From: Odobenus rosmarus divergens | Lineage: Eukaryota > Chordata > Mammalia > Carnivora > Odobenidae | DNA length: 64,000 bases | Direction: 5' to 3' | Assembly (NCBI RefSeq): GCF_000321225.1 | Contig: NW_004450567.1 | Location: 53,379-117,378 of the forward strand | Shown: positions 1-64,000 of the stretch, one piece after another | Layout: every line of letters starts with the position of its first letter | Numbering within the stretch: position 1 is the first letter of the stretch | Made by a program: the position numbers and the translations under genes | Notes under the pieces: generated by a model | What the model was told of the DNA's origin: nothing | Seen by the model: only the letters and a program-made list of their open reading frames with translations | Databases searched by the model: none

Positions 1-494
1 GTAGCAAAATAATTATGAAATAAAAGGTTTATAATATCTCAGAATAACTCCCACTTAAAAATATATCCTCAGAGTGTTTCTTTTCTTTGTTTGATTTTAA
101 TTAACTAAAATAATTTCAGAGGAAGACATACAAGATTGCTATCCTGCTTCTCTGTAAATGTGATCACTAATGTTCTCTGAAAAAGAGAATGCTTTACAAT
201 GGAAAATGGTATTGATGAAGCAAATTGATTATATTCTTCAACTTACTTGGTAATTAGGTAAGCGTTGATTATATTCACTTACTTATGTCAACTATTTTCA
301 GTAGTATTAATGTATAACTGATTGCTAGGAACTGATCACGAATATGTATTCAAATTCAATTTTGTGTTATATTTATTTCCTAAAATAATTTCTATTTCTC
401 ATCACCTTGACCTGCCTCTTGGTTCTGTAAAAACAAAAGCTCTTGCCGCTAAGAATATGTATACAGGAATGTTTAATATAATGTTATTTGCAGG
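1..494. other. unique sequence, no feature recognised
   Basis: AT-rich sequence with no repeat family, RNA gene or exon that I recognise. The 63-codon frame at 322-513 shows no recognisable protein and runs into the adjacent L1 relic. Confidence 0.5.
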
Positions 495-705
495 GACAAA
501 AAGCTGGAAATAACTTGAATGTCTATCAATATGAGAATGATTGAATAAATTATTGTATATCTTTACTAGGTATGACACTAGACATTAGAAGAATAATTTA
601 GAATTCATACACCCTAACCCATAGGATATCCAAGAAATATCATTAAATCAAAAACATAAGTTGCAACAAAATGTGCATAGTGTATCTATCTCAGGTTTTC
701 TAAAC
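495..705 (+). mobile_element. old L1 (L1M-type) 3' UTR fragment
   Basis: The phrasing (ggaaataacttgaatgtc, then attgaataaattattgta, then a stretch ending atgtgcatagtgtatc) follows the sense strand of ancient mammalian L1 3' UTRs. It is strongly diverged. The subfamily cannot be set by eye. Confidence 0.6.
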
Positions 706-719
706 ATGAATTTGGATAT

Positions 720-1345
720 TTTCCTTCTTTTACTATGATTTGAAATCATTTAAATAGTATTGGAAGTATCTGACCATTAACAAGGTAATAGAATTTCCCT
801 ACGAAACCATCTTCATCTGGTTTGTGTTGAATATTTATTGAGTGGGAGATCTTCTCTTTCTCTATTTTTTCTATGGTAACTGATCTGTTTAGATTTTCTG
901 CCTCTATCAAGATCAATTTTGATAAATTGCATTTTTCTGGGAAATTATCCATTTTATCTAGGTTTTCAAATTTTTTTTTGCATAGATTGTACAAATTAGT
1001 CTCATTGTTTTAAAATTTTTTTCTCTGTTTTTGATGGTTATTTTCCTTTTGTCATTTCTAATTTTGTGTATTTGTGTCTTCTTACTTTTATCTTGACAGG
1101 TTAGCTAACAGTTTGTTTATTTTGGTTTTGAAAGAAAAAAAGTTTTCTTTCAACAAAGAATTTCCAAAAACAAAATGGATATTTTTCAAAGAACTACCAG
1201 TTAGCCTTATCCTACTATTTTCCTATTTTTTTAATTTATTAATTTCTACTTTTATCTTTACTAATTTCTTCTCTTTCATTGTTCCCTATCTTTGCAACTT
1301 TTTGTTTAAGCCATTTATTTTATTATGGTATATAATAGTTACTTG
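720..1345 (-). mobile_element. old L1 ORF2 fragment, antisense
   Basis: Reads as the complement of the L1 reverse-transcriptase region (the block around caggttagctaacagtttgt and later ttaatttattaatttctac). Reading frames are broken. Near 1128-1150 a 9-base inverted repeat (gaaagaaaa / ttttctttc) interrupts the expected L1 text, so a small local rearrangement is likely there. Confidence 0.65.
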
Positions 1346-1417
1346 ACTATATAGTTGATACTAGGACTGGGGTAGTGAAAATATAAGATAAGCCTAGAGC
1401 ACCTTGTAGGTACTAAA

Positions 1418-1502
1418 AAAGGGGGGAAAGGGAAAAAAGAAAAGAAAGAAAGAAAAAGGAAGGAAGGAAGGAAGGGAGGAAGGAAGGGAGGGAAAGAAAA
1501 GT
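1418..1502. repeat. GAAA/GGAA purine microsatellite
   Basis: An uninterrupted purine run of mixed GAAA, GGAA and GGGA units about 80 bases long, just upstream of a Can-SINE. Probably length-variable. Poly-purine tracts of this kind can form triplex DNA. Confidence 0.9.
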
Positions 1503-1552
1503 AATGGGATCAGATTGAATGGGCACAAGGGCTAATCCAAACAAGCTCCTAA

Positions 1553-1749
1553 GGGCACCTGGACGGATCAGTTGGTAAAGTGTCTGACTCTTGGTTTCGG
1601 CTCAGGTCATGATCTTGGGGTCCTGGGATCGAGCCCTCATGGGGCTCCCCACTCAGTGGGGAGTCTGCTTGTCTCCCTCTGCCCCTCCCCCCGTCTTGCA
1701 CATGTGCGTGTGCTCTCTCTCTGAAAGAAATAAAATCATTAAAAAAAGG
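1553..1749 (+). mobile_element. Can-SINE (SINEC type)
   Basis: Starts with the tRNA-Lys-like head (gggcacctggacggatcag), has the B-box-like region, a CT-rich segment and an A-rich tail ending in aataaaatcatt. A short target-site duplication tcctaa lies at 1547-1552 and again from 1750. The body holds a perfect 9-base hairpin at 1645-1663. Confidence 0.92.
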
Positions 1750-1759
1750 TCCTAATGGC

Positions 1760-2503
1760 CAAAACTAGAATAATTTAAGCAATAAAATAAATAACAATAG
1801 TATTGTAGTATAATCCAAGGTATAAAATAAATATACATGAGTCCATACTGATAAAAATTATTTTAATAAATAAATGAGACGTGAGAAAGGATACATTTTT
1901 CTTACAGAAGAATTCAAAATACTATATGTAGATATTACTCCCTGCTTAATAGCCCATCCAGTTGAGTGTGAATGGACTTAGTGACTCACTTCCAAAGAAC
2001 CAGAAAGGGAAAAATAGTTACTTTGCAGTAGAGGAGGCTAGAGAAATCTGGCGAACACTACCTTAACCAAGTGATGAAGGCTAGTATTATGAATATCATG
2101 TTGATATCATGTTCTCCCATGATATATAACATATCATATATATATATATGATATATATATCAGGGAGAATTATATATATATACACACATTATATATATAT
2201 ATATATGTAATTATATATATATGTTACCTAGTCTAAACATGAGAAAAATTAGACAAACTCCAAATGAAAGGCATTCTACATAATGCTTGGCTAGTACTCT
2301 TAAGAAGTGTCAAGAAATAAAAAACAAAGAAAGAGTGAGAAGTTGTCACAGATTGGAGGAGACTAAGCAGACATCGCAACTAAATGAAATGTGTTATTGG
2401 GGACTGGAGTATGGACATTAGTGGAAAACTGATGAAGGACTTGTTTATTAGTAATGTACCCATGTTAATATCTTACTTTGGACAAAATTACCCGGTTATG
2501 TAA
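1760..2503 (+). mobile_element. L1M-type 3' UTR, part 1
   Basis: Matches from memory the sense text of an old L1 3' UTR (a block with gagtccatactgat, then ttactttgcagtagagga, ccaagtgatgaaggc, tgtcacagattggagga and gttatgtaagatgt). It is interrupted by an AT microsatellite and then by the MLT1-type LTR. The text resumes at 2986. Confidence 0.6.
2105..2225. repeat. (AT)n low-complexity, partly palindromic
   Basis: Several TATA runs with short breaks (cagggagaat, acacac, gtaat). The stretch is self-complementary and could extrude cruciforms, a plausible fragile site only a few hundred bases from the rearranged LTR at 2507-2985. Confidence 0.9.
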
Positions 2504-2732
2504 GATGTCTTAGTCTGTTCAGGCTGCTATAACAGGATAACCATACATGGGTGGCTTATAAACAATAAAAATTTGTTTCCCACAGTTCTGGCGGCTAGGA
2601 AGTCCAAGATGGAGGTGTCGGCAGATTTGTACACTGTGGTCTTCTCACTGTGTCCTCAGAACCCCTTTTAAAAGGACACTAATCTCATTCGTGACAGGGC
2701 TCCACCCTTCTGCAATAATCATACAGCATTCC

Positions 2733-2832
2733 AATTACTAATGACTCCCTATTGCTTTAAGGTAAGTGCATACACCTTAATTTGAAATGCCAAGTCTTTC
2801 ACAAACTGGCTCAGTCTGTTTTTCCTAAAGTT
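2733..2832 (-). repeat. inverted duplicate A (of 4670-4769)
   Basis: Base-by-base reading of the reverse complement equals positions 4670-4769 at all 100 positions. Homology continues to 2727 after a 5-base gap. It breaks the LTR text, whereas at 4.7 kb the same sequence sits in a continuous L2-like context. This copy is therefore the inserted one. Confidence 0.93.
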
Positions 2833-2985
2833 CCCAATTCCTAGTAGCATCACATTGAGAGTTATGATTTCAACATAATGAATGTTGAGGGGACACATTC
2901 AGTATAGGTCCCAATTCCTAGTAGCATCACACTGAGAGTTATGATCTCAACATAATGAGTGTTGAGGGGACACATTCAGTATATT
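2832..2985. repeat. 77-base tandem duplication in LTR
   Basis: Two adjacent copies (from 2832 and from 2909) start tcccaattcctagtagcat and end near cacattcagtata. I count three differences between them, all transitions. Only the right part of the LTR is duplicated. Confidence 0.9.
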
Positions 2986-3110
2986 GCAGATATTAACACC
3001 AGGGGAAACTAAGTAATGGGTCTATGGAACCTCTCTGTATTATCTCAGTAAGTTTTCTAGGTATCTAAAGTTATTTCCAAATAAAATTTCTAAAAATTTA
3101 GAATGAGTTA
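2986..3110 (+). mobile_element. L1M-type 3' UTR, part 2
   Basis: Continues the L1M text after the LTR: attaacaccaggggaaac, ggaacctctctgtattatct and the end near aaataaaatttctaaaa. It shows that the LTR inserted into an already resident L1M. Confidence 0.6.
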
Positions 3111-4129
3111 CAATGATTTAAGATGAAATTAATGAAGGGTCAAATTATAGTTTTGTTAAGTTAGTCAATAGAAATTCGGATATTAAGCCATAGTTTCTTT
3201 AAGTGATTTTTTTAAAATTTATGATTATTTAGTCTATGTGCTGCCAAAGTGAGCACTATTTATGATTATTTCTTGAGAACTTAGTATATCAGTAGCACTA
3301 TGCTGGGTTATTGATTAGAAAGTGACAAAGCCTACCTGCTGCAATCCTCAAGGGACTTCATCACTTTTAATAGATATGCTCAAAGTCTGTCAAAGAGACT
3401 GCCCAAGTTTCATTAGGGAGAGGGGAGTATTTTATGAAAATGTAAGGACTAAACTAACTCTGAGAGACAGATGCCATACCTGGATCTACAAAGAGATCCG
3501 ACTATTTTTATGTATTTTAGTATCTTTATATTAACCAATTCAAACTACTTTAGTCTTTTAAATTTTTTGCCCAAGCAAGTATTACTGGCAGAATCCAGTT
3601 CTAATAAAAATTACCACATAACTAGGTTAACTCGTTGCCTTTGAATATGCAATGTCTACCAATTCACAACCTAATCGTTTCAAACTAATCTCTTTTCTCT
3701 CCCCAAGCCTAATGATTTCTTCAGGGATTAAACATTTGGGCATGCATTATGATACATTTTGCTGATGCAAACTAGCGCTTTAAGTCTGTATTTTTCAAAA
3801 TACTTGTAGTGACCTGTGAGTGAGCCATGATAGTTTTAAGTATGTCTCTATAAACATTTTTAATGAAATAGACTACAATACAATGCAATATGACAGCCCC
3901 AGAATAACCAAAAAGCTTTTAATACCACAAGGATAATATCATTTTGCAAACTTTGTTTCAATTTAGATGTGTGTGTGTGTGTGTGTGTTATAGCTTGGTG
4001 TAAAATATATTTCTTATCCATGAATCAAGAAAAGAAAGTTCAAATTCCCTGTTTTAAGGGATAGTTTAGTGTCCTCACAGGACCAGAGACAACATGAGAA
4101 GTTTTAACAATAAGCAACACGGAAGAAAA
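3111..4129. other. unique sequence with a short (GT)n
   Basis: No repeat family or exon recognised. A (GT)10 microsatellite lies at about 3969-3988. The frame at 3322-3534 has no recognisable protein features. Confidence 0.5.
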
Positions 4130-4300
4130 GCAAATAAAAAATACCATTTTTAGGAAGTTGGAAAGGCTTTATGAAAAAGGAGTGATATGAACAGAGTTCT
4201 GAAGATCTCATAGTACATAGAAGAATTCCAACAGGTAGACATGCTAGGAAATTGTAGGAGGTTATAAAAGATGAAGACAAATGCTTAATGTGAATCAGAA
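4130..4300 (-). mobile_element. L2 relic, antisense
   Basis: Text such as gaagttggaaaggctttatg, gagttctgaagatc and ggtagacatgctagg resembles the complement of the LINE-2 3' region, heavily diverged. Confidence 0.45.
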
Positions 4301-4439
4301 TGATCTAAATGTTTGTCAAAATGCAGATCTGGGGAACTTGTAACGATATTCTGATTTGATAGATCTGCAGTGTGTTCACGAAATCTGCATTTTTAACATG
4401 CACTTGTCCCACATGAGTCTGATTCATGGGGCTCAAACG

Positions 4440-4540
4440 CCAAACATGGCTGCCATTGGTCATTGGTCTACATTGCTGGGTAAGTTGAATTCTGTAATTA
4501 GGCTTTAAAAATCCCTCAACCATGTATTTTTGCTAATAAG
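4440..4540. repeat. unassigned local repeat, copy 1
   Basis: Shares with 7321-7432 the blocks atggctgc.attggtcatt and ctgggtaagttgaatt, then ctaattagg-like and ttaaaa-like text, in direct orientation. I do not recognise the family. Confidence 0.6.
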
Positions 4541-4611
4541 CTTATAGGGAAAGAAACTTATAGGAAAGAAAGCTATGCTTTCTTATGCTAGCCTATAGGA
4601 AAGAAAGCATA
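4540..4611. repeat. repeated ttataggaaagaaa units and 11-base hairpin
   Basis: The motif (c)ttatagg(g)aaagaaa occurs three times. Arms tatgctttctt (4574-4584) and aagaaagcata (4601-4611) are perfectly complementary around a 16-base loop. It lies about 60 bases left of the segment that was copied to 2.7 kb. Confidence 0.85.
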
Positions 4612-4639
4612 AACAAATTGCAATAGGTCAACGATGCCT

Positions 4640-4860
4640 GTTTGACTGGAATAAAGGATCATAAAGGAAAACTTTAGGAAAAACAGACTGAGCCAGTTTG
4701 TGAAAGACTTGGCATTTCAAATTAAGGTGTATGCACTTACCTTAAAGCAATAGGGAGTCATTAGTAATTTTTATGGAATGGAGGGACACCATCTGGATGA
4801 TTCATTTAATGTTGGTGTTAAAAGAAAGATAAACTGAAAGTGGAAGATTGGTAATAAGCA
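4640..4860 (-). mobile_element. L2-like relic, antisense; source of inverted copy
   Basis: The run caatagggagtcattagtaa followed by atggaatggagggacacc parallels antisense LINE-2 text (gggagccattgaaggttttt..gtgacatgat). Positions 4670-4769 inside it are the source of the identical inverted copy at 2733-2832. Confidence 0.5.
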
Positions 4861-5852
4861 TGTTAAATATTTAGGTATGTGTTAAAAGTCCTGGTTTATT
4901 GCAGAGAAGGAAGATTTTGCACATTGAGAGTGTCTGAGTTTTTACATAAAATATCAACTAAAGGAAAATAATAAATTTGCAGACTATGGACTTAATCAGA
5001 ATATTTAGCCACATATATCAAGCAGGAACCTCCACAACCACTAAAACAATTGCTAATATTGTGTGTTTTAACCAAAATTTAGCATATCATGTTGTCCTTG
5101 AGTTTTAATAAAAATCTCATCCCCTGGGAAACCTCATACTGCCCAATTGAAGAAAATAACAGTCCATTTTATTCATTATAAAGTGGAAAAACATTCTGCA
5201 ATGTTTGCTGCATTAAATTTCACTGGAATCGACATTAATTTTCAAAGTGAAACCACCTTTTAGATTAATTAGAGAACAATAATTCATTCCTCATTATATC
5301 TACAATGTTTTCAATTAGCCTTAAGTATGCTGAGATACTATCTCCATTTTCCACTTAAATTTTCTACATTGATAATAAATCTTGCCAGTTGAAAAATGAA
5401 AGTAAATTAGCATTAATTTTCATATCCTTGGAACCTGATATCAATTCTTAGTCACTATCAATCTATTAAAAATATTCTGTGTTCATTTGAAAGGATATAA
5501 ACATGCTTCTTATCAAATGAGAGCAGCTCCAAAATCCAACAGTGGATATGAACTCCAGGTGAACTGCAGGGTGGACTAGATAATTGTTTTAAATTTTATC
5601 TTTCACAAAGAAAATTGCATGGGGATTTCTGGAGGCTAGGGTTGTCTTTATAAGGAAATTGAATATTAAGGGAAAACAGATTTGACCCCAAGCTACACAT
5701 GCATAGATGAAATTTGGCAAACTTTCTCGATGTCCTAATGATTCCAGGAATAAACAGGGATATATGCATCCCAATCAAATGGTATTGCACAGTTAGAATA
5801 GAAAAGACCTCCATACCCCACAGCCTCAACCCAACAGGCATCAAGTTGAGTA
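4861..5852. other. unique sequence, nothing recognised
   Basis: AT-rich with no identifiable repeat. The overlapping 61- and 82-codon minus-strand frames at 5589-5844 have no recognisable domain. Confidence 0.5.
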
Positions 5853-5860
5853 AAATAATA

Positions 5861-6039
5861 ATTTTTTAAAGATCTTATTTATTTATTTTGAGAGAGAGAG
5901 TGCAGGGGAAGGGGCAAAGGGGAAGGGAGAGAGAATCCTCAAGCAGACTCCCCCTGAGCACAGAGACTGACCCTGAGATCATGACCTGAGCCAAAATCAA
6001 GGGTCAGACGCTCAAAGGACTGAGCTACCCAGGCGCCCC
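5861..6039 (-). mobile_element. Can-SINE, minus strand
   Basis: T-rich tail at the left (ttttttaaagatcttattta), GA-rich body, and head complement gagctacccaggcgccc at the right. The target duplication aaataata lies at 5853-5860 and 6040-6047. Confidence 0.93.
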
Positions 6040-6047
6040 AAATAATA

Positions 6048-6624
6048 CATCTTCAGACAATAGACTTACTCAAAATACTTAACATATGGCAGGTACACCT
6101 ACAAACACTAACATAATTGTTAATACTTGGCTCCAAGCCTACTGTGAGGTCTGCTTCTCTACAACTCATAAATGTGAACATCAGAATCATTAGCTCTAAA
6201 TTTGATCATTAGAATTCAAAAACCTCAACTCTGCTGCTTAGAGTTTACAAAAGCAGCTCTTTTCTTCAAGTATAATAATCGCTGATGTCTCAGATTAGAA
6301 GTGATTCTTATATCTAAATTGAGAGTCATAGTATTAGAAGTGTTTTCTATTTTTTTATTTTAGAGTTTTATTTTTTAAAAAAGTGAGTATACAAAGTGCT
6401 CTCCGGGAATATATCTCAAAATGTATGTATGTAGTGTCTGAGCGTGTGGGCTTAGAGCAAATGGGATTTTAGAAGTGTTTTCTAAAATCAGCTTATATAT
6501 AATACAACATTTGCTTTTGGATTTGTAAAAGCTTGTAGTAGGTGTATGGAAAGACCAAACATTTCTATTAATAAGCTTTCTCTATGGAAGTTGCTTAAGC
6601 TAAATGGTCATGGTAACATTTATT
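6048..6624. other. unique sequence with a 17-base motif reused at 7.3 kb
   Basis: No family recognised. The sequence tctgagcgtgtgggctt at 6437-6453 recurs exactly at 7343-7359. Confidence 0.5.
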
Positions 6625-6830
6625 TTATGTTTACTAAATGCCTGGCACTGTACTGAGAGCTCTCTATGTGATCACCATATAAACATACCTATGGGGGAAC
6701 GGCTGTTATATATGAATAACCTGAGGCATAGAGAGGTTAAATAAGTCATTCCATGGTAACATGGCTAGTAAGTTGCAAATCTGAGACTGAAGTCCAACAA
6801 GTCTGGCCCCAGAGCTCATGACAGTAACCA
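6625..6830 (-). mobile_element. MIR, minus strand
   Basis: Typical antisense MIR text: tttactaaatgcctggcact, then cctgaggcatagagaggtta, acatggctagtaagt and agtctggccccagagct. Confidence 0.8.
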
Positions 6831-6850
6831 CGCAGAAATAAATGTTTATT

Positions 6851-7069
6851 GGGGTGCCTGGGTGGCTCAGTCGGTTAAGTGTCTGACTCTTGATTTCAGC
6901 TCAGGTCATGATCTCAGGATCATGGGATCAAGCCCTTCTGTGTTGGGCTCCTGGGTCAGCTGGGAGTCTGCTGGAGATTTTTCTCTCCCTCTTCCTCTGC
7001 CCATCCCCACACCCTGCTCATGCTCATTCTCTCTCTCTCTCAAATAAATAAATAAATCTTTAAAAAAAA
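6851..7069 (+). mobile_element. Can-SINE
   Basis: Complete head (ggggtgcctgggtggctcag), CT-rich body and (AAATAA)n tail. A 16-base target duplication with two mismatches lies at 6835-6850 (gaaataaatgtttatt) and 7070-7085. The frames here on both strands are SINE sequence, not protein. Confidence 0.95.
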
Positions 7070-7320
7070 GAAAGAAATGTTCATTAATGAATATTAATGA
7101 TGGCTTTGAAGAAGCCATCACTATGTGTTCTGATTACCTTTTGCTACTGAGCCAAAATAGAATGTAGAAATGAGAAGCTATTCTCCTTTTGCAAGTTCCT
7201 ATTTGAAAGTAATAAAGTAAACATCTTTAGGATCATTTCTGTCCATGCCCTGCAATGCACGTTAACAACTAGATCACATTACCCATTATTTTGCAAATTA
7301 CTTGGTATGTATTAGCTATA

Positions 7321-7432
7321 TATGGCTGCAATTGGTCATTCATCTGAGCGTGTGGGCTTTGCTTTGCTGGGTAAGTTGAATTTTCTAATTAGGGTTTAAA
7401 ATACTAAACAATATATTTTGGCTGCAAAACTC
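7321..7432. repeat. unassigned local repeat, copy 2, with patch
   Basis: About 80 percent like 4440-4540 by eye, but with extra bases after ggtcatt that include the exact 17-mer found at 6437-6453. Confidence 0.6.
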
Positions 7433-7984
7433 CATGGAAGAAATTTAAAATCATTATTATTCCCACCATCCCAAGATAACCTCTCAACACATTTTGTTAT
7501 AAATCATTCCAAGCATTTTTTCTTCTCTACTATATGGCAAGATAATCTGTTGAGTATTTTGTTTTCTCTGCTGTAGGTATTTTTCTTCCTAATCCCAAGA
7601 GGTTAGCTAAATCTTATTTTTCAGGAGATTTTATATTGCAGAAATACCACAAGATGTGGCAGAATTTCTGTTGAGGAAGCTGAGATGGGCAAGGCTCCCC
7701 AAATTAAGAAGTGAGTCTTAGAAGCCATGGGAGAGAATATGCCTAGACCAAGGTCAGCATGAATGTTAACATGTAGCATAAGGCAGAACTTTCTTATGTC
7801 CCTGAAGAGAAAGGAGGGTGAAATAAAGAAATGTGATGTGTCTTGTACTATCTGTCAAAATTAATTTACAAAAATATATAATTTCAAACTGAGCATAAAT
7901 TGATATGTAAGTCCGTCAAACTCCCATGCATTTACTTGCCTGAACTAATGTGACATTGGTTTTTTTGCGACTGAAGCCCTCCTT
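7433..7984. other. unique sequence, nothing recognised
   Basis: No repeat or exon identified between the local repeat and the large antisense L1 relic. Confidence 0.5.
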
Positions 7985-8697
7985 CAATTTATTTTTCTTT
8001 TTTTTTCAGTGAGTTATAATTCACATATTATGAAATTCCCCATTTTAAGATGTACCACTCAGTGAGTTTTAGTATATTCAAAAGGTTGTGCAACCATCAC
8101 CACCATGTAATTCCAGAATATTTACATCACTACAAACAAACAAATGACTAATCAAATACAACCCTTGTACTTGCTTGCAGGCACTTCCATTCCCCTCCCA
8201 ACCCACCCCATCTCCATTCCCTGACACAAATCTACTTTCTGTCTCTGGATTTTCCTTTTCTAGACATTTCATATAAACGGAATCATAGAACTCGTGGTCT
8301 TTTGTACTAGGCTTCTTTCATAAAACATGTTTCCAAGTTTCATTCATGTTGTAACATTTATCAGAACTTTATTTATGGTGAAATAATATTCCATGGTATG
8401 GATATACACTATTTTTTAATCCATTCATCAGATAGACATTTGGCTTGTTTCTACTTTTTGGTCATTATAAAGAATACTGCTACTAACATTTGTATGCAAG
8501 TTTTTGTGTAAAATATGTTTTCATTTCTCTTGCATATATAACTAGGGGTATAAGTCCTGTGTAAGATGGTAGCTCCATATGTAACTTTTTGAGGAAACGC
8601 CAAACTTCACAGAGCTTGCACCATTTTACGTTCCCACCAGCAGTGTATGAGGGTTCCAATTTCTCCACATCCTTACCAGCACTTGTTAGCGTTCTCT
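7985..8697 (-). mobile_element. L1M 3' UTR to ORF2 end, antisense
   Basis: Starts tttcagtgagttataattca and continues in the familiar antisense order: ggttgtgcaaccatcac, ccagaatatttacatcac, gacatttcatataaacgg, ccatggtatggatatac, cattttacgttcccaccag, tgagggttccaatttctcc. Diverged and frameless. Confidence 0.85.
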
Positions 8698-9095
8698 TTA
8701 TTTTTGTTTTTTTTTTTTAAGTCAAATTCAATCATTTACTTACTTATTTTCATTGACATACAATGTTATATTAGTTTCAGGTGCACAACATATTGATTTA
8801 ACAATTCCGTACATTACTCAGTGCTCACCACAATAAGTCTAGTTACTGTCATCAAACAACATTATTACAATAGTATTGACTATATTTCCTATCTGTACTT
8901 TTCATTTCTATGAATTATTTATTTTCTAACTGGAAGTTTGTACCTCTTAATCCCTTCATCTATTTCATACCTCCCCTCTGGCAACCACCAGTTTGTTCTC
9001 TGTATTTAAGAGTGTTTTTTTGTTTGTTTGCTTGTTTCTTTGTTCACTTGTTTCAGTTTTTAGATTCCTCATATAAGTGAAATCATATGGTATTT
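8698..9095 (-). mobile_element. younger L1 3' end inside the L1M
   Basis: A poly-T run at 8706-8718 followed by an antisense L1 3' UTR (gacatacaatgttatatta, ggtgcacaacatattgattt, ctctggcaaccaccagtttg). It interrupts the L1M text. On the right the L1M resumes further along its consensus, so part of the host L1M is missing. Confidence 0.7.
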
Positions 9096-9239
9096 GTATA
9101 TTTATTGTTGAGTTATAAGAGCTCTTTACATATTCTGGTTACTAGACCCTTATCAGATATATGATTTGCTTAAATTTCTCTGACTCCGTAAGTTGTCTTT
9201 TCACTCTCCTGATGTTATATTTTAAAACACAAAATTTTA

Positions 9240-9312
9240 GGGGCATTCTCCCTCTCCTCGTTCTCTCTCTCTCTCAAATAAATAAAATCTTTTAAAAAAG
9301 AAAAAAATAAAT
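9240..9312 (+). mobile_element. very short Can-SINE insertion
   Basis: Only the CT-rich end and tail of a Can-SINE (ggggcattctccctctcc, then CT repeats, aataaataaaatctttt). It is bounded by a perfect 16-base duplication aaaacacaaaatttta at 9224-9239 and 9313-9328. Confidence 0.9.
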
Positions 9313-9830
9313 AAAACACAAAATTTTAAATTTTAATTAAGTCCAATTTATCTACTTTTTCTTTGGTTGCTTGTATTTTGGTGTTATACCTAAAGAACCA
9401 TTACCTAATTCAACGTCATGAAAATTTACATCTATAATTCCTTCTATGAGTTTTAGAGATGTAGTGCTTACATTTAGGTCATTTTAAATCTAATTTTTAA
9501 TCCAAAAACTATATTGTATGGTAAAAACAGAGGTACAAATTATTTTTTTTTGTATGTTGATATCCAGTTGTCTCAGCACCATGTGTCGATAATAGCATTA
9601 TTCTTTATGTAATTGACAACCTTGTCAAAAATAAATTGACCATAAATGTATGGTTGATATCTGGATTCTCCATTCTATTCTGTTATTCTATATACATGTT
9701 CTTATCTGAGTACCACAGAATCTTGATCTATGTAGCTGTGTAGGAAGTTTTAAAATCAGGATTGTGAATGCTCCAATTTTGTTTTTCCTTTTCAAGAATT
9801 TTTGTCTGTTTTTGGACCCTTGCAATCCCA

Positions 9831-9896
9831 GGGCCTTGAGATCATGACATGAGCCAAAGACAGATGCTTAACTGACTGAGGCCACTTAGGCGCCCC
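9831..9896 (-). mobile_element. Can-SINE head fragment
   Basis: Complement of the first 65 or so bases of the SINE (caatcccagggccttgagat ... cacttaggcgcccc). The tail half is absent, so this is a deletion product rather than a fresh 5'-truncated copy. Confidence 0.85.
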
Positions 9897-10144
9897 TGAT
9901 GCTAAGTCTTTAAATGTGAAGTCACCTAGTACTAAGGAATTTTCTTGATTTTCTTTATAATAAGTTTTTGATTACCAAATCAATATCTTTACATGTTATA
10001 GGCCAAATCAGATATACTATTTCTTTTTTACTTAGTTTTGATAGTTTATGTCTTTCAGGGAATTTGTCTATTTAATCTATTATCTAATTTATTAGCATAT
10101 AATTGTTCATGATATTCTTTTATAATTCTTTGATTTTTATATAT

Positions 10145-10275
10145 TCTTTTTTTATTTAAATTCAAGTAATTGACATATAATACATTATTTTTTTCAGGGG
10201 TACAGGTCTGTGATTCATCAGTCTTATATAATACCCAGTGTTTATTTCTCTCCTCTTGCCCTCCTGATTTTAATA
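10145..10275 (-). mobile_element. short antisense L1 3' end
   Basis: tttatttaaattcaagtaat, then gacatataatacattattt, gtctgtgattcatcagt and aatacccagtgtttattt read as the complement of a carnivore L1 3' end. The pyrimidine microsatellite follows. Confidence 0.7.
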
Positions 10276-10279
10276 GAGT

Positions 10280-10303
10280 CTTTTTCTTTCTTTTTTTCTT
10301 TTT

Positions 10304-10335
<32 letters not shown>

Positions 10336-10366
10336 TTTCTTCCTTTTTCTTTCTTTTTTTTTTTTT
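10280..10366. repeat. (TTTC)n microsatellite
   Basis: Pyrimidine-only run of TTTC units with T-run interruptions. It sits inside the antisense L1 context. Confidence 0.95.
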
Positions 10367-10489
10367 GCCAGTGTGGGTAAAGGCTTATCAAGTTTGTTGA
10401 TTCTTTCAACCAAATTTTGGTTTTATTAATTTTATTTTTTTTCTCTTTTCTATTGCATTGATTTCTATTCTATTCTTTCTCCTTCCTTC

Positions 10490-10525
10490 CTTCCTTCCTT
10501 CCTTCCTTCCTTCCTTCCTTCCTTT
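10490..10525. repeat. (CCTT)n microsatellite
   Basis: About nine perfect CCTT units within the L1M relic, in a region where the L1 consensus already has a TTCC-rich stretch. An expansion in place is likely. Confidence 0.95.
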
Positions 10526-11850
10526 CTTCTCCTTACTCTGGATTTTGTTTGATTGTCTTTTCCAATTTCTTAAGAAGGAAGATAAGGTAATGAATTTCAT
10601 ATCTAGTTTTTTTATTGTAAACATTTGCATCTAAAATTTCCTTTTTGCTATTGCTAAATCCCATAGTTTTGTATGTTTTCATTTTCATTTATCTCAGATA
10701 ATTTTCTAATTCCCCTTGTGATTTTTTATTTAATCCATTGGTTATATAGGAATGCATTGTTTAATTTCTACACATTTGTGACTTTCCAAAATATCCTTCT
10801 GTTATCAATTTCTAATTTCAGTTTATTATGGTTAGAGAACATACATTTTAAGATTTCTATACTATGAGGTTGGTTTTTTTTTTTTTTGGATTTTTTTATG
10901 ACCTTGATGTAGTCTATGCTGCAGAATGTTCCATATGCACTGAGAAGACTATATAGTCAGCTGTCCTTCAGTGGAGGATTCTGTAGATATCCACTAGATC
11001 TAGTTGGTTTATAGTATTATTCAAGTCTTCTATTTCTTTGCTGATCATCTGCCCATTTTTAAGGGGCATAATAATTATCATCATCTATTATTGTTGATGT
11101 ATCTATATTTCCTTTGAATTCTGTCAGCTTTTCTTTCATGTATTTTGAAGTTCTGTTGTTAGATGCATGCATGTTTATAATTGGCTTTTTTTGGTTTTTG
11201 TTTTAATTATGTTCAGTTAGCCAACATCATTAGCATATTTATAATTGTTATTCCTTCTTGGTGGAATGACCTTTCATTACAAAATGTCTTCTTTGTTTTT
11301 GGTAACAATTTTTGTCTTAAAATCTATTTTGTTTGAAATAAGGATAGCCCATTGAGCTCTCTTTTGGTTACCAACTGCGTGGTATACCTTTTCCCGTTCT
11401 CTTTCTTCAGACTTATTTGTGTCTTTGAAACTAAACTGCTGCGTCTTGTATAAAGCATATCCTTGGATCATGTGAATTGTTAGATTGTTTTTTGTTTTAT
11501 CAGTTCTGTCAATATCTGTTTTTTAATTGAAGTGTTTAATACATTAACTAAATTACTGACAAGGAAGGGTTTCTATGTCTCGTTTTGTTATTTATTTTCT
11601 ATATGTCTTTCGTCTTTTTGTTTCTCCTTTCCTCTACTATTGTCTTCTTTTGTGTTAAATAATAACTATTTTCTTACTTACCATTTTATTTCTCTTTTTG
11701 TTCCTCAACTATGTTTTTTTTTTTAGTTGTTTTCTTAGTGGTTGCACTGGGAATTATCATTAGCGTCTTAATTTATAGCAATCTAGTTCAGGTTAACGCT
11801 AACTTAATTTCAATAGCATACAAAATCTTCATTTTTATATGTCTCTGTTC

Positions 11851-12459
11851 CTCACCTGCCTTAAGGTGCCTGCTCAAATCCGCTGTTGAAGTGATTTTAA
11901 TTTTTCATTTCAGCTATTGGACTTTTCAACTCCAACGAGAAAGGGAAAGAAAGAAGAAAATGAAGTGGGTAGTTCCTCATCCTGTCCCTCCCCACAATGG
12001 CCTCACTTCATCAGGAAGCCCTAAGGAGAGAGAGATTAAAGCCAAGACTTAAAAAAAAAAAAAGATAAATCAAAACAACAACAACAACAAAACCCTATCT
12101 TTTCATCTGGAACATTCAGGGCTGCTAGAGCACCTCTACAGCAAAGTGTCATGTGGAGCTGCGGAGAGCCAATTCTCTATACTTGGTCATCGATGGTCAG
12201 CATTCTCTTCAGGGGCTCCAGTAGCAGTGCTGAAGGCAGTGGGCATGTTTTCCAAGTTGTTAGCACATAAGTAGCCTGAGTCAAAGAACATAAATACACT
12301 ATTTCCTGAGTACCTGTGAGACAACTTTGGGGACTCCCAGATATGCCCAGGGAGACTTCTAAGTAATGTAGAGGTGCAACAATTTTGAATATTAAATATT
12401 AAATATGAATGTGACCTCATATATTCTCACAGACTCCCCCACCTTCTAGATATACTGCA
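11851..12459. other. unique sequence with A-run and (CAA)n
   Basis: An A-run at about 12050-12063 is followed by a short (CAA)5. No parent transcript or SINE upstream of the A-run is recognised, so I do not call a processed pseudogene. Confidence 0.45.
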
Positions 12460-12760
12460 TTTTTAGAGTAGTTACAGGTTCACAGAGAAACGGAACATAA
12501 AATACAGACAATTCCCTTAGAAACTCTGTCACCACAACATGCATACCATCTCCACTAACAAAATCACCCACCAAAGTAGTACATTTGCTATGATTAATGA
12601 GCCTACATTGACACATCATTTTCACCCAAACTCCATAGTTTGCATTACAGTTCATTCTTGGTATTGCAAATTCTGTGGGTTTTGAGAAATGTATAGTGAT
12701 ATGTCTCCACCAGTATGGTATCATACAGAATATGGTGAGAACAACTATTTCGAACAAGTC
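12460..12760 (-). mobile_element. old L1 3' UTR, antisense
   Basis: Matches the antisense L1M phrase series tttagagtagttacaggttc, gcctacattgacacatcat, cacccaaactccatagttt and agtatggtatcatacagaat. The 103-codon minus frame here is a chance frame across it. Confidence 0.75.
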
Positions 12761-14009
12761 TTACCTAGAAGTGGCAATACTAAGTGTTTTCCACCGAGCA
12801 GAAATAAATGTTCTTAGGAACCTTGGAGCTACATTTCAACAGATATGAATTGTGACTGTAAGTTTTAACCTGTGACAGTGGCCTCTGAGATGTGTTACTA
12901 GAACTTGACGTAGCAAGAAAACAAAGGTGGGGACACCCCACACATAGCATGGAACAGTGCCTCTGCTTCTGGGACGGTGGCCACTACAGATCCCTGAATA
13001 CTCTTCAGCTTCTTCCCCAGAAGAACTAGGAATATCCAACATTAAGTCCTTCATGGGAGTTTGCAAGGCAGGCAGAGGGGTCCCAGAACCAGAGGGACTT
13101 CCATAGGCATTAAGTTGTTTTAGACAAAGTATGGGGGGGTGACAGGATTTGGGCTCCAGCAGCTTCATGGAAGGCACAACAACCTTTGTGTCAGTAGAAG
13201 ATCAGTGATAAAATGACTGTCTCTTCAGTAGCATGTAATTCAGACTTCTAACTTAGGAAATGCCCAACTAAGGAAATAAATAATTTCTGTCTAATTGACT
13301 GTCCTGGAAGGCAAGAATTATGTTCATAATTATTTTTAAAAAGCTTAATTAATATCTTATCAAAATAATAGATCTATTTTAACAACAAAAAGTCAAATAG
13401 TCCTAAACCTTATTAAAAAGAAAAAAAAGTAGCCATTCCTGCCTCACGGTTCCCTACCAGTCACCCACTCCCCCAAAATTAATTGCTACCTCTTCTTTGC
13501 CATTTGTTCCCATTGTAACCACAACTTGATACCTTTTCTGTTCTACTCTCATTCAGGTGGGGGTTGTAGACGGTTTTCAGTTAAAGATGTGTGTCTTCAA
13601 TATGAAGTCTGGAAGTCTGATTTTCTTTCTAATTCTTCACAGTGGCTAGCACAGTGATCTATCCAAAAGGACAAATTAGTAAACAAAACTGAACATTACT
13701 GAGGACATAGAAGCAAACAGCTGCTCTGAAAAAAAAAGAAAAAGAAAAAGAAAAAAAGGAATTGGGAAAGTCCCATTGGTAAATCTGTTCTTAGCAATGA
13801 CCAAATACCTGTGGTTTGGATCTGTTGCACATCAGTATTCTTACAGCTCTTCAAACCATGTGTGAATAAACAGTGTGCAAAATTATTTGGAGATCCACAA
13901 GAAAATCACAGCACATGTAATACGTGGTGTCCACTGCCGATTTTTAATGCTATGTGTCTCTGCTCTACTGGGTAATAGGTCACCATTTTTTTCTCTGTAA
14001 GCTCATGGA
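12761..14009. other. unique sequence holding one odd minus-strand ORF
   Basis: No repeat recognised. The minus-strand open frame from about 13207 down to 12836 is about 123 codons, somewhat GC-richer than its surroundings, with a Ser/Pro/Gly-rich middle. I cannot name a parent protein. Chance or an old processed-pseudogene fragment are both possible. Confidence 0.4.
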
Positions 14010-14206
14010 GAGAATGATCTCTGGTGTCTTTTCCTCTTCTTGTGAGGACACAAATCCTGTGGGATTAGGGCTTCATGCTTATGACTTCATTTAATCTTAA
14101 ATACTTCTTTAAAGGTCCTATCTCTAAATATAGTCAAACTGGGGGTTAGCACTTTAACATATGGATTGGTGGGGAGGAGGGGACACAATTCAGTCCATAA
14201 CAGATA
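14010..14206 (-). mobile_element. MLT1-type LTR fragment, antisense
   Basis: tcttcttgtgaggacacaaa, then cctatctctaaatatagtca and ggacacaattcagtccataa are the complement of the 5' part of an MLT1 LTR. Confidence 0.7.
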
Positions 14207-14830
14207 AAAATTATCTAACTAAATATCCAGTGGTCACACATGTTATTAGCATGTTAAAAAGTATATGGGGGAATGCCCAGGAAAGTTGAAAGCAGGAGTT
14301 AAAGACACAAAGATTCAGTTTTCACTCAATTTTACTTGAAAAGAAGATCGTGCGTTTCAAAGGGAGACATGTCATTGTAAGGCAGGAGAGCTGGCTTTGG
14401 AAATCTGGAAATGACATTATACTTAGCAAATGCCTCTTCTAAGAGGAGGTATCCCAGTCTGTTGCAATCTATTTTATAAAAATTCACTAAAAATAAGTCA
14501 GAAAATCATTTGCACCTGGAGAACATATAATCTCAATAGTCTCTCCCCACAGATTAATTGCATCTCTGAATACACAAAAGTTGAATAAAATGTTAACAGT
14601 AAGCCGACTTCCCTCAAGAATTTGTTATATTACTGGAAATTATGCAAATAGCTTCCCTGAATTTTTTCCAGAAAATTTTAAAACTGATTTCCATATGTCT
14701 TCCACATTTTTTAGAGAAAATATTTGTTGACAAACTTCGTGGAATGATCTCAACTATTTACATGGCTGTTAATTTCTCTGCAAGTCTGCATCAATTTACA
14801 ACTGTACTTTCTTATTTGTGTGGGTTGTCG
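14207..14830. other. unique sequence, nothing recognised
   Basis: No repeat family or exon identified. Confidence 0.5.
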
Positions 14831-14840
14831 TACTGATTTT

Positions 14841-15024
14841 TTTTTTTAAGATTTTATTTATTTGACAGAGTGAGACACAGCGAGAGAGGGAACACAAGCA
14901 GGGGGAGTGGGAGAGGGAGAAGCAGGCTTCCTGCGGAGCAGGGAGCCCGATGCGGGGCTCAATCCCATGACCCTGGGATCATGACCTGAGGCAGACACTT
15001 AATGACTGAGCCACCCAGGCGCCC
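14841..15024 (-). mobile_element. Can-SINE, minus strand
   Basis: Full-length element with T-rich tail at the left and gagccacccaggcgccc at the right. The duplication tactgatttttt lies at 14831-14842 and 15025-15036; its left T-run merges with the SINE tail. Confidence 0.95.
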
Positions 15025-15036
15025 TACTGATTTTTT

Positions 15037-18000
15037 AAAAAAGAAAAGCTGTTGTATTGTTCTTGGTACTTATTTTTAATGGTAGAAGTTTTGCATGCAA
15101 GGAACCAGATTTGTCATTAAATTTCCTAGGATACTTATAAACAGAATTCAGTCTAGAAACATTATGAAAAAATGCTTCTTTTGAAGTTATGAAAATGGCT
15201 TATAAAATAATTATATCAGCTATGAAATATGGGCCTCATATGGAATTATTCATAAGCAGAGAGCAGGAGTCCAGAGGGTGGCTGAGGGATCTGAAGTGTG
15301 TATGGCAGGAACAGGGACCAGTGGTACCTGCTGCTGATTTTCTAAGCAAGGAAGGGATTAGTCTCCCTGTAACAGACTCAAATGAATCAAAATGCCAAGG
15401 AGAAAGATCCAGTCTACTCACAATTGCACAACAGAGCCTGGACATCGGCATGTGACTTTTAAGATGTAATAATGTTTTGATGAATATAATACTTTGTGAA
15501 CTTTGAATTATTAACTTTGAAAAATAAGAGACTGAATGGAAGCACTGTTTGTAATTAATTTTCAGATTTTCCTTTCAATCAGTGCTAGCCACTTTTCCCT
15601 CTTTCATCATAAATGCATAAGAGTATCCATCGTGGAAGTAAGTTCTCCCATAATTTCAGAAAATTTTAAAAATCCACTGCCTATGGATTCGCTCACTTAA
15701 AAGTCTGTATGGAAAGCATACTTATGGTCTGACTTTGTGCTTAATGCCAGGACAGAGCCAAAACAAGTAGACATCATCTTTGCGCTAAGGAATCCCCGTC
15801 TGTGGGTACTTCAGTGTTAAAGCTAATTGCCAACGGGGACGTGCTGGCTTTTCATAATCAACTTCCATTCTGATTGTCCAATTCCTTATTTTGAGTGGCT
15901 AATATCTGTGCTTTAAAAGGTACCTAAATATTCTAAATACCTCCTTGACTATAATGTAATAACAGGTATTCAGCTTAAATTTTCAAATGATATTATTTCA
16001 GTGATATGTGTGTTTGTATATACACTCAATTTAGTTTATAGTAACATAAAAATTCTGGGTATCATTTGACAGATTTTTACAACTCCAAAAAAGGCATAGT
16101 AAGCAATAAGAAGCCACCTGACCATATTCTTGGAGGTTTGTATGCTCTATAGAGAGAACCATCTCTTCACACTACTTAGCAGACCTAATGTGAACAACAT
16201 CATTGTATTCGAAGCAGAGACTACAGTAATAAAGGAGAGGTTTGACCCAGTCCCAGTTCTAAGAACCGGCACAAATCATCACCTCTCTAAGGGAAGGTTT
16301 CCTAACCTCTAAAATATAATCAAACAATATGACGCCATCTTATCCAAACGGCTATAGGAAAAAGCAGACAAGCAGGGAACATAAATATAAGAGCTATTAT
16401 TTTATTTCCATTGGCTTTTAAAAACCAAATCCATGACCCTTTCTTACTTTTAGGAACAATGATGTTTAAATCATTTCTCTTCAGATGGCCTGAATTTACT
16501 ACCTGCACTGAAGAGGAGGCATTTACTGCAGAATTCTTAAGAATGTGGGACTGATGACGCCCTACTTCCTCATTTTTCTCCCATTAAACTGACCTTTTTG
16601 GACCATAGTCTACATGGAAGAAATCTAGTGTCATTGTCACATTGTCACCCAGTTTTTCCTCAGTTTTTTTCAAATAGGCCTTCCCCAGTATGTGACATTG
16701 CGTTTTTACCTCATACAACAAAGCAAATAATGTTTTTTTAAAAATCGTCACAAATGGTACACTTTGGAGGTAAACAGAAAGTTAATTTTATTATAGCCCC
16801 TCTGTCAGAGATTCATTTTTACACTGAATTAAAAAGGGCACCTTATGAGAAGTTTGCCAGCTGTATACACCACAGATTAGAAACACGCTGGCTGTTAAAC
16901 ACCCACAAATACGTGCCACGGGTGAGCGCAGGACAAGAAGTCGTGGAGAAAAAAATAGGCTTCAATGTGAGAAGCAGCTTCTTTTCCTACCTTTAGCCTA
17001 AGTTATTGTAACTTTGTAACTTTTAAAATATACGAACAGTTGGCCAACTTTATAAAGAATTCAAAAGGCATATTGATCATGATAAAAAGAGAGATTCATC
17101 CGTGGCCACCTCTACTGTGAAGAATCAGTGATGGCGGCCAAGAAAGGGGAAGAATTCATGCCAGCACTTGTGGATCAGTTGGCCCCAGAGTGCCCGACAA
17201 TGAGCATAAGTAGCTCTGGAGTTTGCTAGACAACTGAGGAAAACAAAATTATTCAGGGCTACACATTATCTTTGTTTAATGATCTCAAGAGGAAGAGGTA
17301 GGTCATATTGAAAATAATGGAAATCACTGATGGCTTCAGAAATTCAAAGCGGCCTCTATATCCAGAGCCTTCCCCAAAGTGTCAAGGCTGTCCTCTCATT
17401 AACAGCACTTCAGAAGATCACTAGAGATTTGGGCTGGTGAATTAGTTTAGGAGACACCAGTAAAGCCAGAAAGAAGATGGTACGAAAGAGAATATGAAGA
17501 AGGTTGGCCAGGTAGGGACATACTCATTTCTGTCCACATTCCATGGACGAAACTAGCCATGTTGGCAGGAAGGCACACTAAGAAATTTGGTCCCTGCTGG
17601 GCCAGCTGCTTCCCAGAGACAATTCTATACCGAGAGGAGAAGCACATGTTTGATGAGCGACTAGTCGTCTCTGCCACAACAAAATCTCTGGCTTAAAAAG
17701 TTTGCATAAAGATTTTGTGTACAATTTTCAAATTGAGTGGTTTATGAAATCCTGGACAATATTATTTCCTTGAGTGATTTTTATGGTAATCTGAGATGTC
17801 ATTTGAAATGGGTGAAACAGTAGAGCCCAGATTCCAGTGTAATCTTTGATTACATTGCTAATCAAAGTAAGATTGTCAATTTAAGGAATGTTGCATTGGG
17901 AATGGTTTTCAAAGAGGAAAAATATTTGTAAACCAGCTGAGATTACTTAATCTTTGGTCTTGGCCAGGTCTTGTCCTAGATTGCTGAGAGTTCTCATGAC

Positions 18001-19049
18001 AACCAACAATCTCAAATGTCCAATCATTTTTCTCTATTTAAAGAGTTTCCTTGTGCTATGTAGTGAGCAGTATTATTGCTGCTAAGAAAACAAATCTCCC
18101 ACTAGCTGACAAACCATAAAATGTATAGAAATCAGGGGGGAAATCCAGACAGTTTAAAATAGTATGCTGGCTTTTGCATGCTTGGTTTCAGTTGCTATTA
18201 CCACTAATAACCATATCGTCAAACCACATAGACCTAAAAACGTCATTTGGTAAAGTCATTCAGTTTTCATTTAAATGATAAATGGAAGAGTTTATATGTA
18301 CACTAAAAACCCACAAGCAGTCTTGGAGGGTTAAGTCAAAGGAGGATATATATGTACTCATTTTTTTATGTGTCCCTCCCTCTTTAGAAAAAAAGAATTC
18401 TAAATATAAAAATAATTTAAATAAGGATTAGGAAAGTAAAGTTTATGACTTTCTGTCCCATTAGGCCAAGATCTGAATTTTAAAAAGGAGATGTTAATAA
18501 TCAACATTACCAAAGCCAGAGGACAGGCATCAGGGGTGTGGGAGCAGGGGTCGGCAAAGAAAACATATGCTTTTCCTCTTCTGTGTAAAGAAACATGTAT
18601 AGAGTATCTCTTAAGTTCATGGAACTCTATGATTATTACTAAATACAAAAGCTAAAGAAAAAAAAACATGGTTTTGCTTACAATGTTAACGCAGTTTCTG
18701 GGTCCTACCCTAATGCAGAGGCATAAGCTATCAAATAACAATAGATTTGCCAAGCCAAAAATGAAAAAAAAAAAAAAACAGCACTTTAAGGTACTTAATC
18801 TTGGTTCAGAATTTCAGAGTATACTTCGGTAAAAACATAATAATTTTAAGAAGACTCTTGTGCATCATCTTTCACTAGCTATTTTATAATAGGCATATTT
18901 AAACATTAGCCTTAAATTTATTATACATCTTTAATTCAGTTTAGAATTTTTTTGTGTCTGTAAAAAGGTTTTGAATTCAAATTTAAATATTTTTATTGTC
19001 AGAAAGGTTAGTAAATTTACCCAATAAAAAAAAAAATCTTCTATCATTA
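15037..19049. other. 4 kb without recognised repeats
   Basis: The longest early stretch lacking obvious mobile elements. Frames at 15189-15455, 16754-16996 and 17447-17677 show no recognisable domain. A palindromic motif pair lies at 17844-17867. Candidate for conserved non-coding DNA, which only alignment can decide. Confidence 0.45.
17844..17867. promoter_or_regulatory. palindromic CTTTGATTA pair (TCF/LEF-like), tentative
   Basis: The 9-mer ctttgatta and its exact complement taatcaaag face each other across 6 bases. CTTTGAT is the known TCF/LEF core, and TGATTA resembles homeodomain sites. Function is inferred only. Confidence 0.25.
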
Positions 19050-19157
19050 GTGAGCCTGGCTAGTTCAATCAGTAGTAGAGCATGTCTCTTGATCTTGGGG
19101 TTGTGAATTCAAGCCCCATGTTGGGTGTAGAGATTGCTTAAAAATAAAATCTTTAAG
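19050..19157 (+). mobile_element. older Can-SINE subfamily lacking the CT-rich body
   Basis: gagcctggctagttcaatca, ctcttgatcttggggttgtg, then ttgggtgtagagattgctta and the tail aaaataaaatctttaag. This older type goes directly from the tRNA-like part to the tail. The L1 at 19158 landed in its tail. Confidence 0.85.
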
Positions 19158-19677
19158 AAGTCAGTCAGAGAAAGACATGTATCATATGACCTCACTGATA
19201 TGAGGAATTCTTAATCTCAGGAAACAAACTGAGGGTTGCTGGAGTGGTGGGGGGTGGGAGGGATGGGGTGGCTGGGTGATAGACATCGGGGAGGGTATGT
19301 GCTATGGTGAGCACTGTGAATTGTACAAGACTGATGAATCACGGATCTGTACTTCTGAAACAAATAATGCAATATATGTTAAGAAAAAAAAGAAGAAGAA
19401 GAAGAAGATAGCAAGAGGGGAAGAATGAAGGGGAGTAAGTCGGAGGGGGAGGCGAACCATTAGAGACGATGGACTCTGAAAAACAAACTGAGGGTTCTAG
19501 AGGGGAGGGGGTGCGGGATGGGTTAGCCTGGTGATGGGTATTAAAGAGGGCACATTCTGCGTGGAGCACTGGGTGTTATGCACAAACAATGAATCATGGA
19601 ACACTACATCAAAAACTAATGATGTAATGTATGGTGATTAACATAACAATACAAAATTATTAAAAAAATAAATAAAT
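19158..19677 (+). mobile_element. 5'-truncated L1 with two tandem 3' ends
   Basis: Bounded by a perfect 17-base duplication aaaataaaatctttaag (19141-19157 and 19678-19694). Inside are an L1 3' end up to about 19385, a (GAA)n run, and a second related 3' end up to the A-rich tail. Both units share aaacaaactgagggtt. A single insertion therefore carried both. Confidence 0.88.
19385..19410. repeat. A-run plus (GAA)n between two L1 3' ends
   Basis: Runs aaaaaaaa then gaagaagaagaagaag. Looks like the remodelled poly(A) of the first 3' end. Confidence 0.85.
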
Positions 19678-19694
19678 AAAATAAAATCTTTAAG

Positions 19695-20215
19695 TAAAAG
19701 AGTCTACTCTCACTTTATTAACTCTTCAGTGTTTGGAAAATTCCAAAGAAGTCAGAGTGAAAGCTGTGATCATATTTCAACATTCTACCTTATGACAGTA
19801 TAAAATATTACATAGATCAAAATCTTTTGGTAAAGGAGATTCTTTAATGTGAAAAAATAAAAATTCAAAAGGATAAACAAATTAGCTTAAAATATATTTA
19901 TGCATGGTCATAGTAAAATTTTAGAATAAAAATCAGGTTATTTCCATTTAGAAAATGCTGTTATGAATACAAAATTTTCTCATGTCTTTCCTGAGGATAT
20001 TTATTAATTCTTTTAAATGTAAGAACTTGTGTCTGGTCAAAAGCTTAGAAATATGTGTTTACTTATAGCTATCCAGTCATTTTCAGTGGAAAATGGTAAC
20101 TAAATATGAAGAGTAACAGAAAAGAATTTATATTTTTGCTTCAGCCTATTTTAATTTTTGGATTTAGTCTGGCACCTGGTCAAAAGTCCTCAATCCAAAA
20201 GTTACTCATTGCCAT
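19695..20215. other. unique sequence, nothing recognised
   Basis: No repeat family or exon identified. Confidence 0.5.
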
Positions 20216-20216
20216 G

Positions 20217-20600
20217 GTATTAGTTTCCTAGAGTTGCTATAACAAAATATCACAAACTGGGTGGCTTAAACATGGACATGTATTGTCACAGTTTTGGAGC
20301 CAAGACTCCAAGATCAAGGTGTACACAGGGTTTGTTTCTTCTGAGGTCTGTGAGGGAAGGCTCTATTTCAAGCTTCTCCCCTTGGCTTATAGATGATCAC
20401 TTTCATGTTCACATGGCATTCTCCCTTTATGCAAGTCTATCTCCAAATTTCTTTTTTAAGAATACTAGTCATATTAGATTTAGGCCACCTGATTACCTCC
20501 TTTTAACTTGGTAAAAACCTTATCTCCAAATAAGGTCATGTCCTGATGTACTAAGGGTTGTGATCTTCAGCATAGGAATTGGGGTGGGGGGAACAACCAT
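20217..20600 (-). mobile_element. MaLR/ERVL-type LTR relic, antisense
   Basis: gtattagtttcctagagttg, ctgggtggcttaaacatg, ccaagatcaaggtgtacac, ttagatttaggccacctgat and atctccaaataaggtcatg form the usual antisense order of an MLT1-like LTR. The right end is blurred. Confidence 0.65.
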
Positions 20601-22572
20601 AAATTTCGGTAGTCATAAGTCTGAATGTTGGAACATATGTAAGAGGCAAGTACACTTATAAGCCATCTTTCCAACTCTGTGGAAGCAGGGAGTCTTTCCG
20701 TCCCGGGCAGAAAACTGGCAGCCTTCTTGGTTTTCACTAGCACAAAGTAATTACACCACCTGCTTCTCTAGCTTCCCAAAGTTAATGCATTGTTTGTTAA
20801 TAAGTAGTGTATGATGTCTGCTATCCAGATATGGAAGGTAATTTTCAAAGTGTGCTTTGTGCACATTCAAGATTTCTAAGTCTACTCTTGAGTCAAATGA
20901 GCCACTGGAGGTCTACCTGAGAGCCCCCTATACCAATCAATACTTTGTTGTTCGCTGTATTAACCACTTGCAGGGAATTGGTCACAGACTTGCATTTTAA
21001 TTTTAGTCCTTGGAGTTTATCGAGGTGAATAGTGAAAACATGTCTTTGAATTTTGATTCTATATTTATTGTAAAACTACTACCGACCATTTTTCGGAGTT
21101 TGGTAATTAGCACTAGCACTCTCTTTCTCAATAGCCAGTTTGTTTTTCCTTCTCTGATTATAAAAATTATTTAACTGAAAATGTTGTCTTTTTTGATTTA
21201 GTGGATTGTTAGAATTTATGCTGTCAAGATAATTATGGTGACTTTTCCATTGGGCATATTTGTTTTTCTCCTTTCAAATGTATTATTGTCTTAAAAAACA
21301 AAGAAAGAAACATACAATGTGTGTGTGCGGGGGGGGTTGCCCCTTCTTTGGCAAGTTTCTCTCTAAAATTTTGGAAATACATGGAGGGGATGGGTGGTTA
21401 ATAACTTGAAAATTAATTGCACAAGAAAAAGAAACAAATTCCTTCATTTTTTTTGCATTGTCTATTAACCTACAGCCACACCTATAATGACACAATTACT
21501 CTCAATAACTAAGGAGAATTAAGCTAATTTTATCTGTCCAAAGGCATAATGGTTCTTAGACCCTATAAATGTCTGTTCTTTCAACTGCATCACATGATTG
21601 ATAGACAGTAAATGGTTTAAGCAAATGTCAAAACTGAAATATTACAGGAATCCAAGCTTTTACTCCTGAGCAGTTCAAAACTACCTGTTGTCTTAGCACT
21701 GCATGATTTATTAAGGACAATTAAAATTAGGTTTGCTAAGGTATTTTCAGTAACTTTATAGCTAAGTTTACATCTCCCCAGTGCCTGGACATTTGTCCAA
21801 GTACCCAGAGCTAAAAGGGAATTTTATATCAAATCTACGAACAAATTCAGAGGCAGCAAAGTTAAGTAATGTTTCTTCTTTAATATTTTATAAGGTTAAT
21901 TTTGTTTGCTTTGACGTGTGATATCGCCAAAATTTGATGAACATTTGATACTGAACAACATTCCATTCATATACATTTTCAATTTGGGTAGCAATTGAAC
22001 AAAACCCTTAATTTCTCTGACTCTCCAAATCCCCCAAATTGCATCACTGTATTTTCACATCACTGTTGTCTCATTATTGTGAGTAGTATCTGTTCTCACT
22101 GATTGATGCATAACTTTTAAACATATTATATTACCAATTGAATAATAACCAGGCTCTTATCTCCTCCCCATGTTTGTTTAGGAAAATATTTGGTGACGAG
22201 GGTATTTTATTTATTTTTTATTATATAAGCTGATAGAACCAGTCAGAGTATTATTTTAACCCACAGTTTCTAGAACAGGACTGCTGTCTATTTTGTCTGT
22301 GAGAGTTTTGTGTGACAAAGGTATTAATCCAGGGTCTTTCCTTACCTGACAAATTCCTTCATTTCATACCTGACAAAGCTCCATAATTCAACAGCTTCTC
22401 TCACTAGTTTATCTTAATACCATTGTATTTCCTAAGTTATTTGCCTGTGTTTCGATAATTCAACATTTTTTGTTTATAACGAGGCCTGCATTTCTCATTT
22501 TTCCATATGATGCGGTTTCAGATCACTGCCTGCCTCGTCCTCATAGATTGTTCATCTTTCTGGGAGCATTCT
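20601..22572. other. unique sequence, nothing recognised
   Basis: About 2 kb of AT-rich sequence without identifiable repeats. The frame at 21283-21495 is spurious. Confidence 0.5.
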
Positions 22573-22582
22573 CAGATTCTTT

Positions 22583-22645
22583 TTTATTTTATTTTATTTT
22601 ATTTTATTTTATTTTATTTTATTTTATTTTAATTTTATTTTATGG
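22583..22645. repeat. (TTTTA)n microsatellite
   Basis: About twelve TTTTA units with one irregular unit near the right end. It lies inside the SINE target duplication. The frame at 22470-22658 is produced by it. Confidence 0.95.
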
Positions 22646-22834
22646 GTTCTGTTTTTAAAGATTTTATTTATTTGACAGAAAGAGAGAGAGTTTGTTCAAG
22701 CAGGGAGAGCGGCAGGCAGAGGGAGAAGCAGGCTCCCCAGTGAGCAGGGAGCCGGACACAGGACTCAATCCCAGAACCCCAGAACCATGACCTGAGGGCA
22801 GACGCTTAACTGATTGAGCCACCCAGGTGCCCTG
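22583..22834 (-). mobile_element. Can-SINE, minus strand, with expanded (TTTTA)n tail
   Basis: Head complement gagccacccaggtgccc at the right. At the left the tail continues into about 60 bases of TTTTA units. The short duplication agattcttt at 22574-22582 and 22835-22843 encloses both, so the pentanucleotide array is the grown A-tail. Confidence 0.9.
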
Positions 22835-22860
22835 AGATTCTTTAATTCAAAAAGAGTGAT

Positions 22861-23048
22861 GAGGGGTGCCTGGGTGGTGCAGTTGGTTAAGCGTCCAACT
22901 CTTGATTTTGGCTCATGATCTCAGGGTTGTGGTATCGAGCCCCAGTCGAGCCCCACATCAGTCTCCACACTCAGTGTGGAGTCTGCTTGAGACTCTCTCT
23001 CCCTCTCCCTCTGCCCCTCCCCTGTACTCTCTCTCAAATAAATAAATC
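22861..23048 (+). mobile_element. Can-SINE
   Basis: Full element with the head gggtgcctgggtggtgcag and a CT-rich body. Perfect 15-base duplication ttcaaaaagagtgat at 22846-22860 and 23049-23063. It faces the SINE to its left head to head, 26 bases apart. Confidence 0.95.
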
Positions 23049-23063
23049 TTCAAAAAGAGTGAT

Positions 23064-24615
23064 CAGATGGCATTGGGATGCCTAGAAATGAAACAGATGA
23101 GTTTGCGCAAGGTTGGTCTACCCATACTTTGACCAAAATGAATTCATAAATTCTATGTGGATTCCACAGTGTTATTTTCTAAAAATAGAGGTAAGTGATA
23201 TTCTAAGTCTTCAATAGAAAGTCTGAAAGTCAAAATTAGAGTGTGAAAATTCCTACTTCTCAAGTTATAGGATCACATATTTTCCTAAACCATTCATGAA
23301 AGGAAGACATTATAATATTAGTTTGTACTAAAATTAAACCTGTTGATGTCCTTCAGATCCTTCTAGACCAAATATTTCTATTCCAAGATAAAAAGAAAAA
23401 GGTAACCAAACTGTGAAATAAATACTTGATTTTTTTTAAAGATTAATATATCTTGTTATCTGCGGTGTTCATTTGTCAAAATTGGAGTTAGCTTAATGGA
23501 TTGCTGAAGGGTAGTACCTCACCTTATTCCATATGCACAATAATTTATTTATATTCATATATGTTGTTATCATATTTTCATATATTTATTATAATGTCAT
23601 AAATATAATCCATTCTATTTTATATGTCTACCTTTTCATAGAACAAGTACTTTAAACTTGAAACCAAAGGGATGAAATTATCTGTGTTTATTTTTAAAGT
23701 ATATTTCAGTATTTGTGGGGCTTAGTACTAGAGATGTCAAAAGAAATAGCTGGATAATGATTCAATATCACTTTTCAACTAAGGTTTTTGAACTAAATTG
23801 CAAAGTTCATCTCCTCTATATCTATAGTAGTTATGAAAACCTGTCACTTCTCCTCTCCGATTCCAGGAGAAACCTGGAACTAATGTGTTCAGAAAATGAA
23901 GTAACAATCTTAAAACATTATAAATGGTAGGAACCAGAGAACATTGTCAGAGCTTTAGAAATTCATCTTCAGAATCCCATAACATATATTGTAGATATAT
24001 TTGGTGATGAGACCATCTGCAACTCCTGGTGCTAACAAGAAACATCTTTACATGACAGATTAAGTTTTTCTTTAAGTCCTTTAATCTTCTTTTATCCCCC
24101 CAGAATGTCAGTTCTGCTGTCCAAAGAAATTTAGCAGTTACTTTAAGTACTGTTTGCATTAAAAGGTGCTAAAAACAATCATAAGTGGGTGTTGAATAGT
24201 TTCCAGATAACTAAACCCATAGTATGGGGATGTACAGAAAATATTCTCTTCTTAATTTACCTCATAAATATTATTATTAAAATACAGATTTTTAATTCTT
24301 CAAGTAACATAACATTACTGGGTAATAATATGCTAGAATAACTCGCAGTAAAGTTTTTATTTATCTAATAGCCTACATTTATGAGGTTTTAAACTTATCA
24401 TCTGTATGAAATTATAGTAAAATGTCATCATGGCTCCTATAATTTAATAAGCTCTACCTTTTGTAGATGGAAAATGAAATAAGATGGTCATTGAAATGGA
24501 TTTTCCCATTTGGGCTATAGGTTATTAAAATGACAATGAGACAATAATGAACCATACTTAAATAAACAGATAACTGAAACTACAAAACTACTATGACAAA
24601 AAAATAGTAATTGAT
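23064..24615. other. unique sequence, nothing recognised
   Basis: AT-rich, no identified repeat. The frames at 23715-23930 and 23947-24159 have no recognisable domain. Confidence 0.5.
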
Positions 24616-25296
24616 TTATTTTTCATGAATTTATTTTTTTTACTGAGATATAATTAACATATAACATCATATCAGTTTCACATACACAACAAAATGACTC
24701 AATATTTGTATATAGAATGAAATATCACCACAATAAGTCGTTGACATCCATAACCACACAAAGTTACAAATATTATTCTTTCTTGTGATGAGAACTTTTA
24801 AGGTCTACTATCTTAGGAATTTTCAAATAAATATACAGTATTATTAATTTGTTAATACAGTATTATTAACTATAGTCACCATGCTGTACATTATATCCCC
24901 AGGACTTATTTATTTCATAATTGGAAATTTGTTCCTTTTGACCACCTTCACCCATTTCACCCATTCCCCACTCCTGCCTCTAGCAAGCTCCAGTCTTTCC
25001 TCTGTATCTATCAGTTAGGTTTTGTTTTATTTTATTTTGTTTTAGATTCCACATATAAGTGAAGTCATACAGTATTTGTCTTTCTCTGCCTTATTTCACT
25101 TACCATAATGCTCTAATGGTCCATTCATGTTGCTGCAAATGGCAAGATCTCCTTCTTTTATGGCTGAATAATATTTATATGTTAATATGTATATAAATAA
25201 TTTTTATATATTTATATATTTTTATATATACTGTATTTTCTTTATCCACTCATCCATCAATAGACATTTAGTTTGTTTCCATGTCTTGGCTATTGT

Positions 25297-25512
25297 TTTT
25301 GTGTTTTTTTTTTAAGATTTATTTATTTATTGTAGAGAGAGAGAAAGAGTGCTTTGGGGGGAGGGGCAGAGGGAGAGGGAGAGAGACAACCCCAAACAGA
25401 CTCCCCGCTGAGCATGGAACCTGACACAGGGCTTGATCAAACAACCCTGAGATCACAACCTGAGCTGAAATCAAGAGTTGGACACTTAACCTACTGAGCC
25501 ACCAGGTACCCC
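25297..25512 (-). mobile_element. Can-SINE, minus strand, inside L1
   Basis: Perfect 18-base duplication ccatgtcttggctattgt at 25279-25296 and 25513-25530. The L1 text is contiguous once the SINE is removed, proving the order of insertion. Confidence 0.96.
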
Positions 25513-26420
25513 CCATGTCTTGGCTATTGTGAATGATACTGCAATAAATATGTAGGCACATATTTCTTTTGGAGTTAGTGTTTTTGTTTTCTTCAGAAAA
25601 ATATCCAGAAATGGAATTGCTGGATCATATGGTAGTTCTATTTTTAATTTTTTGAGGAATCTCCATACAGTTTTCCATGTGGCTGCACCAATTTACATTC
25701 CCATCAACAGTGCACAAAGGTTATTTCTTGTCTTTTTTATAACAGTCAATCTAACATGTGTGAGGTGTGATATCTCTTTGTAGTTTTGATTTGCGTCTCC
25801 CTGATGTTTAGTGATATGGAGCATTTATTCATGCACCTGTTGGCCATCTCTACTGTCTTCTTTGGAAAAATATCTATTTAGATCTTCTGCCCATTGTTAA
25901 TTGTATTGTCTTTGGTTTTGTTTTGTTTCTTTCTATTGAGTTCTATGAGTTCTTTGTATATTTTTATACTAATCATTTATCAGATATATGATTTGCAAAT
26001 ATTATCTCCATTCAGTAAGTTATCTTTTCATTTTGTTGATGGTTTCCTTTGATGTGCAGAAACTTTTTAGTTTAACATAGCCCCATTTGTTTATTTTTGC
26101 TTTTGTTGCTTTCGCTTTTGGTGTCAAATCCAAAAAAAATTATCACCAAGACTGATGTCAAGGAGCTTAGGTGGTAACCTATGTTTTCTTCTAGGAGTCT
26201 TGTGGTTTCAGGTCTCATGTTCAAGTCTTTAAGCCACTTTGAGTTAACTGCTGTGTGTGGTGTAAGACACTGGTACAGTTTCATTCTTTTGAATGTAGGT
26301 GTCCAGTTTTCCCAACACTACTTACTATATATGCTTGGCTCCTTTATCATAGATTAATTGACCATAGATGCATGGGTTTATTCTGGGTTCCCTATTTTGT
26401 TGCATCGATCTATATGACTG

Positions 26421-26557
26421 GTTGTTTTTTTTTTTTTAAGTAGGCTCCACGCCCACCATGGAGCTCAACCTGGGGCTCAAACTCACGACCCTGAGATCAA
26501 GACCTGAGCTAAGATCAAGAGTCAGACATTTAACTGACTGAGCCACCCATGGGCCCT
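26421..26557 (-). mobile_element. older Can-SINE, minus strand, inside L1
   Basis: Short type without the CT-rich body (ctccacgcccaccatggag, gagatcaagacctgagc, gagccacccatgggccc). Flanked by tatatgactg at 26411 and a similar tatatgacag near 26559. Confidence 0.85.
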
Positions 26558-27105
26558 TATATGACAGTTTTTACACCAATACCATGCTGTTTGATTACTA
26601 TAGCTTTGTAATGTAGCTTGAAATCAAGAAGTGTGATGCATCCAGCTTTGTTCTTTGGCTAATCGGGGTCTTTTGTGATTCCATACAAATTTTAGGATGG
26701 TTTGTTCTATTTCTGTGGAATAATGCCACTGGAATTTTGATAGGGATTGCATTGAAACTATAGATTGCTTTGTGTAGTATGGACATTTTCACAATATTAA
26801 TTCTTCCAATCCATGAGCACAGATCTTTTCATTTATTTGTGTCTTCTTCAATTTCTTCCACCAATGTCTTACATAGTTTTCAGCGTACAGATCATTCACC
26901 TCCATGGTTAAATTCATTCCTAGACATTTTATTCTTTTTGATTCAATTGTTAATGGGATTTTTTCTTAATTTCTCTTTCTGATAGTTTGTTATTAATATG
27001 TAAAAATGCAACATATTTTTGTATATTGACTATGTATCCTACAGCTTGACTGAATTTGCTCATTAGTTCTAATAGTTTTTTAGTGGAATCTTTAGGTGTC
27101 CCAAT

Positions 27106-28164
27106 TTGCTGATGCTGTCCCCCAGTACAAGAGTTTCAATTTAGAGAAAAATCAGGCAAACAAAGAGAACAGAACAAAACAAAACTCAGATTGTAGTTGC
27201 CTGGGGGTATTGACAGAAGAAGAAAATATGAACTATCAATATCTCACTCTCAAGCTCTATAGGGAATGTATATAGAAGTAAACAAATAATGAAATCAAGG
27301 AAATGACAAACACACTATTCTGAAGGAAATAATAGGCAGAGAAATAGCCATCCATTTCATGATGATTAGATTAAAAATATTATTACCTGAAACTTTGGCA
27401 AGAAGACTTCTGGCATAAAAAAAGATAAAAAGAAATGGAACAGAGGATGTCATAAGTGAGAAGCAATTTTTGGAAATTACTCTATATAACAAAAAATTAA
27501 ACAGCGTGTGTCTGTACTTTCAAGGAATGTTGGAAAGACATTAACTTTGTAAAACATGCTGAAAAATGAGTTCATAAGTCATTAGGATGATATTTTAAAA
27601 ATCAAATAGGCACAACCAAAGAAAAACTAGGAAGAAAAATAATACCAATGAATGATTTATAACTTAGTTAGAACCATTAATGTACAGAAGACTCTGATAG
27701 TGAGTGGTATGGAAAAGTAACTTCAGAAAAATTACACAAAATGAAGACATGGATAAAGAGATAAATTATTAGAGATAGATATGAAAACAGAAATCAGGGT
27801 TCCAAAAGATGGAGCACTGATGTTCTTCAGAAAGTGACTAGGATAAATAAAACAGAAACAAACCAACAAACACACAGAAAACCTCCCAGCAATACCAGAG
27901 GTCTTACACATAAATTGAACTGATTAGCCACACTTGCTTCTACCCTCCCTTACACAAATCTGCTGAAATTACAATACAGTAATGAAAAGTTGCGTTGGTC
28001 TGTATGAACAAAAAGAATTTGAGAAAGGACACCAGAGACAAAAGTTCCAACAGAGTTTGGGATGAAAGAAAGTTGATGGATGGCAATGTGGGGCCATGGA
28101 AAAGGATATTGAAGAAAGGTTCAGAATGTGGGCCAGCCATACACCTGGAAAGTAAAGTCCTTGT
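27106..28164. other. unassigned sequence
   Basis: No clear family. Positions 27110-27300 may still be remote L1 or LTR debris. The overlapping frames at 27940-28222 on both strands carry no recognised domain. Confidence 0.4.
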
Positions 28165-28830
28165 TTCAACCACCCACACTTTCAGTGATTCACTAGAAGG
28201 AATCACAAGACTCAGCATATAATTATACTCGCAGCAAAGATTTGTTACAGTGATGTAGAAAGATTAGTAAGGGAAAAGACACAGGTGGACCCTGGGGGAA
28301 TCAAAGTGCAGGCTTCCTATACCCTCCTTCCCCTGTCACACAGAACACACCTTCTTTCCACCTGGGAGAGTGCAACAACACATTTGCAATGTTTCTGCTC
28401 AGGGAAGCCCGTTTGAGACTATCAGTTTAGTTTTTTTTATTCCAGGCTGGTCACGTAAGCATGCTTTGCCTAGCAACTACAAAAATTCCAAACTCCCAGA
28501 AGGAAAGCAGGTACAGGCTTCTCCTGCTATCCAAAAGTAGTGTGTTCTTATGAAACCTTTGGTAAGTCAAAAGAAATTCCAAGAGAATTTTGCTTTTACA
28601 AGAAAAGCTCTCACCGTACCAATGTAGATCTTTCATAAAAGTGAGCTGTGAAACGCAAACTTTCGGAAAGTGGGGTATACCCATATCCAATATAAATCAC
28701 AATGTTTGTACAAACAGCCTAGGCATAGAGAGATAACTTTATCAAAGTGAACATTCTGAAAGCCAAGATACCAGATGCCAACAAAGGGCCAACCTTGCAA
28801 GCAGGCCCTGCTAAAGATAGTAGCCTCAGG
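28165..28830 (-). mobile_element. ERVL-type LTR relic, antisense
   Basis: gattcactagaaggaatcac, ttacagtgatgtagaaag, cagggaagcccgtttgagac, ggctggtcacgtaagcatg, caaactcccagaaggaaagc and gtttgtacaaacagcctagg are phrases I know from an old LTR in this order. An unrelated block at about 28510-28690 interrupts it. The family name is uncertain. Confidence 0.55.
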
Positions 28831-29844
28831 CCTGCCATATTCTCTTCTCCATGGTTTCATTCTCAACTTTTACAAAGAGACCTTTTCTTTCTCCATGGCC
28901 TTCCCAATTAGGAAGACTATTCCCTGAAGAAATTGAAATAAGATGTTTTAAACTTGGGACCCAGAACCCACGTAGCACAAAAATGAGACACAGTAATAAA
29001 TGCAAGGAGAGTAGGTAAAAGTCCACATACTAAGCTGTGGGGTTCTCGAACAACCCCACTGCCCAAAAGGTTGAAAGATTCTACTCTAGAGAAACTAAGT
29101 GATTCCCAAGAAAAAAGTTATCTTGTACTTCTTCTAAAAATTTTCTAATGAAAATGTTATAAATATTTTTGGTATATTTCTCCAAATTAAAAACTGATTA
29201 AGTTATTTCAGTAGGTACCTGAGATGGTTTACTAAGTATCCCTTGCCTAAAAACTGCCTCTCCCCCATCAGTATGGTGTATATGGAAGTGCATTTTTCAG
29301 CGCAATGAGACCCTATCCCCTGGCCCAATTTGACTTAGAGTTTGTGCCCAACTCGAGTTGAATCCCTTTTCTAGGATATTTTAATTCCCTCCTAGAGGAA
29401 ACTTGAGGTCATTCTTTTCCTAGTGTCCTAAATGATGAGGTATAAAATTTGGAAATCATGGGCAACCACATGTTCTGCCATGTGGATAAATTTGCTCTGC
29501 AATGGAAGAGAATAGAGTTCAACAACAGACAGGAGAAGTGCACTGGAGTACCTGGTGTGGAATGTGCCTAACGCCCAACTGCATATTTGCCCGTGGTTTG
29601 GTATTCAACATTTTCCTGAATTCTATAAGCCAACCCATTTATTTTTATTTGTGTGCTGTTTCAAGTTGGCTTTTAGTCATTTGCAAATAAAAGCATTATT
29701 ACTAAATATATCATCAAAATAAATCATTTTTCTTAGGTGAATTTTTTTAAATTTATTTTAGTTTTGTGCATTCTCTGTGGAACCCAAATGACATTTTACC
29801 AACATTTTCACTGAGTCAATTACTTCATTTGTAGAAAAAAGAGT
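28831..29844. other. unique sequence, nothing recognised
   Basis: No repeat or exon identified. The 62-codon frame at 29502-29690 lacks recognisable features. Confidence 0.5.
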
Positions 29845-29950
29845 TGGACACTGGTTTTTCAACCCCGGCTGGGCATTGGGAGTCACCTGGAGAGTAACTT
29901 TTTGTTTGTATTTTTCAATGTCCAGACCCCACTCTGCATACTTTCTTTTT
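29845..29950 (+). mobile_element. MER5A-like hAT-Charlie fragment
   Basis: tggtttttcaaccccggct, gggcattgggagtcacctgg, then tttttcaatgtccagaccc matches the non-autonomous MER5A element. Its right end is cut off shortly before the L1 insertion. Confidence 0.7.
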
Positions 29951-29980
29951 CTTCTTCAAATATTAAAATTTATCATTATA

Positions 29981-31279
29981 CATGGTGCTGGGAAAATTGG
30001 GCAGCCACATGCAGAAGAATGAAACTGCACCACTTTCTTACACCATACACAAAAATAAACTCAAAATGGATGAAAGACCTAAATGTGACAGGAATCTATC
30101 AAAATCCTAGAGGAGAACACAGGCAGCAACCTCTTTGACCTCAGCCACAACAACTTCTTGCTAGACACGTCTCCAGAGGCAAGGTAAACAAAAGCAAAAA
30201 TGAACTATTGGGACTTCATCAAGATAAAATCTTTTGCACAGCAAAGGAAAACTAAAAGGCAACCTCAGGAACGGGAGAAGATATTTGCAAATGTTTTATC
30301 AGATAAAGGGCTAGTATCCAAAATCCATAAAGAATTTATCAAACTCAACACCCAAGAAACAAAAAATCTGGTCAAGAAATAGGCAGAAGACATGGACAAA
30401 CATATCTCCAAAGAAGACAAACAGAATGGCCAACAAACCTATGAAAAAATGTTCAACATCACTGGGTGTCAGGGAAATACAAATCAAAACCACAATGAGA
30501 TACCACCTCACACCAGTCAGAATGGCTAAAATTAACAAGTCAGGAAACAACAGATGTTGGCAAGGATGTGGAGAAAAGGGACCCCTCCTACACTGTTGGT
30601 GGGAATGCAAGTTGGTACAGCCACTCTGGAAAACAGTATGGAGGTTCCTCAAAAAGTTGAAAATAGAGCTAACTTATGATGCAGCAATTGCACTACTAGG
30701 TTTTTATCCAAAGGAGACAAACATAGGGATTCAAAAGGACACCAGCACCCCAGTGTTTATAGCAGCAATGTCCACAACAGCCAAACTATGGAAAGAGCCC
30801 AGACGTCCATCAACAGATGAATGGATAAAGAAGATGTGGTTCACATATACACACGATGGAATATTACTCAGCCATCAAAAGGAATGAAATATTGCCACTT
30901 GCAATGACATGGATGAAATTAGAGACCATTATGCTAAGCGAAATAAGTTAGTCAGAGAAAGACAAATACCGTATGATTTCACTCATATGTGGAATTTAAG
31001 AAATGAAACAGATGAACAAAAGGGAAGGGAAGGAAAAATAAGACAAAAACAAAGAAGGAGGCAAATCATAAGAGACTCTTAACTCTAGGAAACAAACTGA
31101 GGGTTGCTGGAGGGGAGGGAGATGGGGGGATGGGGTAACTGGGTGATGGGCATTAAGGAGGGCACTTGATGGAATGAGCATGTGTGTTATATGCAACTGA
31201 TGAATCACTAAGTTCTACCTCTGAAACTAAAAATGCAGTATATGTTAATTAAATTGAATTTAAATTAAAAAAAATTTTT
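29981..31279 (+). mobile_element. 5'-truncated L1, ORF2 C-terminus plus 3' UTR
   Basis: Starts catggtgctgggaaaattgg and runs through the ORF2 C-terminal region and 3' UTR (aaacaaactgagggttgctg, ctgatgaatcactaagttct, aaaatgcagtatatgttaat) to an A/T-rich tail. A 15-base duplication with one mismatch (aaatttatcattata 29966-29980; aaatgtatcattata 31280-31294) defines both ends. Confidence 0.92.
30426..30887 (+). pseudogene. LINE-1 ORF2 C-terminal relic
   Basis: A 153-codon open stretch within the L1 at 29981. It contains the cysteine/tryptophan-rich segment typical of the ORF2 C-terminus ([19 protein letters not shown] at about residues 56-74) and ends with the usual final ORF2 region (DEWIKKMW, then [11 protein letters not shown]). 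Full ORF2 proteins are about 1,275 residues and include endonuclease and reverse transcriptase, both absent here. A later frameshift displaces the true C-terminus. Non-functional. Confidence 0.85.
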
Positions 31280-31294
31280 AAATGTATCATTATA

Positions 31295-31860
31295 TGATTC
31301 AACTTGAATAGTTTCACAATATGTTAGGCTGACTGAGAGATATTATGGTGGTGAAAGATTTAAGAAAAACCGAATTGGAATTGTATAATAGAATATGTAT
31401 ATACATAATCTAATTCATCCATATTCTAAAGGGTAGTCAATTAAATATCAAGATCGCTGTTGTCATCACCTTTTACTGTAGTAGCAAGAAGGAAACAAAA
31501 GTATCTGATGCAAAGGAAAAAAAATAATATGTAAATAATACCAGCGCAGAAACAAAATCTTTGTCGTATTTAAGGAAAATCTCACTGAGGCAAGCCTCTT
31601 TTAAAGGAAATAATATTAAATCCAGTCATCTGCAAAGAATTCAAGAATTGTTTTCAAATGTCTATTTTGTCTCAGAAAACAGCTTTAAAACAAAGATAAA
31701 CAGGTCTTCCAGCAGGGCCTTCCAGACCTCCAGCCTAGTATAGATAGTCTGCAAAGTTTAACACACCCGGAGGTCACAGCCTCTTTCCTCCCTCCCAAGG
31801 AAAGAAACAGAAGAAACATATCTCCTTCTTGTTTTCATCCAAGTCTTAATCAGTCAAAAC
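31295..31860. other. unique sequence, nothing recognised
   Basis: No repeat or exon recognised. The frame at 31561-31743 has no features. Confidence 0.5.
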
Positions 31861-32037
31861 TTTTTTTAAAAAGATTTATTTATTTATTTTAGAGAGAGAG
31901 AGCGTGCATGAGCAGGGGGAGGGGCAGAAGGGGGGGGGAAGCCGACTCCCCACTGAGTGGGGAGCCCAACCTGAGATCATGACCTTAGTGGAAACCAAGA
32001 GTCAGTCACTTAACAGACTTAGCCACCCAGGCGCCGC
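31861..32037 (-). mobile_element. Can-SINE, minus strand, with internal deletion
   Basis: The tail (tttttaaaaagatttattta), GA-rich body and head (agccacccaggcgccg) are present. The middle segment between gggagcccaac and ctgagatcatgac is shortened. The flanking duplication is weak (tcaaaac / tcaaaat). Confidence 0.9.
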
Positions 32038-32304
32038 TCCTTCAAAATATTTTATCTATCATTAGTTTTCTTACTGTTTTTACTAATTGAGTCAATTAAA
32101 TGCTAACAGAGCATCTACTCTAGAAAAAGCACAGTGCCAACTCCAAAAGAAAAGAAAAGAAAAGGAAAATTTTAAATTCTGCCTTACTTTGAATTTGTGG
32201 GGATAGAGAAGATCCACATACAAAAAATATGGACACCACAAATATATGAATACCAGGTGAACCATAAAGATAATAAGATCAAACACTAGAGCCATTATAC
32301 AGTG

Positions 32305-32490
32305 AAGTGTTAAAGTCTAGATTTTGAATCCAGGCTATAACATTTTCCTGCTTTGTACTTTTAACAGGTTATTTAGTCTCAAGTTCCTTATTTTCAAAAT
32401 GGATTTAGTAACATCTATTTCAAAAAGCAGTTGTAAGAATTAAATTGGAACATGCAACACGAATATCACATTGCCTAAAATAGAGTACTT
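32305..32490 (+). mobile_element. MIR relic
   Basis: ttgaatccaggctataaca, ttaacaggttatttagtctc, aaaatggatttagtaacatc and gtaagaattaaattggaaca follow sense MIR order. Confidence 0.6.
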
Positions 32491-32668
32491 ACCAAACAAA
32501 AGAATTATCTTAGTCAATGGCTCTTTTGATGGTAAGTTTAAAAAAAACAAAAACAAAAACCACTATCTTAAGTGGTATTATCTGAAGGAAATTAAAAAAA
32601 GACATTTCTTAGGGAAGCAAAAAGGAAAGAAACCAAGAACTAAGCCACTGGAAATCTAAGTAGCTATT

Positions 32669-33079
32669 ATTTCTTTTTTTTTAAGATTTATTTTTAGGGG
32701 CACCTGGGTGGCTCAGTCCATTAAGCATCTGCCTTCAGCTCAGGTCACGATTCCGGGGTCCTGGGATGAGCCCCACATTGGGCTCCCTGCTCAGCCCACA
32801 TTGGGCTCTCCTTCTCCCTCTGCCGCCTCCCCTGCTTGGGCTCTCTCTCTCTCTCCGTGTCAGATAAATAAATAAAATCTTAAAAAAAAAAGATTTATTC
32901 TTATTTATTTTAGATAGAGAGAGCAGGGGGGAGGTTCAGAGGAAGAGAGAGTCTTAAGCAGACGGCACTGAGCACAGAGCCGGAAGCGGGGCTCCACACT
33001 GGATTCACAACCCTGAGATTCTGACCTGAGCCAAAAACAAGAGTCCACGGATCAACCCGCTACACCACCCAGGCACCCC
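32669..33079 (-). mobile_element. Can-SINE, minus strand, split by a second SINE
   Basis: Tail at 32669-32696, body resuming at 32890 (agatttattcttatttattt), head complement at the right end (accacccaggcacccc). The duplication ctaagtagctatt lies at 32656-32668 and ctaagtagttatt at 33079-33091, with one mismatch. Confidence 0.92.
32697..32889 (+). mobile_element. Can-SINE nested in the tail of another SINE
   Basis: Complete sense SINE from ggggcacctgggtggctcag to an A-run. Its 14-base duplication (aagatttattttta 32683-32696; aagatttattctta 32890-32903) is made of the host SINE tail. Confidence 0.95.
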
Positions 33080-33094
33080 TAAGTAGTTATTCTT

Positions 33095-33510
33095 AAAAGT
33101 GTTTCTCTTACTTTCCCTCTTCCTCTTTAGTAGGTACCTGATATATACAATATATACAATGTATACAAACACACTTGTAACCTGCAAGATCTCTTAGCCA
33201 CCATCAAGAACCAGTTTAAATATTATTTGTTTTATAAAGTGTTCACAAATGCCCCAGAGAAGAATGAATCACTTTTCTCTCTCTATTCCCTTACATACTG
33301 TATGCTCAGTATACTCTTATCTGCATTTCCACAGATACATATGTACATACTGGTACATACTCTGAGCAGGTCTATTCTCTTTGAGAGTGATCAGAGTGAA
33401 AACCTCAGAACCTGTGATTATAGAGATCTCTCAGAGCCGATTTGATCTTCTCTACAAATGGGTTTCACACTGCTCCTTTTCCATTTCTTAAAGTATGTAA
33501 TTCTTCCTTT
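33095..33510. other. unique sequence with small ATACA repeat
   Basis: A short atatacaat repeat at about 33142-33165. Nothing else recognised. Confidence 0.5.
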
Positions 33511-33514
33511 CTGG

Positions 33515-34145
33515 TTTCTGTGGACCAGGAATTCTGGAACAGGTTGGATGGGAGGTTCTGACTCAGAGTCTCTCATGTGCTTGTAGTCAAAGACTGGCTG
33601 TGGCTGGAGCAGGTGACTGACCAGTATCTACTTTTTTAAATGTATTCTCAGAGCTTCTCCATGTCGGGTAGTTTGGGCTTCCTTGATGCATGGTTTCTCC
33701 ATGGCAACTGAATTGCTTACAAGGCAGTTTGGGGCTCCGGTTCTATTGCTGCATAACAAACCTTCCCTGAACTTAGTGACTGAAAACAACAAAAATAATT
33801 CATTAGCTTATTGATTTCAAATTTCATGAATCTGAAATTTGAGCAGGACTAAGCATAGCACCAGCTAAAGTCACCCAACTGAGGACTGGAGAATTCACCT
33901 TCCAGATGGCTTACTCACAGGCCGACAGGTTGACCCTGGCTATTGATGGACAAGTCAACTATAAGTATGGAAGAGGGGTCGCCTGTGGGCCTTTTCATTG
34001 GCCTCCTGGGCTTCCTCACAAGGTGGTGTCTGGACTCCAAGAGCATCCCAGACAAGGGAATTTTATGACAATCTGACAAATACTATGACAATAGATTTTA
34101 AAATCTAGCCTCAGAAACCACAGAGCATCATTAATGCCACAGTAT
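33515..34145 (-). mobile_element. MaLR/ERVL-type LTR relic, antisense, rearranged
   Basis: Contains ctattgctgcataacaaacc, cttagtgactgaaaacaac, ccagatggcttactcacagg, cttcctcacaaggtggtgtc and agcctcagaaaccacagagc, the antisense series of an old LTR. A block normally found inside the element (gaccaggaattctggaacag to agtcaaagactggctgtg) lies to the left at 33525-33605, so the order is disturbed. Confidence 0.55.
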
Positions 34146-37080
34146 ATAAGCAAGACACAAACATGCCAAAATTCAAGAGAAAGGAATTCGTCTCTGCCTC
34201 TTGATGAGAGAGTGGTATAAGATTCTAAAAGAACATATGGAATGAGGAATTTTTTTGAGGATGTCTTTGGAAAATACAATCTTCCATACGCATAAGAATA
34301 TGGAAAACTTTATCTGGAATCTTTGGGGTTTGATATGTTTAAAAAGCCAGAATTTTTCACCTTTTAGAAAGGTAACATGGTATACGTTATACTTTTTTGT
34401 GTAAAATCCCCCCTAGATCTGGGTAAGCAATGGCAATAAAAAATTGTAGTACTTTTCCAGGCCATAGCCAGCCATTCTAAGTAAATAAACATCACAAAGA
34501 GATTTATGTCTTTGCACATCATGTTTTGCCACTAAATGAGTTTGTCACATATTTACAAAAAATAAAAAGTATTTTCAGAGCTTTTGGGTTTCGGATTTGT
34601 CAGTAAGCAATTACACAATAAGTTACAATGTTTAGGGAAAGATTAGTGTCCTGGGAAGTTCTCATGGATATGTATCTTTAAAAGCTGTATTTATTTTTTA
34701 ATTATTTTTTAGGTCACACATTTTTCAAGGAATAGCACCAGTTTTTAATTTTTCTATCTTGTCATGAGCTGAAAGCAGAAGAGTAATTTAACATCTCAAG
34801 ATTTCCAAGATTTGTGGGGAAAAATTTTCCAAAATTATGACAATATCTATGAAGACTATCTTCTATCTAGAAATAATAAAGAGTATGAAGAAAAAACGAT
34901 GGTATTAGAGAAAAGTGAGGCTCCTCCACCAGCATCAATTCATCATGTCTTTTTGGCAACACAAATACATTTTAGAGGAATCTCAAGAGCCATTTGTTGT
35001 TGGCAGGGCTGAGAGATCACGGTTCCTATATTTTTTAACATCTTTAAATGTTTACTACAAACATTTATTGAAGAGAATTTAATAATAGTTAAACTTTCAG
35101 ATAAAATTTCAGATTTCCTCTAATGCTCCAGAGGCTTATTGCAATCTTCATCCTTAGGTTAAATTAGACATTGACTTTGACACCCAAACTTCTAGCATCT
35201 GGCCAAAACGTGTTATTTTCTCACCTTTTTAAACAGTTTAAATGTAAAACTGTACTCCTATATTTAGAAAAATTCTCTTGACTACAAAAGCCGGACAAGA
35301 ATGAGTTAAATATTACTTGATCTTTAATAATTTTCATTTTTGAAAAGCACAGTGTTATAGTACCTACTTTACACTCTTGTATGTTTTTTAAATCAACTTT
35401 CCTTTAGATAATTAAAAAGATGACAGGATCATTTTAAGGCTTTAATTTTAAAGCCTGGAAACATTTTACATAGTTAATTCAACCTCACTTTATACATGAG
35501 GCACCCAAAGCAGAAAACAGCCAGCTGATTTGCCCAAGCAAGTTTCTATCATTGTTATAGAAATTTTCTTTTTTTCTCAATAAACTCATTTAAAGTAAAC
35601 CAAATGAGACTTTTAATATAAAAGGTAGCAGAAGCTTTGTGCTTGACTTCCACACATTTTCACAAACAAAAAAAGGGAATTCCTTTTATAATTTTTCTTC
35701 AACAAAACCTTTTTTAACATCTTTTTTAATCAAATAATTATTAATAACATGCATAGTTTTCCTGGTAAATAAGTGATTTCTCAGGTGATACTATTCACTC
35801 TGTTTAGGAACAAAGCTAAATTAAGAAAAAAGCAACTGAAAAAAAGCAGCTGAATAAAATATTCAGTATTTGAAGTTTAAACTGTATCAACAAAATAGCA
35901 CATAAAAGATTTTTAGGATTTTTTTTTTCCAAAATGAGTCTAAAGGGTTTGTGCAGTTTGGATCTGATATATAATTCAACAAAGTATGAATAGTAAACTG
36001 AATTTCAACATTTACTTTTTTTGAAATTTAATTGAGAAAATTCTTAATCATCATCACATTTAACACCTTTGATTAATGTTTTTGTGGTGAACTCTACTTG
36101 ATTTTCATTTTGACAGATTATCTAACATACCCGCATTCAGAATTTATAATAATAATCCATCCAGTTCCTAGCCTTTTCTCCAAAAAGGCTCTACACTCTA
36201 TATTTTTCTACAAAATATAAACTGTAAGTCATGTATGCACTTCCCTAAACTTCATTTCCTCCTTTCCCCCACTACTTCATTTCTCAGAAAGAGCAAATAA
36301 AATAAAGTAAAACAAAATTGATGTGACACTTTTAATATTAACTTCAGCTATGTCTGCAAGAATCTAGAGTGAAGTGATTTTGTTTTGAGGTTTTCTTTTT
36401 CCTTTCAGAATGTGGAACATTAGTTCATGCCTCAATTTTATCCAGACTTCAACTTAAACACCCCTTTCTATTTTATGTGTCTTATAGGACCCACAGAGTC
36501 TGAGAATGTGACAGAGGAGCCCTTTCATGTCTGGGAATGTGACAGGGAGTGTATTATATCTATTTTTAAATCTTCGAAATTCTTGTAGTGGCTGAAACCT
36601 GGAAACCAGACTTGAATTATCTCATTGTTGGACCTCACCTAACACCCAGTTACCCTTTCCCTCATGTTGTACACTTGGAGATGGTTCCTGCCATTTATGT
36701 GCTTCCTGCAATATCGTCATAGGCCACCATTACTTCCACATTCATTCTCCAACCGCTCTCTACCACAACACTCTGACTAAATGATAACCTAGTAGCTGGA
36801 AAGACTTAGGCTAGCTTACTGAAGGCCAAGCTCAATTCTGTTCTGTAAAGTAATTGAATGGCATCCTTGTGAGTTTGAGTCGTTAACGTGTATGGGACTG
36901 GAGACTAGCAACATCCAGTAGGGCAGACAAACCGAGAGACTGGAGCTTCACACTCGGGGAGATGATTGGGGTTTTTGTCCCCCTAAACGACACTGATACA
37001 TGAATTGGTCAACTGAATATGTTACAACCACTCCACTTCCAGATATATTCTCAATGGGCTCTTCTTCTGAGAGTCAGTTT
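34146..37080. other. nearly 3 kb of repeat-free AT-rich DNA
   Basis: I find no interspersed repeat here. The frame at 34812-35012 has no domain. In a window this rich in insertions the absence is notable. One imperfect 31-base tandem pair lies at 36498-36549. Confidence 0.5.
36498..36549. repeat. imperfect 31-base tandem pair
   Basis: gtctgagaatgtgacagagg recurs 31 bases later as gtctgggaatgtgacaggg. Confidence 0.8.
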
Positions 37081-37650
37081 AAGTGAATATGTGTTTACTG
37101 AATACTTCCCGCACAAAAGGCTCTGTGTTTATTAACTTTTCTCTATCGGGCTCTGTGATAGGCAACAGGAAGATAGAAAGAGAGACCATGCATTCTCCTT
37201 CCCTGAAGGGCTCACCGTTTAATAGGGAGGACAGACACTACTATGAGAAAAGGGTTGCACTAGAAATATAGCCAGAAAAATCTGGGAACCCAGGAAAGGG
37301 ACACAAATCCAGCCTGAAGATGAAAGTAAATACTCTCGGGAGAGAAATGCTTGGTGGATGGCAGTGGGTAGATGCCAAAAGGCAGGGAGAGCTAAGAGGA
37401 GCTGCCTTTAGGCAAGGGAACAACACAGATGAAGGCTTTCAACAAAGCATAGTACTTTAAGAAACCACAAATTGTGTGGTGTTCTGAGAGCACATAAGAA
37501 GGTATGAGATGAGATAAGGCTGGGAGGATAATATCATGGAATCATATCATGAAGGGTTTTATATCACCCGTCCACAGAATGTGGCAATGAGGAGCCACTG
37601 AATCACTGAATGATGTCATTAGGGAACAGGAGAGATTTTCAGTTAAAAAA
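37081..37650 (-). mobile_element. L2 relic, antisense
   Basis: tgtgtttactgaatacttcc, ctccttccctgaagggctca, aatagggaggacagacacta, and near 37590 gaggagccactgaatcact follow the order of antisense LINE-2. Strongly diverged. Frames on both strands here are spurious. Confidence 0.6.
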
Positions 37651-40112
37651 AAAAATTAAAGGTTCATGTACCTATTCTATGTTCTAGTCTCTAGTCTCAT
37701 ACTGAGTTTTTTACCCATTCATCAAAATGATACTAATATTTGAACCAGGGATCATTGCAATGATAATTTTCTAACCTCTAAACAAGATTCAACTTCTACT
37801 TCCCCTCCCCTCTGATTATCACTGATTAAATTTGGCAATACCCATGACTTCTTTTATGCCTATTTCGATTATTTTTCCTTTTTGTTTCTATAACCAATGT
37901 TACTTAGCATTACCACAGTACCTTCTAGTGTTCCCAGAATTCTTTCACAAAGAGAAACAATTAAACATGTTCAATGGTTGTGAAGGGAGCGAGTTTGGAA
38001 GTTTATTGTTGACTAAGCTTGGAAATGAGAAAGAAATAAAGAAGGAAAAAGAACAACTAAGGAAATATACTCTACCGGGAAACCGAGGGGAGGGAGGGAG
38101 GGTGGGAAGGAGGGAAAGGGGCCTTCTTAATAAGCAATCTTTCCCACTCTCTCTCTTTCTTTTGAGAAGCCTTCAGAAATAGAATGATTCATTTCATATA
38201 CACTTGATATTCCATAAATGTCCATAATTATATTAGCAATGAAAACATAATGGAATGCATTGAATCAGGGCTAAGGCCTCCCAGGCTCAAATCTTACAAA
38301 TCATTTAACAAAATACAAATGCAGAGCAGTCATGCAGTCAGGTCACCAGGTAAATAAGTTCCATCACTATCATCTCAAACTCTTTGACACATTTAAGCCT
38401 GCAAATGTCAATATCCTTCCATCCAAGGAATTTTTAGAAACGTTTTATTTCAAGAAGAGCCAAAGGAAAACCTCTTTGCATTTCAAATACCTTATTTAGG
38501 CATTGAGTACTAATGTTTTATTTAGAAAAATGATTAATCGTTCTACAAGACTTATAAAATACTTATGAGAGGAAAAAAAAGACCTTTAAGTTGGAAAATT
38601 CCTCTCAAAGGAATTCTAAATGTCGCAAAGAACATACTGGACCAATTTTTTTTTTTAATTCCCTTTGCATCACAGTGTATAACTCACATCTGGGTTGCAA
38701 AAGGGAGGCTGAGACTGTTTACAGATCATCATTATCAGAGACAAAAAAATGTAACTGTAATGAAGTGGGGCCCAGGGTAACGAAATGGCAAGCAGATCTC
38801 CCTGAAGGAAGTCCTTGAGTCAGTCGGCCTCCCATCCAAGCCAAAGAAATGGAGCCAGACCATGAAAGCATTTTTGTGTGGATGCATAGCTCCCTCCTAC
38901 AGAGGCCTGCCTGCAAGAACACAGGCTTCCTGGTTGGTGCTTTCCCATTGTCTCTGCCCCCCTTCTACCAGTATGTTTCTGGACCAACTTTATGAGGTTA
39001 GACAAGATAAATATTTTTCTGTTAACCTCCTTGTGACTGGAGAAAGTGTGCTACAATCCTTTCACTGAAATGAAGAATTTATAGCTTCCTACCAGTAGTT
39101 TAGGTTTATGTTCTGGGCCTCGAGGCAAGATTCTGAGACAGCTTCACTGACCCACAGCCTGTTCTCCCTACATATCCCCGTCCTGGCCTTCCTTACAACC
39201 CAGTCCTGCCTAACAGAAAGTCCTTCCAATCCCAGAGCCTGGGAAAACCATGGCCAGCCTAGGAGGTTGCGGGAGGCCCCTCTGTGGGACACCCTGGATA
39301 AATTAGAAGCAGGAAAGAACAGGGGGTAGGGAGAGGATGTAAAAGAATCCAAAAGCATTGTTCCAAGAAGCTAAGCATCCTGTTCAGTTGCTTTAAATGC
39401 CCTCTTCCTCCCTCTAGACCCACAAGAGGAAGTATCGCATTAATTTGTCGCCTTTCATTTCGAGCAAATGCTCTAGGGCTCAGCTGCCACAGATAGTAAA
39501 ATAAATCAATGGCTAGAATCCTGCAAAAAGGCAGGCCCTGCTGCAGAGGGTGTTAGGAACAAGAATTGAGCACAACAGCCGTGTCACCTGCAGAGAAACT
39601 GCCTTCGCCTGTCGACCCCCAGCATTGAATAAAGTGGCTCTACTACGCTTATATCTGTGGTTTCCACAACGGTATGATCCTGCTAATAGTTTTATCTGTC
39701 AAGAAAAAACTAAACAAGATTTTCCCCTCAGTAAATGTGCTCCCCAGTAAGGAATAAAACAAAGTCTTGTCAATGACCCTTCTACAAAATATCAAGAGTC
39801 CAGGGACAACTGTCCATGGACTAAGTAGCCAATCCAGCGATAAGCTCGGGGGTGACAGAAAAGACACCATCCTTTGTTCTCCAAATGCAAAGAATCTCAG
39901 AATATTATAAAGGGTATCCAGTATTTCTTGGGAAAGTAAAGTGTTAACAAAAAAATACTTAAATTCATGATGGGATTTTATTTCCTTTTATATCTTCAGA
40001 TGGATTTTTCTTTTTAATCTAGTGTTTATCCTTTGTCCTAGAATTATAACTTTACCCTATTAGTCAAACCCTAGATGTTTAGAAAAATTATTTTGGCCAA
40101 TATTATACTTTT
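37651..40112. other. unique sequence, partly GC-richer
   Basis: No interspersed repeat recognised, apart from a GGGA-rich stretch at 38085-38118. About 38780-39760 is visibly richer in G and C. Several overlapping frames on both strands exist there but none resembles a known protein, and no convincing splice structure is seen. Confidence 0.45.
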
Positions 40113-40125
40113 AGAAATTGTATCT

Positions 40126-40322
40126 TGGGTGCCTGGGTGGCTCAGTTGGTTAAGCGACTGCCTTCGGCTCAGGTCATGATCCCAGAGTCCTGGGATCGAG
40201 TCCCACATCAGGCTCCCGGCTCAGCGGGGAGCCTGCTTCTCCCTCTGAACGTCTCCCCTCTCATGCTGTTTCTCTCTCTCTCTCTCAAATAAATAAATAA
40301 ATAAATAAAACCTTTAAAAAAA
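40126..40322 (+). mobile_element. Can-SINE
   Basis: tgggtgcctgggtggctcag head, CT-rich body, (AAAT)n tail. Perfect 13-base duplication agaaattgtatct at 40113-40125 and 40323-40335. Confidence 0.96.
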
Positions 40323-40335
40323 AGAAATTGTATCT

Positions 40336-40694
40336 CATTGAAGTTCTCATTTGCTCTTTTTTTTTTATTAGCAGTGAGAGCTTGATATTTCTTTTCATAT
40401 GTTTAAGAGCCATTTCTATTTCTTTTTCTCTCTGGTCACATTCTTTGTGCATTTTGTTGTTGTTGTTGTTTTCCTGTTATTTTTTAACTGATTTGTAAAA
40501 GCTGTTCATATAGCAAGGAAATTAACTAGTTGACTCTCTTAAGAATTTAAAATACTTTTCTTCTGTCATTTTATTTGTTTTGACTTTTTATGGTATATTT
40601 GCCATACACAATCTTTTTTTCCAAAACCACTCCTCTTTCTAGAGCTATAAAAGCATGTAGTATTTCTGGGTTGTGATTGTATGTTCATATCTGT
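40336..40694. other. unique sequence with (TTG)n
   Basis: A short (TTG)5 at about 40457-40471. No other feature recognised. Confidence 0.5.
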
Positions 40695-40910
40695 TTCCTT
40701 AAAATGAATTCGAAGGCAGGAACTATATTCACCTTTACAACCTCAACACAGCATCTGGTACATATTGGATGCTCAGTAAATATTTCAGTTATTGCACAAC
40801 AGAGATTTTGTCTATGTTGTTCACTGATGTATACTCAGCACCTAACCAGAGCTTGGCTCTAGTCCTCAAAATATATTTGCTGAACAAATAAGTAAATGAG
40901 TAACTCAAAA
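40695..40910 (+). mobile_element. L2 3' end relic
   Basis: aaggcaggaactatattcac, catctggtacatattggatg and ctcagtaaatatttcag match a LINE-2 3' end. A second similar run (ttttgtctatgttgttcact to ttgctgaacaaataag) follows, as if two L2 tails are adjacent. Confidence 0.65.
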
Positions 40911-40974
40911 TAGTTTTCCAGGAAAAACATTAACTTGTGTATTTTTTTTATGTCTTTAGAGAAGAAATTCAGAA

Positions 40975-41930
40975 TTTTTTTACACAATGCAGTGTTATCA
41001 ACTATAGTCACCATGTTTTACATTAGATCCTCGGACCTTATTTATATTATAGCTGTAAGTTTGTAGCCTTTTACCAACCTCTCCTTATTTCCCCCACCCC
41101 TGACTCCTAGCAACCACTTTTTTACTCTCTTTTTCTTAAAGTTTGACTTTTTTTTTTTAAGATTCCATGTATAAGTGATACTGTGCAGTATTTGTCTTTG
41201 TCTTATTTCACTTAGCAAAATACCTTCAAGGTCCATCTATGATGTAGCAAATGACAAGATTTTTTTTCTCATAGCCGAATAATATTCATATTCATGTATA
41301 TATGTATTCACGTCTTCTTTATCCATTCATCCATCTATGGACACTTAGGTTGCTTCCATATCTTGACTATTGTGAATAATGTCACGATAAACATGGGAGT
41401 GTGGATATCTTTCTGATATTCTGTTTTTATTTCCTTTGGATATATATCCAGAAGTGGGATTGCTGGATCATGTACTAGTTCTATTTTTAATTTTTTGAAG
41501 AACCTCTATACCCTTTTCCCTAGTGGCTGAAGCAGTTTACATTCCCACCAGCAGTGCACAAAGTTTCCACTTCCTCCACATCCTTGCCAACACTTGTTAT
41601 CTCTTGTTTTTTTGAATATAGCCACTGTAACAGATATGAGGTGATATCTCCTTGTGGTTTTATGATTTGCATTTTCCTGATGGTTAGTGATGTTGAGCAC
41701 TCTTTCCAAGTACCTATTCGCAATTTGTATGTGTTCTTTGGGAAAATGTCTGTTCAGTTTCTCTTGTCTATTTTTTAATTGGATTGTTTGTTTTCTATTG
41801 AGTTGACTGAATTGCTTATATATTTTGGATATTAATCCTTTATCAAATATATGACTTGCAAGTATCTTCTCCTATTCCGTAGGTTGTTTTTCCATTCTAT
41901 TGATGGTTTCCTTTGCTGTGCAGAAGCTGC
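40975..41930 (-). mobile_element. L1 3' UTR and ORF2 end, antisense
   Basis: caactatagtcaccatgttt, aagattccatgtataagtga, gaagtgggattgctggatca, cattcccaccagcagtgcac, ttcctgatggttagtgatg and ggtttcctttgctgtgcag appear in the antisense order. Minus frames at 41506-41723 are ORF2 C-terminal debris with the CWWEC segment. Confidence 0.88.
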
Positions 41931-42317
41931 CCTATACAATTTTTTAACATTTTTATGGAATTAAGTTGCATAAATTCAAGTGATAATTTGAATTTACCAA
42001 TCCTTTTTAAAAATAGTTTCTGAATTTTACATCATGTGCAGAAATACTTCCCCATGTTCCAATTGTTTTTATCGTTTTCCAAACATTTAAATTTTGTATA
42101 TATCAGTAATCTATTTTGGAGTGAACTGCAATTTTATAAGGAATCCAACTTTATATTTTTCCAGTTGGCCACCCAGTTATGGCAAAACAGTATTTTCTTC
42201 ACTGACATGAAATGCCACTTTCACTTTATGCAAAATATCCATGTGAGTACTCAGTCCAGTTCCACAGGTCTATCTTTTCAGAAGAAATCAATATTGTCTT
42301 ATTCATTTACTTAACTA
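41931..42317. other. unique sequence, nothing recognised
   Basis: No repeat family identified. The 92-codon frame at 42036-42314 has no recognised domain. Confidence 0.45.
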
Positions 42318-43545
42318 ACTTTCCTGAGTGTTTACTATGTGCCACACACTGTTCTGCTTTAGGCACTAGAGATACAGCAGTGTAAAAAGATTTAAAAAAT
42401 AACAATCATGAGAATGATGATAATAATTAAGAAAAAGAAGAAGAACAAAAGGAACAAGAAGATGAAAAAGGAAGGAAGGAAGGGGAAAAAGCAGAAATAA
42501 AGAAAAAGAAAGGAAGGAAGGGAAACAAGCCCCTTTTCTCTTCTGGGTTTGATTTTCTAGTGAATGGAGACAATAAAAAAAATGAGTTAAAAAATGTAAC
42601 ATTAGATAGTGGTAAGTGCTAAGAAGGGAAAGCAAAGCAGGAAAGGGGGAGAGGGAGCTGGAGGTGTGACAATTGTAGTATACTGGTTAGCAAAGGTTTC
42701 ACTGACAAAGGGGCTGAGGAAACACTTAAAAGAGATAAGGGAGGGGTGCCTCGGTGGCTCAGTCATTAAGCGTCTGCCTTCGGCTCAGGTCATGATCCCG
42801 GGGTCCTGGAATCGAGCCCCGCATCGGGCTCCCTGCTCGGCGGGAAGCCTGTTTCTCCCTCTCTCACCCCCCCCCGCTTGTGTTCCCTCTCTCGTTGTGT
42901 CTCTCTCTGTCAAACAAATAAAATAAAATCTTAAAAAAAAGAGAGAGATAAAGGAATGGGTCCTTTGATCTATGAGAGAAAAAACCCAACAGCATGTGAT
43001 TGCATGTTTGAGTCACTATAAGGTAAATAATGTGGCTGGAGCAGAGTAAGCAAGCAGGGGAGTAGAAGGAAAAGATACAAGAAAATAGAAGAATGTTGGG
43101 GACTGGATCATGTAATGAAATGGGAAGTCTGCAGAGGGTTTTGAGCATAGGAATTTTATGATATGCTTTATGTCTTAAAACATTATGATGACAAAAGTAT
43201 TGAGAGTAATTGCATAAGTTTAAGATATAGAAATGGGACAAGTTAATTGGTGAACAACAATAGTAGCTTAGAGCTAAATGGTAGAGGTGAAGATGGAGAG
43301 AAGTGATAATATTATGGATATATTTTGAAGGTAAAATCAATAGAATTGGCTATTAAATTGGATGCTGGATGTGAAATAAAGAGAAACCTGCAAGATAAGA
43401 TTTTTGATCCAAAAACTGAGCAAATGGAATTGCTATTAGTAGACTGGGAAGAATATGGAAGAAACAGGCTTCGGGGAAGTTCAGGATTGCTACAAATTCT
43501 TGTGCATTCCACATCTGCACCACAGATGGACAAATTGAAATATTA
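42318..43545 (-). mobile_element. L2 relic, antisense, split by a SINE
   Basis: Begins with the antisense L2 3' end (tgtttactatgtgccacac, actagagatacagcagtg) and continues with antisense L2 body text before and after the SINE. A GAA/GGAA-rich stretch at 42430-42520 is a local expansion. Minus frames such as 42366-42635 run through it without function. Confidence 0.6.
42742..42943 (+). mobile_element. Can-SINE
   Basis: aggggtgcctcggtggctca head, ccccgcatcgggctccctgc body, A-rich tail. Duplication agagataagggag-like at about 42731-42742 and agagataaagga at 42944-42955. Confidence 0.94.
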
Positions 43546-43639
43546 AAAGCTAGGACCAATTACTATTTTGCTACAATGATTATAATATTCATTAGGGCTG
43601 TTCACAAAACATTCCACTTTTCTATCCAAGTATCTGGTG

Positions 43640-43915
43640 GTATTACACTTCGCCATCCAATTTAAAGTTAGGTGTAGCCAAGTAAGTGGCAGTAGCCAAT
43701 GAAACTAGTTACACGGAACCTCCATCAACTGGAGCCTCCATCAATCCAAATTCCTTAACAACCACAAGGAACAATGCTCTTCTACTATCCTGTGTTGGAC
43801 ATATAGCTGGAGCAAGAAATAAACTTTGTTGGGTTAAACCACCAAAATTTTAGGGATATTTGTTAACTATAGCATATTTTAGCAAGCCTTACCTAGCATA
43901 TTTTTACGGATACAG
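43640..43915 (+). mobile_element. MaLR/ERVL-type LTR end, sense
   Basis: gagcaagaaataaactttgt, gggttaaaccaccaaaattt and tttgttaactatagca match the 3' end of MLT1-like LTRs in sense orientation. Confidence 0.5.
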
Positions 43916-44380
43916 AAATAAGAACTCAGTGTGAGATGAAGTCATGATCTATAACATAAACCATAAATACATAGCATGGCTTAGTAGTCAGGTGGTGGGT
44001 AACAAAAAAACCTGTTACTGGCAACTGGAAGGATGATGATCAATACTATCCCCCGATGATACTTTTGGTAAAAACTGTTTCCTAAAATAACTTGGAAGGA
44101 AGACTATATATATTAAGAACTTGTGGCTTAAGTGAAAGAGATCAGAAAATAATGTCACTATGGTGTGTTGGTTGCTTTTCACTTTATTCAATAAGGTGTT
44201 ATGAGAAAGAAATAATTCATAAAAGAATTTTCTAGATTTAGGCAGAAGTAAAAGCAAATAAAATGGGATAACTAAATCCACAAATAAAAAAAGCTGCAAG
44301 AGGCTATGAATTCTCCTTTCTCAACCTGTAAAAGAAAACCTTAAGGATACCTCAGAATGATAAAGGCCAATTAGAACTCA
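43916..44380. other. unique flank left of the assembly gap
   Basis: No repeat recognised. The last eight bases, agaactca (44373-44380), recur at 45366-45373 beyond the L1 tail. Confidence 0.5.
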
Positions 44381-45210
44381 NNNNNNNNNNNNNNNNNNNN
44401 NNNNNNNNNNNNNNNNNNNNNNNNNNNNNNNNNNNNNNNNNNNNNNNNNNNNNNNNNNNNNNNNNNNNNNNNNNNNNNNNNNNNNNNNNNNNNNNNNNNN
44501 NNNNNNNNNNNNNNNNNNNNNNNNNNNNNNNNNNNNNNNNNNNNNNNNNNNNNNNNNNNNNNNNNNNNNNNNNNNNNNNNNNNNNNNNNNNNNNNNNNNN
44601 NNNNNNNNNNNNNNNNNNNNNNNNNNNNNNNNNNNNNNNNNNNNNNNNNNNNNNNNNNNNNNNNNNNNNNNNNNNNNNNNNNNNNNNNNNNNNNNNNNNN
44701 NNNNNNNNNNNNNNNNNNNNNNNNNNNNNNNNNNNNNNNNNNNNNNNNNNNNNNNNNNNNNNNNNNNNNNNNNNNNNNNNNNNNNNNNNNNNNNNNNNNN
44801 NNNNNNNNNNNNNNNNNNNNNNNNNNNNNNNNNNNNNNNNNNNNNNNNNNNNNNNNNNNNNNNNNNNNNNNNNNNNNNNNNNNNNNNNNNNNNNNNNNNN
44901 NNNNNNNNNNNNNNNNNNNNNNNNNNNNNNNNNNNNNNNNNNNNNNNNNNNNNNNNNNNNNNNNNNNNNNNNNNNNNNNNNNNNNNNNNNNNNNNNNNNN
45001 NNNNNNNNNNNNNNNNNNNNNNNNNNNNNNNNNNNNNNNNNNNNNNNNNNNNNNNNNNNNNNNNNNNNNNNNNNNNNNNNNNNNNNNNNNNNNNNNNNNN
45101 NNNNNNNNNNNNNNNNNNNNNNNNNNNNNNNNNNNNNNNNNNNNNNNNNNNNNNNNNNNNNNNNNNNNNNNNNNNNNNNNNNNNNNNNNNNNNNNNNNNN
45201 NNNNNNNNNN
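44381..45210. other. assembly gap (830 N)
   Basis: Continuous run of N. The right edge abuts a young L1 3' end, so the unresolved part probably contains the rest of that L1. The stated length may be an estimate. Long X-filled reading frames across it are meaningless. Confidence 0.99.
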
Positions 45211-45365
45211 GTGGAGCACTGAGGGTTATGCACAAACAATGAATCATGGAACTTTACATCAAAAACTAATGATGTAATGTATGGTGATTAACATAACAAT
45301 AAAAAATTTTAAAGGGAAAAAAAGAATGAATCACTGAATTAAAATCACATGAATTTAAAAAAAAA
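45211..45365 (+). mobile_element. young L1 3' end, possible 3' transduction
   Basis: gtggagcactgagggttatg to gattaacataacaataaaaa is the same young L1 3' end as at 19.6 and 53.5 kb. After the first A-rich tail (to about 45323) come about 33 non-L1 bases and a second A-run. agaactca at 45366-45373 then repeats the last bases before the gap. Confidence 0.85.
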
Positions 45366-45373
45366 AGAACTCA

Positions 45374-46395
45374 TCAAGGATAAAGTTAGGAGTACGACCT
45401 TCAAACTCATTGTTAAGGTCTCTAACTAGATTAAGGGAACGAGAAGAGCAAAGAACAACTAAAAGTTTAAGGCTCATTTATTTCTTCCAACTGGAAAAGG
45501 GGTTTAGGGGGGAAAAAAAGACCAACGCCTGGTAGGTTCCTGATTAACTGAAGGCAGAGACAAGAGAACTTTAACAAAATGAACTGGTAGGTCTAAAAAT
45601 GAACTATGTATGGCTATTGGCACACAAAACTGGATAGAATCTATAGACATGGTGCTTGCAATGTTTCAACAGTTATACTACCAAAGAAATCACATATTTG
45701 AACTGAAAAAGGCCAGTGACTCTTTAACACATAAAATGATCTTAGGCCTCTGACTATCCACACTTATAAAGCAGATTGATAAAACTGCTCAGCATCAAAG
45801 GCAGACAAATTTTCTGTGTTTGTTTCAAGTTAGATCAAAGAGTAATGGAAATGGAAGAATCTTCTAGAGCAACAGATTCAAGAGCCATAGGGACCAGAGG
45901 ACCAGAGACTCTCCCAATGAGCAGAATCAGAGACTGATCAAGGAACATTTATTACTGTCAAGATAGGCCCAGCTAGATTTCAGAATTGCTGTGGACCTGT
46001 AGCTGCTTTGTGTCTCCTACTCTGCCCTCTTTGTAAATGGAAATGTTTATTTTGGGGGAAGAAAAAAAAGGAAATGTTTATTTTGGTAGTCCTATCCTTC
46101 TTCCACCATTGTATAATGGGTGTGTGGGTGACTAATAATTTGTCTATTACACTCATAGATCTTCAGACTAAAAGGAACCATATCCAGACCGAGTAAAAAG
46201 ACTAAAATGCATCACTCAGAGATTCTGGACGTGGGGCTGAATGCAATATCTGGATGGAACTTTTGGGCAAAAGGTAGCCAAACATTTGGGGACAAGAAAA
46301 GTAAGTGATGACAGTCATTAGGGTTGCTCACTTTAGCTAATAAAAACTGACTGGAAGTCAAAGAAGATTTCACTTACAGGCGAAATCTCTTAAGA
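45374..46395. other. unique sequence with a mini-insertion
   Basis: No interspersed repeat recognised. A duplicated 17-mer flanking an A-run lies at 46039-46086. Confidence 0.5.
46039..46086. repeat. 17-base duplication flanking an A-run
   Basis: ggaaatgtttattttgg occurs at 46039-46055 and 46070-46086. Between them is only gggaagaaaaaaaa. It resembles a target-site duplication around a tail-only insertion. Confidence 0.75.
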
Positions 46396-46540
46396 GTGTG
46401 GGATTCCCCCACTGATGCAAAGATCATCAACAAAATATTAGTAAACCAAATCCAACAATACATTAAAAAACAATTCACCATGATCAATAGGATTTATTCC
46501 AGGAATGCAAGGTTAGGTCAATATTTGCAAATCAATCAAC

Positions 46541-46930
46541 ATGATACATCACATTAACAAGAGAGAGGATAAAAACCATATGATAATCTCAGTAGGGGCA
46601 GAAAAAGCATTTGACAAAGTACAACATCCATTCATGATAAAAACTCTCAACAAAGTAGATCAAGAGGGAACGTACCTTGATATAATAAAGGCTGTATATG
46701 AAAAACCCACAGCTGACACCATACTCAATGGTGAAAAGCTGAAAGCTTTTTGCCTAAGTTCAGGAACAAGACAAGTATGTCCACTCTCACCACATTTATT
46801 CAGCATAGTACTGGAAGTCCTAGCCAGAGCAATCAGATGGAAAAAAGAAATAAAAGGCATCCAAATTGGTAAGGAAGAAGTAAAACTTACTATTTGTAAA
46901 TGGCATGATACTATATATAGAAAACCCTAA
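46541..46930 (+). pseudogene. LINE-1 ORF2 reverse-transcriptase relic
   Basis: A 129-codon open stretch inside the L1 at 46413. Residues 15-50 include [15 protein letters not shown], the conserved L1 reverse-transcriptase block around the first catalytic region. The usual acidic residue before AEKAFD (normally in ...SLDAEKAFD) reads G in SVGAEKAFD. Residues 75-90 ([20 protein letters not shown]) are the following conserved block. The frame stops just at the region where the catalytic YxDD box should be. Broken copy, no product expected. Confidence 0.85.
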
Positions 46931-48429
46931 AGACCCCCCAAAAAAACCCTGCTAGAACTGATAAAAATGAATTCAGTAAAGTTGCAGAATACAAAGTTAA
47001 TATACAAAAGTTACAGAAAAAGAAATTAAGAAAGCAATCCCATTTATAAGTGAACCAAGAATAATAAAATACCTAGGAACAAACTTATCCAAGGGTGTGA
47101 AAGACCTATACTCTGAAAACTATAAAACACTGATGAAAGAAATTGAAGATGACACAAACAAATAGAAAGATATTCCATGCTCATCGATTGGGACAACCAA
47201 TATTGTTAAAATGTCCATACTACCCAAAACAATCTACACATTTAATGCAATCCCTATCAAAATACCAACAGTGTTTTTCACAGAAGTGGAACAAATAATC
47301 TTAAAATTTGTATGGAACCACAAAAGACCCTGAATAACCAAAGCAATCTTGAAAATGAAGAACAAAACTAGAGGTATCACAATACCGAATTTGAAGGTAG
47401 ACTACAAAGCTGTAGTAATCAAAATGGTATGGCACTGACATAAAATAGACACGTAGATCAGTGGAACAGAATAGAGAGCCCAGAAACATACCCATGATTA
47501 TATGGTCAATCAATATACAACAAAAGAGGCAAGAACATGCAATGGGAAAAAAGACAATCTCTTCAACAAATGGTGCTGGGAAAACTGGCAGCCACATGCA
47601 AAAGAATGAAACTGAATCACTTTCTAACACCATACACAAAAATAAACTGAAAATGGATTAAAGACTTAAATTTGAGACCTGAAACCATAAAGTTCCTAAA
47701 AGAAAAGAAAGTAATCTTCTTGGCATCAGCTGTAGAAACATTTGTCTAGATATGTCTCCTCTGGCAAAGGGAAAAAAGCAAAAGTAAACTATTGGGACTA
47801 TACCCTTCCCCTCCAAAAAGCTTTTGCATAGTGAAGGAAAACCATCAACAAAACAAAAAGGCAGCCTACTGAATGGGAGAAGATATTTGCAAATGACATA
47901 TCCAATAAGGGGTTAATATCCAAAATATATAAAGAACTTATACAACTCTATACCAAAGTAACAAATAATCCAATTTAAAAAGAAATGGTCAGAAGACACG
48001 AATAGACATTTTTCTTAAGAAGACATACAGATGGCCAACAGCCACATGAAAGAATGTTCATCACTAATAATCAGGAAAATGCAAATCAAAATAACAATGA
48101 GATATCACCTTACACTAGCTAGAATCAAAAACACAAGAAACAACAAGTATTGGTGAGGATGTGGGGGAAAAGGAACCCTCCTGCACTGTTGGTCAAAATA
48201 CAAATTAGCTCAGCCACTATGGAAAACAGTATGGAGGTTCTTCAAAAAATTCAAAGTACAATTACAGTATGATCCAGTAATACCACTACTGAGTATTTAC
48301 CCAAAGAAAATGAAAACACTAACTTGAAAAGGTACATGTACCCTTTGTTTATTGCAGCATTATTTATAATAGCCAAGAAGTGGAAATACCCAAATGTCCA
48401 TCCATAGACGAATGGATAAAGAAGATATG

Positions 48430-48457
<28 letters not shown>
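48430..48457. repeat. (GT)n microsatellite in L1
   Basis: About 14 GT units at the place where L1 normally has a short GTGTGTATATA run. An in-place expansion. Confidence 0.95.
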
Positions 48458-48460
<3 letters not shown>

Positions 48461-48780
48461 GGAATATTACTCAGTCATCATAAAGAAGGAGATCTTGCCA
48501 TTTGCAACAACATTGATGGATCTAGAGGGTATAATGCTAGGTGAAATACGTCAGTCAGGAAAAGACAAATATCATGTGATTTCACTCATGTGTTGAATTT
48601 AAGAAGCAAAACAAATGAACAAAGAAAAAACAGAGACAAACAAAAACCCAGACTCATAAGTACAGAGAACAAACTGGTAGTTGCCAGATGGGTGAAATAG
48701 GTGAAGGGGATTAAGAAGTACACTCACTGTGAGGAGCACTGAGTGATGCATAGAATTCTTGAATCATTACATTGTACACC

Positions 48781-48862
48781 TAATGTGTACATGTCTGAAT
48801 CTACATAGATGCCTTTTCAACCAGCCTCCTGATGTTTATCCAAAAAGCTGACATGCTCTGAT
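48781..48862 (-). repeat. foreign insert in L1 tail, inverted copy of 50.0 kb
   Basis: The 32 bases at 48831-48862 are the exact complement of 49981-50012. The decamer at 48793-48802 (gtctgaatct) is the complement of agattcagac at about 50024-50033. About 28 bases between them have no match found. At the left edge gtacac / gtgtac form an inverted repeat. Confidence 0.88.
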
Positions 48863-48924
48863 CTAATATAACACTGCATGTTTATTACACTTGAATAATA
48901 AAAAAAAGTGCGGGATTCCCCCAC

Positions 48925-51838
48925 ATTCCCTTGTTCTTCAGTCTGTTATGAAAGTATATGAGAGAGTGAGGAAGCATGGCACTTCCATATGCTGGGAAGG
49001 AGAATGGAAACACTTGTGAGCAGCTGTAATGACTGTCTTAGTCTTCTTTTCTGAGGGGAGGAGAATAATTATCCCTGAGGTATTCTAGTTTCAGCCCCTC
49101 ACCCAACAAGCGAAAGAGAAATAAAAGAGCAGAGCCTGCTCACTCCCCATTCCAAATCTACTGGGAGAGAGCAGGAGCTAAAGTTTCAATCAGAAAGAAG
49201 ATCAGAGTTTTAAAATAAACTCACTTTAAAATCATCAAAAGTGACCCCAATTTTAATCTGTCCAAGATTCTGTCCAAGATACTATAAGGAGAAATTCATC
49301 TAAGCATGGTCCCAGTCAATGACTGGAGGGAAACAGAGCAGTGTCCTATTCATTTCCCACTGAGTACAGACTATTCAAGAAACCAGTTACAGCTATGACC
49401 CCATTGGAGAGCTGTTGTGCCAAGATGAATGTGGACTCTGAAAAAGATGAACATGGGAAAAAGATGAACATGGGATATGATAGAACTGAGTTTGAAAGCA
49501 GGTACAGAATGTTTTAAATCTAAGAAAGCGTAGAGTGATACTCAAAAAGTTTAGAAAGGAAAAAACAAAGATGAGTACAGTCTTAAGAGTTTGACCAAGA
49601 CATGGACTTCTCTGTCATTACTAGAGAAATACCAAAAATAGATGAGCATAGAAATTGATTTTTAAAGTCTCTATCTCAGATCCTGAATTTCCAAACAGGA
49701 AACCTGCCTAAATTAGAAACGTACACAGTGACCTAGATGCCAGTGTCCTGGGGTATGAAAATACTCATATGTCCCCATGCCTAAACACAACACCCAAAAG
49801 ATCACCTAATGTGTTGGAGCAGACAGTGGGGAAAGCGGTATTCCTTCTGATGCAAAAAGTAAGATATCAATAACTGAGTTTATTTTTGAAAATGGCATTC
49901 CCACCCATTAGTGGTTTAGTGGCTATGAATGAATGTCTCGACTAATCAAAACAGACTTTTAGATGTGTTGAATACCAGAGATCAGAGCATGTCAGCTTTT
50001 TGGATAAACATCCAAATCTGTCCAGATTCAGACTGTAACTATGGACTAATTGGAAGTGTTCTGGACAGAGTACCTTATGATCAGGGAATGTAGATGGTCC
50101 CTAAAACAACTTAAGCAGGGCAATTTTCCATGAGTTGCTTTGCTCTGAGATCAATCTGACTAAACTCTAACACTTCGCTCATCTTCTTTCAACACCTGAT
50201 GCTAATAAAAGAGCAGTGATGGCTCATAGACAAGATTTGAAAAACAGGTGTCAGATAGATGATTTCAGGGGAATTGGCCTAGTCCCTAACCAGTTAGAAC
50301 AGATAAGACATTATCAGAGCTGCTGGAAGCTCAATCAGCTGCTTCATCAGCTTTTGGGAAGCCTGGGGTAAGCACCTTCCCTGAGGCCTTTTCCAAAACA
50401 TACTGGCAAGATAAGACTGCTCTACCTTTTTAGTTTGAGGTCATTTTGTTTATTTTATCTTTTGTTAGCCTTGCCTGAGGATACCGATTCCAAAAAATAT
50501 TGCTAAAACCAATGTCAAAGACCTTACTGTCTATGTTTTCTTCTGGGAGTTTTACATCAATTATAGTTCAAAAAAATTTAAAAAAGTGTGCTCATAACTA
50601 CAAATGTTCAGGCCCATCAATCCACCTGCCACGTAAATGATTGGGTAACAGGCAAAGGTAGAAGGCTTTGCAGGAGGAGGTCTGAGCCCACAGTGGAACT
50701 AAAGACAACACTTCCAACCACAACAGGAGGATTCAGAGGTACCCAAGAAGGTAGAGAAGTGTGACTGCCCATGTCTTAGCTTTCCTATGGGCAAGGTGAA
50801 CATTTTGCGGGAGGCTACTCTCACGAATGTGAAGTCAAAGGCGTGGGAATCACACAGAAGCAAAAGCAGGCTTGATGGATCTTGAAAACCACAAACCAGT
50901 TAGGAAAAAAGATTGCCACGGTCCCAAAAGAAACTAGTCCCTGATCCAGTTAGGAAGGGAAAACTCCTGAAATTACCCCTGGTGACAGATTCAGAGTGGG
51001 AAAGGGATTGACGGTGACTTGGCAGCCTCTACCTCCCATGGGCACAGGAAAAGCTTTCAGAGCTCACAGCCTGGACCCCCCCCTCCCAGGGACCTCCGTA
51101 AAAATAGAAAAGGGATTAAAACACAAAAATAGGACTTCCTTAGCCAGATTTTTGAGATTCTGAAGCAGAGAGAAAGTGAACAATGGGCTAGAAATTCTGG
51201 TTGGAAGACCAGTCTGGACTGTTGTTCAAAATTAAGTTCTGTGTGTGGCCTCCTTTAAGGCAAAGACAGCTTCTCACTGCCTGAAGAAGCTATAAATGCT
51301 ATGATCAGTCAACCATGGAAAAATGAAGATCTCAGAAGGTCCTTGCCCAAGTTTTCTGAGCAGTTAACTGCCTGAAACTTTGGTCAAGACCCCTGGAAGA
51401 ATAGAACTCTCTAAGAAAAGCAGAACTAAGGTTTAATTTCCCACCAGTAAAGCATGGAGCCTAGAATCCAGGTTCTATCAGAGTAATACAAAATATTAAA
51501 TGGTGATTTTTCTCCCATCTGAGCAAATTCATATCTAAATACATGTATTGAGTAAATATGTCTCTAATCAAAGGCTTCTCCTGGATACAAAAAATATTTT
51601 TTTGTAATATTTGGAAAAGAGGGAAAAAAGAAACAAAATATCTGCATGATTTTACCACTAGAACTTCTGGCCATTACTGCCTAGTTGGTATATGACTTCA
51701 GTGAAAAGAGTCATTCTAATGGGTTGGATGGCATTCTGTACCTTTTGAAACAGTAGTAGAGTTGCTCAAAGTTTGGTATAGTTACTCTTATTACACCCAG
51801 TCCCATAATATAAATACCACCTATATATTCTGATGACT
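48925..51838. other. 2.9 kb of unique sequence
   Basis: No interspersed repeat recognised. A 17-base perfect tandem pair (aaaaagatgaacatggg) lies at 49441-49474. The block at 49981-50033 is the source of the insert in the neighbouring L1. Confidence 0.5.
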
Positions 51839-51839
51839 T

Positions 51840-52058
51840 CAAAATTTATATTTCCATCCTAGACTCACTTCTAAGCTCTACACATCCAACTGCCTACTTG
51901 ATGCCTCCACCCGATGTTCACAAATCAAACTTGATATGCACAAAACTCTCCTTCACCTGTGCTCTCCACCTCAGCCAATGCCACCTCCATCACCCAGTTG
52001 CTAAAGCAGCAATTCTAAGAATGCTTTTAAGAGTGATCACTCATTCTTCTTATAAAGT

Positions 52059-52091
<33 letters not shown>

Positions 52092-52580
52092 TTCCCAACT
52101 CCTATCAACTCTACACACAAAATAGATTTCAAACTCCTCACGTTTCACCAGTGTCTCTGCCTTGCCCTGGCCCTAGCCCCTAGCATCCCCCCTCTGGACC
52201 ACCACAATAGCTTCCTAATTTGTCTCTCCTCTTCCTGTCCTGCTGCTGTCTATATTATTTCTCCATTCTCCAGTGTGCTGCTTTCACCCTCTTTACTTTC
52301 TCCCATGATTCTCTTCTCACTTCTTTCCTCTAACTTACAACTGTAAACTACAGAAGCATCACATGCCCAGAGATTCCCAATCAGACTTCTGATCTAGACT
52401 AGATTCCTTCCCTGTTACCCTTACTGATAAAGCCCAGTACTTTCCCTCCATAGCTTTTATCAAAGTTTATCTGTTTATTCATGTTATTTTTCCCATTATA
52501 TCCTACCTTCTGTTTAATTTCTGCGTGGTGTTAGCAAAGTGTTCAGTAAATATGTATTGCATAAATGAGATGCTCCTCCT
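51840..52580 (+). mobile_element. L2 3' region, sense
   Basis: ctaagctctacacatccaac, ctgcctacttgatgcctcc, ccagttgctaaagcagcaat, ttcctaatttgtctctcctc and the end gttcagtaaatatgtattgc follow the LINE-2 3' text in order. An (ATC)n expansion interrupts it. The 75-codon frame at 51898-52125 is a decayed ORF2 end. Confidence 0.75.
52059..52090. repeat. (ATC)n microsatellite
   Basis: About ten ATC units inside the L2 relic. Confidence 0.95.
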
Positions 52581-52599
52581 CCTCCTAAAGATCGCGCTG

Positions 52600-52760
52600 G
52601 AATAATGTTGCAAGGGAATGTAAAAGCCATAGACTCCAACCCCTTCATTTTATGATTGAGGAAATCAGCAGGCATCAGGTGCCTCACGCAAGGCCATGCA
52701 ACAGACCAACCAGCAGAACCAGAATCTGTGATCCTTAGCCCTCGTTTTCCTACAATACTT
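52600..52760 (-). mobile_element. MIR, minus strand
   Basis: ccccttcattttatgattga, ggaaatcagcaggcatcagg and aaggccatgcaacagac follow antisense MIR text. Confidence 0.65.
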
Positions 52761-52939
52761 CACTTAAGTGTAATAAATTTCAAACATTAACCAAGATTCA
52801 TTTTTTTCCACTCATTAACTGAGTGCCTAGCATGTTAGCACTGGGCCACAGTGAAGAACAAGATGGACACTGACCCTATGGAGTTTTTAGTTATGGAAAT
52901 GGGTTCCCGGCATGAAATATTAGAGACTTAACATTATTT

Positions 52940-53133
52940 TTTTTAAAGATTTTATTTATTTATTTGAGAGAAAGAATGAGAGAGAGAGAGCGCACATGAG
53001 AGGGGGGAGGGTCAGAGGGAGAAGCAGACTCCCTGCCGAGCAGGGAGCCCGACGCGGGACTCGATCCCTGGACTCCAGGATCATGACCTGAGCCGAAGGC
53101 AGTCGCTTAACCAACTGAGCCACCCAGGCGCCT
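52940..53133 (-). mobile_element. Can-SINE, minus strand
   Basis: Young full-length copy with ccgacgcgggactcgatccc and gagccacccaggcgcc. Perfect 17-base duplication gagacttaacattattt at 52923-52939 and 53134-53150. Retained CpGs suggest recent insertion. Confidence 0.97.
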
Positions 53134-53316
53134 GAGACTTAACATTATTTATAATTCACTGATACTTCACAGGAATTTAAGAATAGTTTCTCAAGGGAAA
53201 CAGCTTATTATTTTATTCTGATTGAATTCAGAAAAATATTTTTTTCCTGAGTTTAGTAATACAATTCTACATGAAAGCAAGAGCATCTGAACATTAAAGA
53301 GCTTAAAACTGATGGA

Positions 53317-53574
53317 TAGTTGGAACGGAAAAATGAAGGCGGGGGTAGTTAGAGGTGGAGACGAACCATGAGAGACTGTGGACTCTGGGAAACAAACTGA
53401 GGGTTCTAGAGGGGAGGAGGGTGGGGGGATGGGTTAGCCTGGTGATGGGTATTAAAGAGGGCATGTTCTGCACGGAACACTGGGTGTTATACGCGAACAA
53501 TGAATCATGGAACACTACATCAAAAACTAATGATGTAATCTATGGTGATTAACATAACATAAAAAAAAAAAAAC
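53317..53574 (+). mobile_element. young L1 3' end, severely truncated
   Basis: gaacggaaaaatgaaggcgg, gagacgaaccatgagagact, aaacaaactgagggttctag, to gattaacataacataaaaa with a pure A-tail. Possible short duplication aactgatgg (53307) / aactgctgg (53575), one mismatch. The overlapping frames on both strands are L1 UTR. Confidence 0.92.
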
Positions 53575-53583
53575 AACTGCTGG

Positions 53584-56229
53584 CCAAGCTCATTTTTAAG
53601 TCTTTATCTTACAAAATCAATAAAACTTGTCAATAAAAAGGGGAAACATCGATCAATCACTTGAATGTTTTGTTCAATTCAGGTCTTTAGCATCACAATA
53701 AAAATTATTTAATGTTCATCTGCACATTTTAATATTATTTAGACTTTCTTTCTTTCTCCTTTCCTATTTCTTTTGGTAAGATCATCATGTTCACTCTTGG
53801 TCTTCAGCTTAGCTATCAACTATCAGGCTGCCAAGTGAACTGCTCACAAATCTCTCTGGAAGATATTTTAAAATTTCCTTCTTGTTTATATGCTATCTCA
53901 CTTTCTGACATTTGCCTTTTCTTTAAGGAAAAAATTTTTAGATTTTGCAATACAACTCTTTTTGTAAGGAAATCGCAATTGTAGATTTGTTTTTAACTCC
54001 TGTAAAAAAAATATTTTTTAATTCCAAATTTCTAATGACTGCTGATTTAATTGAAAAGCAGACTAGATGCAGTGAGACATTAGATAAATTTAAATAGGAA
54101 CAAATTATGTATTGTGTTCTGTGAAGATTTTATATTTATACCTATATTATGTATATATATATATACACTATATACACTACATTATGTATATATACATATT
54201 GACTAATTGCACATCTAAAAACTTTTACTTAACTGAGGAAGGGTTAGGTCTACAAATACCTAATAAAGTAAAATGTTTATGCACGAAAGCACTTTCTCTG
54301 AACAGAGTCCAGGGAGCTGAAGTGCATGATGCCAGAAATAGGCAGCATTGATGGGGTGGGGGTTAGGCTGGAAACATGGGGACTTCTCCACTCTTGAAAA
54401 ATGTTCACTAGATAGGAGGATTTACTTGTTTTTAAATAGAAAAGAAACATGAATATTTAAAGTTGGGTGGGGGCATAAAAGACTATTTCATTTTCTCCTC
54501 AGGCCCTAAATGGCCTAGTTTAGCACATGACTGCAGAATCCCCATGTGGGAGACTCATGTGAATTGCTTATTTAACATCTTCAGTGATATAATCCCTAAA
54601 AGGAGAAAGAAGCACCAAGATTCATGAGTGTACTGCTACTGGTGTCACAACATCAAAAGGAACCAAGACAGGAATCCAGCTGCTAGAATTTGAATTAGAA
54701 GAAGAAACCACTGCAGATTGTTTATAGAAGCACAGATGGCTGAAGAGAAAACAGTCTTCCCAGAGCCAGCTTGCCAGGGGAAACACTGGCAGCACACAGT
54801 CTCACTTTGTTAACATTTCCCTCCAGTTTGAAAGGGTCCTAATTTCACTGCCGGACAATGATATTTGACACTTTTCATATATGACTTATATACAGACTAC
54901 AGCTATAAAAATTTGAACTGGGAAACATCTGGAGAGAGAAAAAAGCGGTTCACCTAGCAGGAGGTCAGGGCACACAATGACCTTTTGGAGCCCTCAAAAG
55001 AATTACAGAAGCTTAGGAATGGCCAAACATGGAATGAACTGCCAAGCACGACAAACACATAATTTAAAAAGCATGGTCTGATTCAGGGTTATAAAAAATA
55101 AAATCAGAGGAAAGGGATCCATTTGTAGACATTTATGATAATTGTCTATCAAAACCGAGGGTAAAAGTTCACACTACAGCTTAAGTGGATATACAAAAAC
55201 AATTTGTTTAGGAACAATCTGAACAAGTTTGCATAACTATTCATGGAGAGGCATATGATTAAATACATCATGTAGTTTTCCTAATTCTATTTTGATTTTA
55301 ATTTCTTAAATTTTACATCAAAAAAGAACAATTAACAAAACAAAGTGTTACATCATTAACCTCATTCTGCTTTCTAATATAAGAAAGATTTGCATATCAT
55401 ACAATAGCCAGATCAGGACATATCTACAGAAAAGAGAAAGGGGTGGAGATAATAATTCTTAAAGCTTTCTATCTTTATTTAGTTTTCTGTTTAAAGTTGC
55501 TCAAGAGTCCCGATCCCAGAGTGAGAACGCAAACGCTTACACGAGCAGACGCACTACACCCAGTCGGAGTCCGGCTGAGCCTCAGGCACAAGAAGGTTTG
55601 GTTTCTAAAAGTGATGGTTTTTTCTAACTTCAATCCAAACAAACCAAAGAATGTGGGAAGATACGAAGTGTAACTTACCGCCTCCCCCTGCCATGTCTAC
55701 ACAGTTTTATATTAGGGAGAGGCTCAAACCAGTTAGTATGGATTTAACTATGTTAATACTATGTTATTGAACTCTGTTCATAAAATGTATATCTGACAGT
55801 CTGGAAAAACTAGATGTGAAAAATTAGAACATATCCTTCCACTCAGATTTCCAAGGATTATGCAAATCCCCACTCCTCAGACATTCTTTTAATGCATATA
55901 TGAAAGTCTGTGCATTGAATTTCTTTACATTGACCTCACACAGAAATGAACTTCTACATTCCCAAGTTCTCTTTATGTGATGCCAAACAATCAAGTAAAT
56001 GCAAAGTAATTCATTTGGTTTTCTAGGCATTACCATCTGCTCTTCAATCACTCCCCGAAAGACATTCCTACCTTGCATGGTTTCATCTCCTCTTCTGAAT
56101 TCAGCCAGGATCCTATAGGGCAGGAATTCTCAAGATGTGTTCTAGATCTTCAGTACCAGCCTCCCTCACTGAAGGGTCTAGTAGACAGTAGGAAGCGCTT
56201 GAAGCCTTCTGAGCCTAGCACTTTGACCA
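53584..56229. other. unique sequence with (TA)n and a CpG cluster
   Basis: An imperfect TA repeat at 54142-54200 and seven CpGs within 55511-55573 in an otherwise CpG-poor stretch. No interspersed repeat recognised. The frame at 55443-55673 crosses the CpG cluster but has no domain. Confidence 0.45.
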
Positions 56230-56372
56230 CCGTGGGTGAGACAAGTGTCGCTAGAGAAGGACTAGATGCAGTGAGACCCATTAGAGGCTGTGGTAATTGT
56301 CCAGGTAAGCATTGTTGTGAGTTTGAGTTGGGGCTGTGGTAATATGGATGGAAAGCATGCAAAATAGTTAGG
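56230..56372 (-). mobile_element. L2-like relic, antisense
   Basis: cattagaggctgtggtaatt, gtccaggtaagcattg and gggctgtggtaatatggatg resemble antisense LINE-2 text. Short and diverged. Confidence 0.45.
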
Positions 56373-56429
56373 AGTTTAAAATGGCTGAATTTATGGAATG
56401 GAGTGGAGAGAGAGAATGAGGCAATTTTG

Positions 56430-56645
56430 CTTGTGACTGAGAGCAAGGACTTCAGAGACAGAGGGGTTAGAGCCTGGGCTCTGCAACTTACCAGCTACCT
56501 GACCTTGGGCAAGTGTTTTTCCCTGCTGAGCCTCAGACTCTTCCTTAGAAATCATGCTGCCATCATAGGGGTGTATGAAGTTTGAATGGACTCATGTATG
56601 ATGGGATTGGCACAGAGTCTGCCATGTAGGAAGTCTCGATAAATC
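56430..56645 (+). mobile_element. MIR, sense
   Basis: gagcctgggctctgcaactt, accagctacctgaccttggg, caagtgtttttccctgctga and ggcacagagtctgccatgta follow sense MIR order. Confidence 0.8.
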
Positions 56646-56823
56646 CCAGAAGATTTTAAGATGACTCTAGGCTTCCATTGTTCTCCCAAATGGGAAAGAA
56701 GGAAGGGAGGGAAGGAAGAAGGAAAACAGGAAGAATTTGATATGAACACACTTTCGGAAATTAAATTTTAGTTACTTGCTATTTTTAAAAGTGATCTCTA
56801 TTTCTTACTATTTATGCATTCTT

Positions 56824-57023
56824 TTTTTAAAAAAAGATTTTATTGATTTATTTGGCAGAGAGATACAGAGAGAGAACAAGTAGGCAGAGAGGCAGGCAGA
56901 GGGAGAGGGAGAAGCAGGCTCCCTGCCGAGCAGGGAGTCCGATGCAGGACTCGATCCCAGGGGTGCCTGGGTGGCTGAGTCGGTTAAGCGGCTGCCTTCA
57001 GCTCAGGTCATAATCCCAGGGTC
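56824..57023 (-). mobile_element. Can-SINE, minus strand, with inverted 5' part
   Basis: Bounded by a perfect 16-base duplication ctatttatgcattctt (56808-56823 and 57024-57039). Positions 56824-56960 are the tail and body in minus orientation, ending at the complement of ctgggatcgag. Positions 56961-57023 are the SINE head in plus orientation (gggtgcctgggtggctgag ... cccagggtcc). The two parts meet at the same point of the consensus with little or no loss, so this is a 5' inversion. Confidence 0.92.
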
Positions 57024-57139
57024 CTATTTATGCATTCTTAAGGAATGTTTTTCTATGAATTGTCATGTATATCAAAGAATACTGTATCTTCTTCCCGCCC
57101 ACGCACAAACACACAGATTCATTCCTAAAGCAAAGTGCT

Positions 57140-57356
57140 GGGGCACCTGGGTGGCTCAGTTGGTTAAGCGTCTGCCTTCAGCTCAGGTCATGATCCCGGG
57201 GGCCTGAGATCTGTCATTGTCTTTGGGATCTCTGCTTCGGGGGGAGCCTTCTTCTCCCTCTCCCTCTCCCTCTGCCTGCTGCTCCCCCCTGCTTATGCTT
57301 GTGCTCTCTCTCTCTCTGTTTCTCTGTCAGATAAATAAAATCTTTTTTAAAAAAAA
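57140..57356 (+). mobile_element. Can-SINE
   Basis: ggggcacctgggtggctcag head. The middle is scrambled relative to the usual text (gagatctgtcattgtctttg). Normal CT-rich body and tail. Perfect 14-base duplication taaagcaaagtgct at 57126-57139 and 57357-57370. Confidence 0.95.
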
Positions 57357-57370
57357 TAAAGCAAAGTGCT

Positions 57371-57714
57371 TCTCACTTTTTAAGAACCCGCTCTCAGGTA
57401 TCTTCTCTGCTCCTCCGTGTCACCTTCCTTGTCTCCTCACGTAGAAGGGGGTACTGCCTCCCTTACGCCACAGGTGTGCTTCTTACCAACTGTCACACAG
57501 TCCCCTCACATGTATTTATTTACATGTCCATGTCTCCCAGAGTGGCTTCCTTGAGAAACTGTTATCACCCTCTTCATTCCCATTAATCAGGTCAGGACTT
57601 GCCACAAAGAGAGTACACCACAACTTCATTTCTCTAAAAAATTATGTCCCAGCTATTAACACAAGGTATCTTAATATCAAACATAAATCACTGTATCCTC
57701 TCAACCACACACTA
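57371..57714. other. unique sequence, nothing recognised
   Basis: No repeat or exon identified. Confidence 0.5.
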
Positions 57715-58870
57715 TTTTGTCAAATTTACTAAGTGCCAGATACTATGAGAGACACTGCAAAGTAAAACACATGTTCTCTGCTCCCCAAGGAACTAAGAAA
57801 ACAAGTGAAGAGCTAAGAAATAAATACATGAAACATTAGGTAGCAATAGTAATCTCAATAAAAGTTCAGGATAACACTGGAAACCATTTCACAAGGCATG
57901 AGGTGATTAAGTTCTCAGCAAGTTAGTAATTGACTTTAAGAAGTTCAGAAAATGACAAACCTACACCCATCTGCCATGGTGAGGGATGACATCACAGAGC
58001 TGATTGTATTTGACCTTACCCTGAAAAGTATATGCGTTTGGATGTGGAGAGGGGACTTCCCCAGACAAGACACTCCAGGTTAACAGGGCAGTGTGAGCCG
58101 AAGCGTAAGAGTATGAAAGATGGGAAAAAGCAAAACAGCTTCTGGGGACTGTAAAAAATATCTCATTGGCGAAAGTGCAGTGTTCAAGTATGCAGAGAAA
58201 GAGAATGCTAACCAGGTATCTTACAGCCAGGCTTTGGGGTGCCAGTGAATACTGGGGAGTCCAGGAGGTGGGGATAGCATGCTAAAAATGTTTTAGTTGG
58301 ACTGACTTGGTGGTGGTGAACTTGGAAGGGAGGGGAACAGTAGAAGGAAAGAGGTTAATAATCCTAACTTTCATTTATAGAGGCTGCTTTGTGTCAAACA
58401 TCATAACTATTTTTCATAGTTACCCCAATCCAATAAAGTGGGTGCATTGGCGCTATTTTATTTACCCTCGCTGGTACGTGACACTGTTAGCATTTGATCT
58501 TAGGATGTCTAGCTCCAAAACCTATTCTGCATCCAACGCATGCTGCTTCCAAGGCATGGTGTAATAAGGGGCTGTTGGGGTGGCCAGGTGGGTTCAGATA
58601 CATGGGAAAGACTTGGTATTCATTGATGTGACGGAAAGGAAGTCAAAACAAATTGGAGGCTTTCATGTGTGAGGGTTAAGAAAATAATGATGAGATTAAT
58701 ATAGGGAAGGTAAGAAAAGGAAGAGTCTTAGGAGGCAGCAAAAAGATGAGTAAAACATTAAACACATGACAGATGGAAGCAGGATGTTTAAGTGGAAATG
58801 TCTGGTGGCTGGAAATTTTGAGGATAAGCTCTAGTTGTACTTTCGTCACTGGGATGCATCTTGCAGCACC
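57715..58870 (-). mobile_element. L2 relic, antisense, interrupted by MIR-like text
   Basis: tttactaagtgccagatact, catgttctctgctccccaag, attgtatttgaccttaccct, gggcagtgtgagccgaagcg, and later gatgtttaagtggaaatgtc are antisense LINE-2 phrases in order, with MIR-like sequence at 58360-58560 between them. Confidence 0.55.
58360..58560 (-). mobile_element. MIR-like relic, antisense
   Basis: ctttcatttatagaggctgc, ctatttttcatagttacccc and gtgggtgcattggcgctatt resemble antisense MIR. Confidence 0.45.
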
Positions 58871-60620
58871 CGCACCACAATGGAAGACGAGAATGTCCAT
58901 GGAAATCCAGACTCAATCTAGGATCACAAAATCCCTTCCTTCCCAGTTTTTCTCCAAGTTTGCTTAAAAAAATGTGAAACATGAAAAAATTTGTGCATGA
59001 TTTTGAAGAACTTAAACATTGCGGTTCAATGGAGCAGACATTTTTCCTTCCAACCAACCAAGACTTTCCTGCCTTCCAATGCCAATTTATCCTCAAATAT
59101 CTTTTTTCCTACCAACTTAAAGTGTGAAAACATATGCTTTCCTCTGCCTGCACTCTGTCCACAGCACATCCTGTAAAACTCCATCCTTCAGCAGTTAACT
59201 TATAGCTTTAGAATGATATAGGTCCTAAAATAAAAGTTAGAGGGCTCAAGGAAAACAGTGGGTTCCTAACGTAAATATGTCATGAAGCCAAACATTTCAG
59301 AAAATATTCAAGTTCTATAATTTTGCTTTTCTTAAAAGAGTCTTTTGAGAGCTGTTGCTTTTTTTTTCTGTTCTATTTTAAAATAAGACGTTTGTTCAGT
59401 GATCATATCCCCTAGGGTTGCAAATGTAGGCAAGCTGTATTTGGTTCTCCAAGAAAGGTACACAAAGCTTAACCTTTGGTATACTCTGGAAAAATGAAGC
59501 ATTTCCTAAACAGGCTCTGCACAGTTGGGATAAACTATAATACTGAGCTTAGTATATGCCTCACTCTGGAAAAAAAAAAGTTTTTAAAACTCAGTAAACT
59601 TTTATTTTTAATATGAATATGATCCAAAAGTAGATAATGTGGCATTGTTCGGTAGCTAAAAGCTAGATGGCAAAATGTATTTTAGCCAAGCCATTTCTAT
59701 GTTATTCCATAACCTCAGAAAACAGTCCAGTGAATAAAAAATCCAGCATGAATATCTCATATTCTGTCAAAACTTATAATAATGAGGGAGTAAGGAGAAT
59801 GAATCTTGTAATTTTAGAGCAGGTGGATTCAATTAGGGAAAAAAAAATGTTTTTTGGATCCAGAAATTGCGGAGGCATAATGGGTATCTTCTGAGTGAGA
59901 TAGAAGAGGGGTATTCTTTTATTAATAGCAACACTGAGTATAACTGAAAGGGTAACCAGAAGAGGAAGACAACAGAAAATATATAACCAGCCATGGAAGT
60001 TCATTTCAGCAGAGTGGGTGACACTGTGTAACTTATTTCAAAGGGTGAGTGATAATAGGAAATATGCTTCTCTTCTGAAAGAGTTTGGCATTGTCTGGTC
60101 TCTCCCTCTTCCATTTCCAAATCTAAAGGATGCGTGATGATAAATGTCCAACGGGGATACTTACGTGAGCAGGCCATACCATGTTCTCTAAGAAAGAATC
60201 AGCGATGTGCAATACCAGCCAGGCTTTCAAAACTCCAGAAAATAAGTAGCCTTTTCAAAGGACAGCCAGTCTGTGCCTAGAATCCAAAAAGCAGCTCATT
60301 GAAGAAATATTGAGCTCAAAATTGACCCAAAAAAGGGATAGCTCAGCATTGTCATTATGTTTAGTTTTTTCATTTAAAGAAATCCCTGAATTTTGTGTAC
60401 AGAAAAATCGGAGGGTTAGGAAAGATCAAAATGTCTGACAAACAGAGACATGATCCTGCAAAGTGTTGTTATCTTGATGAAATATTACACAGGTATTAAA
60501 AATGATCATTATGAAACTAAAATGAAACATTAAAGCCATTACGATTTAACAACTATTGATAAGAACACAACATTGATTACAATTTTGGAAAAAACATGCT
60601 TTTGCGCAAAGGCTAAAATG
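58871..60620. other. unique sequence, nothing recognised
   Basis: About 1.7 kb with no recognised repeat. Frames at 58991-59176 and 59667-60004 have no domain. Confidence 0.5.
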
Positions 60621-60623
60621 GAG

Positions 60624-61148
60624 TACAGACAGTCCCCAATTTATGATGGTTCAGCTTACAATTTTTTTACTATATGATGGTCATATACACATTCAGTAGA
60701 AACTATGAATACACATTCAGTAGAAACCATGCTGCAAATTTGGAATTTTGACCTTTTCTTAAGCTAGTACTACGTGGTACGATACCCTCTCATGATTCTG
60801 GTCGGGGCAGTGAGCCACAGCTCCCAGTCAGCCCCATGATCACAAGGGTCAACAACCCACACATTAACAACCAGTCTACTCATACAACCGCTATACCTCT
60901 CACTTTCAGCACAGTATTTAAGAAATTACATGAGACATTCAACACTCTATTATACTAGAGGCTTTGTGTTAGAAGATTTTGCCCAACTGTAGGCTGATGT
61001 ATGTGTTCTGAGCACGTTTAAGGTAGGTAGGGCTAAGCTGTGATGTTTGGTAGGTTACATGAATTAAATGTATTTTCGACTTATGATATTTTCAACCTAC
61101 CATGGGTTTATTGAGATGTAACTATGTCATAACTTGAGAAAGATCTAT
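60624..61148. mobile_element. Tigger-like (TcMar) non-autonomous DNA transposon
   Basis: The left end acagacagtccccaatttat, then gatggttcagcttacaat, is mirrored on the right by ttatgatattttcaacctac and cataacttgagaaagatct: imperfect terminal inverted repeats. Internal phrases cattcagtagaaaccatg, gccacagctcccagtcagcc and gttctgagcacgtttaaggt are ones I know from a Tigger/MER-type element. TA lies at both edges, the mariner-type target. A 24-base internal tandem pair lies at about 60686-60733. Confidence 0.75.
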
Positions 61149-61329
61149 ATATCACATGAAGGTTATGGTGGATAATTGTATGGATTTTTAAAATTTTGTA
61201 GATCAATCTTAGTATTGTTTTATAAATTTCAAAACAATTCAGGACACAAGTGTATTATAGTCAGTTTATATGTCAAACACAAAAATAAAAATTTTGAATT
61301 CAAAAGTAAGCAATCTTTTATTTTCATTA

Positions 61330-61570
61330 AAGAGGTAGAAGACCATAATATTTGGCTGGGTTCAAAGCCTGGCTCTGCCACTGTATTAGTTGTGCAAACT
61401 TGGGCAAGTTAACCTTTCTGTGTCTCAGTTCTCTCCTTCATAAAATGGAAATACTAATTGAACCAACCACTCATGATTATCATCAAGATTAAATTAGATA
61501 ATTCATAAAAAGTCTTAGCAGAGTGCTTGGTACACAGGACATTTCACTAAATGACAACTATTGTTGCGAA
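61330..61570 (+). mobile_element. MIR, sense
   Basis: ggttcaaagcctggctctgc, acttgggcaagttaaccttt, tctccttcataaaatggaaa and cttagcagagtgcttggtac, in order. Well preserved. Confidence 0.85.
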
Positions 61571-61699
61571 TTTGCAAAATAGCAGGCACATTTATATACA
61601 CTTGTCTGTATACACATACGGCTATGTGTGCAAGGGCACTTAGCACATGCCTGTGACATACGCTCAGGAAGTGAGCATTATCACATAGTACTCACATAG

Positions 61700-61985
61700 C
61701 TACATTTATTGAGCATGAGCACATACTATGCGCCAAGAATTCTAATAAGAATCTTAAACAACACATATTATGCTTTTTACATGACATGTTAGATGCTCTA
61801 TATTACAGTATTTCATCCTTACAACACTCCTGGCCTTTAGGAATTATTATCATCATTCTACAGATGGGGAAGTGAAGGCTGAAAGAGCTTAAGTAACCTC
61901 CCCCAAATCACAGAACTGCTGAATGGCATAGTGAGACACAGATAAGGCTTGCTGACACCAAATACACGCTCTTAACTGCTAACCA
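61700..61985 (-). mobile_element. MIR, antisense
   Basis: tttattgagcatgagcacat, acatactatgcgccaagaat, catcattctacagatgggga, agcttaagtaacctccccca and acgctcttaactgctaacc, in order. It forms an inverted MIR pair with the one at 61330. Confidence 0.85.
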
Positions 61986-62514
61986 TACTGTTTTCAATAA
62001 GTGAGAAATAAAATACACTTAGCTCATATTTCAGCCCAGTATATGCCTCCTCAGTTTAGGGACACTCAATAAAATGGAGGCTCCGTCAATCACCAGTGAG
62101 GGTGAAGTCCTGCTGGGAAGCCCCTTGACTTTTCTTCTCGGTAAGAATCTTGGTCCCCCTCAACGCAGCTGCACCCTGCAAAACCCATGGGACTACCCTA
62201 CTTGGATAAAGAGTAGTGAGTTCATCCCAAACTGGCATTAAAGGAAAATAATTCCCTATTAGAAAGATGTCCAAAAAAAGTCTTCCTCTACAAATATGTC
62301 ATTTTAACTATTCAGTATTTTAAATAAGTTTCTTTTTTTACTGTTGGAACTCCTCTAAGTTTTCAATGTGTTACTATGAAATTCTGGATCTTCAAGAGGA
62401 GAATTTAACACTTGTTATTTCCAAGATTATTCTCTTCCCCAGAATCCTTTGTTCTGGGAGCCCCAATTAACACCTCCTGGAATGATTGTCCCTCGGAGCC
62501 CATTCTGGGGACGC
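61986..62514. other. unique sequence, nothing recognised
   Basis: No repeat or exon identified. The 62-codon minus frame at 62086-62274 has no domain. Confidence 0.5.
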
Positions 62515-62700
62515 TGATCTAGTGGAAAAAGCCACCACTAAATGTCAGGAGACTGAAGTTTGGGTCCCAGCCTTCCACAGACTCATTGTGATCTTAGGCA
62601 ACAGCTAAGGGCCTCTGTTCCCTCCTATAAAATTAGGAAATGGTGTCTAATAGGCTATAGTGGTATGGAATGTCTTTCTGTGTCAAATGTCTGGAAAAGT
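62515..62700 (+). mobile_element. MIR-like relic, sense
   Basis: gactgaagtttgggtcccag, cattgtgatcttaggcaaca, gcctctgttccctcctataa and aattaggaaatggtgtc follow sense MIR order with many changes. Confidence 0.6.
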
Positions 62701-63340
62701 CTACCCGCAAGATTACTCCACACCACAGTGTGGCTCTTAATTCCATTCTTCCACATGGTTGAGAACTGGTTGATAGAGGAATGAGTGTTAAAAAGATTGA
62801 AGATCACATTGTTTGTTCTCAGCGTAATACAGGAGGAATGTAAAAATTATAAAGCTAATAAGAGAAAACTTAGTAACCAGCAGGACGCAGGAAAAATACT
62901 CTTGTGCCAGGCAACACACTGACGCCATACCCAGAAAGCAATCCCAAGTGTTTTTATTGTGTAATTTCTCTTTGCTTACCCAGCCCCCCACCAGTCTTCA
63001 ATACTCGCTCTGCACCAGCCAAGCCAATCTCCCACAAAAACAAAGCTCACTCCTCCTAAAATCCTTGCCCCTTTCCACCCTAAAATGGTGCTTCTCATCT
63101 GACGCATGAAGCCTTTCTTGATTCAGGAGATTCTGAGTTTCCTGAGAATAAAACTCTGTCTTCTTGCATTTCCAGTTCCTTATACAACACTAGGCATATT
63201 GTAAAGACTAAATGACAACACCAGCTCACAGTGTTCTTGCTCCAACATCTTTTCTACTTCTATAATCATACAGATGAGGATTTAAAACTATAATCTGCCA
63301 CACAAAATCATTTTTTCCTATATTTTTCATGGGTGTACAA
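62701..63340. other. unassigned sequence
   Basis: Some text near 63130-63215 hints at an L2-type 3' region, too weak to call. Confidence 0.4.
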
Positions 63341-63344
63341 AGTA

Positions 63345-63450
63345 TCTTTTCCAGTAGGTCCTAAGTGATTTATTCCTGCATTTCTCATAATACCTTACAT
63401 AGGGTTAGGCAAGTAGAAAGTGTTCCTTAAATACTTGTTGATTGTCTATG
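63345..63450 (+). mobile_element. L2 3' end, weak
   Basis: cataataccttacatagggt, taggcaagtagaaagtgttc and cttaaatacttgttgattg resemble the last part of LINE-2. Confidence 0.45.
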
Positions 63451-63466
63451 TGGTTGTTGTCTTTTT

Positions 63467-63677
63467 TTTTTAAGATTTTATTTTTTTTTTTATTTGAAAG
63501 AGAAAGCGAGGGGGGTGGTGGGGAGAGAGAGAGAGAGAGAACGAGTTGGGGGGGGGCCAGAGGGAGACGCAGGTCCCCGCGTATCAGGGAACCTGACGTG
63601 GGGCTCAATCCCAGGATCTCGAGATCATGACCTGAGCTAAAGTCAGATGCTTAATGGACTGAGCCACCCAGGTGCCC
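63467..63677 (-). mobile_element. Can-SINE, minus strand
   Basis: T-rich tail, GA-rich body with a (GA)n run, head complement gagccacccaggtgccc. Duplication tgttgtcttttt at 63455-63466 and 63678-63689. Confidence 0.95.
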
Positions 63678-63734
63678 TGTTGTCTTTTTATTCAAAGACC
63701 CATGATAATTTTAACAATTTTGCTAGACTGTGAT

Positions 63735-63865
63735 TAGTACTTTATATATATTATTTCTCCCTCATACTTAACTTTTAGATAACATCACCCCCATTTGTAC
63801 ATGAGAAAACTAAAAGTTAATGAAGCTAAATGATTATGTCAAGGTTATGTAGTTACTAAAATATC
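63735..63865 (-). mobile_element. MIR relic, antisense
   Basis: acatcacccccatttgtaca, tgagaaaactaaaagttaa and caaggttatgtagttactaa follow antisense MIR text. Confidence 0.55.
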
Positions 63866-64000
63866 TACATAATTTATTGCCAATCAGAACACATCTGAGA
63901 ATGAGCAAAAGGGTAAAAATCATTAAAGTTATATGGCTTTTTGAAATATTTATTAACTGACAGTTGGTTTTATTATACTGGTAAATCTATAAAATAGCTT

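Follow-up and report, generated by a model that had tools for sequence, protein, structure and literature searches.

The window analysed here, a 64,000-nt stretch of the walrus (Odobenus rosmarus divergens) genome, carries two 100-nt segments that are identical on opposite strands, one of them inside an LTR. The locus raises three questions, namely which of the two segments is the original, how the other came to lie where it is, and how long ago this occurred. An earlier note, made from the letters of the window, had proposed that the LTR received a copy, likely by replication template switching. In this study, we examined the pair, its junctions, and its surroundings, and compared it with known classes of local duplication. 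The coordinates of the features are listed in Table 1.

Table 1. Features of the inverted pair and its surroundings (positions in the window)
Feature	Positions	Strand	Evidence
Host LTR, left part	2506..2732	-	At least 39 other assembly matches; in-window relative 20219-20332
CATTCC, 6 nt common to the donor side 4775-4780 (minus) after a 5-nt skip	2727..2732	+	Direct comparison
Acceptor, inverted 100-nt copy breaking up the LTR	2733..2832	+	Identity, copy number, LTR comparisons
Right junction TAAAGTT, donor letters similar to the LTR site	2826..2832	+	14k relative, genome copies
Tandem duplication of LTR sequence, 77-nt units 2826-2902 and 2903-2979	2826..2979	+	Repeat search, unit comparison
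Host LTR, right part with the two tandem units; approximate at its outer end	2833..3000	-	Relative at 14112-14206
Donor, single-copy 100-nt segment	4670..4769	-	Arm identity, genome copy count, flank search
Donor flank: 5 skipped nt (4770-4774) and CATTCC complement (4775-4780)	4770..4780	-	Direct comparison

The inverted pair among other local pairs

Direct comparison bore out that 2733-2832 and 4670-4769 are exact reverse complements over 100 of 100 bases, and the identity between the two arms ends abruptly on both sides. A repeat search of the window placed the arms 1837 nt apart. The pair had the highest identity of three BLAST self-matches in the window (at least 35 nt, at least 93%). In the assembly (2.378 Gb, 2085 contigs, E ≤ 0.001), the 100-mer is present in exactly two copies, which are the two arms. 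Exact local pairs (no more than 5 kb apart, at least 16 nt, counted after a complexity filter) numbered 19 in the window, whereas none of 10 Markov simulations yielded any. Many of the 19 pairs are attributable to repeat families, which the Markov model omits; hence, the genome copy-number search is the stronger control. The simulations and the genome copy count of two rule out a chance origin of the 100-nt pair. Neither the insert segment nor its flanks matched the virus, phage, plasmid, or bacterial and archaeal collections, a result that has no bearing on orthologues.

Contiguous own-genome sequence of 264 kb, including 22,344 N (830 from the window, the other 21,514 from the neighbouring stretches), was surveyed for exact local pairs of at least 20 nt. 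After the complexity filter, 30 rows were obtained, 21 of which had at least six approximate copies in this sequence. The remaining nine had two or three copies and represent approximately seven independent pairs, including the insert and its tandem neighbour; also included were inverted pairs of 34/34 nt at 1.1 kb and 24/24 nt at 0.8 kb and a direct pair of 35/35 nt at 3.5 kb. Thus, the 100-nt pair is the longest in the 264 kb, yet it is not alone in kind. The 34-nt inverted pair (48831-48864 and 49979-50012) has flanks without evident homology and is possibly another small local templated copy. The 35-nt direct pair (L011, C304:193665 and C304:197135) has two copies in the 264 kb.

Several further features of the window were noted. 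SINE sequences point to a carnivoran genome. A diverged direct repeat (4473-4534 and 7364-7423, 82% over 62 nt) lies upstream of the donor and stops short of it. The interval at approximately 6334-6484 has a T-rich start and, by eye, a 16-nt flanking direct repeat (TTAGAAGTGTTTTCTA), and it looks like a minus-strand retroposed insertion. An exact direct pair of 17 nt (TCTGAGCGTGTGGGCTT) is found at 6437-6453 and 7343-7359, 0.9 kb apart, and the 7343-7359 copy seems, by eye, to break the similarity to the repeat near 4440-4534. The 830-base N run at 44381-45210 adjoins a repeat end, presumably L1-like, that recurs near 19.5 and 53.4 kb.

Donor, acceptor, and direction of copying

The left flank of the insert (2506-2732) gave 2728 first-look candidates in the assembly; scores were listed for 40 of them, one being the window itself. 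The 39 other listed matches reached 80-87% and covered no more than the first 124 bases of this 227-base flank. Two diverged relatives of the LTR lie inside the window, at 20219-20332 (the 20k relative) and 14112-14206 (the 14k relative). The insert therefore sits inside a multi-copy element, as had been claimed; the name MLT1-type that accompanied the claim is presumptive, and so is the minus strand taken as the LTR sense.

The insertion point was compared in the 12 best-scoring of the 39 listed family copies. It was bridged without a long break in 11 of these 12, and the twelfth (L035) failed to align at the site. Of two further LTR relatives, one is broken by another repeat at the site and the other is unaligned there. 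Aligned with two LTR relatives on both strands, the 100 nt scored no better than shuffled sequence, which rules out an LTR origin of the segment. Excision was also scored. Against the 14k relative, the score rose from 268 to 301, and from 143 to 216 under stricter gaps, when 93 nt were removed and TAAAGTT was kept; removing all 100 nt gave 273 versus 277 for the intact sequence, so the gain depends on keeping TAAAGTT. With the 20k relative, the intact sequence scored 495 and the excised one 418; a shuffled insert scored alike (mean 500.5), so this comparison reflects a length effect and is uninformative.

Since 11 of the 12 compared family copies are uninterrupted and the 100 nt lack homology to the LTR, the insert is foreign to the LTR, and the segment at 4.7 kb is the donor. 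The proposal that the LTR at 2.7 kb received the copy thus holds. The description of the donor context as L2-like fared differently. A search with the donor and its flanks (4540-4900; assembly, E ≤ 0.001) returned its own locus and, elsewhere, the 100 bases of the acceptor. The context is single-copy in this search, which leaves both the L2-like label and the notion of the donor as a repeat component unsupported, although a very diverged L2 could escape such a search.

Junctions and the adjoining tandem duplication

At the left junction, the further six matching bases described after a five-base gap were found: CATTCC, directly before the insert, is the complement of 4775-4780. Random pairs are expected to match in a terminal 6-mer within 16 nt in 0.5% of cases (calculated post hoc). 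Where relatives show a clear AATCA-CTCC stretch, they are, by eye, approximately six bases shorter ahead of the site than the window copy; hence, CATTCC may represent either donor sequence copied together with filler or native LTR sequence. The match suggests either a left-junction microhomology or the first copied bases, an ambiguous assignment.

At the right junction, the donor goes on beyond TAAAGTT with TTCC and the copy with CCCAATTCC. The corresponding site reads TAAAGGT in the 14k relative, TAAAAA in the 20k relative, and TATAGGT in the second tandem unit. In the 12 compared copies (best of the 39 listed), it reads CAAAGG in three, CAAAGA in one, and otherwise in eight; CTCC followed by CAAAGG occurs in two of the 12, and AAAG is found at the junction point in four of the 12 and in one in-window relative. 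The right-end 7-mer agrees with TAAAGGT at six of seven positions, a fit shown by 0.19% of random window 7-mers (post hoc). If the acceptor resembled the 14k relative, then TAAAG, a mismatch, and T would have been common to donor and target. Because the motif is inconstant in the LTR family, the letters before the insertion, and with them the AAAG microhomology, are inferred.

The junctions also bear on whether a short RNA from the donor locus was retroposed. No direct repeat near the junctions is longer than CCAATT (6 nt), which overlaps them and could speak for such an event. Reading it as a target-site duplication seems less favoured, since GGTCCC is retained there in the second tandem unit, as in the LTR relatives. 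By eye, neither insert end carries a poly(A/T) tract of at least 5. In PMC2671141, such tails are given for 0 of 39 inspected proximal pairs versus 17 of 29 in the other group. Retroposition is accordingly extremely improbable.

An assembly or library artefact, such as a chimeric molecule, was considered because the insert length of exactly 100 is a common read length, and the assembly consists of 2085 contigs with an 830-N gap in the window. We hold this to be very unlikely. The sole gap of the window is 40 kb distant, the letters in common at the junctions amount to just 4-6 nt, which should be too short for an assembly overlap, and the LTR family is otherwise continuous at the insertion site. 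That the 264 kb contain other exact local pairs of low copy number, whether or not these break up repeats, points the same way.

The tandem duplication, which goes unremarked in the earlier note, begins within a few bases of the right junction of the insert. Its 77-nt unit was found once each in six of the 12 compared copies and in the 14k relative (E ≤ 0.01); the other six copies and the 20k relative fell below this threshold. With the initial junction bases set aside, 3 of 74 positions differ between the two units, compared with 0 of 100 between insert and donor; this contrast is not significant (Fisher p = 0.075). At the junction, the second unit has GGT where the first carries the GTT of the donor. 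The 3/74 versus 0/100 contrast and the GGT of the second unit, which is as in several LTR relatives, favour duplication first and insertion later. Alternatively, the tandem duplication and the inverted insert would have arisen together in the germline in a single complex event, during which the template was switched three times in succession (from LTR to donor, to LTR, and back); we regard this as improbable. If true, the locus would preserve a small MMBIR-like scar of natural origin in a carnivoran germline.

Age, mechanism, and known classes

The age of the insert was estimated with a rate of 2.2e-9 substitutions/site/yr multiplied by 1.18 for dog (both from PMC2671141), that is, 2.6e-9, applied to two copies and assumed for this genome. 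At this rate, 100 bases would still be free of differences with a probability of 0.60 after 1 Myr, 0.21 after 3 Myr, and 0.05 after 5.8 Myr. The lack of mismatches suggests youth, and the insert is probably younger than about 6 Myr at the assumed rate. The earlier note had offered recency or gene conversion. The first of these agrees with the 0/100 differences and the rate, and the second is not needed. An older duplication held identical by conversion between the arms would explain the complete identity, and conversion is feasible for inverted copies at a distance of 1.8 kb; the sharp ends of identity speak against it, and youth suffices, as the 0.05 chance is reached only at approximately 5.8 Myr at the assumed rate. 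We therefore give conversion very little credence.

The insert is, in our judgement, fairly probably a proximal repair-mediated duplication made by synthesis-dependent break repair. A break inside the LTR would have left a 3' end (CATTCC) on its left side, which would have paired imperfectly with the CATTCC beside the donor, 1.8 kb off on the opposite strand. Approximately 100 nt would then have been copied from the donor with a 5-nt skip, after which the new end TAAAGTT would have been released and annealed to AAAGG(T)-like LTR sequence across the break. We infer a double-strand break as the trigger, synthesis from left to right, and synthesis-dependent strand annealing (SDSA) rather than fork switching or polymerase-theta joining.

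Fork template switching of the FoSTeS/MMBIR type, in which a stalled fork in the LTR copies 100 nt of the donor strand and returns with no double-strand break, is a possible but rather unlikely route. The short junction matches are compatible with it, the abutting 77-nt tandem duplication is what serial switches could leave, and ape switch products of up to 128 nt are reported in PMC7954356. However, the short-range class described there needs a template within 100 nt, whereas here it is 1.8 kb away, and the divergence of the tandem units (p = 0.075, not significant), together with the GGT of the second unit, favours two separate events. Simple fork switching and SDSA give the same product and are indistinguishable from sequence alone. 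Of the "replication template switching" proposed earlier, templated copying stands as a class, and switching at a fork is just one of several templated routes.

Break repair by SDSA is also the route favoured for the class that the insert most resembles. Pace, Sen, Batzer and Feschotte (2009; PMC2671141) screened TEs interrupted by sequence present at one other place. Human donors lay within 5 kb in 824 of 1,136 cases, the acceptor had a mean of 162 bp and a maximum of 619 bp, and all 39 inspected proximal pairs had no poly(A/T) tail and showed signatures of microhomology, filler, deletion, or target-site duplication. Complete identity was seen in seven human-specific pairs, one of 10 PCR-tested pairs was still polymorphic, and the authors favoured SDSA at double-strand breaks. 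Human polymorphism data also tie meiotic break repair to template-switched insertions (PMC7615360).

Like the proximal duplications of PMC2671141 (insert of at least 50 bp in a TE, one other copy, donor within 5 kb), the walrus insert comprises 100 nt within an LTR that is continuous in 11 of the 12 compared copies, has one other copy in the genome, and lies 1837 nt from its donor (more than 50 bp, less than 5 kb). The breakpoints of the class show microhomology of 2-9 nt, a small deletion or filler, and no poly(A). Here, the left junction has CATTCC with the 5-nt skip, and the right junction presumably has the AAAG-like match. As far as the available text of PMC2671141 goes, the acceptor here differs in being abutted by a tandem duplication and otherwise in nothing essential; one opposite-orientation example is given there, and orientation is not tabulated in that text.

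Other classes are less close. Doublets, described by Thomas et al. in 2004, are reportedly short exact local pairs of 25-100 bp, about 1 kb apart and tending to the same strand. The walrus pair is likewise short, exact, and local, but it is inverted. Short-range template switch clusters share the reverse-complement templated insertion; their length has a median of 12 nt and a maximum of 128 (PMC7954356), and their template lies within 100 nt, whereas it is 1837 nt off here, outside that range. Foldback inverted insertions of yeast are likewise templated inverted copies made at a break with the use of microhomology; unlike the walrus insert, they are mostly of approximately 5-34 bp with microhomologies next to the break (PMC11724301).

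All testable features fit the already described repair-mediated duplications, of which, on these sequence comparisons, the walrus insert appears to be a further case. It adds one data point to a class with 192 cases in dog (PMC2671141) and leaves the understanding of the process unchanged. Exact inverted pairs of this kind require no special explanation. The locus offers a clean instance of DNA captured locally in a mammal outside the primates, in which a single genome suffices to tell donor from acceptor.
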